61,259 nucleotides of DNA from Desulfomonilaceae bacterium (GTDB taxonomy: Bacteria > Desulfobacterota > Desulfomonilia > Desulfomonilales > Desulfomonilaceae). The stretch is from positions 1 through 61,259 of the forward strand of contig JAVHLK010000018.1 of NCBI GenBank assembly GCA_031082285.1. The letters are read 5' to 3'. The notes beneath the pieces were generated by a model. The model saw only the letters and a program-made list of their open reading frames with translations. It was not told the origin of the DNA and made no database searches. This document shows positions 1 to 61,259 of the stretch, in pieces. Position numbers and translations under genes: made by a program. Numbering within the stretch: position 1 is the first letter of the stretch; every line of letters begins with the position of its first letter.

Positions 1-25
1 CCCAAAGCCTCGGGCTCGCAATGAC
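1..25. repeat. Partial dispersed repeat, 'CGCAATGACA' type
   Basis: The window opens with a short stretch ending CTCGCAATGACA. It matches the core of the GAGATTGC/TTGCGAG-type interspersed repeat seen more fully at 27135-27226 and 37267-37294. Only the edge is inside the window, so this is a weak assignment made by similarity to those two. Confidence 0.4.
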
Positions 26-71
26 ACACGTGAAGGTGTCCGCAGTATTCAAGGGGCGACACGATAATTGC

Positions 72-100
72 TTGACAATGTAAGACCGTTGCCTTAATGT
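72..100 (+). promoter_or_regulatory. Sigma-70-type promoter for the RRM protein gene
   Basis: A perfect -35 hexamer TTGACA (72-77) is followed after 17 bases by TAATGT (95-100), which keeps the key first, second and last bases of the -10 box. Transcription would begin near 107 and leave a leader of about 209 bases before the start codon at 316. Seen by eye; not tested. Confidence 0.6.
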
Positions 101-266
101 GTGTAGTAACCTTAACTTGTGTTTCTCCGGTCGACCTCGCGTCAGGGATCTCGGGAGTCATACAAGGATTAAGATCCCGGGACAGAGGCACCGTGCCGAG
201 GACTTCACGCCGTAATACCATCCGGTTCATCCCCGTTCACAAAGAGCCCTTGTTCGTAACCGTAAA

Positions 267-299
267 CGCACTCCTCCCACATGTGGAGTGTGCCTTTTT
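267..299 (+). terminator. Terminator-like hairpin in the RRM gene leader
   Basis: CACTCC (269-274) pairs perfectly with GGAGTG (285-290), extended by one wobble and one further pair, and is followed by five T residues at 295-299. It sits directly upstream of the ribosome binding site AAGGAG (303-308). A terminator between promoter and gene suggests attenuation or read-through control; it could instead end an upstream transcript. Confidence 0.55.
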
Positions 300-315
300 C
301 TTAAGGAGCTACAGA

Positions 316-615
316 ATGAGTATCAACATTTATGTCGGAAACCTGTCCTTCGATTCTACGGAAGGCGAACTGCAGACTCTCTTTGAAGCATACGGGGCAG
401 TAGATTCCGCCAAGATCATCGTCGACCAATTTACGAACCGTTCCCGAGGCTTCGGGTTCATCGAGATGCAGAATCGGGAAGAAGGTCTCAAGGCGATCCA
501 GGAACTGGACTCCAAAGATCTCGGAGGACGAGCCCTGAAAGTGAACGAGGCTCGTCCCAAGACGAATTCCGGAGGCGGCGGGGGGCGACGAGAGTCGAGA
601 GGGTCTCGCTGGTAA
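316..615 (+). CDS. RRM-type RNA-binding protein
   Basis: Single-domain RNA recognition motif protein of 99 residues, of the glycine-tailed group found in cyanobacteria and deltaproteobacteria. RNP2 is IYVGNL at residues 4-9 and RNP1 is RGFGFIEM near residues 41-48, both with the aromatic residues that stack on RNA bases. The C-terminus is a short Gly/Arg-rich tail (residues 80-99). The ATG at 316 was chosen because AAGGAG lies 7 bases upstream; the frame is open further upstream, but that sequence holds the promoter and leader hairpin. Family members bind single-stranded RNA and some are cold-inducible; the role here is inferred. A long leader and a terminator-like hairpin precede it, and a strong hairpin follows, so it is probably monocistronic. 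Confidence 0.93.
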   Translation: MSINIYVGNLSFDSTEGELQTLFEAYGAVDSAKIIVDQFTNRSRGFGFIEMQNREEGLKAIQELDSKDLGGRALKVNEARPKTNSGGGGGRRESRGSRW

Positions 616-642
616 ACCGTTCATGGTGAACCCCTCATGAGA

Positions 643-680
643 ATCGGGTCGGAGTTCGTTTGTACGAGCTCCGACCCGAT
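643..680. terminator. Strong hairpin after the RRM gene
   Basis: ATCGGGTCGGAG (643-654) is a perfect 12-base inverted repeat with CTCCGACCCGAT (669-680) around a 14-base loop. No T-run follows on the plus strand, so it may be a transcript-end or stability hairpin rather than a classic intrinsic terminator. Confidence 0.55.
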
Positions 681-785
681 CGCCTACGCGCATTTGCTTA
701 TACCGCAATTCCCCCCTGCTTGAATCTCGTTGACAGCCCTTTGTTCCTCATGATATGCGTGCATCCTCCTCTGGAGGAGGACACC

Positions 786-1595
786 ATGAAATCGACGAGA
801 TCCGTCCGGAAGCCGTATATCCCGATTGACAATAATGCACATCGTTTGAAGTTCGCACATTTCGCCACTCTGGCTCAGGCGATTCTACGTGAGGATTCAT
901 GCGGGATGACACCCTTACGGATTCTGGACATCGGTTGCGGACCCGGTAATCTTGCGTTGTTTTGCAAAGTGCCCTCGGGTTGCAGACTCTTCGGTGTGGA
1001 TCTGTGGCCCAACCAGCTCCGGCAGGCTGCAGCAAGAGAGGCCTATGAAGCGCTGTTCCAGGTTAATCTTGTCGACGGCCTTCCGTTTGTGAGTGAGTCG
1101 TTTGACGTGATCGTGTGCAATGAAGTCCTCATGTATCTTCCCAATGGTGGAGAAATGCTCTCGGAGCTGTATCGGGTGACGGCTCCGGAGGGGAAATTAT
1201 TAGTCTACAATCCCATCAGTTGGCTTCCTCGGCCGCGTTCGCTTGTCAAGAGACTCACGAGAAAAATTTACAGAGAAAAGAATACCATCGCTTTAGACTT
1301 TCAGTCCGATTGGAAAGGCTCTGAAAGACCGTGCAGGATTACGTACTATTCCTTCCAATCGCTGATCGAACAAATTCGCTCGGTGAACTTCCACGTTACG
1401 GGCATTGCGGGTTTTCGCCTCTTCCGGAACAGAATTCGTCTCATGACGCGCCTTGAGGATTTCTCCTGGTATAGGCGGACCGTTCTCTTCCTCACCGAAC
1501 GCTACCCTCGTCTGGCATCCGACCTCCTCGTCCTCGCGCGCAAGAAATCAGCCGACCAAGACAAGGTGATGTGTTTGGACAAGGCGGCGGCCTGA
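786..1595 (+). CDS. Class I SAM-dependent methyltransferase
   Basis: A 269-residue Rossmann-fold methyltransferase (Methyltransf_11/25 type). The SAM-binding motif I is ILDIGCGPGN near residues 42-51, followed by an acidic motif at GVDLWP and the motif-IV-like FDVIVCNEVLMYLP. These fix the enzyme class but not the substrate; the C-terminal third (about residues 150-269) has no recognisable signature. The ATG at 786 follows GGAGGAGG by 5 bases. It could modify a lipid, quinone, small molecule or sugar. The next gene, cobJ, is convergent and the preceding one ends in a strong hairpin, so the neighbourhood gives no operon clue. Confidence 0.8.
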   Translation: MKSTRSVRKPYIPIDNNAHRLKFAHFATLAQAILREDSCGMTPLRILDIGCGPGNLALFCKVPSGCRLFGVDLWPNQLRQAAAREAYEALFQVNLVDGLPFVSESFDVIVCNEVLMYLPNGGEMLSELYRVTAPEGKLLVYNPISWLPRPRSLVKRLTRKIYREKNTIALDFQSDWKGSERPCRITYYSFQSLIEQIRSVNFHVTGIAGFRLFRNRIRLMTRLEDFSWYRRTVLFLTERYPRLASDLLVLARKKSADQDKVMCLDKAAA

Positions 1596-1734
1596 CGGGG
1601 CCGACTTAGAGTCTGTCTCGAAACGGATGTTGCATCTTTCCGGCTTGCCGGCCCGGCCTTGAAAGACCGGTCGACTCTCATACCGGCCCTCCGGGAGGTG
1701 CACGATCGTTCGCAGACCGACGAAGTTGTAAGGA

Positions 1735-2529
1735 TTATTGGGTGACAGACACCCGGTAACCGCGTGGGGTTACGAAGAAACCTCGGACGATCCGCGACGA
1801 GCGATTCCCAATCAGGACAATACTCCTCATATTGATGTCGAGGTGCAGGAAGTTGTCCAATGTGGCAATGGTGATGCGCTCGTCCGGCGTGCCCACCGCG
1901 GTTCCGATTCCAACCGGGGTCCCGCCGTTCCGGTACTTGAGGAAGATCTTGGCTGCTTCCTCCAATTGATTTGTGCGTTTCTTGCTGCGCGGATTGTAGA
2001 GAGCCACGACCAGATCCGCCGAGGCCACGGCGTCGAGCCGCTGCCGAATGGTCTCCCACGGCACGAGCAGGTCGCTGAGACTGATGCACGCGAAATCGAG
2101 CATCAATGGCGCGCCCAGCTTTGCAGCCGCAGCCCCTGCTGCGGTTATGCCGGGAACGATCTCGATGGGCACGGCATCTCCGTCGACCTCGGCCATTTCC
2201 ACGGCCAGGCCGGCCATACCGTAGATCCCCGCGTCCCCGGAAGAAATTAGTGCAACGATTCGTCCTTGTCGGGCTTTCTCTATCGCGGCACGGCACCGTT
2301 CCCGTTCTTTGGTCATCCCCGAAGAGATCAGTTCCTTGCCGCCGGTCAAGTCCGTGATGAGACTCAGGTACCGTGTGTATCCCACCACGACCTCGCTTTC
2401 GGCGACGGCTTGCTCCGCGCGGTGGGTACGATCCAAGGGGCCGCCCGGCCCGATTCCAACGACGAACAGTTTACCGCCGCGCTTTGTGGAGTCTTGCCCT
2501 TCTCCCTCGGGGCGTGGATTGTCCTTCAA
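1735..2529 (-). CDS. cobJ: Precorrin-3B C17-methyltransferase (CobJ/CbiH)
   Basis: Tetrapyrrole methylase family protein of about 264 residues. It carries the family N-terminal motif VVGIGPGG, the central GYTRYL segment, the SSGDAGIYGMAG loop and VPGITAAGAAAAKLGAP, which match CobJ/CbiH (ring-contraction C17 methyltransferase) better than CobI, CobM or CobF. It transfers a methyl group from SAM to the corrin precursor in the cytoplasm. It is the last gene of a cobT, cobD-cobQ, cobJ run on this strand, about 160 bases after the fusion gene. No ATG is available. I placed the start at a TTG (2529) with GAGG 6-7 bases upstream; the frame is open up to a TTG at 2577. Because CbiH/CobJ acts in the early shared part of the pathway, the other corrin-ring genes must lie elsewhere. 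Confidence 0.9.
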   Translation of the reverse strand: MKDNPRPEGEGQDSTKRGGKLFVVGIGPGGPLDRTHRAEQAVAESEVVVGYTRYLSLITDLTGGKELISSGMTKERERCRAAIEKARQGRIVALISSGDAGIYGMAGLAVEMAEVDGDAVPIEIVPGITAAGAAAAKLGAPLMLDFACISLSDLLVPWETIRQRLDAVASADLVVALYNPRSKKRTNQLEEAAKIFLKYRNGGTPVGIGTAVGTPDERITIATLDNFLHLDINMRSIVLIGNRSSRIVRGFFVTPRGYRVSVTQ

Positions 2530-2692
2530 TGATTCCTCGCTTTCAAGCTCCAGGTCAAAATTCCTCCCTGAGAGCAAGAAGGGATTTTCAGACCGAACGT
2601 CTGTATCCGTCGGGGTTCCCGTTCTCCGCGTCTTGCGCGTTCATTCCCCGAATCCGAGGCGCCCTTCCCTAGTCCGGGCTCCCGCGCACGAA

Positions 2693-5263
2693 TCACAAGC
2701 CCATGATCTTGTAGATCAGGCCCATGTCCAGGCTGTTCCGAACGGCATCGGCCAATCGGTCGAAGGCAGGCTCTAAGTTGTATCTTGCAACGATCCGTCC
2801 CTTTTCGGGCAACCCGCGGCGGGAGCGCAGTCGGTCGATGAACCAGCGCCTGAATTCATCCGAATCGAATATGCCATGGATGTACGTGCCCCAGAGCCTG
2901 CCGTCCGGCGATTTCACGCCGATGGATCTTCCGCTTTCATGTTCCAGGAGCGGAGCAAGACCCATCGATTCGGTCTGTCCATGATGGATTTCGTAGCCTC
3001 TCACCGTCAGGCCGGATTCCAGATGCGTTGCGCTCACCAAAGTGAGTGTTTTTTCCAGTTCCAGAACCGTCGTCATCGGCAAGAAGTCCAGACCCGGGAG
3101 GGTCTTGCCGTCGGACTCCAGCCCGTGCGGATCGGCGATGCGCGAGCCGATCATCTGAAATCCCCCGCAAATCCCCACCAGCTCGGTGCCGCGAACTTGG
3201 GTCAATTCCCCTATCTTCGCTTCCAGGCCATGGTTCCGAAGGTGTTCCAGATCGCCGATGACGTTCTTGCTTCCGGGAATAATTATCGCGTCCGGGTTAT
3301 CCAGATCCTCCGCGCGTCGAACTTTTTTCAGCCGGACATCCGGCTCGATTAGGAACGCATCGAAATCCGTGAAATTAGAGATGTGGGGAAGATCCACCAC
3401 CGCAATCTCAACGCACTCCTCCGACCGCGTGGGATTCTTGAACAGCCCTTCCTTGAAACTCACCGAGTCTTCTTCCGGAAGTCCCAGATCATGGAAATAG
3501 GGTACCACTCCCAGTACCGGTCGCCCCGTGTGACGTCGAACATATTCGTGAGCATCGTGCAGCAGATCCTGGTTACCCCGGAAACGGTTCACCACGAATC
3601 CCGCCACGAGGGACCGCTCCCATTCCGCGAGCACTTCCATGGTGCCCACGAACGACGCGAACACGCCGCCACGGTCAATATCACCCACCAGCAGCACCCG
3701 CGCCTTTGCATACTTGGCCATGTGCATATTCACGATGTCATGGTGCTTCAGGTTCACTTCCGCGGGGCTGCCTGCGCCTTCGAGCACGATCGCATCGTGC
3801 TCCGCGGCCAGTGAATCGTAGGCGCGCCCCACCGTATCGACCACGGTCGACTTGTACTTCACATAATCAAATACGTCCATGTTTGCCACGGGCTTGCCCA
3901 TGACAATCACCTGACTTCCCGTATCACTGTTGGGCTTGAGCAGCACGGGGTTCATGCGCACGTCCGGGTCCAACCGGCAAGCCTGCGCCTGCACAACCTG
4001 AGCCCGCCCCATTTCGCCGCCGTCCCGGGTGACAAAGGAATTCAAGGACATGTTCTGCGCCTTGAACGGCGCAACCCGATACCCGTCCTGAAGGAGAATA
4101 CGGCACAGCGCAGCGGTCATAACACTCTTGCCCGCATTGGAGCTCGTGCCCTGAAACATCAACGCCGGCGTGGAACGTTTCACGGTCCCTCTTCGCTCGA
4201 CACCCAACGCTCGCCTCAGGGATTCGCAAAACCGCATATTCTCGTTCCGTGTCCTCACCGCCATGCGGAAAAAGCGATCGTCCAGCCCCTGGAAGTTCTC
4301 GCACAATCGGATCGCTATCCCGTCCCGAAGCATCTTTTCCGCCGTCGTCCGCGCGGAGACCCCCGTGCGGTCGATACGGACAAGAAGAAAGTTCGCCCTG
4401 CCGGGGTACACGGTCAACCCGCCAATGGACTCGAGATCCTCCGTCAGTCGTTCACGTTGCCGAGCAACGTATTGACGGCTTCGTTCCACGTACTCCGAAT
4501 CTCCCAAAGCGGCCTCTCCCACGGCTTGAGCTATGCCGTTGACCGACCAGTACGGCTGGATCCTCCGAACGGCCGTCACCACATCCGGTTCCGCAACCGC
4601 GCAGCCAAGTCGAAGACCGGGAATGGCGAAAATCTTGGTCAACGACAAGAGTACCGCGACATTGCATGGTCGATTGTCCGTGAGGCCGTCAAGATCCGAG
4701 ACGAAATCGCGAAACGCTTCATCAACCACGAAAAAGGACGAAGGGTTGTCCAAGGCTGTTTGCCTCAATTCGTTCGCATCGAAAACCAGGCCCGTCGGAT
4801 TGTTGGGCCGACACAAGAAGACCAGGTCGCCCCCGCTCAGTCCGGCACGAAGACGCTTGAAATCGAGCTCGAATCCCGCGCTCTCCTGAAGCGCCACGGT
4901 GTGTACGGCCAATCCCGCAGAATCCGCGTACGATTGATAGTCCGAGTATGTAGGGACGGGAACAAGGACGCGGGATACATTCAAGGCACGAGGGAGGAGG
5001 TGAATAATCTCCGTGGAACCGTTTCCCACCAGTACCTGTTCCTTCGGCACGCGGTACCGCCGACTTGCCGCCGCGGTAAGCTTGGACGCATCGGGGTCCG
5101 GATAGTGCACGAGAGAACCCAACGCGGAACTCACCACGGGTCTCAACCAATCGGGCGGACCCAGCGGATTTATGTTGGCCGAGAAATCGAGTATCTCTTC
5201 CTCAGGAAGCCCTGCAATTCCTGAAAGATAGGCCAGATTCCCACCGTGTGCAAAATCTCTCAT
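2693..5263 (-). CDS. cobQ: CobD-CobQ fusion: threonine-phosphate decarboxylase + cobyric acid synthase
   Basis: An 856-residue two-domain protein. Residues 1 to about 360 are a PLP-dependent class I/II aminotransferase fold of the CobD/CobC type, with [11 protein letters not shown] near the start, CRPNNPTG, and the Schiff-base lysine (about K210) in [14 protein letters not shown]; this makes (R)-1-amino-2-propanol O-2-phosphate. Residues from about 365 are CobQ/CbiP: the P-loop [25 protein letters not shown], then a type 1 glutamine amidotransferase domain with the nucleophile Cys in [10 protein letters not shown] and the His in TYIHGIFD; this amidates the corrin side chains. The ATG at 5263 has GGAG 9 bases upstream; the frame is open to 5326. 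The two activities feed the same attachment step (CobD product onto CobQ product), so a fusion makes pathway sense. It is preceded by a leader with an intrinsic terminator. Confidence 0.93.
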
Positions 5264-5596
5264 GGTGCGTGTCTCCAACCCCGGCTCAATGACCGTGGTC
5301 CTGGTCGAGTTTCCCGTCGAGCACATACCGGTGACGTATTCTCAAAAGGGCTCGGTGGGGACGCCGGGACCCTACCGAGCATTCGCGGAGAAGAAACCGG
5401 CACGGAGGCCCGGGCTTCGGAGAACACCGGAAAGGGCCGCCCACCTTCGTGGGACTCCCGCGTTATGCACCGCATGCCCGTCACCTTCTGCGCCTGAGTG
5501 CGGGCCTCCGCCTCATATTGCCTCATCGTGGCTGAAAATGCGTCACCGCATTTGCGCGGCAGTGCTCTCGGTCTCGCATCAACTCCAAGTGTACCG
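5264..5596 (-). promoter_or_regulatory. 333-base untranslated leader ahead of the cobD-cobQ fusion
   Basis: Between the cobT stop and the fusion start lies a GC-rich, structured stretch with several short stems, for example CCCAC/GTGGG around a four-base loop (5440-5453, read on the minus strand). It ends in an intrinsic terminator (5344-5380) about 80 bases before the start codon. The arrangement of folded leader plus terminator is that of a transcriptional riboswitch or attenuator. I could not match it to the canonical cobalamin aptamer: the conserved GCCACTG and a full B12 box are missing. Confidence 0.4.
5344..5380 (-). terminator. Intrinsic terminator in the cobD-cobQ leader
   Basis: On the minus strand GCTCGGT (5380-5374) pairs with ACCGAGC (5356-5350), with a further GGG/CCC inside after one mismatch, and is followed by CCTTTT. 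Its place inside the leader, before the fusion gene, points to regulated termination. Confidence 0.6.
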
Positions 5597-6661
5597 CTAT
5601 TCCTCCGCTTTGGAAACCGCGGCCTCCTCGAACGTTGCCACTTGCGTCAGAATCCGCACGGCCCCGTCCACGAGAGGCATGGCAGCCGCCGCGCCGGTTC
5701 CTTCGCCCAACCTGAGATCGAGATCGAGGAGCGGCCGCTTGCCGATGAACTCCAGCGCGGCCTTGTGGCCTTGCTCCACACTCATGTGAGCGGCAATCAT
5801 GTAGTCTGCGGTCACGGGAGCCAAACCGTACGCGATCATTGCTCCCGCGGTTGAGATGAGACCGTCTATCAGGATCGGTTTCCGCATGGAAGCCGCGCCG
5901 ACGATCAACCCGGCTATACCGCCGATCTCGAATCCGCCGACCTTTGCCAAGACATCCAAGGCATCGCCCGGGTCGGGTTTGTTCGTCTGCAAGATCTTCT
6001 CGATGACGCGGATCTTGTGTCTGAACTGCTCCTCGTCTATTCCGGTCCCGCGGCCCGTCACATCCGCCGGGGCTGCGCCGGTAAACGCCGCAATGATGGC
6101 GCTGCTCGGGGTGGTGTTTCCTATTCCCATGTCCCCCGTGCCCAGAAGGTCGTATGATCCTCCGAGTTCAACAGCGATCCGGATGCCCGTTTCAACGGCC
6201 CGAACCGCGTCGGTACGAGTCATGGCAGGGCCCGCGGCGATGTTTGCGGTGCCGGGTCCTATAGCTCGCGACAGGAAGCGATCCGAGTCCTTCGCGGGGC
6301 TTAGGTCTCCGGCGACGCCCATGTCGACAACGAAGACCTCGGCATTGGTCAGCTGCACAAGAGCGTTGATGCCCGCGCCGCCGTTGAGGATGTTCAAGAC
6401 CATCTGGACCGTGACTTCCTGGGGATACTTGGTGACACCCTCGGCAACCACTCCGTGGTCGCCGGCCATCACGACGATCGCCTTTCTTTCGGTCCGCGGC
6501 GACATCGACCCGGTCATCCCTGCAAGGTCGACCGCAAGGCCCATAAGCCTTCCGAGAGCCCAATGGGGCATGGTCAGTTGATCGAGCCTCTCCTTGGCCT
6601 TTCGGCGATAAGATTCGTCCTGCGGAACGATGCGGTGTACGGTATCTCTCAAGAGATTCAT
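5597..6661 (-). CDS. cobT: Nicotinate-nucleotide:dimethylbenzimidazole phosphoribosyltransferase CobT
   Basis: A 354-residue protein of normal CobT length. Signatures are VVMAGDHGVVAEGVTKYP (about residues 62-79), the glycine-rich GGAGINALV, LLGTGDMGIGNTTPSSA, and near the C-terminus LDLRLGEGTGAA, which holds the catalytic glutamate. It activates the lower-ligand base as its alpha-ribazole phosphate for nucleotide-loop assembly of cobamides, in the cytoplasm. The start at 6661 has AAGGAGG 8 bases upstream. It is the first gene of the minus-strand cobamide run. No base-specificity gene such as bluB or an anaerobic bza operon is seen nearby, so the natural lower ligand cannot be told from this window. 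Confidence 0.96.
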   Translation of the reverse strand: MNLLRDTVHRIVPQDESYRRKAKERLDQLTMPHWALGRLMGLAVDLAGMTGSMSPRTERKAIVVMAGDHGVVAEGVTKYPQEVTVQMVLNILNGGAGINALVQLTNAEVFVVDMGVAGDLSPAKDSDRFLSRAIGPGTANIAAGPAMTRTDAVRAVETGIRIAVELGGSYDLLGTGDMGIGNTTPSSAIIAAFTGAAPADVTGRGTGIDEEQFRHKIRVIEKILQTNKPDPGDALDVLAKVGGFEIGGIAGLIVGAASMRKPILIDGLISTAGAMIAYGLAPVTADYMIAAHMSVEQGHKAALEFIGKRPLLDLDLRLGEGTGAAAAMPLVDGAVRILTQVATFEEAAVSKAEE

Positions 6662-7312
6662 GGAACGTGCCTCCTTGGAATTGGAACCAGTACGGTAAGA
6701 GTGAAAAGTTACGTGAATTCGCGGTTTGGGATTATTCTCCAGAGCAAAGCCCGCTCCGCCGTCTGAGGCCGTTACGCCGCAATGGACACGGGGACGGCCT
6801 CAACCGCGTTGGATCGTCATGGGGGAAGTCTAGAAACAAGAACCGTCGGCAGGGCAAAAGAAATCCCCGGGGGAGACCCGAGGATGCCGTATTCCATCCC
6901 TGTTGCCAAGCTCCCACTCCACGAAGAGCATGACACTCCACTCTCTCTGGGGCCGGTCTTCCGGCTTCCGGTTCCTCCTACTCACCGCCCTTCCCATCTT
7001 TATCGACAGTGGCTTCGCGGCTTTCGTCCCCGGTCACGGCGGCGGGTCCGCAACGGATTCTCACCGTTTTCCCTCTCGCCCCATCCGAGCGATCATGAAT
7101 TGTCGGTCGATTGCCGCTCTTTTCGAGCAGCGGCACGCAGCGTCGTGTTCGGCAAGGCGTTGTTCGGAATCCCGAATCCTCGCGTCACACTTCGCCTTGA
7201 ACCGCACCGTATAGCGTCACACGACGCATGTCAAGATCTAGCCGACATCTACCGAAGTCTAAGCCGCACGTCAGGTCTGCAGCTCCCGCCTCCGGTCGTT
7301 CCCCGTCCAGAG
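6662..7312. other. Intergenic stretch without a recognisable gene
   Basis: About 650 bases between cobT and the downstream end of the sorbosone dehydrogenase-like gene. Open frames here overlap real genes in the wrong frame and show no family motif. No clear aptamer, tRNA or terminator was found; it probably contains the cobT promoter. Confidence 0.5.
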
Positions 7313-8482
7313 CTAATCTCCGTAACCGATCCGATAAATGACCCCCGCCTTGTCATCGGACACGAACAGTGCGCCGTCAGGCATGACCTGCACATCCACG
7401 GGACGGCCCCACGCTTTCCAGTCCTGAAGCCACCCTTCAGCAAAGACTTCGTAGTCCGTCGCTCTGCCGCCTTCAAGTCGAACCATGGTCACCCGGTACC
7501 CGATGGGCACGCTGCGATTCCACGACCCATGCTCTGCAATGAATACCCGCCCCCGGTATTCCGATGGAAACATGTCACCTTGATAAAACCGCATGCCGAG
7601 GGATGCGACATGCGGCCCCAGAGCCGCGGCGCAGGGGACGAATTCGTCGCATGAGACACCTCTGCCGAATTGCGGATCCGGCACGTTATTGCCATAGCAG
7701 TAAGGAAATCCGAAATGGAGTCCCTTCCTGGGAGCATGATTGAGTTCATCCGGCGGCAAATCGTCTCCCAGCCAATCCCGGCCGTTGTCGGTAAACCATA
7801 GTTCGTGCGTCTGCGGATGCCAGTCGAAACCGACGGTGTTGCGGACACCCGATGCGAATACTTCAAGACCGCTCCCGTCAGGGTGCATCCTCATGATGGA
7901 CGCGTAGCGCGGATCTTGCCGAACACATACGTTGCACGGCGCACCGACCGGTACGTACAACATGCCGTCAGGCCCGAATGCCATGAACTTCCAACCGTGA
8001 TGCTCATCTTCGGGAAATTGATCGTTGACCACGACCGGTTTCGGCGGGTCCGTCAATCGGTCGCTTATCTCGTCGAATCGCAGGACGCGGCTGATTTCGG
8101 CCACGTACAACGAACCGTTGCGAAAAGCCACCCCGTTGGGGGACTTCAGACCTTTCGCAATGGTGATGACCTTCCCGCCACGCTCTCCGCCGGGACCGGG
8201 CGTTATTGCGTACACCTTCCCCTGAGCGCGCGTACCCACGTACAAGGTCCCATTGGGCCCGAGCGTCATGGAGCGGGCTCCTTCCACGCCCTCGGCATAC
8301 AATGTGATCTTGAACCCGGGCGGGAGCTTGATCTTGTCCAGGTGAATTCCCGAACCGAGGAGCTGTGGGGCGCAGACACACGAAGCCGAAACGAGGACTA
8401 TGGACAGCACCACAAACGGAGCAACCAAGAAAGCGGAGTCGCTCTTGCGGGAACGCCCCTCTTGAGTACGGCGTGCCGTCAT
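7313..8482 (-). CDS. Exported glucose/sorbosone dehydrogenase-like beta-propeller protein
   Basis: A 389-residue protein of the PQQ-dependent aldose sugar dehydrogenase/L-sorbosone dehydrogenase superfamily (GSDH, six-bladed propeller). Typical blade motifs are LPPGFKITLYAEGVEGARSM, LYVGTRAQGKVYAI, the calcium/PQQ-region string PNGVAFRNGSLYVAE, and HGSWNRSVPIGY near the C-terminus. Residues 15-40 form a hydrophobic export signal after a basic N-terminus, with a Cys at its end (VSASC) that only weakly fits a lipobox, so the product is periplasmic or possibly a lipoprotein. The ATG at 8482 follows GGGAGG. Substrate and cofactor are not determined by sequence. It is divergent from a molybdenum hydroxylase, separated by 421 bases. 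Confidence 0.85.
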   Translation of the reverse strand: MTARRTQEGRSRKSDSAFLVAPFVVLSIVLVSASCVCAPQLLGSGIHLDKIKLPPGFKITLYAEGVEGARSMTLGPNGTLYVGTRAQGKVYAITPGPGGERGGKVITIAKGLKSPNGVAFRNGSLYVAEISRVLRFDEISDRLTDPPKPVVVNDQFPEDEHHGWKFMAFGPDGMLYVPVGAPCNVCVRQDPRYASIMRMHPDGSGLEVFASGVRNTVGFDWHPQTHELWFTDNGRDWLGDDLPPDELNHAPRKGLHFGFPYCYGNNVPDPQFGRGVSCDEFVPCAAALGPHVASLGMRFYQGDMFPSEYRGRVFIAEHGSWNRSVPIGYRVTMVRLEGGRATDYEVFAEGWLQDWKAWGRPVDVQVMPDGALFVSDDKAGVIYRIGYGD

Positions 8483-8903
8483 GATGACCTCCCTGCCGCT
8501 AAAGGGGCCGATTGCATCGGCCCGTCCATCCAATGCCGGCCGTCCGAACCACCCGGGGCCGACGCAACATCCAACTGCACAAGTCTTACCGGTCGGCGCC
8601 TCAGCGATCATAATAACACAACCGATTTCGCGTAAAGAAGCACTCTTCAACACTCCGTGAAAGTGGACGGGGTGCAGTGCCCTCGGCCCGAAAATAAACC
8701 TTATCGGAATTCGATGGCCTCGAGTCGATCCATACGATATCATCTACACAAGACCGATGCGGATGGAGCACGGGGGGTGGGAGACGCATTTCCGATGGAG
8801 AGGCCGGTCAGCCATGACCCGTTAACGGAGACATTGACCGGCAGCACAAAGATGAGTCTGTCGCGGGTCTATTCATTACTACGATGCAAGGGAGGGCCGT
8901 CCG
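8483..8903. other. Divergent intergenic region
   Basis: 421 bases between two divergent oxidoreductase genes; it must contain both promoters. I see a 10-base palindrome CCGTTAACGG at 8819-8828 as a possible operator, but no convincing -35/-10 pair. No gene is evident. Confidence 0.4.
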
Positions 8904-11501
8904 ATGGCGGAAATTATTGTTCCAAGAAGCTTCACAGGCCTGAAATTACATGTCAACCATCAGGAGTATACGGTTGAAGTGCCTCCCGATACGCCGCTGT
9001 TGTGGGTGATTCGGGAAAACCTTGGGTTGACGGGAACGAAATACGGGTGCGGTAAGTCGATTTGCGGCGCCTGTACGGTGCATGTGGAGGGAAAGGCCGT
9101 CCGTTCCTGCAACGTACCCGTTTCGGAAGTGGTGGGGAAGAAGATCGTCACCATCGAGGGACTCTCCCCCGGCGGGAACCACCCCGTGCAAAAGGCATGG
9201 ACCCTGGGGGATGTTCCGCAGTGCGGTTATTGCCATTCCGGGCAGATCATGAGCGCGGCGAGCCTGTTGGCTCGAAATCCCACGCCGACCGACGCGGAGA
9301 TCGATCGCACAATGTCGGGCATCATCTGCCGATGCGGCACGTACCAGCGAATACGCGAAGCGATCCACAGGGCATCACGACTCATCACCGGGCAAGAACC
9401 TACGGCCGGCATCGAGAGTGCGGATTGCGAGACATCCCCTGAAGGAAGCCCTCAACCCGTGTCGCACTTTGCCTTGAGCCCGTTCATTCGGATTGCAAAC
9501 GACGGAGCCATCACCATCATCGCAAACCATTCGGAGATGGGACAAGGCGTGTACACCAGCCTGCCCATGCTCGTGGCCGAAGAGCTGGAATGCGACTGGA
9601 CACGCGTTACCGTGGAGCCTGCGCCGGTCGATCCCGCATACAACCATGCCCTGTGGGGCCTTCAAGCCACCGGGGGAAGCACAAGCGTTCTGAGCGAGTG
9701 GGACCGGCTGCGTATGGCAGGAGCCGCGGTCAGAGAAATGCTCGTCGCGGCAGCCGCGGAAACCTGGAACGTGAACAAAGCAAGTTGTCGCGCTGAAAAG
9801 GGTCGAGTGATTCACGAGAGCGGAAAGAGTCTGACCTACGGGCAACTGGCGGAGAAAGCAGCCAACGGTCCGGTACCGAGAGAGGTCCGGCTCAAGGATC
9901 CTTCCGCGTTCACGGTTCTGGGAACACCCGTGCCACGGTTGGATACACGCGACAAGACTACCGGAGCTGCGCTCTTCGGCATCGACGTGAGCATTCCCGA
10001 TATGCACGTCGCGCTCGTGGCCCGCCCCCCCGTCTTCGGCGCTACTGTGAAACGCTTCACTTCCTCCAGGGCAAGAGCCGTCCACGGCGTGAAAGACGTG
10101 GTACAGGTTCCGTCCGGCGTCGCGGTCGTCGCAGAAGGTTATTGGCCCGCGAAACTTGGCCGGGACGCGCTCGAAATTACCTGGAACACCCCGGCTCACG
10201 TAAAGATTTCATCGGAAGAAATGATTCGACAGTATAAGGAACTCGCCGACAAAGACGGCGGCGGCGTACACACAACGGGCGAAGGTGCATCCGCGGTTGT
10301 CGGATCCGCCCGGCAACTCACTGCTGAATATGAGGTCCCGTACCTTGCTCATGCGGCCATGGAGCCCTTAAATTGCGTTGTCGATCTGCGTGCCGATTCC
10401 TGTGACATATGGGTGGGCACCCAATCCCAGTCCGCGGATCGTGCCGCGGCGGCTCACGTTGCAGGGCTGAGCCCCGACCAGGTTACGCTTCGCTCGATGT
10501 TTCTCGGGGGCGGCTTTGGGCGCCGTGCAAATCCTCGGTCCGATTTTGTCTCAGAAGCGGTACATGTAGCGAAGGCGGCACACGTTCCGGTAAAGGTCAT
10601 CTGGACCCGCGAGGACGACATGAAGGGCGGCTGGTACCGACCCATGTGGTTCGATCGTATCAGAGCGGGCCTGGACCTGAACGGTGACCTCATTGCATGG
10701 CACCACACAATCGTCGGGCAGTCCATCATGGCCGATACCCCGTTTGAGGGAGCGCTCGTAGTCGACGGAGTGGATCCAACCTCCATCGAAGGCGCCGCGG
10801 ACATACCGTATGAGATCCCCAACATCCTCGTAGACCTGCACAGCCCGCAAAACACGGTGCCCGTTCAATGGTGGCGGTCGGTCGGGCATTCTCATACCGC
10901 GTTCGTCGTAGAGAGTTTTCTGGACGAAGCCGCACACGCGGCGGGAGCGGATCCCTATGAGTATCGCCTCAAACTGCTTGCAAACCATCCGCGGCACGGA
11001 CGGGTCCTGGAAATGGCGGCATCACGGGCGGACTGGGGCTCCGGGCTTCCGCAAGGCCACGGTCGAGGCATGGCTTTGCACAAGTCCTATGGAAGCTTGA
11101 TTGCGCAGGTGGCCGAGGTGTCCGTGAATGAGGAGGGGAAAGTCCGGGTTCACAGAGTTGTCTGCGCGGTCGATTGCGGTTCCATAGTGAACCCGGACAC
11201 CATCGCGGCCCAGATGGAAGGCGGCATCGTCTTCGGATTGACTGCAGCACTGTACGGAGCCATAACCCTTGAGGATGGATGCGTCCAACAGGGCAATTTC
11301 GACGATTACCGTATGCTGAGCATCCGGGAGATGCCGAAAATCGAGGTTCACATAGTCCAAAGTAATGAACCGCCGGGCGGAGTCGGAGAGCCCGGGGTTC
11401 CACCCATCGCGCCCGCGGTCGCGAACGCAGTCTTCGCCGCGACGGGCACACGTGTAAGGCGCTTGCCCATACGACCGGGAAATCTGCGCGCTAGCGGCTG
11501 A
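8904..11501 (+). CDS. Fused [2Fe-2S] and molybdopterin subunits of an isoquinoline 1-oxidoreductase-like hydroxylase
   Basis: One 865-residue chain combining the two subunits normally made separately (IorA-IorB type, xanthine dehydrogenase family). Residues 1-160 hold the plant-type [2Fe-2S] cluster (C49, C54, C57, C69) and the second cluster (C107, C110, C142, C144). From about residue 190 comes the molybdopterin cytidine dinucleotide domain: [37 protein letters not shown], and [17 protein letters not shown] with the catalytic glutamate near the C-terminus. No FAD subunit is encoded beside it, so electrons probably pass to a cytochrome or another acceptor. No twin-arginine signal is visible between or before the domains, so it seems cytoplasmic unless the start is wrong. 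Substrate is unknown: N-heterocycles or aldehydes are possible. Confidence 0.9.
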
Positions 11502-11544
11502 TTTGTTTAGCGAATACACTCCGGAAGGAACACTTCGGGAACCT

Positions 11545-11714
11545 GCCGGCACCGTGCTCATGCCCTGAAAGAGCATACTATGAATAGTCCCGCGGGACTA
11601 CTCACGGTGAGCCCCTGCGGGCCACTGATTGGTCAGGTCAGTATGTCCAATCGGTCGGCCTATTGTCAGCTGATTCGCACGGCGCGGGCAAAAGGAAATG
11701 GCACATGCTCAGGG
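11545..11714 (+). repeat. Short copy of a dispersed hairpin-bearing repeat
   Basis: This stretch matches both ends of the element at 54067-54382 in opposite orientation. The left end (GCCGGCACCGTGC, then GCCCTGAAAGAGCATAC) and the right end (CACGGTGAGCCCCTGCGGG, CGGTCGGCCTATTGTCAG, ACATGCTCAGGG) are nearly identical; the internal modules of the long copy are absent. It contains a perfect 16-base palindrome TAGTCCCGCGGGACTA (11585-11600). Confidence 0.85.
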
Positions 11715-11948
11715 TACCGAGCTGGGCAGGCGACCGTTTGCAAATATGCGTGTCCGGATTTCAGCCACGGTAGGTATGGTGAGGTGTCTTGGAGTATATG
11801 CCCGGTCCTGCACGCGACTTCCGTTCACCGACGAACACGGAAGGCCGTCTCCTCATGCCTCGTCGCCCTCCCCGCTCCCGAGTTTTTAGGTTTGCTGGAA
11901 AACACCGACCGTGCATCTCGATGAGACACGTTCGTTGCGCCATGCGGC

Positions 11949-11969
11949 GGGGCGGCCTCACGCCGCCCC
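11949..11969. repeat. GC-rich hairpin
   Basis: GGGGCGGC (11949-11956) and GCCGCCCC (11962-11969) form a perfect 8-base stem with a five-base loop. It lies inside the gene-free region and probably belongs to an interspersed repeat; no T-run follows. Confidence 0.55.
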
Positions 11970-12139
11970 AGCATACCGCACGGGCTTACACCGACCTCCT
12001 GCGTCGTGCGCGATCCGGATGAGAGGAGGCTATCGGACCCAGACCTCCGCAGGGGGCGACGGCTATCGTGGAGATCACCGCGCTTTGGGGAAAGATACGG
12101 CACCTCAGGTACGCGGCATGGGGTGACATCGGCAGACCT

Positions 12140-12178
12140 CGCCCCAGCCCTCCCAAACGAGGGGAAAGAGCTGGGGCG
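12140..12178. repeat. Hairpin of the 'CGCCCCAGC' type
   Basis: CGCCCCAGC (12140-12148) pairs with GCTGGGGCG (12170-12178), with a second inner stem of CCCTC/GAGGG. The sequence resembles short interspersed palindromes found between genes in many GC-rich bacteria. Confidence 0.55.
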
Positions 12179-12739
12179 GGGGCTTCCGCGGACGAGCGAT
12201 CGAAAGCATCGAATCCAGTGTTCCGGCACTTTGACGGTGCGTCAGGAGCATTGTGCTCGGTACACGCGACTTTGCCTCGGTCCCGGACTCCGGCAAGTGG
12301 ATGAAGGGCCTTTCCGAATCCGGCCGGATTCAACCCTGCTGATTCTCTGCCCCGGTGACGTCCGCGCCGAGATCGGGTGTTCAGGGCTCATCCGCCGAAA
12401 AAACAATCCACCACGGACAGCCGCGGTCCACACCAACCGGTGCCGACATACCGACTGCCTTGCTTCATGGCCATGAGTTCCAGAAAGCGTCTCAAAACCC
12501 CCACAGAAGCCACGATCGTGGCATGGGCAACGAGTATAGGAGGCAATAATACCACGGTCAACGGCGCATCCCCGAGTTTTGAGACATTTTCCGAAACCTA
12601 GGGCCATTTCGTTGAACAAAGCTAACGCTCACAGCCCACCGGCGTTTTCCCTCATGCACCTCCTCGTGGTCGTGTCCCTTGGGGACGTGCACGCATCATC
12701 CACTCACATGGAACGCGTGCGCCGGCCGCAGTCTGTTTC

Positions 12740-13357
12740 CTATCTGCCATCATCACTTTGACGCACCATGACGTGGGTGGATTTCAGCATGGCGCTCCGC
12801 AAAATGTCGTTCAGCACGTCTTCCACCTTTTCGATTCGGCCCGAGTGAGACTTCACTACCTCCGGAGCCTTCCCGCCGTTATTCCTCAGCGTTATGAGCA
12901 TGGGGGCTCTCAGATTCTTCGGGACCGCACGATCCAGAGCGAATCCTGCATCCGCGAACAGAGGAAACGGTACTTGATATTCGTCCCGATAATGTTCAAC
13001 CTCGGCATCCGTATTCCCGGGAGCTACGCCGACGATTTTGGTGCGTCCCTTCAGCAGCACGTTGTCCTCAATGAGTTCGTAGACCAGGTTCAAGTATGCA
13101 GCATCTTCCTGACAGATCGTGCAATAGTAATTGAACACTGCGACGATGAGATAGTCGGCCTTGATGCCGCCCAATGACAGCTTCGCCTCCGGTCCGATCC
13201 CCAAGTATTCACGTTGGCCGTCCGTCCCGACAAATCGAAATTCCAGATCCGACAAAGCCGAAGGGTTCACCACGGGGGATTCTCCCATCACGTACGCCCC
13301 CCACGGCATGCCGAAGCAGACAATCAATAAGCTCGTAACCGCTAATCGCCTTATCAT
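12740..13357 (-). CDS. Exported thioredoxin-like (redoxin/TlpA-type) protein
   Basis: A 205-residue protein with a signal peptide (residues 1-24, basic MIRR then hydrophobic) followed by a thioredoxin fold. The active-site motif is YYCTICQED (CxxC) near residue 80, in the position of the resolving pair of TlpA/AhpC-TSA proteins, after IVAVFNYY. A cis-proline-like segment RAPMLITL appears near residue 155. This suggests a periplasmic thiol-disulfide role. The ATG at 13357 is preceded by GAGGAGG; the frame is open 12 codons further. It has no obvious operon partner and is flanked by gene-poor stretches, so the target protein is unknown. Confidence 0.8.
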   Translation of the reverse strand: MIRRLAVTSLLIVCFGMPWGAYVMGESPVVNPSALSDLEFRFVGTDGQREYLGIGPEAKLSLGGIKADYLIVAVFNYYCTICQEDAAYLNLVYELIEDNVLLKGRTKIVGVAPGNTDAEVEHYRDEYQVPFPLFADAGFALDRAVPKNLRAPMLITLRNNGGKAPEVVKSHSGRIEKVEDVLNDILRSAMLKSTHVMVRQSDDGR

Positions 13358-14069
13358 CAGGCGTTCCTCCTCTTCCTTGATCGAGAGTCCCACGGATGCC
13401 GCCGGGCGTTTAGTAGTCTCCGAATTGCCTTAGCGGTATTTGGCGGGGCATCCGACCCGCTGCGACCGGCTCTGTTCCCGGGGTCCATTTGCCGGCTTAG
13501 CCCAATGCCTTCAGGCCGTTGCCCTTGCCCCTTGACGAATGGCCGGGGCAACTATGGAAACCGGACCGACCGCGACACCTCTGCCCCAAGAAAGAGCAAT
13601 CTTAGTGCCAACTTGATCGGTTTGGTCCAACAGACTGAGGTGTGTCGTTATATCAAAGTGTTACGTGGTCTCAAATGGGATGTCCTGATTGTGCTACACG
13701 TGTCTCATTTCGTGGCGTGCCGCATGGATGGTACATCAATTCATCCGTATCGTGTGATTTCAACATGTTACGACTTCTGTCATTGTATCAGAACAGAGCA
13801 ACATTCCGTCTTTTTGTCACGTCACTGAGATGATACATCACATTAGGGCGCGCTCGTTCGGATATTCCGCATCCGGACGCGCATCGCTGAGCGAGATCCT
13901 TTCGGTTCCTTGGGAGGCGCTTCCTTACTGCGTTCTTCGTGGCTTCTTGAAATTTCTTGACCGCTTCACGACAACGGACCGTGAAGAAGAAGCCCGAGAA
14001 CCGTGAGGGTCTCGGGCTTTTCCCATTCCGGGCGTTTTTTCAGCCGCCCTGTCCGACTTCGGCCGTGGT
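13358..14069. other. Intergenic, partly AT-rich stretch
   Basis: About 700 bases upstream of the redoxin gene and downstream of the sigma-54 activator. Roughly 13600-13850 is noticeably richer in A and T than the surroundings. No open frame has protein-like features. A terminator hairpin lies at 13990-14019. Confidence 0.5.
13990..14021. terminator. Intrinsic terminator after the sigma-54 activator gene
   Basis: AAGCCCGAGA (13990-13999) and TCTCGGGCTT (14010-14019) form a perfect 10-base stem around a 10-base loop, with TTTT on the plus strand and a CTTCTTCTTC tract on the minus strand. It lies 50 bases past the stop of the minus-strand activator gene and may work in both directions. Confidence 0.7.
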
Positions 14070-17000
14070 TCAGTTTGCAGCGATCGAATTGCCATCGAGC
14101 CCGTGAGACTTCATATGCCGGTACAAGGACTGACGTGATATCCCCAGGAGCACGGCTGCGTCCTTTCTGCTCCCTTCGGCCCGTCGTAACGCCTCCCGGC
14201 ACACGTTTGCCGTGACTTCGTCGAGCAGGTCCGACAGGCCTTGTGATTCCGGAAATGGGACCTTGAGAGACCATTCATTGGAGGCCACATCGGCAGAGGG
14301 CAGTGTAAGATCCAATTTGCCGCCCCCGGACAGCATGACCGCTCGTTCGAGTACGTTACGAAGTTCTCTGAGGTTTCCGCGCCATGGATACGACATGAGC
14401 TTGTTGATATTCTGCTGGTCGAGAGTGGGTACTTGGCTCAGTTGCATCTCGGTCGCGAGGCTGAGAAGGATTTCTTCCACAATTATGGGAATGTCGTCCA
14501 GTCTCTCCCGCAACGGCGGTACACGCACCGTATAGACATTGAGCCGATAGTAGAGCGGTTCCATGAATCGTCCCTCGGCCACTTCCAACTCCAGATCCCG
14601 ATGAGTGGCCGCGATGAGGCGCGCGTTGACGCGCATGTCCTTCTCGCCGCCCACCCTTGTAAAAGAGCGCGTGTCGAGAAAGGTGAGCAACTTGGATTGG
14701 ATCGTCAGGGGAAGTTCTCCGATTTCGTTGAGCAACAAGGTGCCGCCCTCGGCCAGTTCCAACAGGCCTTTTTTCTTCGTGACCGCTCCCGTAAACGCTC
14801 CCCGCTCGTGCCCGAAGAGCTCGGATTCGGCCAACTCGCGAGAAATGGCGGCACAGTTCACGGAGAAGAAGGGAGCATCGGAACGCTTAGATTTCGAGTG
14901 AATCCACCGAGCCAAGTAGTCCTTTCCGGTTCCGCTGTCGCCCAGGAGCAGGACGATCCCATCGCTCTGTGCCGCATGGCGGGCCTGTTCCAGGGTGGTG
15001 AGCATGGCCTCGGAACGGTACGGCTGCTCGGTAAAGTGAGCGGTCTGAACCGCGCCCTTCCTATCGGTGACGTTGCGAGAGAACTTGCACACGCCCACCA
15101 CTGCGCCCGAGCTGTTCCTGAGGGGGGTCCGAATATCGTGAAATGTCAAGTACATGCCCCGAACCGGCCGCGTGTGCTCGTCGTCGATCGTTTCACCGCC
15201 GAGCACTCGCAGATCCCCTTCCCTGATGTGACTTGCCGCCTCCTGGCCAAAGAAATCTTCCGCCCGTTTCCCGATGATTTCCGATGCCGGAAGTCCCAGT
15301 AGGGTTTCCACCGCGGGATTCACATGCGTATAGCTCAGTTCGAGATCTTTCAGGAATATACAGTCCGGAGCGACCTCGAAAATGGTGCGAAACCGTTCCT
15401 CACTGGTTCGCAGGGCTTCCTCAGTTTCTTTGCGCTGCGTGATGTCACGGCCCAGGGACAGCACCGCTGTTTCTCCCTTGTAACTGGTGGGAACCGCGAT
15501 GGATTCCAGGTACCCCAGCGTGTCGTCCTCACGTACGAATTGAACTTCCCTAAAGTCCGAAGATAGGCCAAAGCTCTCAGCCTGGGCAATTCGCTGGGCC
15601 TCGCTTTCTCGAAAATCGGGATGAACGAAGTCGAGGAAGGACATTCCCGTAAGCATCTCGGCCAGATCCACCCCAAGGAACTCCGCGGCGGCATTGTTGC
15701 CGAAAAGGATTCTGCCTCCCCTGTGCACGAGCATGGGATCCGGCGAGATGTCGAAAAGGTCCCGATAGCGCCTTTGACTTTCGAGGAGAGCTTCCTGCGC
15801 CCGTTTTCTGTCGGTTATGTCCTGGACAATGCCTTCGGTGGAGAGCAAGTCACCGATTTCGTTGCGGGTGGGACGCGCATGCAACGCCGTCCAAATAGAC
15901 TCGCCGTTCTTTCGGTAGATCTCGATCTCGAACCCGTGAACGACCTGTCCCGCCTGCATCCTGTGAATAAACTCCTCCAGCCGACGCTGGTCCACATAGA
16001 TCTTGTCGCCCAACTTCTTGCTTGCGCGCAGAAGTTCCTCCGGGGAGTCGTAGCCGAGAATTATCGCCGACGCAGGGTTCGCGTTCACCAAGCGCCCTCG
16101 TGCATCAGTCTGAAAGATGCCTTCCACCGCCTGTTCAAATATTCCTCGGTACTTCTCTTCACTAAGCCGCAACGCCTCTTCGGCCCGTTTTCGTACCGTA
16201 ATGTCCCGGAATATGCCGATGGTGTACCACACGCCTTTCATGTTCACCACGGAAGCGGAGAGTTCGATGGGGAACAGGCTGCCGTCGGCCTTGGTTGCGG
16301 TAAGCTCTGCCGTGTCGTTCAAGGTGGGCTCGCGGCTGGAACCGTTTCCCGAACCCTGATTGTAGTCCGGATCTCCTTGGGTTCCGTGGGATCCGTTGGC
16401 AAGTTCGCGACCCTTGCGGTAAAGGAAGTCCGCTGCCGCGCTTCCCAGAACGGCACGAATACTTTCGCCTCGTGGATCCTGCTCCAGTTCCAGAATATCA
16501 AGCGCAGAGGCATTCGCGCGGCTGACCCTCCCGTCCGGGTCCATCACGAGCAGTCCGTCGGCGAGGTTTTCCACGATGGCCGAGACGAACCCAAGGGTGT
16601 CCTGCAACTCATGCGTGGCATCCGCCACCTTGCGTTCCAAAGTCGACATCTGCGTCTCGATCTCGGCAGCCATGTTGTTCATCGTCTTGGCGAGAACTCC
16701 GATTTCGTCTCTTGATTTGATGTCGACGGACGCAGAGAATTCCTTGTTGGCGACCTTTTCGGCATAATTGGTAAGTTCGATGAGGGGCCGAGATATTTTG
16801 TTGGTAAGAACCCACGCAATGGCCACGGTGACAAGGAAAATGCCGAAGGTCGACACATGGAGTTTTACAATGGTCTTCCAGATGTAGTTGCGGACTTCCG
16901 CCAAATTCATCCCAACATGCACGTATCCGGCCACCCCGGAGAGGATGGGTGAAGAGATGTCCAGAACCGACCCGTGATCCTTCAAGGAGACATTGGTGGT

Positions 17001-17363
17001 GATGACCGCCTCCCTGTTTTCTCTGGGCCTTTCCACCTCTTTGAGCAGCTCGTAGGGTACGTTGGGGGCAAAGGTGTGGCTCAGGATTTCCCCGTTCTTT
17101 TGCACAACGAGGACGTAGACCAGCCCCTCGATCTCGCTGTACTGATCCACGATGGACTGGATCGTCGACGCGTCACGGTTGAGAATAATTTCCAGGCTTG
17201 AATGAGCGATATTGTTGGCGATCGTGATCGCCTTACTCTTGTACTCGTCAATTATCCTGTTGTAGAGTATCCAGCCCGCGTACGCGGACGTGATGGTAGC
17301 GATCACTCCGAACAACAGTACGATCATTATGAGCGTTTTCTTGAACAACTTGGACATCTTCAC
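14070..17363 (-). CDS. Membrane-bound PAS sensor with sigma-54 activator (AAA+) and Fis-type DNA-binding domain
   Basis: A 1097-residue one-protein sensor-regulator. In order: TM helix 9-31, an extracytoplasmic domain (about 35-165), TM helix 170-188, HAMP (about 185-240), four PAS domains (about 252-395, 400-520, 525-645, 652-770), a sigma-54 interaction AAA+ domain (785-1010) and a Fis-type HTH (1050-1090). Walker A is GDSGTGK (808-814) and the sigma-54 loop GAFTGA is intact (855-860). The Walker B motif reads [13 protein letters not shown]: the usual Asp is Asn (N879). It has no histidine kinase or receiver, so it should sense and activate transcription directly from the membrane. It overlaps the upstream binding-protein gene by 4 bases (GTG at 17363; ATG at 17357 is an alternative start), so the two are co-translated and probably act together. 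Confidence 0.92.
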
Positions 17364-18619
17364 TCCTGCCTTTTCTCACGTTCCCCAACGGGCACGAACT
17401 TACCTTCCTCAACCGTTGTAAGAAACACCTCGTCAAGACCCTGATGCCTGGTAGGACCGAAGTTTACCGGAACAGAGATCCCCAGATCGTAATCCCCAAT
17501 GCTTTCCACCACCGCTTTGATTCTCTTGGGATGAAAATCGGGTCCCATTCTCTGAAGGATCTCCACGAGGACTTTCGCGTTGAGAAATCCCTCCAGGCTC
17601 ACCGGGCTATACTTGTGCGGCTCGTAATCCTGCTTTATCAGGCTCTTGGGAGGCATCACCTCGTACCGGACGATCAGATCCCGGTACTCAGCGACCGCGG
17701 GCAGGTCGGTATGCTCATGACTGGGGACCACCTGAGAGTTGATCAGGTTCTGCGTGTAGTCCCTCCCAGTCTCTTGACCGGTTCTCAGCAACAGCTTGAG
17801 CATATTCTCACTGTCCACGAACGAGACATTGGCGATGGGTATGTTTAAGCCGGAATCTCTCGAATCTCGAATGAACGCCGCGCACGCCGCGTACGCGCCG
17901 ATGGAGATAATGGAGTCGGGGCTTGACGCCCTGATTGCCTTCACTTGCGGCTCCATGCTCGCGCCGTAGGTCGTACCTCGATAGTACGTGGCCTCACCGA
18001 CCGGCCTCAACCCTTTTCGCGCGAGACTCTTGTGCACCGCCTCCCACCCGCTGCGCCCGTACGCGTCGATCTGATAGAAAACGGCTATGCGCGATCGCCC
18101 CTTAGAGAGCAGATAGTCTACAAGGCCTTGGATCTCCTGGCTGTAGGAAGCTCTCAGGTTGAACACGTACTCCGCGTACGGACCTTCTCTCTGTGGCTGC
18201 GCACCTGAGAAGGGGAAAAAGAGAAAGAGTTCACGACGAGCCCCGTATATCTTGAGCAGCGGCAGCATCCGAGTTACGGTCGGGGTGCCCACGTAATTGA
18301 ACAGCATCAGAACATCGTCGTCCTCCACGAGTCTGATGGTGTTCCGAATGGTCGGAATCGGGTTGTACCCGTCGTCATAGGCAACGATTTCGATTCTGCG
18401 ACCGAACACTCCGCCGTTCTCATTCACGTGTGTGAGATAGGCCATGCTCCCACGATACAGCTCAATTCCCAGTCCGCGCGTCGGACCGGTGAACGCTGCA
18501 GACATTCCGACGCGAATCTCCTTGCCGTGACAGACCGTACCGGATCCGATCGCGACAAGGGCCGCAGTTGTCCCCATGAAGACGACGAAAATCCGTCTAA
18601 GAAAACGTCCGGTGATCAC
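17360..18619 (-). CDS. Periplasmic branched-chain-amino-acid-type binding protein
   Basis: A 419-residue type I periplasmic binding protein (Peripla_BP_6, LivJ family). After a signal peptide (about residues 1-31) comes the mature start EIRVGMSAAFTGPTRGLG, the family hallmark, then NENGGVFGRRIEIVAYDDGY and a second lobe including AYGRSGWEAV. The start is taken as GTG at 18619, 8 bases after GGGAGGGA; the frame is open upstream to 18727 but without a good ribosome site. No permease or ATPase genes follow; instead it overlaps a membrane PAS/sigma-54 activator by 4 bases. I infer that it delivers a ligand signal to that regulator's outer domain rather than feeding a transporter. The ligand is not predictable. 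Confidence 0.88.
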   Translation of the reverse strand: MITGRFLRRIFVVFMGTTAALVAIGSGTVCHGKEIRVGMSAAFTGPTRGLGIELYRGSMAYLTHVNENGGVFGRRIEIVAYDDGYNPIPTIRNTIRLVEDDDVLMLFNYVGTPTVTRMLPLLKIYGARRELFLFFPFSGAQPQREGPYAEYVFNLRASYSQEIQGLVDYLLSKGRSRIAVFYQIDAYGRSGWEAVHKSLARKGLRPVGEATYYRGTTYGASMEPQVKAIRASSPDSIISIGAYAACAAFIRDSRDSGLNIPIANVSFVDSENMLKLLLRTGQETGRDYTQNLINSQVVPSHEHTDLPAVAEYRDLIVRYEVMPPKSLIKQDYEPHKYSPVSLEGFLNAKVLVEILQRMGPDFHPKRIKAVVESIGDYDLGISVPVNFGPTRHQGLDEVFLTTVEEGKFVPVGEREKRQE

Positions 18620-19204
18620 GCTCCCTCCCGCAGAAGTATTGGCTCTCGACACACATAGATCGTGTGAGCCGTATACAAAGACGTTCCGTGTCGCGAGGAT
18701 ACGACGACAGGGCGCTTCCGGCGTCATACGCGAAGTTGCGGTTCATCGCCGTCCCCCGTATGATCCTCAGTCCGAGGGACATCCCGTGAAGAGATCCGGG
18801 TGAAACAATTTTGCTGATGCGGTCCAACGCTCGTATGCAGACACTGGGGCATGAGTTCGTTCCTTATCCTCGCTATTCGACTGAAACATGTCCGTTTTTG
18901 AGACAGGCACTGTTCCCATACGTGTACTGTAGGTGTCTCTTATTCTACACCCGAACGCCGAGGGGTGTAAAGAAAAGCTTGGAAACTACGTCGAATTTTT
19001 CGGATATTGTGGGTTCGCGGAGACCCGGAGGCGAAGTGCCGGCCGGCCGTTTCCCGGGACGGTCATGTACCCGATCCGGACTTGACCGTCACGGTCCCGA
19101 ACATCGCGCACCTGTACCTGAACCGACACGAAGACTGCACGCGGTTGACGGATTCCTCAATCTCCGCCCATCACCTGGGAGATCTCCGGATTCCTTTCTT
19201 TTTC
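18620..19204. other. Intergenic region upstream of the binding-protein/activator operon
   Basis: 585 bases with no convincing gene. It should contain the operon promoter on the minus strand; I found no clean sigma-54 -24/-12 element. A near-perfect inverted repeat lies at 18946-18969. Confidence 0.5.
18946..18969. promoter_or_regulatory. Inverted repeat, possible regulator site
   Basis: TACACCC (18946-18952) and GGGTGTA (18963-18969) are a perfect 7-base inverted repeat with a 10-base spacer, roughly 330 bases upstream of the binding-protein start. Distance and form fit an enhancer-type site for a sigma-54 activator, but this is inference only. Confidence 0.35.
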
Positions 19205-20791
19205 CTAACCGCTGTGCGGACGCTCCCGTGTCTGCCGGATCAATTCTCGTGCCTTGATAAGGTGATTCTCCACGCCCCGGAGATCTTCCGGTTTGCTGCT
19301 GTCGAGGTAGGCGGTGATCGCGTCGCAGGCCTTGTAGGTTTCCGCGATGGATTCACGGATGAGCCCGTGGAACGGAACGTATTTCTTGGGAGGGATGATC
19401 TCGAAAGCCTTGGAATCCAGAATCTGCAGGGTTCTCTTCATGGAATCCATCTTTGGATGCACGTCTCCGGGTACGGCCGGCGCATTGGGATCGGACGGAT
19501 CGTAATCGGCGATGGTAAGGGAAGGAGCTCTGGTCATCAGTAACGAGAGTTCCTCCAGGATCGGGGCCGCTTTTCGCAGATACTCCATCACTTCCCAGCT
19601 GTCCAGCGCGTCCTCCTCCAACGGGGAGGGGAACACTTCCCGGACCTGAGCAGGTTCCCGGAAGGCGGGGAGTGTCTCTTTCGCATCAGGATGCTCTTCA
19701 AGCGGCTCGGAAGGGAGAGACTCCTTTGGCTTCGGGTCGACCGAACCATCCTCCGGGACCGGCACGGGCTCCGGTAGCGGGCGTGTTTCCGGGAGCATCG
19801 GAGTCTCGATCTTCGGCTCGGGTGCCGGACGAGTTTCAGGCAAGACCTGAGGCTCCTGCTCGGGGAGTACCTCCGGCTGAAGCGGCGTTTCCGGAACCGG
19901 TTCGGGTTCGGGCGGCGGAATCACCACGGGATCCCTGCGCGTATCGAACTGAATCCATTCTCTCGGATCCGCCATTTGGTCGGTCTCGGCAGACTCGAGC
20001 ATCATGGGCTTCCGCTCCTCCTTTGATCGGGGTGCCTTCATTATCACGGGCGGAGAGGGATCGCCTTTTTGTTTCAGGATCTCCTTCCTGGGCGGGGGAG
20101 GAGGTTCGACGGCGTCTTCGGGAGCCCGAGGGGGCGTGAGCATTTCGGGCGGCGATTCCTTGTGCGGATCCTCTTCAGGTTCCCGTGAAGGGAGATCCGG
20201 TCGCTCCGTCTGCATAGGGCCGCGTAACGGTCCTCGCGCAGGTGGCGGAGACGGCTGCCGACCGTCGGTGACTTCCTGTGCCGGCGGAAGTTCCGGAAGG
20301 TCCTGCTCCGAGACTGAGGGAGCCGGTTCCTTTGGGGGTTCCGCAGGCACCTCCCGAGGTCCTTTGCGCGGTCCTCTCACCGGTGTGCGTTCAACCGCGT
20401 CCGACGGGGACCGCGGGATCGCGGAAGGCGGCGTCACATCCGTGGGCCGCGGCGGGCTCGGAGTCTTTTCGCCGAGGTCCGCCTCGTCTCGCGGCGCGGA
20501 CGGCAATGGGTCCCGACGTGGTTGATCCCCTATGATGCTTCTCATTTTGATTTCCGGGATAGGCACCGTGAAGCCGGAGCTGCCGATCGTCGCGGACTCC
20601 CGGCCGGGCTGCACCGTTGCATCCTCCGGGGAATCCGAATCCGCGAGTTTTTGTGCTTGGGCCAGGCTCTCTCCTATCCAGAGAACCACACTGCACATAA
20701 GAAGAACCCTGACCACGAGACCCGCGGTTTTCACGAGTCCGAGGATCCTGCAACAAAGACGCGCTTGCGATGTATCTACTTCGTTGGCCAT
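19205..20791 (-). CDS. Exported proline/glutamate-rich protein of unknown function
   Basis: A 528-residue protein I do not recognise. Residues about 18-45 are a hydrophobic export signal or anchor ending in ESLAQAQ. Residues about 50-400 are low-complexity and rich in Pro, Glu, Arg and Ser, with recurring LPETRP and PEP-type motifs and no Cys, so probably disordered and wall- or periplasm-spanning. The last 130 residues (from about 400) look folded and helical (WEVMEYLRKAAPILEELSLL ... YKACDAITAYLDSSKPEDL). It might bridge inner and outer layers of the envelope, as TonB-like proline-rich proteins do, but no TonB C-terminus is visible. It follows nusB by 47 bases yet has its own strong promoter (20836-20864). 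Confidence 0.75.
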   Translation of the reverse strand: MANEVDTSQARLCCRILGLVKTAGLVVRVLLMCSVVLWIGESLAQAQKLADSDSPEDATVQPGRESATIGSSGFTVPIPEIKMRSIIGDQPRRDPLPSAPRDEADLGEKTPSPPRPTDVTPPSAIPRSPSDAVERTPVRGPRKGPREVPAEPPKEPAPSVSEQDLPELPPAQEVTDGRQPSPPPARGPLRGPMQTERPDLPSREPEEDPHKESPPEMLTPPRAPEDAVEPPPPPRKEILKQKGDPSPPVIMKAPRSKEERKPMMLESAETDQMADPREWIQFDTRRDPVVIPPPEPEPVPETPLQPEVLPEQEPQVLPETRPAPEPKIETPMLPETRPLPEPVPVPEDGSVDPKPKESLPSEPLEEHPDAKETLPAFREPAQVREVFPSPLEEDALDSWEVMEYLRKAAPILEELSLLMTRAPSLTIADYDPSDPNAPAVPGDVHPKMDSMKRTLQILDSKAFEIIPPKKYVPFHGLIRESIAETYKACDAITAYLDSSKPEDLRGVENHLIKARELIRQTRERPHSG

Positions 20792-20835
20792 CACGCCGGT
20801 CGACCTCTGACGGCTTCTAACTCATTTAATTTATA

Positions 20836-20864
20836 ATTTTAAACTGTTGAGTCGGGTTCGTCAA
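20836..20864 (-). promoter_or_regulatory. Strong sigma-70-type promoter overlapping the nusB stop
   Basis: On the minus strand TTGACG (20864-20859), a 17-base spacer and TAAAAT (20841-20836) match the consensus at five of six bases each. It overlaps the last codons of nusB and would start transcription near 20829, about 38 bases before the proline-rich protein gene. Confidence 0.7.
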
Positions 20865-21333
20865 GTTTTGTGATAAGATCGTGCAAGTGGGCGGCACTTG
20901 TGGGGCGCGGTTCGAGTACATGTATCCTGTCCAAGACGCCATTGATAAATGAAGGAGATTTGTCCGCCCCGTATTTCCTGCCGATCTCGATAGCCTCGTT
21001 GAGGATCACGGGACCCGGAACTTCGGGGAAATTGACGAGTTCGGCAATTGCCATTCGGAGAACGTTTCTGTCTACGCTGTTGAGCCTGTAGAGCTTCCAA
21101 TTGTGGGACACTTTGGAAATCAGCTTGTCGATGACGAGGCGGTCCCGGGCAACCGCACTCACGAGATTTCGGGCATATTCGCTCATCACCCTGTGCAATT
21201 TGAGCGCTTGTTCCTCATCGGACCTGAAATGAGATTCGAGTTGCAACAACACGTCGCACGGATTCTGTTTCGTCGCTTCGGCAGCGAACAGAACCTGGAG
21301 TACAAATTCACGGGTCTTTCTTCTTGACGGCAC
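20839..21333 (-). CDS. nusB: Transcription antitermination factor NusB
   Basis: A 164-residue all-helical NusB protein. Recognisable are the N-terminal REFVLQVLFAAEA, the central VIDKLISKVSHNWKLYRLNSVDRNVLRMAIAEL (quoted in parts: VSHNWKLYRLNSVDRNVLR) and the C-terminal VILNEAIEIGRKYGADKSPSF with FINGVLD. It binds boxA RNA with NusE (S10) in rRNA antitermination. The start appears to be GTG at 21333 with a weak ribosome site. It follows ribH on the same strand, an order common in proteobacteria (ribH-nusB), though 255 bases separate them here. Its stop region contains the promoter of the next gene. Confidence 0.95.
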   Translation of the reverse strand: MPSRRKTREFVLQVLFAAEATKQNPCDVLLQLESHFRSDEEQALKLHRVMSEYARNLVSAVARDRLVIDKLISKVSHNWKLYRLNSVDRNVLRMAIAELVNFPEVPGPVILNEAIEIGRKYGADKSPSFINGVLDRIHVLEPRPTSAAHLHDLITKLDEPDSTV

Positions 21334-21588
21334 GGGATGTTTCGATCACCAAGCAGGGTCCCCGGGGACCTGTGACGGCAATAATCGTTCAGAGCGAACC
21401 CGCGTACGGCGGGATTGAACCCCGGAGAGCACACCGAACAGCGGCGGAAAGGCCTTACCCCGGAGGAAGCCGGGACTCGATCCGGTTCCCGACATTCGCG
21501 GGGATAGGGTTACTCATCACGTTGCGGTTGAATCTCCGTTGCTCTCGCGGCCGACGCTCCGCGACTCATTCCTGCATTTGGGAGCAGG

Positions 21589-22062
21589 TCAAGGTTCAAG
21601 ACTCTGCCTGAACAAATCAGCCATTTCTATTGCGGACACGGCCGCTTCGGCACCTTTGTTTCCCGCCTTGGACCCGGCTCGCTCAACTGCCTGCTCGATG
21701 GTATCTGTGGTGAGAACTCCAAAGGACACGGGGATGGACGCTTCCAGGGCTATATGCGCCACGCCTTTTGCCACCTCGGCCGCAATGTAGTCGAAATGCG
21801 GCGTTGAACCGCGAATGACCGCTCCGAGCGACACGATCAGGTCGTACTTTCCGGAACGAACCATGACCGACAACATCTGGGGAATCTCGAACGCGCCCGG
21901 CACCCTGACGATGGTTATGTCGTCCTCGGACATCCCGTGTCGCACCAGGGCATCTACGGCTCCATCGATCAACCTGTCCACAATGAATGAGTTGAATCGG
22001 CTTGCCACGAGTCCCGCCTTCAGCCCCGTCGCGTCGAGCCGTCCCTCTATCTTTCGCGTCAT
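21589..22062 (-). CDS. ribH: 6,7-dimethyl-8-ribityllumazine synthase RibH
   Basis: A 157-residue lumazine synthase of usual length. Motifs: [17 protein letters not shown] at the N-terminus, [10 protein letters not shown] (substrate loop), the active-site segment [20 protein letters not shown] with its His, and [17 protein letters not shown]. It condenses the pyrimidinedione with dihydroxybutanone phosphate in the penultimate step of riboflavin synthesis, usually as a 60-mer or pentamer. The ATG at 22062 has GGAGG 4 bases upstream. It lies between ribBA and nusB on the same strand, as part of the riboflavin operon. Confidence 0.97.
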
Positions 22063-22245
22063 ACGGCCTCCGAATACAGTCTATGAACCGGCAGTCTGCA
22101 GGTTACCGCTCCGCCGCCGGCTTCGTACGGAATTTCATAACTACGGGTACGTATTCTTGAGTACGCCCGCTGGGACCTCTACGTCTCGGCGAGTCGGCAA
22201 TCCCCGCGCGAAAAACGAGTAACCGGCCCCGAGGAACGAGCGCTG

Positions 22246-23463
22246 TCAACCTCGACCGCCCAAAGTCAATATGTGTCCCATACGCTCTTTCTTTGTACGG
22301 AGATAATTGAGGTTCGTCGAGCAGGCTCCGACCTCGATCGGCACCTGTTCCACCACCTCGAGTCCGTACCCTTCCAGGCCCACTATTTTGGTGGGATTGT
22401 TGGTCATCAGGCGCATCTTTCTCACGCCCAGGTCTGCAAGTATTTGCGCGCCGATTCCGTAGTCCCTCAGGTCGGGCTTGAACCCAAGCCTCAAATTTGC
22501 TTCCACCGTGTCGCAGCCCTGGTCCTGGAGCGCGTACGCCTTGATTTTGTTTATGAGCCCTATGCCGCGCCCCTCCTGCTGCATATAGAGGACCACGCCC
22601 TTTCCCGCCTGCTGCACCATGCACATGGCGGCCTCGAGCTGAGTGCCGCAATCGCACCTCCGCGATCCGAACACATCTCCGGTGAGGCACTCGGAATGCA
22701 CACGCACCAGGGTCGGCTCATCGGGACTTAGCTCGCCTTTCACCAGAGCAACGTGATGCTTGTTGTCGACGTCGTTTTCGTAGACGATGAGCCTGAAATC
22801 CCCCCCGTAATCGGTGGGAAGGACGGTTTCCGCTCCTCGCCTAATCAGTCTCTCGGTGCGCATCCGATACTCGATGAGATCTCTGATCGTGCAGATCTTG
22901 AGGCCATGTTGTTCCGCGATCACCATCAGTTCCGGCAGACGCGCCATGGAACCATCGTCGTTCATCACTTCACAGATTACCCCCGCGGGTTGGCAGCCGG
23001 CGAGCCGAGCCAGATCCACGCTCCCCTCGGTTTGACCGGCCCGAACCAGAACGCCCCCGTTCTTCGCTTTGAGCGGAAAGATATGGCCGGGAGATACGAG
23101 ATCTTCCGGCGTCGCGTCCGGGTCCACCGCGGTGAGAATCGTTACTGCGCGGTCATGAGCGGAAATCCCCGTGCTCACCCCCCGTCGGGCCTCAATGGAA
23201 ACGGTGAATGCAGTCCCAAAGGGAGATTTGTTGTTTGAGACCATCATGGGCAGGTCAAGAGATCCTATCTTCTCCTCCGTCATGGAGAGACACAACAGCC
23301 CGCGACCGTACTTGGTCATGAAATTGACGGCGTCAGGCGTAATTTTCTCAGCGGCCATCGTCAAGTCACCCTCATTCTCTCGGTCTTCATCGTCAACGAG
23401 AATAACCATTCGGCCTGCCCGAATTTCCTCAATTGCTTCGGGTATCCCGACTAAAATCCCCAT
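22246..23463 (-). CDS. ribBA: Bifunctional 3,4-dihydroxy-2-butanone-4-phosphate synthase / GTP cyclohydrolase II (RibBA)
   Basis: A 405-residue two-domain enzyme supplying both riboflavin precursors. The RibB half (residues about 5-205) has [20 protein letters not shown], the acidic metal site, and SAHDRAVTI. The RibA half (about 210-405) has [20 protein letters not shown] with the zinc cysteines, [20 protein letters not shown] and [15 protein letters not shown]. Both sets of catalytic residues look intact. The ATG at 23463 follows GGAGG; 14 bases separate it from ribE upstream, so the two are co-transcribed. Confidence 0.97.
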
Positions 23464-23477
23464 AGGGGCTTCCTCCT

Positions 23478-24119
23478 TTATATGAACCCGTGTTCCTTGA
23501 GCAGAGCTTCGTTCAAACGTGACTCATCTTTCGAGGACGTGATGAACTTTTCCACATATTTTCCGATCAAGTCGAATTCAACGTTCACCCTATCACTGAT
23601 GTTTTTCCCGGTCAACCCGGTGAGGGCCGCGGTGTGGGGTATGATCATCACCCAGAAGCGATCTCCCTGCACCCGGTTGACGGTAAGGCTCACCCCGTCA
23701 ATGGCCACGCTCCCCTTGACGATGACGTAACGCGTTGAATCTACTTGAAACCCTAGGAGAAAGCCGGCACCGGAAACCCGTTTTTCAACGAGACGGCCCA
23801 CGCAATCCACGTGGCCCGACACAAGATGGCCGCCCAACCGTGAATCCAACCGCAGGGCCTTCTCCAGATTCACTCCCCGGCCTGGTTTCATCTCACCCAG
23901 GGTGGTCACGCCCAGACTCTCGGGGGAGACGTCGGCACAGAACTCGTGCGCGACCTCATCGACTTGGGTCGCCGTAAGACAGGCACCGTCGACCGATATG
24001 GAATCACCAACGGCAACATCTCCCAAATCCAGATCGGATTTGATTTTCAGTCTCATAAAGCCCCTGTGCGGCTCAATACTCACGATTTGGCCACGCGCTT
24101 CGACGATTCCCGTAAACAT
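23478..24119 (-). CDS. ribE: Riboflavin synthase alpha chain
   Basis: A 213-residue protein of two similar lumazine-binding repeats. Each repeat has its glycine-rich start: [12 protein letters not shown] at residue 1 and [14 protein letters not shown] near 97. Repeat features [14 protein letters not shown] and [13 protein letters not shown] are clear. It dismutates two ribityllumazine molecules to riboflavin. The start is 3 bases from the end of ttcA, implying translational coupling. ribD, the missing step, is found apart at 41671-42792. Confidence 0.96.
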
Positions 24120-24122
24120 CGG

Positions 24123-24872
24123 TCAGATCGCCCTCCCGTCGGACAAAAGGTGCCTGTGATGAATTCGCCTCATCGAGTGCAGTATACTCGATTTTACGCC
24201 CGGGATCTCTTTCTCCATCTGCGCCAACCGCTCTTTTATCCATTGGCGCCGCGTACCGCTCATGCCCTGGTAAGAGCAGAAGCAACCAAGGATCGGAACC
24301 TCCGTTGTCCGAGCAAAACTCCTCGTCATGTCTTCGGACACGTACACAAGCGGACGAATGACGCGGTTCTTCCCGTCGTCCGCCAAAAGGTGGGGAGTCA
24401 TCCCCTTGATGGACGCGTTGAAAAAGAGGTTGAGTAGGAGAGTCTCGATGAAATCGTCGCGATGGTGTCCCAACGCAATCTTGTGCCAACCTTCAGAGGA
24501 CGCGTACGAGTATAATATGCCGCGACGAAGCCGTGAGCAAAAGGAACAGGGATTGGTTCCCTCAGTCAAATTTTCATTGATGATTTTCACCAGGTTCCCG
24601 TTGAGTCGCGTGTGCGGTATTCCTTCGCGAAGGAGCCGGTCTTCGAGCGGCCTGCAATCAAATTCCTTTGGACCGGGATGGACGGTAACCGCGGCCAGAT
24701 CGAACCTCACCGGGGCCTTGCGTTGCAGGGCCCTCAGGGCATACAATAGGGTCCATGAATCTTTTCCGCCGGACAATGCCACGAGGATGCGGTCGCCTTC
24801 TTGAATAAGTCCGAAATCCCCAATGGCTCGGCCCACAAGACGTGTTATGTTCCTGAGTATGGGGTTCTTCAC
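24123..24872 (-). CDS. ttcA: TtcA-family tRNA 2-thiocytidine synthetase (PP-loop ATPase)
   Basis: A 249-residue PP-loop protein. The ATP motif VALSGGKDSWTLLYAL begins near residue 31; CSFCSRLRRG gives the CxxC pair and CFCSY a further cysteine, the set that holds a [4Fe-4S] cluster in TtcA. GHHRDDFIETLLLNLFF is the family signature. TtcA thiolates C32 of certain tRNAs; deltaproteobacterial members are sometimes annotated simply as TtcA-like, and tRNA target is inferred. The start is GTG at 24872. It is the first gene of the ttcA-ribE-ribBA-ribH-nusB run, divergent from an ABC-F gene. Confidence 0.88.
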   Translation of the reverse strand: MKNPILRNITRLVGRAIGDFGLIQEGDRILVALSGGKDSWTLLYALRALQRKAPVRFDLAAVTVHPGPKEFDCRPLEDRLLREGIPHTRLNGNLVKIINENLTEGTNPCSFCSRLRRGILYSYASSEGWHKIALGHHRDDFIETLLLNLFFNASIKGMTPHLLADDGKNRVIRPLVYVSEDMTRSFARTTEVPILGCFCSYQGMSGTRRQWIKERLAQMEKEIPGVKSSILHSMRRIHHRHLLSDGRAI

Positions 24873-25026
24873 CGTGTAAGGTCAACCTCCCGGCACGTAT
24901 GTTCTTGAAGGGGCACCGTCGTGACTCGAAAATGTCCGCAACGGAGAGCACCGGCAATTCGGACGTAGACTCAAATATAGATGGAGACGTCCGCGATGTC
25001 CAGCACCCGACACATGGAGCAGTATT

Positions 25027-27006
25027 TTGATCTTTTTGAGTAATGTCGCCAAGTTCTTTCACGGTAAACCGCTCTTTCAAGATGTGAACATCAGTATCCA
25101 TCGAGGCGATCGCGTGGGAATCGTGGGACCCAACGGAGCGGGCAAGTCCACGATTCTGGGAATGATGGAAGGCGCGGTGACTCCCGACGAGGGGGAGGTT
25201 TCCATTGAGAAGAAGATCAGGATGGGCGTGTTGCGACAGGAACTCGTGGCAGGCACGGACGGCCCCATCCTCGATGAGGTCACCAACTTTTCCGAGGAAG
25301 TCCGCAAGACGCGAGAGCGGCTCGGACAATTGGAACGGGAAATGGCACACCTGTCCGAGGACAGCGACCACGCTGAGGCCCTCATCGAGGAACTGGGCCG
25401 CTTGCAGCACGAATTTGAACGGTACGACGGGTACACGCTGGAAGCGAGGGCTTTCAAGGTACTCCGCGGGCTGGGCTTTAAGCCCGGCGACGAGAATCGC
25501 TCGTGGAAGGAGTTTTCCGGTGGCTGGAGAATGCGGGTTGCGCTGGCCAAGATCCTGATCGCGGAACCGGAAGTGCTCCTGCTCGATGAGCCGACCAACC
25601 ACCTTGATCTGGAAAGCCTCCTGTGGGTCGAAGAATACTTGAGCGACTTCAAAGGAGCCCTCGTCTTGGTTTCCCACGACAGGGCATTCTTGAATAGGCT
25701 CGTTAACCGCATCGTTGAAGTGGAGAGGGGGAAGGCCACCGTTTACACCGGGAATTTCGACACCTATGAAACCACCAAGTCCATGCAGGAAGAAGTCATC
25801 CTGGCTTCGTACAAGAACCAGCAAGAGAAGATCAAACGCATCCGGAAATTCATCGACCAGAATCGGGTGAAGGCCCGGACGGCCAGCAGGGTGCAAAGCC
25901 GCATCAAGATGCTTGAAAAGATCGATAAGGTCGAACCTCCGAAAAAGCTCAAGACGGTCAAGTTCTCCTTCCCTCAACCTGCCCCGGCCGGACGCAGAGT
26001 ACTGGAGATCACAAATCTGAAGAAACGATACGGATCGATCACCGTGTACGACGGATTCGATTTCGCGATTGAACGTGGGGACCGCATCGGCCTTGTGGGG
26101 CCCAATGGAGCGGGAAAATCAACCCTGTTGAAGATCATGGGCGGCGTGATCCCTCACGACGGCGGGATGGTGAAGTACGGACACAACGTCACGCCGGGGT
26201 ATTTCGCTCAACATCAGTCTGAAGCTCTCTCAACCTCCTTCACGGTCTTGGAGGAGGCGACCTCCGTTTCGCCGGGCATACCCGAGCAAGAGATACGCAA
26301 CCTGTTGGGGGCATTTCTTTTTTCCGGAGACGATGTCTACAAGAAGGTAGGAGTGCTTTCCGGAGGAGAGAAAAGTCGGTTGGCATTGACCAAGATACTC
26401 CTTTCACCTCCCAATCTGTTGTTGATGGACGAACCGACGAATCACCTCGACATCTCTTCATGCGAGATCTTGGAAAATGGTCTGAAGAGATTCGAAGGTA
26501 CTCTTGTGCTCATCACCCATGACCGGCGCCTGATGAATTCGGTGTGCACAGGAATTCTCGAGATCGAGAACGGGGTCGCGGAGCACTACCTGGGGAACTA
26601 TGACGATTACCGGTACAAGAAGAAGCTGATGGAGCAACGCGATGAGGACGAGGCCCCATCCCGGCCCGAGCCTGAAGTCGATACACTGAAGCAGGAATCG
26701 CCCAAGGAGTCCCGGAAACACAGGAGGAGAAAGGAAGCGGAAGACCGAACATCCTTGTTCCGGAAGCAGGGACCGATACGAGAGGAGATTCAACGCATTG
26801 AAAAGGAACTGGCGGTCAAGGAATCCCGAAAACGGGAGATCGAGACGCTCCTGGCCGATCCCGCCGTGTACGAAAAACGGGAAGTGCTCATGCCGCTTCT
26901 CGAGGAAGATCCGTTGTTGAACAAGGAGATAAGGCAGCTCGAGTCACGTTGGGAGGAATTGCACGTCCGGTTGGACGAGATCGAAAATGACCGACGGACA
27001 GGGTAG
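25027..27006 (+). CDS. ABC-F family ATPase (Uup/YheS/EttA-like)
   Basis: A 659-residue protein with two ABC ATPase domains and no membrane segments. Walker A motifs are GIVGPNGAGKST (about residue 35) and GLVGPNGAGKST (about 358); signature motifs are FSGGWRMRVALAK and LSGGEKSRLALTK, each with LLLDEPTNHLD or LLMDEPTNHLD. The inter-domain linker (about 240-320) is charged and helical, as in the P-site tRNA-interaction motif. The C-terminus from about 540 is a long coiled coil, as in Uup. ABC-F proteins act on ribosomes (stall relief) or in antibiotic protection; this one looks like a housekeeping type. The start is a TTG at 25027 with GGAG 7 bases upstream; no in-frame ATG fits better. Confidence 0.94.
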   Translation: MIFLSNVAKFFHGKPLFQDVNISIHRGDRVGIVGPNGAGKSTILGMMEGAVTPDEGEVSIEKKIRMGVLRQELVAGTDGPILDEVTNFSEEVRKTRERLGQLEREMAHLSEDSDHAEALIEELGRLQHEFERYDGYTLEARAFKVLRGLGFKPGDENRSWKEFSGGWRMRVALAKILIAEPEVLLLDEPTNHLDLESLLWVEEYLSDFKGALVLVSHDRAFLNRLVNRIVEVERGKATVYTGNFDTYETTKSMQEEVILASYKNQQEKIKRIRKFIDQNRVKARTASRVQSRIKMLEKIDKVEPPKKLKTVKFSFPQPAPAGRRVLEITNLKKRYGSITVYDGFDFAIERGDRIGLVGPNGAGKSTLLKIMGGVIPHDGGMVKYGHNVTPGYFAQHQSEALSTSFTVLEEATSVSPGIPEQEIRNLLGAFLFSGDDVYKKVGVLSGGEKSRLALTKILLSPPNLLLMDEPTNHLDISSCEILENGLKRFEGTLVLITHDRRLMNSVCTGILEIENGVAEHYLGNYDDYRYKKKLMEQRDEDEAPSRPEPEVDTLKQESPKESRKHRRRKEAEDRTSLFRKQGPIREEIQRIEKELAVKESRKREIETLLADPAVYEKREVLMPLLEEDPLLNKEIRQLESRWEELHVRLDEIENDRRTG

Positions 27007-27134
27007 CTCCCGGCATCCCACGCAGAACGCGGAACGGGATTTACCGAGCGTTTACGGGAATACGGGACCGTACTCGTGATATGGACTGCTTGATGCACCG
27101 TTGCATAAATACGGTCACGTATTCTTAACCTTCC

Positions 27135-27226
27135 GAGATTGCCGTGGGCTTCGCCCTTGCAACGACGACCTTGATGATGTCATTGCGAGGAGCAGAGTCC
27201 CGCGCAGAACGCGGGAAAGCAATCTC
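27135..27226. repeat. Interspersed palindromic repeat GAGATTGC...GCAATCTC
   Basis: A 92-base element bounded by GAGATTGC and GCAATCTC as inverted ends, with TTGCAACGAC and GTCATTGCGAGGAGC inside. The same CATTGCGAG...GCAATCTC pattern recurs in shorter form at 37267-37294 and at the start of the window. It is of the kind found widely between genes in deltaproteobacteria; no transposase is linked to it. Confidence 0.7.
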
Positions 27227-27288
27227 AACGGTCAAAATGTGGGACCGAACTTACGAATCAGGGCACTTGGGAACACGGGAAGACTCAC

Positions 27289-27912
27289 ATGGATATATTC
27301 TTAAGCGCGGGAATTGCTCTGGGCCTCTCTGCCGGCTTTGCACCGGGGCCGCTTACGACCGTCGTCATCACTCAGGCGCTGCAGCACGGAGCCAAAGAAG
27401 GTCTGAAAGTTGCCGTGGCTCCGTTTATTACCGATCTGCCCATAATCCTGACATCGGTCTATGTACTGACGCTGCTGCAGAAGTCGCACACGATTTTGGG
27501 GCTCATATCAATACTTGGCGGTCTGGTCCTGATCTACCTGGCGTATTCCAGTTTCAAGGCGGACAAGGTGTCGGTGGATGCCACGCGGATCCAACCGAGA
27601 TCGTTCGGAAAAGGGACACTTGTGAACGTCTTGAATCCTCAGCCTTACTTGTTTTGGCTGACCATTGGTGCGCCGAACGTCGTGGAAGCCTGGACACAAA
27701 GTCCTCTGACCGCGGCCGGTTTCCTTGCAGGGTTTTACACGTGCCTGGTGGGAGGCAAGATGTCGTTGGCCATTGCGGCCGCGTACTCGAGAAGCTTGTT
27801 GACCGGGCCGGTCTACCGGTGCGTCATGTGGGTATTGGGAGGTGCGCTGCTGGTTCTGGCCTTTGTTCTGTTGCGCGATGGAATGAATTATCTCACGCTG
27901 CTCGACCCGTAG
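27289..27912 (+). CDS. LysE/RhtB-family exporter
   Basis: A 207-residue integral membrane protein of the amino-acid exporter family. The N-terminal signature GLSAGFAPGPLTTVVITQAL (residues 12-31) is diagnostic, and about six hydrophobic helices follow (for example 38-62, 67-87, 112-133, 140-160, 182-200). The conserved Asn-Pro pair of the family appears in VLNPQPYLFWL. The substrate may be an amino acid or another small metabolite. The gene stands alone between the ABC-F gene and a convergent kinase gene; an interspersed repeat lies just upstream. Confidence 0.9.
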   Translation: MDIFLSAGIALGLSAGFAPGPLTTVVITQALQHGAKEGLKVAVAPFITDLPIILTSVYVLTLLQKSHTILGLISILGGLVLIYLAYSSFKADKVSVDATRIQPRSFGKGTLVNVLNPQPYLFWLTIGAPNVVEAWTQSPLTAAGFLAGFYTCLVGGKMSLAIAAAYSRSLLTGPVYRCVMWVLGGALLVLAFVLLRDGMNYLTLLDP

Positions 27913-27950
27913 TCCGGCGAACAGGTCGGCCGGCGGTCAAAGGACGGGCC

Positions 27951-30125
27951 CTATACCCTGTGATAGAAGACGCTTAGATTGTACTTCTTGTCGCCGATAT
28001 GCTGGAACACGCCGTCGAATGCCGATTGCACTTCTTCCAGGTTGGGGCGCCTCATCGGGTCAAGGTCGAGCATTCTTTCGACGGTTGCGGCCACATGCTC
28101 GAGAGTCGTGTCTTTCTTAAGGTACGGGTTCAGAGCAGTCAGCTTCGGTCTCGGTTCCTTCTCGATGCGGTATATTTGTTTCACCAATTCCTGTCGGCTC
28201 CTGGTCTTGGGAAACAACATGGGAAGCTTGCCGGTGAGTAAGACCGTGAATATGGCCCCCACGCTGTACAGATCCGACTGAAAGACGCTCTTGCCGCGAG
28301 CCTGCTCGGGCGCCATGTACGAAAACGTGCCGACGACCTTTCCTTTGAACAAGTCGTCGGTCGCCCCCTGTCCCAACGCCATGCCGACACCGAAGTCGAT
28401 CACTTTGATCTGACACAGTTTTTCCTGTTGATCCACCATGTACAGGACGTTGTCGGTCTTGAGATCTCTGTGCACGACCCCTTTGGCCCGAAAAAGTCTC
28501 AGGCATTCGAGAAGCTGGTTGATGATGGTCTCCATGGTTGCAAGGTCCAATTTGCTCTCGGTATTGAACGGCGGTTTGTACTTCACCAACCAGTTTCGCT
28601 CCACCAGCTGCGTCAAATTGTCCGTGGGATGGTACCCGTTGATGAGGAGTTTCTCCCCATCTTGTTCGTCGATACCGAAATACTCGACGACATAGGGATG
28701 CTGTTCGGGGCTTTGCACGCGCGCGTGAATAGCGGCTTCATATTGCAGGAGGGATACGGGATCGCCCAAACTTGAAGTAACTTGCGACTTGACACGTTTG
28801 AGAGCCACGATTCGATTCTTGAAAATCCCAATACTCACCTTGCCCATGGCACCCGAAGATATATCCCCGAGGACCTTGAGTTTTCTTCCTCTCACCTTGC
28901 CGGGTTCAGCCAAGGACTCAACAATAAGCTTGATGAGCCCCGCCATCTCATCCCTGGTCTTGGTACTGTACCCGCTGCCGGCCTGGTTAAGATCTTGCTC
29001 GGCCCTTTTCTCCATGGCCTCGCGGTCCAGACGTGCCTTGTAGAGCTTCACCGCGTGGGCGCCTCTCGGATCGGTCACGCGATTCTCTCCGTGGTACGAA
29101 CCGAACGCCGAGTTGTAGCGATACAGGAGGAAATTCTGTACGATTCGGCCCTGAGGATGAGCCTCGTAAAGCTTCAGCAAGTCCACCATTGACTTGAGGA
29201 CCGCGGCTCCTCGTCGGTGCTTACTCTTCAAGGACTTCGCGTACCGGGTTGCCTCACGGTAATCATCAAGTCCTATGTAATCATTCGGCATTTCAAAGAA
29301 TGACGCAAAATCCATCAGGCTGAGCAACCACAAGTGTGACGAGAGCCCCTGCAACGTGTCAACGGTATCCTGAGATTCGATGAGATGCTCCAGTATCTTT
29401 TCATTGAGGAAGTCCGCCAACAGGTCCTTGTAGTAACCCGATGCAATTCTGTCCACGGCGTAGCCGCAGCGGAAAAGGAACCAGGCCAGTTGCATGATTT
29501 CCTCTTCCATTTCCGTACGGGAACTGCTGTTGAAGAATATGAACCTGCGTTCAGGTTCGTACTCCAGCATCAAGTGATGCATTTCCAGGACGGCCCTTCG
29601 AACCAGGTCGGCCATACGGATGATATTGGTTTCCGATGAATCCGCCTCGTTCCGGACGAAGAAACAGGGAATCAAGGTGGTGGTTTGCTCGTCCGAATGG
29701 CCGTAACGCTGCTTGTACTTTTCGTTGAGGTCGTTAAGTTTGTTCTGAATGGTATCGATTTCGTGGGGGGCGGGTCTGAGATAGATGTGTGAATCCAGCC
29801 ACTTAACTGCGTATAAGAAGACTCTTTCCCCTTCTTCGATCTCCTGCATCTCGTTCCGGCTGTCTATAAGGACCTGCTGATCGGGGAATTGCTGAGCAGA
29901 TCGAATCACATTGTATATCACTTCATAGTAGGTCAATTCACCGCGCTCTAGAGGCGGCAAGAGATCCCGAATGACCAGGAGAATGTACGGCGCGGTCTTC
30001 TTGATGATTCTCCCGATTTGGCTCAGAGGATCTACTTCACCCTTGGTAGCCAGCTGGGCCAACTCGGTATAGTGCTGGATGACTCGGTAGAGTTCTTCTC
30101 GAAGTGAATGTGCATCCCGTTCCAT
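27951..30125 (-). CDS. Serine/threonine protein kinase with a long unassigned N-terminal region
   Basis: A 724-residue protein. Residues 415-715 are a Hanks-type kinase domain: glycine loop GDISSGAMGKVSIG, ATP-binding K443 in VALKRVK, catalytic VHRDLKTDN (D554), DFG (577-579) and MAPEQAR (604-610), with all key residues present. Residues 1-410 are helical and match nothing I recognise; they are charged, without membrane segments, so the kinase is cytoplasmic and the N-terminus may sense or bind a partner. The ATG at 30125 follows GGAGGAAGG. Upstream on the same strand, 287 bases away, is a TPR protein that may be a partner or substrate. Confidence 0.9.
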   Translation of the reverse strand: MERDAHSLREELYRVIQHYTELAQLATKGEVDPLSQIGRIIKKTAPYILLVIRDLLPPLERGELTYYEVIYNVIRSAQQFPDQQVLIDSRNEMQEIEEGERVFLYAVKWLDSHIYLRPAPHEIDTIQNKLNDLNEKYKQRYGHSDEQTTTLIPCFFVRNEADSSETNIIRMADLVRRAVLEMHHLMLEYEPERRFIFFNSSSRTEMEEEIMQLAWFLFRCGYAVDRIASGYYKDLLADFLNEKILEHLIESQDTVDTLQGLSSHLWLLSLMDFASFFEMPNDYIGLDDYREATRYAKSLKSKHRRGAAVLKSMVDLLKLYEAHPQGRIVQNFLLYRYNSAFGSYHGENRVTDPRGAHAVKLYKARLDREAMEKRAEQDLNQAGSGYSTKTRDEMAGLIKLIVESLAEPGKVRGRKLKVLGDISSGAMGKVSIGIFKNRIVALKRVKSQVTSSLGDPVSLLQYEAAIHARVQSPEQHPYVVEYFGIDEQDGEKLLINGYHPTDNLTQLVERNWLVKYKPPFNTESKLDLATMETIINQLLECLRLFRAKGVVHRDLKTDNVLYMVDQQEKLCQIKVIDFGVGMALGQGATDDLFKGKVVGTFSYMAPEQARGKSVFQSDLYSVGAIFTVLLTGKLPMLFPKTRSRQELVKQIYRIEKEPRPKLTALNPYLKKDTTLEHVAATVERMLDLDPMRRPNLEEVQSAFDGVFQHIGDKKYNLSVFYHRV

Positions 30126-30412
30126 GAAGTCGGACCTTCCTCCAGGATGGTTTCAAAGGAAGACTACAGGGGCGGTGTCGCAGGTCGATCGAGGGCCTTC
30201 CGGATAGACGCGCAATCGATCTGAAAATACCGTTGTCCGCATCGATCGCCTGTGAGACCGTCTGCCTGTAAAAGTCAATTTCCTCCCGGCCGGCATGAAG
30301 ATTGGCACGTCACGAGCGGTTCTCTCCCAGGGGAAAAAGTGATGCTCCGGGTTCGTTTCGAGAAAAGAGGGCAAGAAACATCCGTTCCTCAAGACAAGAC
30401 TTCCCGGGCTTC

Positions 30413-31759
30413 CTATCGGTTCCGTCGTTTGGGAGACAGTCTGACCACCTTCTTGAAATCAGGCATTCTCTTGAGCTGTCTGAGGGCGTCCTCAGTTAGA
30501 GCTTTCTTCACCACCGCGTCACCGCCGGCTCTGACTGCCAGGTCGAGGATACTGATGGCCTGCTTGGTGCGACCCGTCTTGGCATAGATGAGGGCGGCAT
30601 GGTAGTGCAGCCACTCGGGTTCGAAAAGCTCTTGTTGGCTGAGTGCCTCTTGGTAATACCTCAAAGCCTTCTCGTAATGACCCATCTCCATATTCAGGTA
30701 GACCAGACGGCTTATCGTGTAGGGCATCAGATTGGGGTTGCGCTGAATGATCTTGTGAATCTCGAGGCACTTACGGGTGTTTCCCAGGATCCAATGCGCC
30801 AGGGCAAGATCCGCCAAGGCAAGCTGATCGCTCGGATCCTTTTTCAAGCCTTTGAGGTAGTACTTCACCGCGTGCCACGGTTCCTGCTTTTTGTAGAGGA
30901 AGTAATGGCCGAGGTGAAAATCCACCTGGGCGTCCGCCGGATCGTTCTGGAACGCGCGGTCGAAAAGTCTCAACGCCTCCTCCTCACGTTCCATCTCGAG
31001 ATACAAGTGTCCGAGTTCAGTGAGGAATTGGCTGTCCGCCGGATTGATTTCAACAGCGCGGCCCAAATAATGCAGCGCACGACGAAAGTCCGCTTCATCA
31101 AAGTAGATCAGTCCAATGTTGAAATAGGGATCGCCGTTGCCCTCATCCAGGGTGATTGATTCGAGAAAGTCCCGTTTCGCTTCATCGACTCTGCCCATTT
31201 TCCAGCAGATGAGCCCGCGATTGTTGAAAAGATAAGCGCACGCAGTTCCGCTTAGACGGATTGCCGTGTCGATAAGTTCTCTGGCCTCGTCGAGCCGATT
31301 CTCATCATACCGCGTCAGAGCTCTTTCGTTCAGAGCCCGTACGAGCTTTTCCTTTTCCCATTCTTTTTCGCGACCGTAGACGAGTCTTCCGGAACGCAGG
31401 AGCTTTACGTCCTCCGCCCGCACCAAGAGCGTGAAGTCATTGACTTCCATAAGGTCTTCAAAAAAGACCACTTCAACGGCGAAAGCGAGTTCGTTGGTGT
31501 TCCGATCAAGGAATGAGAGATAATGATACAGCCTCACACCCTCTGATTCTTCCAATTCCCAGATTTCGTCAGGATTCTCCAGGGTAAAGTCCACAAACGT
31601 GACGAAATTGGCCTTTCCCAGTCGCGATGTCCCGGGTTGATAGAGAGGCAGAGCAGCCAAGATGGTTCTCGCATCGGGGAAGGCCGGCAGGAACGTGGCC
31701 GGCAAGTCGGCAGGATACGTACCTGCGGAATAATCCTGATTCAGATCCCGTGTTGCCAT
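30413..31759 (-). CDS. TPR-repeat protein next to the kinase
   Basis: A 448-residue cytoplasmic protein. Residues 1-135 form a mixed alpha/beta N-terminal domain that I do not recognise. From about 140 to 420 there are about eight tetratricopeptide repeats, with typical patterns such as YLFNNRGLICWKMGRVDEAK, PYFNIGLIYFDEADFRRAL and LTELGHLYLEMEREEEAL. TPRs bind other proteins. The ATG at 31759 has GAGG upstream (a TTG at 31774 is also open). Same strand and order as the Ser/Thr kinase downstream suggests a functional pair, not proved. Confidence 0.85.
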   Translation of the reverse strand: MATRDLNQDYSAGTYPADLPATFLPAFPDARTILAALPLYQPGTSRLGKANFVTFVDFTLENPDEIWELEESEGVRLYHYLSFLDRNTNELAFAVEVVFFEDLMEVNDFTLLVRAEDVKLLRSGRLVYGREKEWEKEKLVRALNERALTRYDENRLDEARELIDTAIRLSGTACAYLFNNRGLICWKMGRVDEAKRDFLESITLDEGNGDPYFNIGLIYFDEADFRRALHYLGRAVEINPADSQFLTELGHLYLEMEREEEALRLFDRAFQNDPADAQVDFHLGHYFLYKKQEPWHAVKYYLKGLKKDPSDQLALADLALAHWILGNTRKCLEIHKIIQRNPNLMPYTISRLVYLNMEMGHYEKALRYYQEALSQQELFEPEWLHYHAALIYAKTGRTKQAISILDLAVRAGGDAVVKKALTEDALRQLKRMPDFKKVVRLSPKRRNR

Positions 31760-32039
31760 CCATAACCTCGACAATCAATGATCGTTCTTGTCCTTATTTG
31801 ATCGCGCATTCGCATACCGTGCCGCGTGTGAGCGATTCTCTCGACTCAAGCGAGAGCGGAGACGCCCGGCCGTGCGTGTCGTCGCGACTCGGCGCCCAAC
31901 GGCTCTCCGATGACGGCCGCGCCCGATTCCCACGTCCATCGTACATTTCATCGCTCCCAATAATAATCGAATACCACGAAGGGGTTCCGCCGTCAATCAA
32001 TTGAGTGGGACAACATGAAGCACCCGAGGCGCCACATTT

Positions 32040-32792
32040 TCACGAATCCCGTGTTTCGAAAGAAATGCCGCACCGGGACTCTTGCCACGCGGTCACAATC
32101 CCCGCCGCAACTATCGCCGCGGTTTCGGTGCGAAGCACTCGAGGCCCCAGAGTCGACCGTACAAAGCCCGCCTCCTCCGCCTCCGTTTCTTCGACCGGGG
32201 TGAACCCTCCTTCCGGGCCGACCAGGATCGCCACCCGAGAATCCCGTGACTCATCCAACAGCCGGAGTAATGGAGCCCCGTCCGTCGACGTCGTCAGAAG
32301 GACGTTGCACCCGGTACCCGGCTCTTCGGCAAGAAACTCATTCAACGGTATCGGCGCGTCCACCGTCGGCACTTCCAACCTTCCCGATTGCGCTGCGGCG
32401 GAGCCTACAACGGCTTCCCAGCGATCCTTCCTCGCCGTGGGCCGCCTGTTGGAACGCCGGCTCAGCAGGGGTACGAAGCGGGTGACGCCCAGCTCGGTGC
32501 CGTGTCTCAGGATCTCTTCCATGGGACCGGGCCTGACGCAGGAGAAGGCGAGAATGATCCGCCCCGACTCGGCGATATCTTCGCAGGTCATCTCAATTAT
32601 CTCACCCATAACCTCGGTGGGCCTGCAACGAAGCAAACGTACGAGGTACTCTCGTTGTCCGTCAAGAACTTTCAGCACGTCTCCCTGCCGGTGTCGGAGG
32701 ACCTTGCACACGTAGCGTGCGTTACGGTCGGACAGGACGATCTTGTCCAAAACGATTTCATCTGATTGCACAAAGATTCTTCGATATCTCAT
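32040..32792 (-). CDS. rsmE: 16S rRNA m3U1498 methyltransferase RsmE
   Basis: A 250-residue SPOUT-family methyltransferase. The N-terminal PUA-like part begins MRYRRIFV; the knotted C-terminal domain has GRIILAFSCVRPGPMEEI, HGTELGVTRFVPLLSRRS, the SAM site ILVGPEGGFTPVEE and LGPRVLRTETAAIVA, which are the RsmE signatures. It methylates uridine 1498 in the 30S decoding region. The ATG at 32792 is supported by an upstream GGAGG and family length; the frame is open to 32930. It follows the aminotransferase gene on the same strand by 153 bases. Confidence 0.95.
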   Translation of the reverse strand: MRYRRIFVQSDEIVLDKIVLSDRNARYVCKVLRHRQGDVLKVLDGQREYLVRLLRCRPTEVMGEIIEMTCEDIAESGRIILAFSCVRPGPMEEILRHGTELGVTRFVPLLSRRSNRRPTARKDRWEAVVGSAAAQSGRLEVPTVDAPIPLNEFLAEEPGTGCNVLLTTSTDGAPLLRLLDESRDSRVAILVGPEGGFTPVEETEAEEAGFVRSTLGPRVLRTETAAIVAAGIVTAWQESRCGISFETRDS

Positions 32793-32945
32793 AGTGCCGT
32801 CGGCCTCCGTATTCCGGCCACAAACTTGTGTCTTGGGTGCCGCCGGCTCTTTGCAATCCTTCTCGTCGGTACGGCCACCGCGGTAATCCGAAATCGGCCG
32901 TCGCATGAGTGAGACCGACCATGTCGGCAAACCATATCGTGCCTT

Positions 32946-34112
32946 CTAGCCTCCGAATCGTGTCTTGATGTAGAGATCGATTCGGTCCAAACCCGCAACG
33001 ATGTTCTCCATCGAATTGGTGTAGGAGAAGCGTATGAAGCCCTCCGCATTGCTGCCGAAATCAATGCCGGGTGCCACGCCGACCTTGGCTTCGTCAAGAA
33101 TTTCGAATGCGAACCGATATGAATCCGTTGAGAACTTTCGAGCATCCGCCAACACATAGAATGCCGCGGTCGGATCCACCTCTATACCGAAGCCGATCCG
33201 CTTGAGCTTGGAAATCATTGCAATGCGCCGTTGGTTGAACACGTCTCTCATCTTCGCGGTTTCTTCCGAAGAATTGGTGAGTGCTTCCACACCGGCCCAT
33301 TGGACGAAATCGGCCGGGCTTATGAAGAAGTTCTGCGCCATCTTTTGGATGGGCCTCACATGCTGTGGGAGCGCGATCATGTATCCGAGTCTCCAGCCGG
33401 TCATGGCGAACAATTTGGAGAATCCGTTCAGGACGAACGCACTCTTGGTGTACTCCAGGATGCTGTGTTCCCGTCCTTCATACACGAGGCCGTGATAGAT
33501 CTCGTCGGATATGACCGGCAGGCCCAACTGACCGAGCCGGTCCATACGCTCCGGTTCCATGAGCGTACCCGCGGGGTTGGACGGTGAATTGATCAGAACG
33601 GCACGAGTTCGTCTGTTGAGTGCACGTTCAACGTCCCGGGGATTCATCTGGAAACCTTCTTCCGGTCTGGCCGGGACGAAAACGGGTTCGCCTCCGAGAA
33701 ATCGAATGAAGTTCGGATAACAGGCGTAGTGCGGATCGGTAAGTATGACCTGAGATCCGTGATCGATGAGTGACGACAGGGCCAGGAATATTCCCGGAGA
33801 CGAACCGGAGGTGATCACTACGCACTGCGGATCAACCTCCACTCCGTAGGTCCGGGCATAGTGAGCCGCGACGGCGTTTCTGAGTTCGGGTATTCCAATG
33901 CTCGGCGTGTAATGAGTCTTTCCCGCTTTCAGAGCCTCTATGCCGGCCTGAACGATATGTGCGGGAGTGTCGAAATCCGGCTCCCCGACTTCCAAATGGA
34001 TGACGTCCTCGCCGTTTTGAGCCATCTCCATGGCCCGTTCCAGGACATCCATTACAAGAAAGGGTGGAATCTCCTGCGAGATTTTGGATATCATAGCGTT
34101 TATATGGTCCAT
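32946..34112 (-). CDS. PLP-dependent aminotransferase, aspartate aminotransferase type
   Basis: A 388-residue fold-type I aminotransferase (class I/II). Signatures: VIHLEVGEPDFDTP, THYTPSIGIPELRNAVA, SGSSPGIFLAL, INSPSNPAGTLM, VISDEIYHGLVYEG, and the Schiff-base lysine in NGFSKLFAMTGWRLGY. The C-terminal arginine for substrate carboxylate is in GFIRFSYTNS. It resembles archaeal/deltaproteobacterial AspC- or AlaT-like enzymes; the amino donor is uncertain. The ATG at 34112 has GGAG 8 bases upstream. A good divergent promoter lies at 34214-34243. Confidence 0.93.
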   Translation of the reverse strand: MDHINAMISKISQEIPPFLVMDVLERAMEMAQNGEDVIHLEVGEPDFDTPAHIVQAGIEALKAGKTHYTPSIGIPELRNAVAAHYARTYGVEVDPQCVVITSGSSPGIFLALSSLIDHGSQVILTDPHYACYPNFIRFLGGEPVFVPARPEEGFQMNPRDVERALNRRTRAVLINSPSNPAGTLMEPERMDRLGQLGLPVISDEIYHGLVYEGREHSILEYTKSAFVLNGFSKLFAMTGWRLGYMIALPQHVRPIQKMAQNFFISPADFVQWAGVEALTNSSEETAKMRDVFNQRRIAMISKLKRIGFGIEVDPTAAFYVLADARKFSTDSYRFAFEILDEAKVGVAPGIDFGSNAEGFIRFSYTNSMENIVAGLDRIDLYIKTRFGG

Positions 34113-34213
34113 GCAAGAATCTCCATTTGGAAAGAGGGTGATATTGCCGACCGGCCGGGCACCGAGTGAATAACGAGCTGGAATCACGATGTCTGAACCC
34201 GTATGTGGGAGCT

Positions 34214-34243
34214 ATTATAATGAAAATCGAGCTATCGTTCCAA
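34214..34243 (-). promoter_or_regulatory. Sigma-70-type promoter for the aminotransferase gene
   Basis: On the minus strand TTGGAA (34243-34238), an 18-base spacer and a perfect TATAAT (34219-34214). Transcription would begin near 34207, about 95 bases before the start codon. Confidence 0.55.
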
Positions 34244-34252
34244 ACTTATTCA

Positions 34253-34281
34253 TTGATTTTCTCAGCCTACCCTGATAGAAT
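34253..34281 (+). promoter_or_regulatory. Sigma-70-type promoter for the 34342 gene
   Basis: TTGATT (34253-34258), a 17-base spacer and TAGAAT (34276-34281, five of six). The start would be near 34288, 54 bases before the ATG at 34342. It is back-to-back with the aminotransferase promoter. Confidence 0.65.
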
Positions 34282-34341
34282 GTCGCAACCGTAAGAAATA
34301 CCTCTGTTTTCTAATCAGCGGAACGTCTATTGCGAGGCCTG

Positions 34342-35628
34342 ATGAGCCGAAGGACACAAGTAAGCCGGCCAAAACTCTGGAAGGCGGGATTGATTCTTAC
34401 GACCTTCATAGTGGGAGGATTCGTCATTCCGGGGAACCTACGCGGCGAAACCTACGGCATCGTAAATGCCGCCAATGAATTCGAACCCAAGGTAACGATT
34501 CAGGTAAAGAAGCGGGAGATCGAGATCAGGAAAGTGAATCCCGCGGACAAGTTCGACTCGATAGCTCTCCAGGTGAATCCGAGGAACGCATCGCTTATCC
34601 GTAACGTGGGACTCCTGAAAATTGAGTGGATCAGTGCAAGAGACGTTCCCGGGAGACCTCTTCCGTTCGCAGGCCCGCGGTACGATCCCAACACGAGGAC
34701 CTACCAGGACGCGATGATACCGTCCGTCGCCCTTAAGGTGCTGAACACGTCGACCCGTCCCCTGTTCGAAGGGAAAGCCATTTCCGATCTTTTCATTGTC
34801 AAGATTAATAATGAACCGCTGGTATCCGCCGAGTCGATACGGGAACAGCCGAAAACAGTCCGATTCGGTACCGGTGAGGACATATCGATCAAGATAGATC
34901 GCAATACGGTGGTATTCAACGAGGACAATTATAAGAAGGGCGAGATCCTCAACGTGGACAACCGATCCGGCCTTGACCAGGTGCTGGGAGTGGAACTCCC
35001 CACAACGGGACTCCTCTATTATCAGGTGATCCGAAAACCCGAGCAGTCCAAGATCCCCAAGGAAAACTGGAATCGTTTTACCGTCTCGCCCGACTCGGGC
35101 ATTTTCATTGTGGTGATACCGGAACGAGACCCGGCTCAGCTGATTCGATTGGACGGTCAGGAGATCGTGATCAACATCTACGACGACAACCGAATCAGGG
35201 AATCTCGTAGAATACCGGTGCATGTGGCGGCCGATCTGCGCCGAGACGGCGCCGGTTACGCGGAGAGACCGGACACCGGGGCAATTCCTTCAACAGAGCT
35301 TCCCGGTCCGGATGAAGGTGCCGTACCACAAGAGCCTCCCGGGACGAGAATCGCAGAGCCGCCGGCGCGCGACACGCGTCCCGGAACGCTTGAGGAATCA
35401 AGGAGTGGGATGTGGTTCTGGATACTGCAGGTTTCCACTCTCGTAATTCTCCTCGGTGTGGCCGTATACGCATTCTTCTTCATGCTCCCGAGAATTCAAG
35501 TGCTTGAGGACCGTTTAGCCAAGAATGAGATGTTCATCCACGGGAGCCGTGAAGCAATTCGCGACGAACTTGATCAGATCAAGAAAGAAATTCTGGACCA
35601 GTGTCGAAGCGACGCGGAGCCGGAGTGA
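34342..35628 (+). CDS. Envelope protein of unknown function with two membrane segments
   Basis: A 428-residue protein I do not recognise. A basic N-terminus is followed by a hydrophobic segment (about 12-33) that is a signal peptide or anchor. Residues about 40-300 are a beta-rich soluble region. A Pro/Glu/Arg-rich linker (about 305-350) leads to a strong membrane helix (about 357-380: VSTLVILLGVAVYAFFFML) and a C-terminal coiled coil (385-420). This predicts a periplasmic body with a cytoplasmic helical tail, if the N-terminal signal is cleaved. ATG at 34342 chosen over TTG 34330 for its GAGG spacing. A clean promoter precedes it; its neighbours do not suggest a role. Confidence 0.75.
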   Translation: MSRRTQVSRPKLWKAGLILTTFIVGGFVIPGNLRGETYGIVNAANEFEPKVTIQVKKREIEIRKVNPADKFDSIALQVNPRNASLIRNVGLLKIEWISARDVPGRPLPFAGPRYDPNTRTYQDAMIPSVALKVLNTSTRPLFEGKAISDLFIVKINNEPLVSAESIREQPKTVRFGTGEDISIKIDRNTVVFNEDNYKKGEILNVDNRSGLDQVLGVELPTTGLLYYQVIRKPEQSKIPKENWNRFTVSPDSGIFIVVIPERDPAQLIRLDGQEIVINIYDDNRIRESRRIPVHVAADLRRDGAGYAERPDTGAIPSTELPGPDEGAVPQEPPGTRIAEPPARDTRPGTLEESRSGMWFWILQVSTLVILLGVAVYAFFFMLPRIQVLEDRLAKNEMFIHGSREAIRDELDQIKKEILDQCRSDAEPE

Positions 35629-35667
35629 AACCGGTCTTTTTGTGACTTCCCGCGGCGCTGAATTTGC

Positions 35668-35696
35668 TCGACAGTCGAATTATTGTGCTGTATGGT
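35668..35696 (+). promoter_or_regulatory. Sigma-70-type promoter for pdaD-speE
   Basis: TCGACA (35668-35673), 17-base spacer, TATGGT (35691-35696). It would give a leader of about 157 bases before pdaD. Confidence 0.5.
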
Positions 35697-35859
35697 TACT
35701 CGTTTCGTAACACGGAGGCCGGAAAGGCGAACAACAGGACGGGGCAACTCTTCGGTGTTCTTCGGCTTTTGAGTCCGGCCTTGGTCTCTCATCACGTACG
35801 CCGTGCGAGACGGTACCGGTCCCATCCGGTACTCGTGTACCTGTTCAGGAGGCAATTGC

Positions 35860-36330
35860 ATGTTTGGACCTCTTCCGACCAAGTACTTTCTCACAGCCGG
35901 AGCGGGAGATGCTTCCACGGAACTCAACGCTTTCGACGCCGCTCTTCTGGCCGCGCGAGTAGGGGACACGAACCTCATTCGGTTGAGCAGCATTCTTCCT
36001 CCGGGAGCCCAACAGACCGACCCTTACGAACTCCAAAAGGGTTCCATGGTGCCGTTGGCCTATGGCGAGCGCGTTTCTCGAGAGCCGGGGACCTTACTGT
36101 CCGCGGCCGTGGCGATCGGTGTTCCTGAAGACCCGTCGGCCGCCGGACTCATCATGGAATGCTCTCGCATCGGGGATCCGGGTCCGTGCGAGGAAACGGC
36201 TCGACGAATGGTTGAGGAAGGAATGCTGTTGATACGCGGGGCCCGGATTCGTGAGATAAAAAGTATCTCCGTTTCCCACACCGTGAGGAAAGTGGGCGCG
36301 GTCTTTGCGGCGGTGGTACTATGTCCATAA
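35860..36330 (+). CDS. pdaD: Pyruvoyl-dependent arginine decarboxylase
   Basis: A 156-residue PvlArgDC proenzyme. The N-terminal LPTKYFLTAGAGDAS and the self-cleavage region NLIRLSSILPPGA are clear: cleavage between the paired serines of LSS would yield the pyruvoyl group on the beta-alpha chains. IAVGVPED-like and VEEGM segments also fit. It converts arginine to agmatine and CO2 in the cytoplasm, without PLP. The ATG at 35860 follows AGGAGG by 7 bases. It overlaps speE by 10 bases, so it belongs to a polyamine operon. No agmatinase or agmatine deiminase is in view. Confidence 0.94.
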   Translation: MFGPLPTKYFLTAGAGDASTELNAFDAALLAARVGDTNLIRLSSILPPGAQQTDPYELQKGSMVPLAYGERVSREPGTLLSAAVAIGVPEDPSAAGLIMECSRIGDPGPCEETARRMVEEGMLLIRGARIREIKSISVSHTVRKVGAVFAAVVLCP

Positions 36331-37181
36331 GAAGCACACAATGGTTCAGCGAAGCGCTGGAAGCCCGGACGGCTTTCTCGGTTCGAGTCTCGGGCAAGCT
36401 CTTCGACCGTACGAGCACTTTTCAGAGAGTGGAGATTTTCGACAGTGAAGCCATGGGACGATTCCTCGTATTGGATCACTGTTTCATGGTCACGGAAAAG
36501 GATCATTTCGTCTACCACGAGATGCTCGTCCACCCCGCCATGGCGGTTGCGGAGGCCCCGAGATCCCTGCTCATCATAGGCGGCGGTGATGGAGGAGCGG
36601 TGACTGAAGCGGTACGATACCCGAGCCTCGAGTCGATCACATTGTGCGAAATCGATCCGCTGGTCGTGAGCGCGTGTCGAGAGTACCTGCCGGAAGTCTC
36701 TGCAGGCCTTGACGACCCGAGAGTCACCGTGATCCATGAGGACGGAGCGGCTCTGGTGCGTGAATCCAAGAAGAAATACGACGTGATCCTGGTGGATTCC
36801 ACCGATCCGGTGGGTCCCGGTACGGCTCTGTTCGAGGCCCCGTTCTACGAGTCCATAAAGAAATGTCTCACCCCGGGGGGAGTCGCGGTATTTCAGACCG
36901 AAAACCCCCTCCTGATGCAAGACATCTTCACCATGGTGGTATGGGATCTTGTGGATGTCTTCGGTCCCGACCGGGCGCGAACATACCTGGCGACGATCCC
37001 CAGCTACCCGGGAGCCCTTTGGACATTCACCATGGGTGCCAATGACCGGGATCCGCATGTGCAGACTCCCCGAGAAGCACCTTCGGAAGTTCAGGCGCAG
37101 CTTCGCTACTACAATTCAGAGGTGCATAGAGCTGCGTTTGCCCTTCCCGTGTTCGTGAAAAACATTCTGAACCGGCGATAG
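36321..37181 (+). CDS. speE: Spermidine synthase-family aminopropyltransferase
   Basis: A 286-residue polyamine aminopropyltransferase. Motifs: FQRVEIFDSEAMGRFLVLD, the decarboxylated-SAM site LLIIGGGDGGAVTEAVRYPS, ITLCEIDPLVV, DDPRVTVIHEDGA and the catalytic YDVILVDSTDPVGPG. It transfers an aminopropyl group to putrescine or, in the Thermus-type route, to agmatine. Because it is coupled to arginine decarboxylase with no agmatinase nearby, agmatine as acceptor is plausible but unproved. No S-adenosylmethionine decarboxylase is in the window. It ends before an 18-bp palindrome and a convergent asnS. Confidence 0.94.
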   Translation: MSIRSTQWFSEALEARTAFSVRVSGKLFDRTSTFQRVEIFDSEAMGRFLVLDHCFMVTEKDHFVYHEMLVHPAMAVAEAPRSLLIIGGGDGGAVTEAVRYPSLESITLCEIDPLVVSACREYLPEVSAGLDDPRVTVIHEDGAALVRESKKKYDVILVDSTDPVGPGTALFEAPFYESIKKCLTPGGVAVFQTENPLLMQDIFTMVVWDLVDVFGPDRARTYLATIPSYPGALWTFTMGANDRDPHVQTPREAPSEVQAQLRYYNSEVHRAAFALPVFVKNILNRR

Positions 37182-37197
37182 AAGATGCTCGGAGTCA

Positions 37198-37215
37198 GGT
37201 TCACACGTGTGAACC
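37198..37215. promoter_or_regulatory. Perfect 18-bp palindrome between speE and asnS
   Basis: GGTTCACACGTGTGAACC has 9-base arms and no spacer. It lies between two converging genes, 16 bases after the speE stop. It could be a protein-binding site or part of a repeat; there is no T-run for a terminator. Confidence 0.5.
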
Positions 37216-37266
37216 ACGATTCCGGATCGATCATGGCGCTTCGTTCGGAACGACTTCCTTAAGGTG

Positions 37267-37294
37267 GTCGTTGCGAGCGAGGCGCAGCAATCTC
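37267..37294. repeat. Short copy of the TTGCGAG...GCAATCTC repeat
   Basis: GTCGTTGCGAGCGAGGCGCAGCAATCTC (read in two parts: GTCGTTGCGAGCGAGG and CGCAGCAATCTC) matches the right half of the element at 27135-27226. It sits between the speE and asnS ends. Confidence 0.6.
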
Positions 37295-37353
37295 GGCGTG
37301 ACGAACACGTAACCGTGTTCAGGAACGAGGGAATTGGGGGAGGCAAGCCCGAG

Positions 37354-38646
37354 TCAGGGGTGCAACCTGTCCATGAGCCTGGGGAACGCAATGGTTTCTC
37401 TCACGTGACGGATGCCGGCGATCCAGGCTATGGCCCGTTCGATGCCCAGCCCGAATCCCGAGTGCGGGACCGAACCGTATCGTCGCAGGTCAAGGTACCA
37501 TTCGAGGGGTTCCCGATCGAGATTGTGTTCGCGGATTCTCTTTTCCAGGAGTTCCAACGACTCTTCCCGCCGTCCTCCGCCGATGATTTCTCCGTAGCCT
37601 TCCGGAGCCAGAAGGTCGACCGCCAAAGCGATCCGAGGGTCCGTCTCGTCCCTCTTCATGTAGAAAGCCTTTATGTCGGCCGGATAGTGCGTGACAAAAA
37701 AGGGTTTATCGAATTCTTCAGTAAGCACCGCTTCCTCGTCCGCGCCGAAATCATCTCCCCATTGGATGGGGGTCCCGCGTCTCCGTATGATCTCCACGGC
37801 CTTTGAATACGTGATGCGCGGAAAAGGCGAAACAACACGTTCCAGAGGTTCCGTGTCGCGTTCCATGACGCGGAGTTCCGCAGCGCACTTATCGAGAACA
37901 TCTCCGACCACTCGACACACCAATCCCTCGGCCAAATCCATGGTCTCAGGCAACTCCCAGAACGCCATTTCGGGTTCGATCATCCAGAATTCGGTCAAGT
38001 GTCGTCGAGTCTTGGACTTTTCGGCACGAAAGGTCGGGCCGTAGACGTAAATCCGTCCCAGAGACATCGCGGCGGCCTCGCCGTAAAGTTGACCGGACTG
38101 GGTCAAGTATGCGGTTCGGTCGAAGTACTCGACCCGGAAAAGGGACGTGGTCCCCTCGCACGCCGTAGGAGTAAGTATGGGAGCCTCGATGCAGACAAAA
38201 CCCTGCTCGTCGAAAAAACGTTGAGCGGAACGTGTCAGGACCGACCGTATCCTCATCAGCGCGTGCTGCTTGGACGATCTCAGCCAGAGGTGACGGTGAT
38301 CCATGAGGAAACCGACGCCGTGGTCCTTCTTCGAGATCGGGTATTCTCCGGCCTCGGAAACCACAATGAGGTCGCGTACGCCGATTTCGTAACCGATCGG
38401 TGAGCGCGGATCCTCCCGCACCTCACCACGGACTACAACTGATGATTCGTAGGGAATCTTGTCCGCCAGTTCAAATACTTCCGGGGATACCTGATTCTTC
38501 AGCACCACACATTGGATAACTCCCCGCCCGTCCCGGAGCTGCAGAAAACGTATCTTGCCGGACGATCGTCGATTCGCGACCCACCCGCGCAATTCAACCA
38601 GTTCGTGTGCGTGATCCGCGATCTTATCAACCGAAACCCATTCCAT
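37354..38646 (-). CDS. asnS: Asparaginyl-tRNA synthetase
   Basis: A 430-residue class IIb synthetase. The N-terminal OB-fold anticodon domain has LRGWVANRRSSGKIRFLQL. Class II motifs: PILTPTACEGTT, TQSGQLYGEAAAM, motif 2 FRAEKSKTRRHLTEFWMIEP with AsnRS-type spacing (EMAF rather than the AspRS pattern), and motif 3 GFGLGIERAIAWIAG. It charges tRNA-Asn directly. The ATG at 38646 follows GAGAGGG by 6 bases; the frame is open well upstream but outside family length. asnB also occurs in this window, so asparagine is made free and charged directly. Confidence 0.94.
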   Translation of the reverse strand: MEWVSVDKIADHAHELVELRGWVANRRSSGKIRFLQLRDGRGVIQCVVLKNQVSPEVFELADKIPYESSVVVRGEVREDPRSPIGYEIGVRDLIVVSEAGEYPISKKDHGVGFLMDHRHLWLRSSKQHALMRIRSVLTRSAQRFFDEQGFVCIEAPILTPTACEGTTSLFRVEYFDRTAYLTQSGQLYGEAAAMSLGRIYVYGPTFRAEKSKTRRHLTEFWMIEPEMAFWELPETMDLAEGLVCRVVGDVLDKCAAELRVMERDTEPLERVVSPFPRITYSKAVEIIRRRGTPIQWGDDFGADEEAVLTEEFDKPFFVTHYPADIKAFYMKRDETDPRIALAVDLLAPEGYGEIIGGGRREESLELLEKRIREHNLDREPLEWYLDLRRYGSVPHSGFGLGIERAIAWIAGIRHVRETIAFPRLMDRLHP

Positions 38647-38811
38647 CTGAACCCTCTCGATCACGTGGAGACTTGATCGATGTATTGTGCAACAGCACGC
38701 CGTGTCGGTCAAGGAAGGTTGAGAAACGACGTATGGATTGCGTGCATTCAATTGCTCACGTCCGCTCAATCCCCATTGCATCCGCGGTGAGGCTCTGATA
38801 AAAGATCGAAC

Positions 38812-39624
38812 ATGAAATTCAACTTCGTCACCGGCATTCCCGCGCATCCACTCCGCAATTTGGGAATGAGGTTGTTGGCCGCATCGTTTGCTTTGCTGAT
38901 GCTCCATGGATTCTCTCCCGAAAGCGGCGGTGCTTCTCCGACCGTCAAGCCGTCCGAGATCCCGGCGGTCCTCACGGAGAAAGGGAGAACCCTCACCGCG
39001 CTCAAAGCGGTGATGAACGTGAAGAGCAGCTACGACGACGGGAAATCTCAGCAGGATATCAAAGGCTTCCTGCTTTATCGGCGACCCGATGATTTCCGAT
39101 TCCAGGGCCTGGGACCCGGCGGGAACTCGCTGTTTGAACTCGTCATAAAGTCTGCGCGATTTGAGCTCTATATACCCGCGGAGAGCAAGATCATTCGGGG
39201 GCCGAAGACCTGTTTCGGCCGGAGGTTTCCCGATGTGGCAGAGATCGAAGGATTGATTCCGATGATTCTCTATCAGTGGAGGGGAGTGGCCTTTGACAAG
39301 CTCGTTTCCAGCGAGGCCGGCAACATCACCATCCGGCTGAAATTCGAGGGGAGAATCTGGGGAGCGACGCTCGATCCGGAGAAGCTCCTGCTCAAACGCC
39401 TCGTCAGGCTTGGCCCGGACGGCAGAATCGATCTTACGGCCGAGTTTGGGGACTTCTCTTCAGGGGATTACGGTTGGCTTCCCCGACGATTCGAAGTCAG
39501 GTCTCCCACGGCCGGGTGGAGAACCATCGTTCGAATCACGAAGTTCGAGACCAACCCCTTTCTCCTCGAGAAACACTTCAAGTTGGAACCCGTCTATTCA
39601 CCCAAGATCGAAGAATGCCGATGA
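38812..39624 (+). CDS. Exported LolA/LolB-like (DUF4292-type) protein
   Basis: A 270-residue protein with a signal peptide (about residues 14-44, hydrophobic LLAASFALLMLHGF). The mature part looks like the lipoprotein-carrier fold: ALKAVMNVKSSYDDGKSQQD near its start, GFLLYRRPDDFRFQGLGPGG, then FELVIKSARFELYIPAESKI. No Cys lipobox is visible, so it is periplasmic or secreted. It is 10 bases upstream of waaA, consistent with an envelope lipid or lipoprotein task. Assignment rests on fold-like pattern, not on a catalytic motif. Confidence 0.65.
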   Translation: MKFNFVTGIPAHPLRNLGMRLLAASFALLMLHGFSPESGGASPTVKPSEIPAVLTEKGRTLTALKAVMNVKSSYDDGKSQQDIKGFLLYRRPDDFRFQGLGPGGNSLFELVIKSARFELYIPAESKIIRGPKTCFGRRFPDVAEIEGLIPMILYQWRGVAFDKLVSSEAGNITIRLKFEGRIWGATLDPEKLLLKRLVRLGPDGRIDLTAEFGDFSSGDYGWLPRRFEVRSPTAGWRTIVRITKFETNPFLLEKHFKLEPVYSPKIEECR

Positions 39625-39634
39625 CCTCTCTGCA

Positions 39635-40939
39635 ATGAATCGATTCATCTATAACGTGTTCCTTCACACAATTGCGGCGCCGATCATGGCCGCCTACTAT
39701 CTGCCGCGCATTGCACTTGGAGGGAAGTACCGGCGGTCGCTGGGCGGCAAGCTCGGCCGGCTCCCAGCTGATTTCGACCAGGATCGGCTTCGCGACCTTC
39801 GGATATGGTTCCACGCGGTCTCCGTTGGAGAGGTCACGGCGCTCACCCCGCTGGTTAAGGCCGTCAAGGAACTGATTCCCCAGGCGTCCATCGTCGTATC
39901 CACAGGGACCGAAACGGGCCAGGCAAGGGCTCGGGAGTCGATTCTCGAGGCCGATGGTTTCTTGTATCTTCCCTTGGATTTTCCCGGGTTTGTCAACCGC
40001 GTCGTGAAGACCGTCCGACCCGATCTGTTCGTGCTCATGGAGACGGAACTATGGCCGAACCTGATTCATCGTCTCAAAGTTTCCGGAGCTCGAATCGCTC
40101 TGGCAAACGGCCGCATCTCCGATCGATCTTTTCCCCGGTACAAGAAATTGAAGCCGCTGTTTGCGCAGACCCTCGCACATATCGACCTCTTCATGATGTC
40201 ATCCGATGCCGACGAACAGAGGATCGCGGAGATGGGAGCCCCTCGCGATCGTATTACGGTTACGGGCAATACCAAGTTCGACGCTGCCTTGGGAAGGATT
40301 CCCTCACAAGCGGACGTTCAGGTGAGACGCATGTTCGACCTGGATGACTCCGTTCGGGTCTTGGTCGCGGGGAGTACGCATCCCGGCGAGCATGAAATCG
40401 TGCTCGATGCGTTTACCGCGCTTTCTGCAAAGTACCCTGATCTCATCCTGATCGTCGTACCCCGCCACGTGGAAAAAGCGCCGCTCATACAGTCCGCAAT
40501 GAAGAGCCGCCGTATGAGTCCGGCACTCCTGAGAAGCGCGGTGGATTCGGGCGAGCGCCGCGGGGATCGGAGAGTTATCATCGTGGATCGTATAGGAGAA
40601 CTGTTTCAAATCTATTCAGTTGCTTCGGTGGTCTTCGTGGGCGGATCGCTGGTTCCGAGGGGAGGACAAAACATAGTGGAACCCGCGGCCTGGGGCAAGA
40701 TGGTCCTCTTCGGCCCGTCGATGGAAGATTTCCGAGAAGCTCGAGAGATCCTGAAAAGGGTTGGTGCAGGAATCGAAATCACCGGGGCGAAAGATCTCAC
40801 CGCGCGCGTCGACGATATCCTGTCCGATCCGGAGGGCTATGGCAAGTCGGCGCAAACCGGACGTCGGGAGATCTTCAAGCACGTCGGAAGCTCACGCAAG
40901 AACGCCGAATATCTTTCAAAGCTCGTCAATACTACCTGA
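39635..40939 (+). CDS. waaA: 3-deoxy-D-manno-octulosonic acid (Kdo) transferase WaaA/KdtA
   Basis: A 434-residue GT30 glycosyltransferase. The N-terminal membrane anchor (about 5-25) precedes the first Rossmann domain with IWFHAVSVGEVTALTPLV (catalytic Glu in GEV), VLMETELWPNL and LANGRISDRSF; the second domain has VAGSTHPGEHE, VVPRHVEK, VFVGGSLVPRGGQNIVEPA. It adds Kdo to lipid A precursor at the inner membrane, evidence that the organism makes lipopolysaccharide. No strong ribosome site precedes the ATG at 39635, but coupling to the gene 10 bases upstream is likely. It overlaps the converging Sua5-like gene by 8 bases. Confidence 0.95.
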   Translation: MNRFIYNVFLHTIAAPIMAAYYLPRIALGGKYRRSLGGKLGRLPADFDQDRLRDLRIWFHAVSVGEVTALTPLVKAVKELIPQASIVVSTGTETGQARARESILEADGFLYLPLDFPGFVNRVVKTVRPDLFVLMETELWPNLIHRLKVSGARIALANGRISDRSFPRYKKLKPLFAQTLAHIDLFMMSSDADEQRIAEMGAPRDRITVTGNTKFDAALGRIPSQADVQVRRMFDLDDSVRVLVAGSTHPGEHEIVLDAFTALSAKYPDLILIVVPRHVEKAPLIQSAMKSRRMSPALLRSAVDSGERRGDRRVIIVDRIGELFQIYSVASVVFVGGSLVPRGGQNIVEPAAWGKMVLFGPSMEDFREAREILKRVGAGIEITGAKDLTARVDDILSDPEGYGKSAQTGRREIFKHVGSSRKNAEYLSKLVNTT

Positions 40940-41540
40940 AAGGCTCCACGTCGCCTTTGCCGTCCCGAATGATCACCGGCTCGTCGTCCAACAGACTGAT
41001 TACCGACGAAGGCTCCGGTAGGAATACCCCGCCGTCTATAATCAAGTCCACTTGTCCTTTGTAAATTCGGTCGATCTCTTTCGGATCGTCGAGCAGCTGA
41101 TCGTCGGGCATTCGGACGGACGAGCTGAGTATCGGATTTCCCATCGCGGCGACGAGAGCCTGGGAGATCCTGTTGTCCGGAATACGAATGCCCACTTCGT
41201 TTCGCTTTGTCAGAACGATCCTGGGCACGAGTTTGGTGGCTTTGAGGATGAAGGTGTAGGGTCCCGGCAGGTAACGTCTGAGGACCTTGTAGGCTCGGTC
41301 GGTCACCTGCGCATAGTCTGCAATGGTCTTCAAATCCGAGAAGACGAATGAGAGATGGGTCTTATTGTCAAGCCTCTTGATTCGTCGGACGGTTTCAAGG
41401 GCCTTCTTGCTCCGTATATCGCAACCCAGACCGTAAACCGTGTCGGTAGGATACACGATTACGCCTCCTGAACGCAGGATTCCTGCGACACGTTCAATGT
41501 GTCTTGGTTGCGGATGCGCCGGGTTAATTTGAAGGATCAT
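40932..41540 (-). CDS. Sua5/YciO/YrdC-family protein (threonylcarbamoyl-AMP synthase type)
   Basis: A 202-residue YrdC-domain protein. The N-terminal GGVIVYPTDTVYGLGCDIRS and KRLDNKTHLSFVFSDL, PGPYTFILKA, NEVGIRIPDN and PILSSSVR follow the YciO branch more than TsaC. Sua5/TsaC make the t6A precursor for tRNA; YciO paralogues have weak or unclear activity, so the exact function is open. It lacks the C-terminal Sua5 domain. ATG at 41540 has GAGAGGG upstream; TTG at 41546 is possible. Its 3' end overlaps waaA by 8 bases (converging). Confidence 0.88.
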   Translation of the reverse strand: MILQINPAHPQPRHIERVAGILRSGGVIVYPTDTVYGLGCDIRSKKALETVRRIKRLDNKTHLSFVFSDLKTIADYAQVTDRAYKVLRRYLPGPYTFILKATKLVPRIVLTKRNEVGIRIPDNRISQALVAAMGNPILSSSVRMPDDQLLDDPKEIDRIYKGQVDLIIDGGVFLPEPSSVISLLDDEPVIIRDGKGDVEPFR

Positions 41541-41670
41541 GGACAAACCCTCTCGATGGAACGGACTTTATTTCAGTCCTATCGTCGGATGATGATGGTC
41601 GCTTAAATCGACACGGCCGCGGATTCCCTCGCCTGGAAACACATGCGACCGTACTCGCCCGCGCGTGCAC

Positions 41671-42792
41671 TCATTTAGGATATGCGATTCGACCGTCAAG
41701 GAGCAAGTCTCCTCCCACGCGCGACGATCGTGAGTCGACCAGGCGAGGAGCTTCATCGAGAGTCCTGATCCCAGTGCCCATTATGCCGGTGGGAGCCGAT
41801 TCTCCGCCAATGATCATGGGCGAATAGAAGAACAGGCACCTGTCCACGACTTTAGCCTCCAGAGCACTCCACGCGAGTTGCCCGCCACCCTCGATAAGAA
41901 CCGACGTGATTCCGGTTCGATACACCCGGGCCAGCAGGTCCGGGATGTCCACCTGGGCCTTCCCCGAAGTCCGAACAATCTTGGCCCCTTTCTGTTCCAG
42001 CTTCACACGGAGATCGGACGGCGGATTCTTCTTTGTGCCGATGATGACGCCCGACGACGAGGACGGGTTGAAGATTTTTGCGGTCAGGGGGGTCCTGAGA
42101 TTCGAGTCTGCCACGATGCGGACGGGGTCCCGTCCTTGCCTTCCGTGGAGACGCGTCGTGAGCGACGGGTCGTCGGAAAGCACGGTTCCGATCCCGACCA
42201 TGACGGCCGAAACGCGATCTCTCAACCGATGGACCTTCGCCCGCGATTCCGGGGACGAAATCCATTGCGAATGCCCCGAACGAGTCGCAATCCTCCCATC
42301 GAGACTCATGGCCAATTTCAGGAACACGAACGGACGGTGAAGTTTGATGTTCGTCAGGTATACTTCATTGAGGCGTCGGCAAAGGTTCTCGTGCACTCCC
42401 CCGATCACTTCGATGCCTGCGGCTCGCAGGGTCTTCGCGCCCCCGCCGCGTACCCCCGGGTTGGGATCGTCCATGCCGTACCAGACACGCTTGATGCCGG
42501 CTTCCTGAATGGCCTCGGTGCACGGTGGAGTTCGTCCGTGATGGTTACACGGTTCCAGGGTCACAAAGAGATCCGCACCTCGGGCATCCGACCCGGCGCT
42601 TCGTATCGCCTCCACCTCGGCATGGGGCTTGCCGGCCGCGCGATGGTACCCTTCGCCGACTATCTTGCCGGCCTTCACGATCACCGCGCCGACCGCCGGG
42701 TTGGGAGAGGTCTTCCCGAGAGCCCTCCGTGCCAACTCAAGAGCACGAGTCATGTACGTTTCTGCTTCTCGGGGGATCTTGGGATTCTTCAT
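41671..42792 (-). CDS. ribD: Bifunctional riboflavin deaminase/reductase RibD
   Basis: A 373-residue two-domain enzyme. The N-terminal zinc deaminase domain has [14 protein letters not shown], the HAE motif in [10 protein letters not shown] and [17 protein letters not shown]. The C-terminal reductase has [29 protein letters not shown] and [14 protein letters not shown]. It performs steps two and three of riboflavin synthesis. The frame begins inside the end of nrdR, overlapping it by 56 bases; a later ATG at 42753 would still overlap. It is separated by about 18 kb from the other riboflavin genes. Confidence 0.95.
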
Positions 42793-43291
42793 TTTCCTTC
42801 AGGGATTCGTCTTCCGAGCGTCGCTGCTCCCGGGCCTTTCTGGTATCGTAGAGTTCCTTCAGTTCGTCCATGAATTCTTGAATATCACGAAACGATCTAT
42901 ATACAGAGGCAAAGCGCACGTACGCGACGTCATCGAGTTGTTGAAGCGCTTTCATCACCCGTTCGCCTATGTGCGTGACACTGATCTCCTTTTCGGGCAT
43001 TTCCAGGAGCTCATGCTCAATGGAATCGGCCACCGCTTCGATCTTATCGACACTCACCGATCTCTTCTGACACGCCCGTCGCATGCCTTCCACGATTTTC
43101 GTTCTGTCAAAGGCTTCACGACGGCCGTCTTTCTTGATCACATACGGAAGAATTTCTTCAATACGTTCGTACGTGGTGAATCTCTTCTTGCAGCTCAGGC
43201 ACTGTCGTCGTCGACGGATTACGGTGCTGTCCTTACCGAGGCGGGAGTCTATCACTCTGTCGTCGATTGCACCGCAAGATGGACATTTCAT
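42737..43291 (-). CDS. nrdR: Transcriptional repressor NrdR
   Basis: A 184-residue NrdR protein. The N-terminal zinc ribbon is [17 protein letters not shown] with a second pair in [13 protein letters not shown]; the ATP-cone follows ([20 protein letters not shown] ... [10 protein letters not shown]). It represses ribonucleotide reductase genes according to dATP/ATP. The last 30 residues are a charged tail not needed by the family (usual length about 150-160), and their coding sequence overlaps ribD. A -10-like TATAAA lies about 65-70 bases upstream. It heads an nrdR-ribD operon. Confidence 0.95.
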
Positions 43292-43558
43292 ACTGAACAG
43301 CCTTTATCCGAGTCGTCGACAAACCGACCGGGCCACTCTATATTTATACCGAATCTCGGGACGATGCAACAAAAATTTAGAATTGTGGTGAGCTTTTGAC
43401 CAAAGTTCTCCGGTAATAGGTTGACCGCACTCGAGGGACAATCTCGTTCGCTCGGCGCCGCGTTCCGCAAAGGTCTCTGCGTATTCGCGGAATCAATCCC
43501 CGGGTTGGCGGTGCCGGCCGTCTCTCCGGCGAACCGTTGCCGTTCCGGGTTGTTGCAT

Positions 43559-43583
43559 GAATAATACCGCCTTGGTATTATTC
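43559..43583. promoter_or_regulatory. Perfect hairpin/inverted repeat upstream of the NusG-II gene
   Basis: GAATAATACC (43559-43568) and GGTATTATTC (43574-43583) are a perfect 10-base inverted repeat with a five-base spacer, 26 bases before the start at 43609, in the intergenic space divergent from nrdR. It may be an operator or a transcript 5' hairpin. Confidence 0.5.
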
Positions 43584-43608
43584 CCCGGTGTGGATTCGCA
43601 TAAGGAAC

Positions 43609-43992
43609 ATGATCATCACGAGATATGTAACGATCGGCGATTGCGCGCTTATCACGGCCATAATCGTGTCGGCCGTCGCCCTGCTGTTTGTCCTCCCTAC
43701 CCTGGTCGTTTCAGGAGGCACGAACGTCGAGGTGCGTTCGGGCGATCGAGTTGCCGGGCGCTATTCATTGGATGAGGACAGGCGGGTTCCCGTCGAGGGA
43801 CCTCTGGGTACCACGGTTGTACGCATAACGGACGGGCACGCGCACATCGAGTCCTCGCCTTGTCCTCACAAGTTCTGCCTCAGGATGGGACCCGTCGGCG
43901 GTGAGGGAGGGCTGATTGTCTGCGTTCCCAACGAAGTCTCGGTAACCGTGGCAAACGACCGGGCGGACGGCATCGACGCGGTGAGCCGATGA
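43609..43992 (+). CDS. NusG domain II-containing membrane protein
   Basis: A 127-residue protein: one N-terminal membrane helix (about 12-36, ALITAIIVSAVALLFVLPTL) followed by a small beta domain of the NusG_II type, with the motif SPCPHKFCLRMG (two cysteines) and GGLIVCVPNEVSV at the end. Such proteins are commonly paired with the Gx transporter gene, as here, and often with ApbE or polyprenyl synthase genes. The role is unknown, perhaps extracytoplasmic redox or flavin-linked. ATG at 43609 chosen; the frame is open to 43588. It overlaps the next gene by 4 bases (ATGA). Confidence 0.82.
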   Translation: MIITRYVTIGDCALITAIIVSAVALLFVLPTLVVSGGTNVEVRSGDRVAGRYSLDEDRRVPVEGPLGTTVVRITDGHAHIESSPCPHKFCLRMGPVGGEGGLIVCVPNEVSVTVANDRADGIDAVSR

Positions 43993-44498
43993 ACGATCGC
44001 ATGCAGAACCTATCCAGGCTGGCTCTGCTGCTCGCTCTGGCAACCGTGATCCATACCGCGGAAGCGGTTCTCCCCATAACCTTCGTGTGGTTCCGGTTCG
44101 GGTTTGCCAACATCGTCGGCCTCTCCACTCTGTATCTCTTCGGATTCAAGGACGCTCTGGTGGTGACAATCGGAAGGATCTTTCTTGGATCCTTGTTTGC
44201 AGGGCTCTTCGGGTCACCGGCCTTTCTTCTCTCCTTTGCCGGCGGCACGAGTTCGATACTGGCAATGGGAATCGTGCATCGTTTCGGTTCCGGACTGTTC
44301 TCCGAAGTCGGCATCAGCGTGGTCGGCGCGGTGGTTCACAACGTTGCGCAGCTCGTTGTCGCATACTTGCTGCTCGTGAAAAATCCGGGAATATTCCTTC
44401 TCCTACCCCTTATGCTCTTCGCTGCGGCGGGTACCGGTTTCGTCAACGGACTGGCGGTTCGTTTCCTCGTCGCACACTTCAGAAAGGTGCGGTCCTAA
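43989..44498 (+). CDS. Gx transporter family membrane protein (COG4769)
   Basis: A 169-residue membrane protein with about five helices (10-30, 35-55, 60-85, 100-125, 130-155), of the family formerly called heptaprenyl diphosphate synthase component I. Signatures FRFGFANIVGLSTLYLFG and FLGSLFAGLFGSPAFLLSFA hold its Gly-x repeats. Function is uncertain: an ECF-like S component or transport of a precursor are suggested. Translationally coupled to the NusG-II gene. It overlaps the converging radical SAM gene by 4 bases. Confidence 0.85.
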   Translation: MNDRMQNLSRLALLLALATVIHTAEAVLPITFVWFRFGFANIVGLSTLYLFGFKDALVVTIGRIFLGSLFAGLFGSPAFLLSFAGGTSSILAMGIVHRFGSGLFSEVGISVVGAVVHNVAQLVVAYLLLVKNPGIFLLLPLMLFAAAGTGFVNGLAVRFLVAHFRKVRS

Positions 44499-45706
44499 TA
44501 CCCCATCAATCCGCAACAACGGCTGCATACGGGCATCAGCCCCTGCTCGGTGATGCTCTTACGGAACCTGCGATACGGCTCGGAATTCCAGATCTCGGTG
44601 ATCGTCTTCTCTTTGACGTTGCCGACCACATAGTCGTGGTAATCCCGGCACGGAGACATGTCGCCGTTCGAATTGATTTCCACCGCGCCGTATATCGATA
44701 CGCACCGGTCAAACCCGAAACGACAGTCATGGTCCGTGTAGTAACGTTCGATATCTTTCGGGTCGCCGATCGGCGGCATGATCACCACCGCCGGCCCGGA
44801 CAGGGAAGTCGCCAAGGATCCCAATCGCTTCAACTGGTTGGAAAGCACGCCGTAATCGGGCGGCCGCCAACTCCCTACCCAGCCGAAATGCTTCTCCGGT
44901 TTGAAACCGAAACGTGCCTCGAAGTCTTCGACGTGTCGCCGCGCGGACTCTTCATCGATCCACCAGGAGAGGTAGAACACGCAGACGTCCACCTGATCTC
45001 GAAACACGTCGTAGATGTCCACCAACCGATTGTAGTTCACATTGTTGATCGTTGTGAGCGCGGCAATGAGCGGCAGTCGCTGCTTCTTTTCCTTGCGGAG
45101 CTCGTTGATGCGACGTATGGACTGCGAGATCGTGCCGAAGTTATCCACACTTGGATTGGCTCCGGGACGGCTCGCGTTGTGCGTGGCCGCGTCCGGACCG
45201 TCCACGGAGATTTGGATCACGAACATGGGTGCTTCCACAAGCCGCTCAGCGTGTTGAACCAGACCCGTACCATTGGTGGCTATGCTGGGCGGCATGCCCA
45301 ACCGTGCCGCTTCTTCAATGATGTCCACCGAACCCTTGTACAGCATGGGTTCCCCGCCCCACAGGTACACCGAAGGGCTGTGGCCTCGTTCGTCCAAGTC
45401 GTGGAGAAGTTGGATATATCGTTCAGGTTTCACTTCCTCTTTCTTGAGGTCGCTCACGGAACACGACCGTAGAAAGCCGCTGTCGCCCCATTGCCCGCAG
45501 GTGTGGCAGCGCAGGTTACAGATGTCGGTGATTCTGATGCTGCATTGCCTGATGCGGTTCGCCATCCCCTCATTGGAGTGCCGGGAGAGGTTGCGGATGA
45601 ACTTGTCGACCTGAATCATGGCAACGTTCTTGGCGTACGTCGGGCTTTCCAGCAGCTTTGGCGCGGTCTTCAGTATGGTGTTGATCGGTAACCAGCTTTG
45701 GCTCAT
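44495..45706 (-). CDS. Radical SAM/SPASM-domain protein
   Basis: A 403-residue radical SAM protein. The [4Fe-4S] SAM motif CNLRCHTCG (CxxxCxxC) lies near residue 63 and GGEPMLY is the SAM-binding GGE motif. The C-terminal SPASM-type region has cysteines in DRCVSIYGAVEINSNGDMSP, CRDYHDYVVGNV and the CSRCCGLMGY tail, likely for auxiliary clusters. Such proteins modify peptides, sugars or lipids; no peptide precursor or maturation partner is seen nearby, so the substrate is unknown. Its upstream neighbour on the same strand is asnB, 336 bases away. Confidence 0.85.
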   Translation of the reverse strand: MSQSWLPINTILKTAPKLLESPTYAKNVAMIQVDKFIRNLSRHSNEGMANRIRQCSIRITDICNLRCHTCGQWGDSGFLRSCSVSDLKKEEVKPERYIQLLHDLDERGHSPSVYLWGGEPMLYKGSVDIIEEAARLGMPPSIATNGTGLVQHAERLVEAPMFVIQISVDGPDAATHNASRPGANPSVDNFGTISQSIRRINELRKEKKQRLPLIAALTTINNVNYNRLVDIYDVFRDQVDVCVFYLSWWIDEESARRHVEDFEARFGFKPEKHFGWVGSWRPPDYGVLSNQLKRLGSLATSLSGPAVVIMPPIGDPKDIERYYTDHDCRFGFDRCVSIYGAVEINSNGDMSPCRDYHDYVVGNVKEKTITEIWNSEPYRRFRKSITEQGLMPVCSRCCGLMGY

Positions 45707-45808
45707 CTCCGCATGCCTTCTCTACACAAGATAATCACGGATCATACACGGCCGCGTGGAGGAACGCAAGGCCGGCAGAACTCCGGCCGCGTCGGGAATT
45801 CGGGGTGC

Positions 45809-46042
45809 TCAATACAGTTTGTCGTAGAGGGCACGTTCGTGGGCGACCAGTCCGCGTTGCCTGTCAAAGCTACTCCAGAGGTGCGTCTGCCGAAGAGAAC
45901 AGAAATCCCTCCCGCTCGGCGCCGGTCCCGGGAGCGTTCGATTCCTTGCCGGGGCATCAGATGCGGCAAACGTCATGTGCAACCGGGCACTCAGAGAAGG
46001 GGCTCCATCATCAAGATGAGGGTTGTGTCCCCGGAAATTTGC
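45809..46042 (-). other. In-frame open extension after the asnB stop
   Basis: The 78 codons after the asnB TGA (46045-46043) stay open in the same frame until a TGA at 45811-45809. An ATG lies within it. The end of the translation, for example RGLVAHERALYDKLY, looks like a protein C-terminus, perhaps a decayed glycosyltransferase, but no family can be named. Chance is not excluded. The asnB product is already full length, so this is probably not translated. Confidence 0.25.
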
Positions 46043-47899
46043 TCACCGTGCGAACTGCTCGAACCACTCATTGAAGAACAGAAGCAACCAGATCCTGTGG
46101 GTGTGGTCGGATCGCCCGGACTGATGCTCTTTCCAGAGATTCTCCACGAAGCGCGCGTCAAAGTAACCGTGAGGTGCGTCCATGAGGCGCTCCTCCGCCC
46201 AAGGTTGGAGGTCCGTCTTGAACCATTGACCCAATGGAACTTGAAATCCGTACTTGGAGCGTTTGAGAATCGCGTCGGGCACGCGACCTCGAGCCGTGCG
46301 GCGGAGAATGCTCTTCGTAGTCATTCCGTGTATCTTGGACGACCACGGCAATCGGCACGCCCACTCGACGATCCTGTAATCCAGGAGGGGGCATCGCACT
46401 TCCAGAGAATGAGCCATGCTCATCCGGTCAACTTTGGTAAGTATGTCTTCCGCGAGGTATGTCTCAATGTCCGTCATCATCATCTGATTGACCGGATCCA
46501 GCCCCGACCATTCTGCGGCACAAGACAAGACCGGATCGGCATCGACCCGGTAGTCGACTCCGGTGAGGCGCGCGGTCTCCGCACTGGAAAAGGTGCGCGG
46601 GATCACGGCCAACGGGTTCTCGCGCATGCGGGCCGCGGCCTTGACGAACAGTTTGAGTTTCTTGATCGGGCTGGTCCCGTAGTAGTCCGTGGTTTCGGGC
46701 AGCCGATGTGCAAGAGGTTCAATCGCATACTTTCGCAAGCGTAACGGCAATTTGTCGTAGAGAATCTGAAAGCGTCGCGCCAGGTAACGCTCGTACCCTC
46801 CGAACAATTCGTCGCCTCCGTCTCCGGAGAGTGCCACGGTCACATGTTTCCTGGTCTCCCTGCAAAGGTGCCACGTGGGAATGGCCGACGAGTCTCCGAA
46901 CGGCTCCCCGAAATGGCGCACCAACCTGGTGAAGACGTCTCGAATGTCGTACCGCACCGCGTGTTCGCGGTGCTCGGTACCCAGTGAATCCGCGGCCAGG
47001 CGAGCCCACTTCGACTCATCGTGGCTGGTTCCCGGAAACGATATGCTGAAGGTTTTCACTTTCCCCGTCGTACCGCCCCGCATCAGAGAGGTAACCAGCG
47101 TGGAATCGATTCCGCCGCTCAAGAAGGACCCAAGAGGCACGTCCGAGACGAGACGCATCTTCACCGCGTCCGAGAGCAGTTCCCCAAGATCGTCCGGTCC
47201 TTGACCGCCGTTGCCGGCCTCCTCAGGCGCGGGATGCCGCCAATACCGGTACAACGCGAAACCTTCCGCGTTGAAGACCGCCGCGTGTGCCGGCGGTAAT
47301 TTGTGGACACCCTGAAAGATCGTATGATCTCCAGGTATGAAATCGTAAAGAAGGTACTCGACCAGCGATTGTTCCGATATAGTGCGAGGAACGGAAGGAT
47401 CTTGGAGCAGGGAATTGAGTTCGGAAGAGAAACACAACCTGCTCCCGTCACGAAAGTAATACAGGGGTTTCTTACCGACCCTGTCCCGTGCCAAGACAAG
47501 CTCTTGCCTGCGTTGGTCCCACACCGCGAAGCTGAACATGCCGTTGAGCTCGCCCAGCATGGCACGCCGCTTAGCACGGTACAGTTCGAGGAGCACCTCG
47601 GTGTCCGAACGCGTCCGAAAGCGGTGCCCTCGAGCTTCGAGATCCTTCCGCAATTGGATGAAATTGTATATCTCGCCGTTGAAGACCACCGCGGTCATGC
47701 CGTCGAGCGAGAGCATGGGCTGATTGGCCGAATCCGTCAGGTCGAGAATCGACAGGCGTCGATGGCCGAGCGTACATGAACCAAACCCGCAGGTCCCGCC
47801 CGCGTCCGGGCCTCTGTGCTCCAACGCGCGATTCATGGCATCCAAGACATCCATGGAAGGGGGCGCTTGAAAATCGACAATGCCGCATATTCCGCACAT
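46043..47899 (-). CDS. asnB: Glutamine-hydrolysing asparagine synthetase AsnB
   Basis: A 618-residue two-domain enzyme. The N-terminal Ntn amidotransferase begins MCGICGIVDF (Cys2 nucleophile after Met removal) with RALEHRGPDAGG and VVFNGEIYNF; the synthetase domain has VPLGSFLSGGIDST (PP-loop) and VALSGGDG-like LSGDGGDELFGGYERYL. It makes asparagine from aspartate and glutamine with ATP. In deltaproteobacteria such enzymes often sit in surface-polysaccharide loci, and a radical SAM gene is next door, but nothing proves that role here. The start has GAGGAG 12 bases upstream, weakly spaced. Confidence 0.94.
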   Translation of the reverse strand: MCGICGIVDFQAPPSMDVLDAMNRALEHRGPDAGGTCGFGSCTLGHRRLSILDLTDSANQPMLSLDGMTAVVFNGEIYNFIQLRKDLEARGHRFRTRSDTEVLLELYRAKRRAMLGELNGMFSFAVWDQRRQELVLARDRVGKKPLYYFRDGSRLCFSSELNSLLQDPSVPRTISEQSLVEYLLYDFIPGDHTIFQGVHKLPPAHAAVFNAEGFALYRYWRHPAPEEAGNGGQGPDDLGELLSDAVKMRLVSDVPLGSFLSGGIDSTLVTSLMRGGTTGKVKTFSISFPGTSHDESKWARLAADSLGTEHREHAVRYDIRDVFTRLVRHFGEPFGDSSAIPTWHLCRETRKHVTVALSGDGGDELFGGYERYLARRFQILYDKLPLRLRKYAIEPLAHRLPETTDYYGTSPIKKLKLFVKAAARMRENPLAVIPRTFSSAETARLTGVDYRVDADPVLSCAAEWSGLDPVNQMMMTDIETYLAEDILTKVDRMSMAHSLEVRCPLLDYRIVEWACRLPWSSKIHGMTTKSILRRTARGRVPDAILKRSKYGFQVPLGQWFKTDLQPWAEERLMDAPHGYFDARFVENLWKEHQSGRSDHTHRIWLLLFFNEWFEQFAR

Positions 47900-48139
47900 T
47901 TACTCGCTCGGCTCCTCGGTACGCGAATCGGTTGGTTGAACCGAGACCACTATACGATGAAACCGGACCGTTCGTGCAACATTCGTGTCGTCCGACATGC
48001 GTCCCGGATCTCCTCCGAGCCTTGACTCAGAATAGCTACGTTCTTCTTGACATTTACATTATTATATGCAAGTTGTTTCACGCGATTGGCCATAACCAGT
48101 TGTGGCCTCATAAATACTCGACCTACACCGAGGAGCCTG

Positions 48140-50263
48140 ATGATGGTCCGGTTGAGATGCCCCGAATGCGGATACCTCCAAACGCTCTCTGAAGAAAGGT
48201 TCCTGTCAATATCCGACGATTTCCTCACCTGTCCCCACTGTCGCGCGCACGTTCCCAAGCAATGGGAACCCGAATCCGAAGAGGCCGTACCGGACGAGGT
48301 GCGCCACAAGATGCAAGCATTTTCGAGGCGAATTCTCAATGGCGGGAATGCCGCGCGTGAAGTGGTCCATGCCCTGGAATCGCTGGTGCGGCGTCACGGC
48401 CCGGTTGAGGAAAGCATCAAGGCGTTGGGCGTGGGGTACGCACATATCGGTGAAACGAGAAAAGCCGAATCATTTCTCATCCAGGCTCTCAGTCAGAATC
48501 CTCATGATCCGGAAGCGCTTCACAGCCTCATGGAAATACTAATGTCCCTGAAGAAATACAATGAGGCCGTGGAGGTGGGGAGAGCGATCATCGACATTCT
48601 CGGCCGGCGGACCCCCGACGAGGACGTCGCGTTTCTTGCCATGGCTCTTGCCGGCTTGGACAGGAAGGATGAAGCTTTGGCCCTCATGGATTCCTTTCCC
48701 GATCTGGCCCCTCGTAATCAAGTCGTGAAGCAGGCCAGACGAGAACTGACTCGGGGAACCGCCTTCGGGCTCGCCGGCCTATTGGGAGAAACAGGACCCT
48801 TGCACAGGCTCTTTAAAGGCAAAGGAAGGAATCTCCTGTGGCCTTCGTCCAGCACGTCGGGTGAAGACCGGAGCCGTTCGGCAGGAGTGCCGGACTCGCC
48901 CCCGGAGCGCACTTCCGTGCAGCGGGAGCTCACAACGCCTCCTCCTGAACCCAAACCGGCTCGCAAGAAAGCCGAGAAGTATAGAGCGACATTGGAATAC
49001 TGGATTTATGCGCCGGCGCCGGCCGGCCCCGAGTGGGAAGACGTGATGAATGCACTCGGCGAGCGACATCCTCGCAAAGCCGAACGGGAGAGAATAGTCA
49101 AGCTTCTGGAATCGCTTGTGGAACGCAACGACCTCACGGTGGACTACATACTCAAGGAAGAAGCGGGCGATCTGTTTGATTACCCTGAAGATCTGATACC
49201 TCAGAACTCCAGAGATCTCAGCGACGATGACCGTGAAGTGCTGTTGAACGCGGAAATGATCGTACGTATTCGCCTGTCTTTGGCAAATTACCCCGGAGTT
49301 GAAGGTCTCGTCTTCATGGTCCGGTTTGTGGAGGCGGTACGAGGTCTCACCGGGGGAGTGGTGCAGGACGCGATATCCCACACGCTCTGGGGTACCGAGA
49401 TGTGGAAAGCCTGCGTCGTGAACCCGAAGAAGAACCTCCTGGAATCCCATGTGCAATTCGAGGCTCTTGACGAGGGCGGGGTGGTATGGATTCACAGCCA
49501 CGGCATGCAGAAATTTGGTCTTCCCGACTTGGAAATCGAAGGAATTCCTTCGCGGTTGACCGGAGTCGGCCATCGGCTCGTCATTCTCATTGGAGAAACC
49601 CTGGTGGGAGCCCGAGACGCGGGCCTGGATTTCAGTTCCCCGTTCTCGATTCCAGGTCGGCCCATCGCGTTCAAGGTCACGACCCAACCCCGCGACGAAG
49701 AGGGCCACTTTCCTTCGGGGAGTCTCAAGATCCATCCCTACGTGTCCGGGGGCGATCCGGGAAGCCCTGACGCCATTCTTACCGTTTTGGCTTCACTGCA
49801 GGAACGGACGGCCCCGGCCGGTTCGGACGCTGAAGGAATGACGCGTGAGCCCGCGGAGGAGGATCGATCCGCGGTTGATGACTCGGGCCCGGCGAAAGAT
49901 GCGCTCCGAAACATGCTCTTGAAGGCTCACAGAAAGGCGAGAAACGATCTTCCGGAATTCAAGAAGAGCTTTCAGGAGACCCGACGATCGGGGACGCACG
50001 TTCACGCGGTCAAGGTGGGCTTTCCTGCTCAGGACGGGGAATTCGAGTGGATGTGGGTGTCACTGGATGCATGGCGAGGGAAATCTCTGGTGGGTCATGT
50101 GGAGAACAACCCGGTACTGAGAAAGGACCTGCAAAGAGGGAGCAGAGTGCAGATCAATGAAGGTCAGATTTTTGACTGGGTGGTCACTCATGGCGGCGAA
50201 ATTGTAAAAGGGCCGTATACCGAAGACGTCGAAGTTTCTTGCCGAGTCCCGGGCCAAGGATAG
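48140..50263 (+). CDS. Zinc-ribbon / TPR / DUF2314 protein
   Basis: A 707-residue soluble protein with an unusual domain set. Residues 1-40 are a zinc ribbon (C7, C10, C31, C34 in CPECGYLQ and LTCPHCRAH). Residues about 85-240 contain tetratricopeptide-like repeats (VGYAHIGETRKAESFLIQAL). A Pro-rich linker (about 250-300) leads to a mixed alpha/beta domain (about 300-560) that I do not recognise, then a C-terminal DUF2314 domain (about 610-700) with DLPEFKKSFQETRR, FEWMWVSLDAWRGKSLVGHV and FDWVVTHGGEIVKGPYTEDV. No signal peptide; cytoplasmic. The start at 48140 has GAGGAG upstream; the next codon is also ATG. It converges on the first caspase gene. Confidence 0.85.
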   Translation: MMVRLRCPECGYLQTLSEERFLSISDDFLTCPHCRAHVPKQWEPESEEAVPDEVRHKMQAFSRRILNGGNAAREVVHALESLVRRHGPVEESIKALGVGYAHIGETRKAESFLIQALSQNPHDPEALHSLMEILMSLKKYNEAVEVGRAIIDILGRRTPDEDVAFLAMALAGLDRKDEALALMDSFPDLAPRNQVVKQARRELTRGTAFGLAGLLGETGPLHRLFKGKGRNLLWPSSSTSGEDRSRSAGVPDSPPERTSVQRELTTPPPEPKPARKKAEKYRATLEYWIYAPAPAGPEWEDVMNALGERHPRKAERERIVKLLESLVERNDLTVDYILKEEAGDLFDYPEDLIPQNSRDLSDDDREVLLNAEMIVRIRLSLANYPGVEGLVFMVRFVEAVRGLTGGVVQDAISHTLWGTEMWKACVVNPKKNLLESHVQFEALDEGGVVWIHSHGMQKFGLPDLEIEGIPSRLTGVGHRLVILIGETLVGARDAGLDFSSPFSIPGRPIAFKVTTQPRDEEGHFPSGSLKIHPYVSGGDPGSPDAILTVLASLQERTAPAGSDAEGMTREPAEEDRSAVDDSGPAKDALRNMLLKAHRKARNDLPEFKKSFQETRRSGTHVHAVKVGFPAQDGEFEWMWVSLDAWRGKSLVGHVENNPVLRKDLQRGSRVQINEGQIFDWVVTHGGEIVKGPYTEDVEVSCRVPGQG

Positions 50264-50311
50264 TTCCGAGACTCGACGGCTGCGGCCTGGCCGTACGCCG
50301 CCTCCCCCGCA

Positions 50312-52135
50312 CTACTTGCCCGAGCCGAACGATTCCAGCAGCCATATGCGTGAGGTCCAAGGACCTCGGGGAGTACCTGAGGGTGCGAGTTCATCCCAGA
50401 GCGCATCCAGAAAGGCTGTTTGATCTGTGAGCCAAGGGCTTTGGGCACTCCCGATGTCGTTCTCCTTCCAGAATGGGATCAGCGACTCCGGCGACCGGTC
50501 CAATGCCACGGCAACGATCATCTCTCGTCCGAAGGGAGGTTGCACGGTAAGCGAGCCGTCCTCGCCTATTTTGGTGGTTTCACGGGTCCCAAGCTTGGCA
50601 CCGCGTCCATCCGGACCCGGATACAAGGGGTGAATAACTCCCAAGGTGTCCACATTGAACACCAAAAGGTAGGAAGGTCTGTCCGTACGTGCCTCAAACA
50701 CCATGGCGTCCCCGCTCACCACTTCTCCATTCATACGCTCCGGGTTGCCCACAAGGGAATATTGGGCCTCCAAACCGATCTGTCGGCCGGGATTCCGTAA
50801 CGCAGCCACGCTGGTCTGCACGTACAACGCTCTCAGATTCTTGAGCAACTTTTCGATCGCTTCGCCGAGCGAAGCACTCGTGTGTGACTCCCAGTAGCGG
50901 CCTGACGAATCGGTCAGTCTGGCTCCATACCTGCCGTCTTTCTTGTCCAAATCGACAATGCACGTCGCGCCGTTCTGAGAGGCCTTCCACAGTATCCCTT
51001 TCGCCTTTCCTGAAATAGACGACTGGATTTGCGCTCTCTTTGCCTCCACCTCGTCTGAGTTCGTCCGGAGGAAGCACGCGAGTTGACGCGGCCGTTCGAG
51101 AGCCCGTTTCGCGACACCGGCCTTGCCTCTGAACGGAAGCTCATAGAGGCTCTTGGGAAAAACCCGGTGCGTCGGTCTCTGTGGGTGGCCCGCTTCCTTG
51201 ACCCGTCGGCCGACATAGTCCGCCAATTCTTGAAACGTGATGACCCCGTCTCCATCAAGGTCCGCGAGGCCGGTAAGCGCGTGATACAGGTGCCACGAAA
51301 AAACGCTGTGCCAGCCCTTGGGAAACTGATCGAAATAGACGACATCCGCGAGCTGGGAATCCTCGGCTGCGGTGAAGGTCACAATTCGCACTCCCTCCGC
51401 GACGAGATCCGACCCGATCCCCGACGTACCCTTTGAAACCCGACTCTCAGGGGGAGAGGCCGCCCTGGGCTCGAAGACGCCCTTGGGGACTATGGGTCTC
51501 ATAATCGTTTTGTGTTTAACAAATCGCGGGTTGACGCTCTTGTGAACCGTTCCCGAATGGCAGGCATCTATGATGAACGCCACTGTCCGGTCTTTCATCC
51601 GTCGCAGCAGCTCGTGGATCTCATCGTCCAGAAGAAACTCTCGTGCTTCCTTGGAATCGAACGCAGCCCCCTTTTTCCCTGCGAACGTGCGCTGGGACAA
51701 ACCCTTGGGTACGACGGCATCCCATGCCATGAGTGCTTCGTCTTTCCCGTCATCGATCTCGTCGCCGCTCTCGTCCCATATCTGAACCCCGTGCCCGCTG
51801 AAGTAAAACAGGGCCTTGTCGCCCGGACCGGTGCCGGCGATCAGCCAGTCTTCAAACTCCTTGACAATGTTTCTCTTGGTTGCCTGCTCGTCTATCAGAA
51901 CCTTTATCTCCTCAGCTTTGAACATGTTGCCTTTGATCAGGACTTCTCTGATGAGAGCGACATCCGCCCGAACTCCCGGGAGATCGAATTCAGGATTGGG
52001 ATAGTTCTCCACGCCGACGAGAAGGGCCTTGCCGCCGGCCGCGGCTTCATGGTGAGCCGGGCAGGCGAGCACCATCGCGAGCACCAGGCATATCATCGCT
52101 TTGATTGTCGTCGGCATGGATTTGCTCTCACTCAT
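50312..52135 (-). CDS. Exported caspase-like protease (peptidase C14) with EF-hand loop
   Basis: A 607-residue protein. A signal sequence (about 8-33) ends with VLACPAHHEAAA and may be a lipoprotein signal with Cys25, though the residue before last is atypical. The caspase fold follows: KALLVGVENY (38-47), catalytic His115 in FYFSGHGVQ and Cys192 in FIIDACHSGT, both intact. After it is a canonical EF-hand loop D292-L-D-G-D-G-V-I-T-F-Q-E303, then a C-terminal region (about 430-590) resembling DUF4384 (YLLVFNVDTLGVIHPLYP). Family members cleave after basic residues or act in cell-death signalling; here the target is unknown. A second caspase gene lies just upstream on the same strand. Confidence 0.9.
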   Translation of the reverse strand: MSESKSMPTTIKAMICLVLAMVLACPAHHEAAAGGKALLVGVENYPNPEFDLPGVRADVALIREVLIKGNMFKAEEIKVLIDEQATKRNIVKEFEDWLIAGTGPGDKALFYFSGHGVQIWDESGDEIDDGKDEALMAWDAVVPKGLSQRTFAGKKGAAFDSKEAREFLLDDEIHELLRRMKDRTVAFIIDACHSGTVHKSVNPRFVKHKTIMRPIVPKGVFEPRAASPPESRVSKGTSGIGSDLVAEGVRIVTFTAAEDSQLADVVYFDQFPKGWHSVFSWHLYHALTGLADLDGDGVITFQELADYVGRRVKEAGHPQRPTHRVFPKSLYELPFRGKAGVAKRALERPRQLACFLRTNSDEVEAKRAQIQSSISGKAKGILWKASQNGATCIVDLDKKDGRYGARLTDSSGRYWESHTSASLGEAIEKLLKNLRALYVQTSVAALRNPGRQIGLEAQYSLVGNPERMNGEVVSGDAMVFEARTDRPSYLLVFNVDTLGVIHPLYPGPDGRGAKLGTRETTKIGEDGSLTVQPPFGREMIVAVALDRSPESLIPFWKENDIGSAQSPWLTDQTAFLDALWDELAPSGTPRGPWTSRIWLLESFGSGK

Positions 52136-52258
52136 TCCGAATTGCGCACATACGCATGGGTAGTGGGTCCCGTCTTCGGGAGCGCCGGTCCCGCGTTCCG
52201 CGCGGGATGCCGGTACTCTTCGGGTCGTTACTGTTCGCCCGGCTTCCAAGAGACTCGA

Positions 52259-53896
52259 TCACTTCTTGGTGACCCAAAACCAGACCGACCGAGCCGTATC
52301 AAGGGTGGCCGATTCGATGGTCTGAGACAAGTACTCGAATGATGTGTTCTTGTCGTACGTGACGGTCTTCGAGGGAGTCGGGGCTACTTTCCGTCGGATC
52401 GATTTCGTCGGGGCCATAGTCTTTTCGAGAAATTCCTGCATCCGTTCTCTTGCCTGCACGTAATCGGAAGTGGGCTTCTGATCCTTCCCGATCGTCTCAA
52501 GATGCTCGTACAGGTCTTCGAGCCGGGCGTTGCGGCTTCGGGAAGCCATCACATAGACCTTCTCCTTGCCTCCGTACGACCCGTGACTGAGCCACGAGTG
52601 CTTTCCCGGAATCCAGTAGATGGCGCCCCCCTTGAGCGGGTTGGTCATGTCGTTTCCGGGAGCCAGATAGTCCGATCCGGGAAAGAGGCGATAGATCTCT
52701 CCCTTCTGATCGATCTGGTACACATACACATGGCTCGTCGCATGAGGTCTCAAACCGATCTGGTAGTTCTGGCCGAGATACATGGTTGCGCCGTCTTCTA
52801 TGGAAATGTCCCGGCAAAGCGGATCGTCGCACCTGACGACCCCTTCGGGGGGATCGATACAATCGGGGTTGCTGCATCGCGGGTCCTGGGCCACAAACCA
52901 GACGTCGCACTTCACCGTGTCCGGGAGGTCTCCCAGGACGGCAAGCGGAAACTTGCCGGTCACCGTGCCATGTTTCAGAGGGTGTTGAGCCCCTTGCGTT
53001 TCGTCTTTCGTGCGCTGATACACGTACTCGTAGACTTCATCCAGAGTGATGATGCCGTCACGGTTGATGTCCGCCGCGCCTCGGAGCCCCTCGAGGAGGT
53101 AGTGGGTAAAAACGCTGTTGGCGAGGTTGGTCTTTTCTTGCGAATACTCGTCGGGCTTGCTTGACGAAAGCACCACTCGGCCCGCGGATTCAGCGAAACT
53201 CTCCATGAACTCTTTCAGGGGCGGCCGTATCGACTTGGTGCCGGTGCTCGTAAATCCTCCCGCGTGGCACGCATCGGCAATGAGAACCGCCTTGTTCGCA
53301 TCGAGTCTGTCCAAGAACCGCAGTCCGGACATGTCGACCGCGGTCGCGTGAAGATAATCCGGATCCGAGTCATGTGTGAGAAAATAGAATTTTCCCGGAG
53401 TCCGGACGTCCCCCGATCCGTGACCGCTGAAAAAGAGAATCACCGTGTCGTCTTTTCCCGCCGTACGCAAGTCGTGATAGAGAAACTTCTCCACTTCCTT
53501 CTTTGTGGCCTGTTCATCCACGAGAAGCTTCACATGAGTCTTCTTGAATACCCGTCGCTGTGTGGACAGAAACTCGGCGAAATCCTTGGCGTCCTTTGCG
53601 GAGAGTCGCAATTTCGGTACGGCTTTCGACGCGTACGAAGACACTCCGACGACAAGGGCATAGAGGTCTCCCGTTCCCATAACCTGGCGTGAGTCGTCGG
53701 GCGCCGCGGGAACGGCCCGACGGACGGCCTTGATCTCGTCTTGTGCATCTGCCGGTGCGGAGATAACGATCTGTCCCCCAAGTAAGGCGAACAAGGCAGA
53801 CCATAAGAGAACGGTTCCGAGCATTGCCTTGAAAGCCCAGCCCACGCGATGCAAGCCGCTGCGGGGAACATGTCGGTCATTACAGGGAGGAGCCAT
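52259..53896 (-). CDS. Second exported caspase-like protease with EF-hand loop
   Basis: A 545-residue protein. Residues about 20-52 are a hydrophobic segment ending ISAPADAQ, a likely cleavable signal. The caspase fold starts at DLYALVVGVSSY (77-88); His159 is in ILFFSGHGSG and Cys210 in LIADACHAGG. An EF-hand loop D276-I-N-R-D-G-I-I-T-L-D-E287 follows at the same relative place as in the neighbour. A Cys-rich insert (about 340-375, with SNPDC and DDPLC) and a DUF4384-like tail (about 385-470) complete it. The ATG at 53896 follows GGAGG. The first caspase gene starts 123 bases downstream, so the two likely form an operon; they are similar in layout but distinct in sequence. Confidence 0.9.
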   Translation of the reverse strand: MAPPCNDRHVPRSGLHRVGWAFKAMLGTVLLWSALFALLGGQIVISAPADAQDEIKAVRRAVPAAPDDSRQVMGTGDLYALVVGVSSYASKAVPKLRLSAKDAKDFAEFLSTQRRVFKKTHVKLLVDEQATKKEVEKFLYHDLRTAGKDDTVILFFSGHGSGDVRTPGKFYFLTHDSDPDYLHATAVDMSGLRFLDRLDANKAVLIADACHAGGFTSTGTKSIRPPLKEFMESFAESAGRVVLSSSKPDEYSQEKTNLANSVFTHYLLEGLRGAADINRDGIITLDEVYEYVYQRTKDETQGAQHPLKHGTVTGKFPLAVLGDLPDTVKCDVWFVAQDPRCSNPDCIDPPEGVVRCDDPLCRDISIEDGATMYLGQNYQIGLRPHATSHVYVYQIDQKGEIYRLFPGSDYLAPGNDMTNPLKGGAIYWIPGKHSWLSHGSYGGKEKVYVMASRSRNARLEDLYEHLETIGKDQKPTSDYVQARERMQEFLEKTMAPTKSIRRKVAPTPSKTVTYDKNTSFEYLSQTIESATLDTARSVWFWVTKK

Positions 53897-54432
53897 CTTT
53901 TTCCTCCACCGGGTAGAGCCAGGGACAGCGAGTGATGCACACCTTAGGGCCGGCTGAGGCCGCCGGCGAGCCGGCGATCACGACGCACTATGAACGTCTC
54001 TCGCTGAAGCAGACCATCTCGCCAAAGACCAGGCAGAGCCCGGAAGACAGGCATTCCCAGGCGGAGCCCTGAGCATGTCCCATATTTTTTTCCGGCACCG
54101 TGCGAATCATCTGACAATAGGCCGACCGATTGGACATACAGACCAACCAGAGCCCCGCAGGGGCTCACCGTGACTAGCCACGGGTTTCAACCCGTGGTAA
54201 GAGGCATCAACCAAATTGTCTGATCGGCCCTGAAGGGGCCGACCAAGGAATCACGGCATCCGTTGCCCATTTGGTGGACTCCTTCAGAGTCCATAACCAT
54301 CTATTATTGCACACTGTTTCCATGGGTTGAAACCCATGGCTATTCAAGGTATGCCCTTTCAGGGCATGGGCACGGTGCCGGCGACCCAAGACATGGGTAA
54401 AGCTCGAGACAAAAATCCGAGAACGAGATAGA
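53897..54432. other. 536-bp gene-free spacer between CHAT and caspase genes
   Basis: Contains the six-hairpin array (54067-54382) and additional palindromic sequence (for example CGCCGGC/GCCGGCG near 53960). No open frame has protein features. It splits what may once have been one operon. Confidence 0.65.
54067..54382 (-). repeat. Six-hairpin repeat array, long copy of a dispersed element
   Basis: A run of short perfect palindromes: GAGCCCC/GGGGCTC (54150-54166), CCACGGG/CCCGTGG (54178-54197), TCGGCCC/GGGCCGA (54224-54242), TGGACTC/GAGTCCA (54275-54293), CCATGGG/CCCATGG (54320-54339), ATGCCCT/AGGGCAT (54351-54367). Stems are 7 bases and loops 3-6. Both ends match 11545-11714 in reverse orientation. 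It resembles REP/BIME-like elements; no associated transposase is in the window. Confidence 0.85.
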
Positions 54433-57400
54433 TCAACGCCCAGGGGCCGCTGCCGTCTTGGCTTTACTCTTCTCCGTCTTGGCCTTGATTCTATCCAGAC
54501 CCTTCATTGCCTCGGATGCGTCCAACCCGCCGGATTTGCCGTCCATTTGAGATCCTTTCGTGATTCCCTTCGCGTATCTCGAGAAGGATTCCGCTTCTTT
54601 AAGTCCGTTGGTGTAATATTGTTTCGCCTTCTTCAAATCACCCATATCTTCATAGGTCTTTCCCAACCCTGTATAGGTGTTCAAGAGATGTCCGGCTTTC
54701 GCGCTTTTTTCAAAGGGGACCTTCGCTTTCGTCACGAGATCCAGAGCCTTGTTGAAGTGTTCTATGGCAAGGTCGTATCGAGTCTGAGATCTGAACACGT
54801 CCGCCAAACCCCGGAGTGCCTCGACCTCTCCGTCGAGCCGGGAAAGGTCTCCTTCTCCTCCCGTCTGCCTGTACCCGGCGAGAGACTCCTGGTACAGATC
54901 GAGTGCCTCCTGATATTGATTCTGCCGAGCATAGACCGATGCGAGATTTCTCAGTGCTTCGGCCTCTCCTGTACGATCACCGTGGATTCTCGTCAGTGAC
55001 AGTGCTTTGTCCAAGGACTCGACCGCGTCTGAAGGTCTGCCCCACAAGCCATACGTTTCACCGAGTCGGTTCAAGACCACGGTTTCACCGCCGACGTCAC
55101 CAAGCATCTCGTAAAGCTTCAGCGATTTGATGAGTTGTTCCACGGCCTGGTCGTATTGACCTGTTATCTTGAATACTTCTCCAAGCTTGCCGCTCGCGTG
55201 GGCCTCGCTCCTCAGGTTCCCGGCATGACGTGTCTCCTGCACGTTACGAGTCAGGTAATCGGAAGCTCGTTCATACTGCCCCATATTTGAATGGAAATCC
55301 GCGAGCGCAACCAGGGCATACCCTATGCCCTTGCGGGAATTCTGCCGTTCGAAAGCACGAAGCGCCTGCTCCATCTGCTCGCGTGCCTTTTCATAGTCGC
55401 GTCCGGATCGCGCTTTAAGCTGGAGTGCCTCGGCCTTTTCGAGCATGACGAACCCCTCCTGCGAGCCTCGGGATTCTTTCTCGCGCAATCCTTTCGCTAT
55501 ACGTGCGGCCGACGAGCCGCCCCGGGCCTGCCCCGCATCCCCCACCAGCACGAACGATGCCCAGTAAAACGGGTGACTGTAGTGCTTCTTGAGATTCCGG
55601 ACCTCTGTGCGGGCGATGGCCAACGCGTCGGCCTTCGATCTGCCCTCCTTCAGGTTCCTCATGAAGCTCTCGACCAGGACGACCGACGCCTCTTCCGGCA
55701 CCGTCCACAGGCTCATGAGAACCGACTTTGCACCCGCGTATTGAAAAGCCCGTCCCATGCTCAGGATGCCTTCTCCCACCAGATATTCCCCCAAGCCGGT
55801 CTTGCACGCGGTTAACGCCACGAAATCGGCATTGAGGTCCAGCCCCATTACCTCCGACATTCGCAGATAGCCTGTCTCGCCGCCCGGAACCATATTCAGG
55901 ACCAGCACCGGCTCCATGATGCCGGGAATGTCTTGTCCAAAGTAGCCGTGTGTCCCGAACACGATCGCGCTGTAGCGCCCTAACGGAGAGTTAAAGAGCA
56001 CCGACTTGTCGGCTTCTCTCCCAACATACAGATCCGTCTCGTTGGGATGGAGTTCCTTGACGGCTTTTCCCAGCCTCCCGGTCAACTCGAGCCTCGGCCA
56101 GGTGAATGAGTATTCCGCGCTTGCGCCGGCACGTTCGGGATGCGGGACTTCGTCGACCCGAGATTGCCGGGAGATCTCGGGAGGCGTGCCGCCGACGGAA
56201 GCCTGCTCGCCACGGCCGCTTACCACTTTCCGGCGTACCTGCCCCGGTACGGGCGCCATGGTCCCGTCACCGGAAGAGCCCTGCAACACGGCCGATTCGT
56301 CGGCTTCGGATCGAGTCGCGACCCTAGCCTGCTCGTGACCGGAACCTCCTTCGCCGGGCATCGCGGCTCGTGCGTCGTCGCCTTCCCGCGGTCGTTCATG
56401 GGGTTCCTTCACACGCGGATCGGAAGCGTCGAAGGTGGGATCGGCCATCACCAGCAGCCTGTCCTGTAATGAAGAAGACCGACGCAAGGTTCGTGACAAG
56501 GTCAAGCCCGTGACCGACTGGTGGTAGTTGATGGGATACAGGTCACCCACGTAGGTGATCCCTTCCGGGTACGGGTACATCCCCTCTTTCTTCCACGACG
56601 CCTCCCCCCTGACCACAAGCGCTTCAAACGGCACTTTCCCCAAGATCTCATCCGGGATGATGGTGATCGAGGTTCCACTCGGCACCTCTCTGAGGATACC
56701 CGAGAGGAGCCGATCGTACAGCATCCTGGCCGACTCGACATCGTAGACCTGCAGTTTGGATGGATCCACCTGTTGGTGATCGTCCAAAGGCTTCCGCAAT
56801 TCCGCGATCCGTTCGTACAGATTCCAGCCGGCCAGCGGCACGAACGCGATCTTCTCGACCCTCGATCCTCTCACAAGCTTGGCGCTCACGGCTTCCCCGA
56901 GCACATCGAAGACGATCACGTACTCGTCGGGGTCCAAAGCCGCTTGGTTCAACTCGACGGGCTTTGGATGCCTCGCGGCCGCGTACTCGGGATACCGCTG
57001 CCACAACGTTGCGACAAGTTCCTTGATTCTTGTTTCGACCTCGTTGATCCCCTTGGTTTTTTCGTCGTACAAATTGGGGTCTCGACCGCGGGTGATCAAA
57101 CTCCTGGCCTTCAACAGTGAGGCACGTTTCGCCAGGAGACGGTCCTCCGTGCTCCTCAATTCCTTCGACACGTTGAGATGACTCAGATCCGCCTTCAGAG
57201 CTAAGTGATCGGTAAATCGTCTCGCCTTGGTCACCTCGCCGGGGTAGATCGTCTGGTCCGTCTTACCCTGCTTCTCACCGTTCTTTATTCTGACCCTCGT
57301 CACCCCCTTGGCCGGTTCGGACGGCAAGAACCCGTTTATGGGCACGGCAAAGAAGTTCCCGCGCTCGGACAAGAGCATGCCTTCCCTCATTTCCTCGGCA

Positions 57401-59016
57401 GCGTCCATGCCTTCCGAATAATGCTTTTCGGCCGTTGGGAAATCGCCGTACACTTCAAAAATTCTTCCCAATCCCACGCTTGCGGCCAGAAGGTCTTCCG
57501 TCCTTTTGGTGGTGCGGGCGGATTGGAGGAGCCGGTCAAAGTGGGCTTTGGCCTTCTCGTAGTCGTCTCGGAAAAGAGCCAGTCGGCCAAGGGAGGAATT
57601 GAACCCGGCAGGGATCAAATACGATTCAGCGCGCAGATCGTCGCCCATCTCCAGATACAGGTCGCCGATCGACTTCTTGAGATAGAGATCGGGCAGTCCG
57701 TTGCGTTCACTCATCTCATGTGCAAGGGCGAGATTCTCGACGGCCGCCCAGTATTTGTCCGGTTGTCCCCGCACCCTGCCCCATTGTGCGTAAAGCGATC
57801 CAAGGTCCGTCAGAACGGCAGCCTGGAGCTTGTAATCCTTGATCTTTTCGCTAACTTGGAGCGCCTCCAAATACGACCCCTCTGAGAGATCGAACCTGCC
57901 CTGCACCCGGTAGATCCGCGCGATGTGTCTCTTGGCTTGAATGATGCCTCTGAAGTTCATCGGAGCCGCCGGGCCGGCTTTGGTGAAATTCTCGATTGCC
58001 GCGTCCGGGTCACCTCGGGACAGATGGAGCACCCCTACGTTAATCAGCGTATTGGCCTGACCGGTTACGTCTCCGATTGATTCATAGGTCGCAAGTGCTT
58101 CACCAAAATATCCCGCCGCACCCTCATAGTCCCCGGAAGCCCATTTGGCACACCCAATGTTGCTCAGGAACGCGGCATTGTGCGTGTGGCCTTCCGCAGT
58201 CGGCTGGAGAGCGAGCCCATGCTCGAAATTTCGCACCGCTTCCTGAAAGTTGCCGATCAGAAAATGCACGTTTCCGAGGTTCAGGTAGGCTTTGATTTGC
58301 CCGATTTGATAGGGAAGTTTGAGCGCCTCGGCAAGAGCCGATTGATAATGCTTCAGAGCACTCGTGTGGTCGCGCCAGACGAACTCGGGCATGCCTTCGT
58401 CCATGACCGGGATCACCTGCATCAAGAACGTTCGGGCATCGATGGAACCGTCATTCTCGGGGTGAGCATCGTCGACGGGTGCCGCGGGGGTCGTTTTTTC
58501 AATCGGTGCAGATCGTTTTGCAGGCTCTTGTTGCCGGGAGGGAGCGCCGGCCTTCGAGGGGGACTTACGGCGGCCGTCAAAACCAATGTCATCCCATCGG
58601 TCCTTTGGATTCCAGTCTTCTCCCGGCCCGCTCGATCCCGAGCCCGTTCCGGATCCGCCCGGCCCTATGTGGGTCGAGGACCCGGGGGGTCGCGGAGGCC
58701 GATGGGGTATGACCAGCGGAACGGTACTGAGGATCCCCCCTACCACGCCCTGCCAATTGGGCCCGTGGCCCCCACCTCCGTGCCCTCGTCTCGACGATCC
58801 GCCCTCCCCTCCCCCTCCAAAGGCAAGCAAGACCGGAGGAGGCGGAGATGAGCCGAGGGCTCCATGCTCATCAAGCGTATTCCCGATCCGGCACTCAACC
58901 GTGTTCAGACCTGCCGTCAGGACAAAGAACAACGACGCCAAGGCGATCAAGACGGCCGCCATGATCCATTGGCCGCACACAAGGCAACTCTCCGAGCCGA
59001 GTCGGTCCGTTTCCAT
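54433..59016 (-). CDS. Membrane-anchored TPR-CHAT-TPR protease-like protein
   Basis: A 1527-residue protein. A membrane helix (about 15-39) is followed by a Gly/Pro/Ser-rich linker (60-180), a first TPR array (about 220-540), a helical segment, then a CHAT caspase-like domain (about 680-1165): catalytic His1023 in VFGTHGYFGQ and Cys1071 in ALTACKTGLGE, with SLWTVPEEAS and HPFYWASFVLVGD typical of the family. A second TPR array (about 1190-1485) and a Lys/Ala-rich tail close it. About 95 low-complexity residues (about 867-962) are inserted inside the CHAT domain, before the His. The ATG at 59016 follows GGGGGAGGT. A promoter lies at 59409-59437. CHAT proteins are often activated by partner binding to their TPRs; the location near two caspases suggests a cascade. 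Confidence 0.9.
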   Translation of the reverse strand: METDRLGSESCLVCGQWIMAAVLIALASLFFVLTAGLNTVECRIGNTLDEHGALGSSPPPPVLLAFGGGGEGGSSRRGHGGGGHGPNWQGVVGGILSTVPLVIPHRPPRPPGSSTHIGPGGSGTGSGSSGPGEDWNPKDRWDDIGFDGRRKSPSKAGAPSRQQEPAKRSAPIEKTTPAAPVDDAHPENDGSIDARTFLMQVIPVMDEGMPEFVWRDHTSALKHYQSALAEALKLPYQIGQIKAYLNLGNVHFLIGNFQEAVRNFEHGLALQPTAEGHTHNAAFLSNIGCAKWASGDYEGAAGYFGEALATYESIGDVTGQANTLINVGVLHLSRGDPDAAIENFTKAGPAAPMNFRGIIQAKRHIARIYRVQGRFDLSEGSYLEALQVSEKIKDYKLQAAVLTDLGSLYAQWGRVRGQPDKYWAAVENLALAHEMSERNGLPDLYLKKSIGDLYLEMGDDLRAESYLIPAGFNSSLGRLALFRDDYEKAKAHFDRLLQSARTTKRTEDLLAASVGLGRIFEVYGDFPTAEKHYSEGMDAAEEMREGMLLSERGNFFAVPINGFLPSEPAKGVTRVRIKNGEKQGKTDQTIYPGEVTKARRFTDHLALKADLSHLNVSKELRSTEDRLLAKRASLLKARSLITRGRDPNLYDEKTKGINEVETRIKELVATLWQRYPEYAAARHPKPVELNQAALDPDEYVIVFDVLGEAVSAKLVRGSRVEKIAFVPLAGWNLYERIAELRKPLDDHQQVDPSKLQVYDVESARMLYDRLLSGILREVPSGTSITIIPDEILGKVPFEALVVRGEASWKKEGMYPYPEGITYVGDLYPINYHQSVTGLTLSRTLRRSSSLQDRLLVMADPTFDASDPRVKEPHERPREGDDARAAMPGEGGSGHEQARVATRSEADESAVLQGSSGDGTMAPVPGQVRRKVVSGRGEQASVGGTPPEISRQSRVDEVPHPERAGASAEYSFTWPRLELTGRLGKAVKELHPNETDLYVGREADKSVLFNSPLGRYSAIVFGTHGYFGQDIPGIMEPVLVLNMVPGGETGYLRMSEVMGLDLNADFVALTACKTGLGEYLVGEGILSMGRAFQYAGAKSVLMSLWTVPEEASVVLVESFMRNLKEGRSKADALAIARTEVRNLKKHYSHPFYWASFVLVGDAGQARGGSSAARIAKGLREKESRGSQEGFVMLEKAEALQLKARSGRDYEKAREQMEQALRAFERQNSRKGIGYALVALADFHSNMGQYERASDYLTRNVQETRHAGNLRSEAHASGKLGEVFKITGQYDQAVEQLIKSLKLYEMLGDVGGETVVLNRLGETYGLWGRPSDAVESLDKALSLTRIHGDRTGEAEALRNLASVYARQNQYQEALDLYQESLAGYRQTGGEGDLSRLDGEVEALRGLADVFRSQTRYDLAIEHFNKALDLVTKAKVPFEKSAKAGHLLNTYTGLGKTYEDMGDLKKAKQYYTNGLKEAESFSRYAKGITKGSQMDGKSGGLDASEAMKGLDRIKAKTEKSKAKTAAAPGR

Positions 59017-59408
59017 GGTTACCTCCCCCGCGGGCTCCTGCACGTCGGCAGACCCGTCCACGACATGATCGGAGCGTCCGGTCAAATCAACACGCGTATA
59101 AGACGCAGAGCTTGGTCATTCCGGACCACTCGTCTCCGGACGTGAACGGTCTCATCATCCGTGTAGCGATCACGACGCGGTTCGAGTTCTTACGCCGCGT
59201 CCCCCGTCCTCGCCCCGCGCAGACACCGATCAAGACGAGCGCCCGGTCTGTGGTGAGAGATCGGAAATGCCTGTTGGAAACCCGTCTTCCAAGCTCCTCG
59301 AGACAACGGTTCGAGGCCTCGCGAATCATGCGTTTGACTTCGGATTCTCGAGTCGCCGATTATGCGTACGCGTGCACTCTCCTGACGGGGCAAGTACTGT
59401 CTTAATTT

Positions 59409-59437
59409 AGTGTACTCCTGGAAATCCGCTCGGTCAA
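59409..59437 (-). promoter_or_regulatory. Sigma-70-type promoter for the CHAT gene
   Basis: On the minus strand TTGACC (59437-59432), a 17-base spacer and TACACT (59414-59409). It matches the -35 consensus at five of six and the -10 at four of six. The leader would be about 386 bases. Confidence 0.55.
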
Positions 59438-59565
59438 GGTATGCCGAGCAGAACGACAAAGGCCGGCAAACCTTGACCGCAACAAGGCACCGCCCGAATC
59501 CGTGTGCACGGCCGGTCGGAAAGAGTTACCAATACGTGGGTTTGTTTCCCGAGTTCTGAACGAGA

Positions 59566-59610
59566 AATCCCCCTGAACCTTCCGTCACACGCGGAAGATC
59601 GGGGGATTTC
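59566..59610 (-). terminator. Intrinsic terminator after the cytochrome gene
   Basis: AAATCCCCC (59566-59574) pairs with GGGGGATTT (59602-59610), with an inner CTTCCG/CGGAAG stem. It lies 14 bases past the stop of the minus-strand cytochrome gene. Confidence 0.7.
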
Positions 59611-59623
59611 CCTGATGTGGTCG

Positions 59624-61259
59624 TTACGACTTGTGCTCGCCGTGTTCCTCTTTTATCCCGTACCCTGTGATGATTGCCTTGAAGTTCTCTCCTACCGTCT
59701 CACCGGTTGTGGCGAGATAGAGATGGGCCACCAGGAAGGCCGTAAACAGGCCGCCCAGTACAAGGTGAATCAATCCGAGCACGACCATGCCGCCCATGGC
59801 GTCGATAATCCCGCTAAACGTCATCGGATACATGTAGAGGAGTCCGCTCACGAGCAGAAGCGGCAGGAACAGCAGCTGGAACTGCAGATACGCTATCTTT
59901 TGAAGCGGATTGAACTTGTTGTCTTCACTCGGAGCGTACGGATGGGGTTCGTGTTTGAAGATCCCGTAGCCGTAGAACTTCGCTTGTTTGACCATCCCGG
60001 TGGGGATCTCGCCCTTCTTGGGGAAGTAATGCGAAATCCGCCGCGTGGCGAGGTTATAGATCAACCAGGAGACAAACGCAATCACCGCGCCCCAGCCGAA
60101 CCAGTTGTGGATCGTCACCGACCAATCAAACCAGCCCGGGAACTTCTCGGGCCAGTGCAGCATGATGCCCGTTATGATCAGCATCACGATGCAGAGTGCC
60201 TGGAACCAATGCCACAACCTCTCGAAGAACGGATGGAGCAGGATTTTCTCTTCCGGGAGATGGATGGGCCCTCTGCGTCGCGTCAATATCCTCAGACCGC
60301 CGTGCACGATGGGCAAACCGAAGGTCCCCAGGACCACGAGAATGATGATGGTGTCGAGGGCGGGAATGCGCACCGCTCCCAGCACGTAACCGTAATTCTT
60401 CAGTACGTCCGCGTTGATGAATCCGGTCTGGGTTATGTACGCCATGAACGTCTTTGGCTCGGGCTTTTCCTTTGCCAGAATGGTGTACTTGGTGTGGCAG
60501 GATTCGCAACCGGCAACCTTTGTCTTCACCGCTGCAATATTGTGAACCCCCGGTTCATCGCCCTGATGGCAGATCACGCAGCCCATTTTCAAGTGCAGTT
60601 GGTACTCGTAGAGGTTCGCATGAGCTTTTTCACTGTCCATGCCGTACGCGGTGTGACAGTCGAGACAGGCCTTTTTCCGGAAATCGGCCGCATACTCGTC
60701 CTGGCCTTTTCCATAGTGCACGTCGTGGCAGCCGATACACGTCACTTCTTTCTCGGCCTTCTCTCCGTGTGCGCTCGCCTTGATGCTCTCCACGGACTCG
60801 TCGTGACAGCCGGCGCAGTCCACCAGCTCCAATCGCTGCTTATGAGGAAGGTCTTCGATGTCCGCATGGCACTCGATACACGTGGTGTCCGCGTGCACTC
60901 CTTCGCCATACTTGGTCTCATCGATGGACATGTTCAGTTCGCCCGTCACGTATGGCGGCTTCGTCCTCGCGGGGAGAGGCTTGTCTTCCACCACCACGTT
61001 GTCCAGCCTATCTTCGGCCGACATTTCGAGAATGTCCGGATTGTGGCAGTCAATACAGGATTGATTATCCAGTTCGGTCTTCTCTTCCGCAGCCTCTTCG
61101 GCTTCTTCGGTCTCTTCCGGTTCTTTGGTTTCCTCAGGCTTTGCAGCTTCTTCGGGCTTCGCCGCCTCTTCAGGCTTCGCAGCTTCCTCAGGCTTTGCAG
61201 CTTCCTCAGGCTTTGCAGCTTCTTCGGGCTTCGCCGCTTCTTCGGGCTTCGCCGCTTCC
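59624..61259 (-). CDS. Multihaem cytochrome c fused to a membrane cytochrome b (partial)
   Basis: The N-terminus lies beyond the window. From the window edge: a tandem repeat of EAAKPE units (about 7), an acidic linker, then seven visible haem-c motifs CIDCH, CIECH, CAGCH, CIGCH, CLDCH, CVICH, CESCH. An ATG at 61024 is not the start, because one haem motif (61043-61057) and the repeats lie upstream in the same frame. The C-terminal half is a cytochrome b domain of about five membrane helices with candidate haem ligands in HPFFERLWHWFQAL, TIHNWFGW and LVAHLYLATTGE. This suggests a quinone-linked electron carrier between membrane and periplasm, as in anaerobic respiratory complexes. Partners are outside the window. 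Confidence 0.92.
   Translation of the reverse strand, partial: EAAKPEEAAKPEEAAKPEEAAKPEEAAKPEEAAKPEEAAKPEETKEPEETEEAEEAAEEKTELDNQSCIDCHNPDILEMSAEDRLDNVVVEDKPLPARTKPPYVTGELNMSIDETKYGEGVHADTTCIECHADIEDLPHKQRLELVDCAGCHDESVESIKASAHGEKAEKEVTCIGCHDVHYGKGQDEYAADFRKKACLDCHTAYGMDSEKAHANLYEYQLHLKMGCVICHQGDEPGVHNIAAVKTKVAGCESCHTKYTILAKEKPEPKTFMAYITQTGFINADVLKNYGYVLGAVRIPALDTIIILVVLGTFGLPIVHGGLRILTRRRGPIHLPEEKILLHPFFERLWHWFQALCIVMLIITGIMLHWPEKFPGWFDWSVTIHNWFGWGAVIAFVSWLIYNLATRRISHYFPKKGEIPTGMVKQAKFYGYGIFKHEPHPYAPSEDNKFNPLQKIAYLQFQLLFLPLLLVSGLLYMYPMTFSGIIDAMGGMVVLGLIHLVLGGLFTAFLVAHLYLATTGETVGENFKAIITGYGIKEEHGEHKS
61131..61259. repeat. 18-bp tandem repeat encoding EAAKPE units
   Basis: About seven copies of an 18-base unit run to the window edge, coding for E-A-A-K-P-E in the cytochrome gene on the minus strand. 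Copies differ only at synonymous positions, so the array is under protein-level constraint or recently expanded. Confidence 0.85.

Follow-up and report, generated by a model that had tools for sequence, protein, structure and literature searches.

Bacterial caspases and CHAT proteases have mostly been studied as cytoplasmic effectors of defense or cell death, and gasdermin systems also have CHAT or C14 protease effectors. Operons pairing caspases with sigma factors were reported in 2012 by Asplund-Samuelsson et al. (PMC3501461), whose caspases with N-terminal signal or transmembrane segments adjoin sigma-70 genes in Myxococcus, Anaeromyxobacter, and others, together with multi-metacaspase operons in Deltaproteobacteria and a Rhizobium metacaspase operon with protease and protease-inhibition genes. 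The loci described here are similar, but the CHAT, DUF4384, and serpin partners are not found in that text. In type III-E CRISPR, a TPR-CHAT protease relieves an ECF sigma factor (Craspase: Csx29, Csx30, and CASP-sigma; PMC10028731), again tying TPR-CHAT to an ECF sigma factor and its inhibitor; however, Csx29 is RNA guided with Cas7-11, whereas here the CHAT protein has an export signal and relatives have a membrane zf-HC2 protein as their anti-sigma factor. The EACC2 and TRADD-N caspase systems (PMC8195603) likewise have neighborhoods with a caspase, an ECF sigma factor, and a TPR gene, although periplasm, signal peptide, OmpA, and serpin are absent from their description. HetF of cyanobacteria (CHAT-TM-TPR; PMC8406250) is a membrane-associated CHAT/TPR putative protease with an envelope (divisome) role, but its domain order differs and no caspase partner is described for it.

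The locus considered here lies in a Desulfomonilaceae metagenome-assembled genome (GCA_031082285.1, contig JAVHLK010000018.1), in a window of 61,259 nucleotides, and our interpretation is that it encodes a module for regulated proteolysis in the envelope, a variant of the known caspase/CHAT systems. The initial annotation held that no such system had been described. Of the full combination of CHAT, caspase-DUF4384, OmpA, and serpin we found no description in the literature searched, but related sigma/metacaspase operons and TPR-CHAT/sigma systems are known, as above. No Cas domain was detected by Pfam beside the trio, where Cas7-11 and Csx30/31 were sought, and the two caspases score 56.7 and 117.7 bits against the NCBIfam caspase_w_EACC1 model, below its cut-off of 140.

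Three consecutive minus-strand open reading frames code for caspase 1 (50312..52135), caspase 2 (52259..53896), and a putative exported TPR-CHAT-TPR protease (54433..59016), and Pfam matches to C14, C14, and CHAT confirm three clan-CD proteases in a row, as first annotated. All six proposed catalytic residues, numbered from the starts used in that annotation, are exactly where they were placed. Caspase 1 (C14, E=6e-18; DUF4384, E=1e-8) starts at ATG 52135, with the longest reading frame beginning at TTG 52249, and has a predicted signal peptide followed by C14, an EF-hand-like loop, and a C-terminal DUF4384; its dyad is His115 (codon 51793-51791) and Cys192 (51562-51560). Caspase 2 (C14, E=5e-18; DUF4384, E=4e-9) has a signal segment, C14, and a C-terminal DUF4384 bearing four conserved cysteines, with His159 (53422-53420) and Cys210 (53269-53267). 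The C14 scores of 65.8 and 66.0 bits are well above the Pfam cut-off of 21.4, and the SGHG and DACH[SA]G motifs show an intact dyad with an acidic S1 residue before the cysteine. The acidic residue is an Asp at position −2 from the Cys; it lines the metacaspase S1 pocket and is invariant in the two caspase alignments. Orthocaspases cleave after basic residues (PMC6426788), and the two caspases probably cleave after Arg or Lys.

Both caspases are predicted to adopt the caspase fold. They are of different types, sharing only ∼20 to 26% identity. The nearest structures to the AlphaFold2 (AF2) model of caspase 1 are plant metacaspases, including MC4 and MC9 (Z 24 to 27, rmsd 2.0 to 2.9; metacaspase 4, Z 26.9), and that of caspase 2 is closest to the MALT1 paracaspase (Z 23.0, rmsd 3.4, 219 residues aligned). 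The likeness is one of the catalytic domain, and the window caspases differ from these proteins in being bacterial, predicted to be exported, and equipped with DUF4384. A sequence search of solved structures returned only metacaspase and TPR relatives.

The TPR-CHAT protein has 1,527 residues from ATG 59016, a start codon preceded by GGGGGAGGTAACC, and matches Pfam CHAT strongly (E=5e-51; 174 bits, cut-off 24), with many TPRs on both flanks. An N-terminal signal or anchor segment is followed by a Gly/Pro-rich linker, TPRs, the CHAT domain with a ∼90-residue insert, and further TPRs; the dyad, His1023 (codon 55950-55948) and Cys1071 (55806-55804), is intact, as expected of a CHAT protease with TPRs. 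Dyads are retained in nearly all complete members. The membrane helix initially ascribed to this protein is present as a hydrophobic segment but is better described as an N-terminal export segment typical of its family, one orthologue (L033:500-4414) having a clear signal peptide (ending ...STAFA, followed by GPSG). Strong N-terminal hydrophobic segments are present in all three proteins, in agreement with the export signals originally noted for both caspases. A common envelope compartment, also proposed at the outset, gains support because almost every caspase, CHAT, OmpA-TPR, DUF4384 protein, and serpin encoded at loci of this kind is predicted from sequence to carry an export signal.

The genes are consecutive, but they do not form a tight operon. 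Caspase 2 is separated from the caspase 1 ATG by 123 nt, whereas 536 nt separate the CHAT gene from caspase 2; this intergenic region (53897..54432) contains long, REP-like paired palindromes (54152-54203 with 54314-54365, and 54092-54114 with 54359-54381). The gap argues against a single compact operon, and the trio is probably not a single transcript. The surroundings are housekeeping in nature, with asparagine synthase, TPR-DUF2314, and cytochrome genes, and our survey of reading frames and Pfam matches in the window found no ECF/anti-sigma, OmpA, or serpin genes adjoining the trio.

Conservation in relatives was the main point on which the initial annotation was open to refutation, and it is borne out by linkage above chance and by one other genus in which orthologues of the whole trio are co-located (G012:C306). 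These orthologues are 40 to 49% identical to the window proteins, and the TPR-CHAT orthologue (48% across the CHAT region) is sister to the window CHAT with support of 100/99. The G012 flanks are not syntenic with the window and have no convincing homology to it. Conservation of the complete trio extends to this one genus alone, and in G014 and G010 the two caspases are at separate loci. Among 18 genomes of the order Desulfomonilales, 13 of 48 caspases are within 5 kb of a TPR-CHAT gene (0.51 expected, in a test that counts paralogues as independent), and 11 of 45, spread over six other genomes, when the window's own genome (G000) is omitted (0.50 expected). No caspase in these 18 genomes is near an unrelated single-copy CHAT of 1,700 residues, used as a control family. 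Orthologues of caspase 1 and full-length caspase 2 are both present in four genomes, caspase 1 only in one, and neither in 13 (Fisher P=0.0016). One relative has an exported caspase fused to TPR-CHAT in a single protein (G001:C343). Outside the family, linkage elsewhere in the phylum is not significant (2 versus 0.75 expected, P=0.17). With co-located orthologues, linkage, fusion, relatives' operons, and export signals taken together, an envelope location of the three proteases and a functional link among them are both well supported by the sequence comparisons.

We give an even chance to the proposal that the three genes code for a protease module outside the cytoplasm, in which a CHAT scaffold and two caspases act on shared envelope substrates. 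The module would be periplasmic or located on the cell surface, with TPR-CHAT as the scaffold and probable upstream protease whose two TPR arrays would bind an envelope partner. The metacaspase-like caspase 1 and paracaspase-like caspase 2 would act with it on common substrates, and DUF4384 may be a common targeting or adaptor domain. The cascade first proposed, in which TPR-CHAT would sense a partner and activate the caspases, places CHAT first and caspases second, and this specific order is doubtful.

The operons of relatives are co-directional and broader in content, including an ECF sigma factor, a transmembrane anti-sigma factor, TPR-OmpA, caspase-DUF4384, TPR-CHAT, DUF4384-caspase, and serpin. 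Loci L041 and L043, for example, code for an anti-sigma factor with one transmembrane segment and a conserved periplasmic part, OmpA-TPR, caspases, CHAT, and serpin, and an ECF sigma gene is within the L041 set. In these relatives the ECF sigma factor would run the module through an anti-sigma with a large periplasmic domain, OmpA-TPR proteins would tie it to the cell wall, and a serpin would accompany it. These partners point to regulated envelope proteolysis, in stress response or remodeling, rather than cytoplasmic suicide. We infer a shared pathway, shared substrates, and sigma/anti-sigma control in the window's own genome, which has an ECF/anti-sigma/CHAT set elsewhere (G000:C7, L051).

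It is conceivable, though unlikely, that the system is instead one of sigma signaling, in which the zf-HC2 anti-sigma would be cleaved in its periplasmic domain by exported CHAT or caspases, freeing the ECF sigma factor. An ECF sigma gene adjoins anti-sigma and caspase or CHAT genes at six Pfam-confirmed loci, including G000:C7, and by position at two more; all eight anti-sigma factors inspected have one transmembrane segment and a C-terminal periplasmic part, and type III-E CRISPR offers a TPR-CHAT/sigma precedent (PMC10028731). A sigma gene is beside the caspase in relatives (L034, L036, L041, L044, and L147). However, sigma and anti-sigma genes are absent at the window trio, neither a cleavage site nor a promoter motif was identified, and the protease genes may be mere sigma targets. 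No bipartite motif shared upstream of eight sigma genes exceeded shuffles, and no ECF-like promoter site was found upstream of the three window genes. Such signaling would mirror the action of Csx29 on Csx30, but from the opposite side of the membrane.

Equally improbable, in our view, is that these are independent secreted proteases for extracellular or envelope turnover, clustered by happenstance and without mutual regulation. Cluster order and content do vary, the window has its palindrome-bearing gap, and relatives also carry DUF4384 joined to subtilase and trypsin domains, so that the clusters resemble mixed protease sets; yet the caspase-TPR-CHAT fusion, co-directional operons, co-occurrence, and the control CHAT never linked to caspases all speak against this. 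That this is a conventional CHAT/caspase system for antiphage defense or programmed death in the cytoplasm is very unlikely. CHAT and C14 proteins are effectors in Craspase and the EACC1/EACC2 systems (PMC10028731, PMC8195603), and PADLOC does match its generic caspase model, but it returned only generic caspase and TPR matches, export signals are predicted on almost all components, the trio has no neighboring Cas, gasdermin, STAND, or effector-associated gene, and the subthreshold EACC1 scores and housekeeping surroundings offer no support. Still less credible is an origin of the adjacency in the expansion of CHAT and caspase paralogues within the family: some genomes have 16 to 19 CHAT matches and the co-location test assumes independence, but the two caspases are divergent, their own genome has only three C14 and three full CHAT genes, and G012 retains the trio despite its different flanks.

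If the envelope protease module is real, prokaryotic caspases would acquire a physiological envelope role through a conserved exported set of scaffold protease, wall anchors, membrane anti-sigma, and serpin, poorly understood bacterial serpins would have a natural target, and the origin of caspase/serpin control could be tested in a simple system. More tentatively, the components may form an extracytoplasmic network like animal hemolymph or clotting cascades, with a TPR-CHAT scaffold, two or three caspases from separate lineages, a serpin brake, and an anti-sigma/ECF sigma output. This reading also takes in the relatives' trypsin- and subtilase-type proteases sharing the DUF4384 adaptor.

We note that the canonical count places A, S, S, M, and T at P1 of the reactive loops of Desulfomonilaceae serpins, and inhibition of Arg/Lys-type caspases by these serpins is unsupported. 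A subtilase or elastase-like target fits better, and a DUF4384-subtilase gene adjoins one of them. The caspase-serpin pairing recurs in Thiomargarita, suggesting a distribution beyond a single family, and we regard this recurrence as the most surprising lead of the analysis. There, Arg or Lys occupies P1 or a nearby position in most caspase-linked serpins, which is what an orthocaspase target would call for.

Three consecutive minus-strand open reading frames (ORFs) are present where the initial annotation placed them, with Pfam matches to C14 and DUF4384 in the two shorter ones (caspase 1, 50312 to 52135; caspase 2, 52259 to 53896), and to TPR-CHAT-TPR in the long one (54433 to 59016). The catalytic residues it named (His115/Cys192, His159/Cys210, and His1023/Cys1071) match exactly with ATG starts at 52135 (caspase 1) and 59016 (CHAT), the latter preceded by a good ribosome-binding site, and hydropathy bears out an N-terminal hydrophobic export segment on all three proteins. 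The trio probably forms two transcription units, because a 536-bp gap with long palindromes, REP-like at 54092 to 54381 with arms CCATGGGTTTCAACCCATGG and CCACGGGTTTCAACCCGTGG, parts the CHAT gene from caspase 2.

The initial annotation proposed an envelope cascade in which the CHAT protein activates the caspases, and the distribution of the three genes among relatives favors their linkage. In the window's order (18 genomes, all in one family), 13 of 48 caspase genes, in seven genomes, have a TPR-CHAT gene within 5 kb versus 0.51 expected, and 11 of 45 versus 0.50 without the window's own genome; the test counts every gene as independent, so that P values are optimistic and what matters is how large the excess is. 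An unrelated single-copy control CHAT protein (∼1,700 aa), present in nearly every genome of the order, is never near a caspase; it also begins with a hydrophobic export-like segment (e.g., contig C303 of the window's own genome, 63022 to 63978). All three orthologues are together in G012, a genome of another genus, in the order caspase 2, caspase 1, OmpA, CHAT (49, 40, and 41% identity); the two CHAT proteins are sisters (support 100/99), and no gene flanking the G012 trio has a convincing match to the window flanks. Four genomes have orthologues of both caspase 1 and full-length caspase 2, one has only that of caspase 1, and 13 have neither (Fisher P = 0.0016); the nearly complete G011, from the same genus as G012, has neither. 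A single ORF in genome G001 (contig C343; stretch L040, 5585 to 8029) fuses an exported caspase with an intact dyad, in one frame, to TPR-CHAT, in which Gln replaces the CHAT His and the contig stops before the Cys. Outside the family, caspase/TPR-CHAT linkage is not significant (2 versus 0.75 expected among 118 genomes of the phylum). The host genome, a 5.6-Mb MAG, has only three C14 genes and three full CHAT genes plus one partial match, and Desulfomonile MAGs (L053 to L055) also contain caspase 1 orthologues. These orthologues, together with the single family of the order, place the host in the Desulfomonilaceae (Desulfobacterota).

The two caspases are only ∼20 to 26% identical, and the AlphaFold model of caspase 1 (mean pLDDT 76, 12-sequence alignment) matches plant metacaspases (6w8r; Z 26.9, rmsd 2.7, 228 aligned), whereas that of caspase 2 (mean pLDDT 67, 10-sequence alignment) matches the MALT1 paracaspase (3uo8; Z 23.0, rmsd 3.4, 219 aligned), with other caspases at most 3 Z units away; they are therefore not recent tandem duplicates. 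Caspase alignments reaching Poribacteria, Thiomargarita, and Gallionella show no variation in the dyad or in an Asp located two residues ahead of the Cys. Both caspases have an EF-hand-like loop (DLDGDGVITFQEL and DINRDGIITLDEV), and calcium control is only hinted at, since the Pfam EF-hand match of caspase 1 falls below the cut-off. Caspase 2 orthologues have four conserved Cys (C341, C346, C356, and C361; residues 341 to 361) directly before the DUF4384 region, which may form disulfides or bind a metal. Because DUF4384 is also fused to subtilase S8 (L035, 5081 to 7033) and trypsin S1 (L137, 1 to 1359) domains, it appears to serve exported proteases in general.

Annotation of 40 stretches, with gene calls in relatives being longest ORFs and MAG contigs possibly cut or mis-binned, places these genes in modules that recur among relatives. 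Genome G009 (contig C98; L041) has co-directional genes for an ECF sigma factor, anti-sigma, TPR-OmpA, caspase-DUF4384, TPR-CHAT, a DUF4384 protein, DUF4384-caspase, serpin, and an OmpA-related ninth ORF; G007 (contig C188; L043) has a 200-aa ORF at the place of the sigma gene, followed by anti-sigma, TPR-OmpA, CHAT, caspase, DUF4384-caspase, serpin, CHAT, and DUF4384-caspase. Nearly all members of each component class have an N-terminal export segment, as judged by hydropathy. The anti-sigmas have zinc-finger clusters, one transmembrane segment near residue 150 to 180, and a conserved C-terminal periplasmic part that is possibly a sensor domain. We note that this part (L041, 3303 to 4409, and seven homologues) spans ∼150 to 200 aa and has no Pfam family.

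Of the order's eight serpins, five have a caspase no more than 10 kb away, versus 0.14 expected. Five Desulfomonilaceae genomes encode exported serpins in the vicinity of caspase/CHAT/DUF4384 genes (L035, 7052 to 8248; L041, 13787 to 15100; L043, 9766 to 11127; L034, 4152 to 5663; L036, 17912 to 19174), all with an inhibitory hinge (EEGTEAAAAT-like); the window's own genome has no serpin. Caspase and serpin are adjacent in Thiomargarita (Gammaproteobacteria) MAGs (L060, 9187 to 15777; L062, 10028 to 13019; L164, 487 to 5371), where OmpA-like, exported caspase-DUF4384, and serpin genes are consecutive, and another serpin, in L164, adjoins three caspase-like genes with weak caspase matches. Counted from the hinge, with a possible error of a few residues, P1 is not basic in the five Desulfomonilaceae serpins, and in the Thiomargarita reactive loops Arg or Lys occupies P1 or a position close to it.

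We favor an envelope-located protease module with a shared pathway, in which TPR-CHAT would be a scaffold and likely the upstream protease, and the caspases would cleave envelope substrates after Arg/Lys, a specificity proposed because orthocaspases have basic P1 (PMC6426788) and an acidic residue is conserved. In the main competing explanation, the anti-sigma factor would be the protease substrate, by analogy with Csx29/Csx30/CASP-sigma (PMC10028731). A cytoplasmic defense role for the trio is disfavored, because the proteins have export signals and none of the trio's neighbors is a defense gene. Some of these features have precedents: operons joining caspases and sigma factors, operons with several metacaspases each, N-terminal signals, and a metacaspase operon containing protease-inhibition genes were described in 2012 (PMC3501461); caspase systems were linked to ECF in 2021 (PMC8195603); and metacaspases were reported in 2016 as abundant in Thiomargarita, with serpin not mentioned (PMC4853749). 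The combination of exported caspase-DUF4384, exported TPR-CHAT, TPR-OmpA, anti-sigma, and serpin was not found in the literature searched, which included a minority of subscription papers and preprints; should experiments bear out the caspase-serpin and cascade links, this would be a new kind of system.

Elsewhere the window resembles ordinary chromosomal DNA, with genes for riboflavin synthesis, a class II tRNA synthetase, a Kdo transferase, a sigma-54 activator, and a kinase, and no tRNA was found in it. A plus-strand gene (48047 to 50263) coding for zinc ribbon, TPR, and DUF2314 domains is convergent with caspase 1, and no homologue was found at the G012 trio locus. There is also a minus-strand cobalamin riboswitch at 6955 to 7073 (Rfam RF00174, 78.5 bits).
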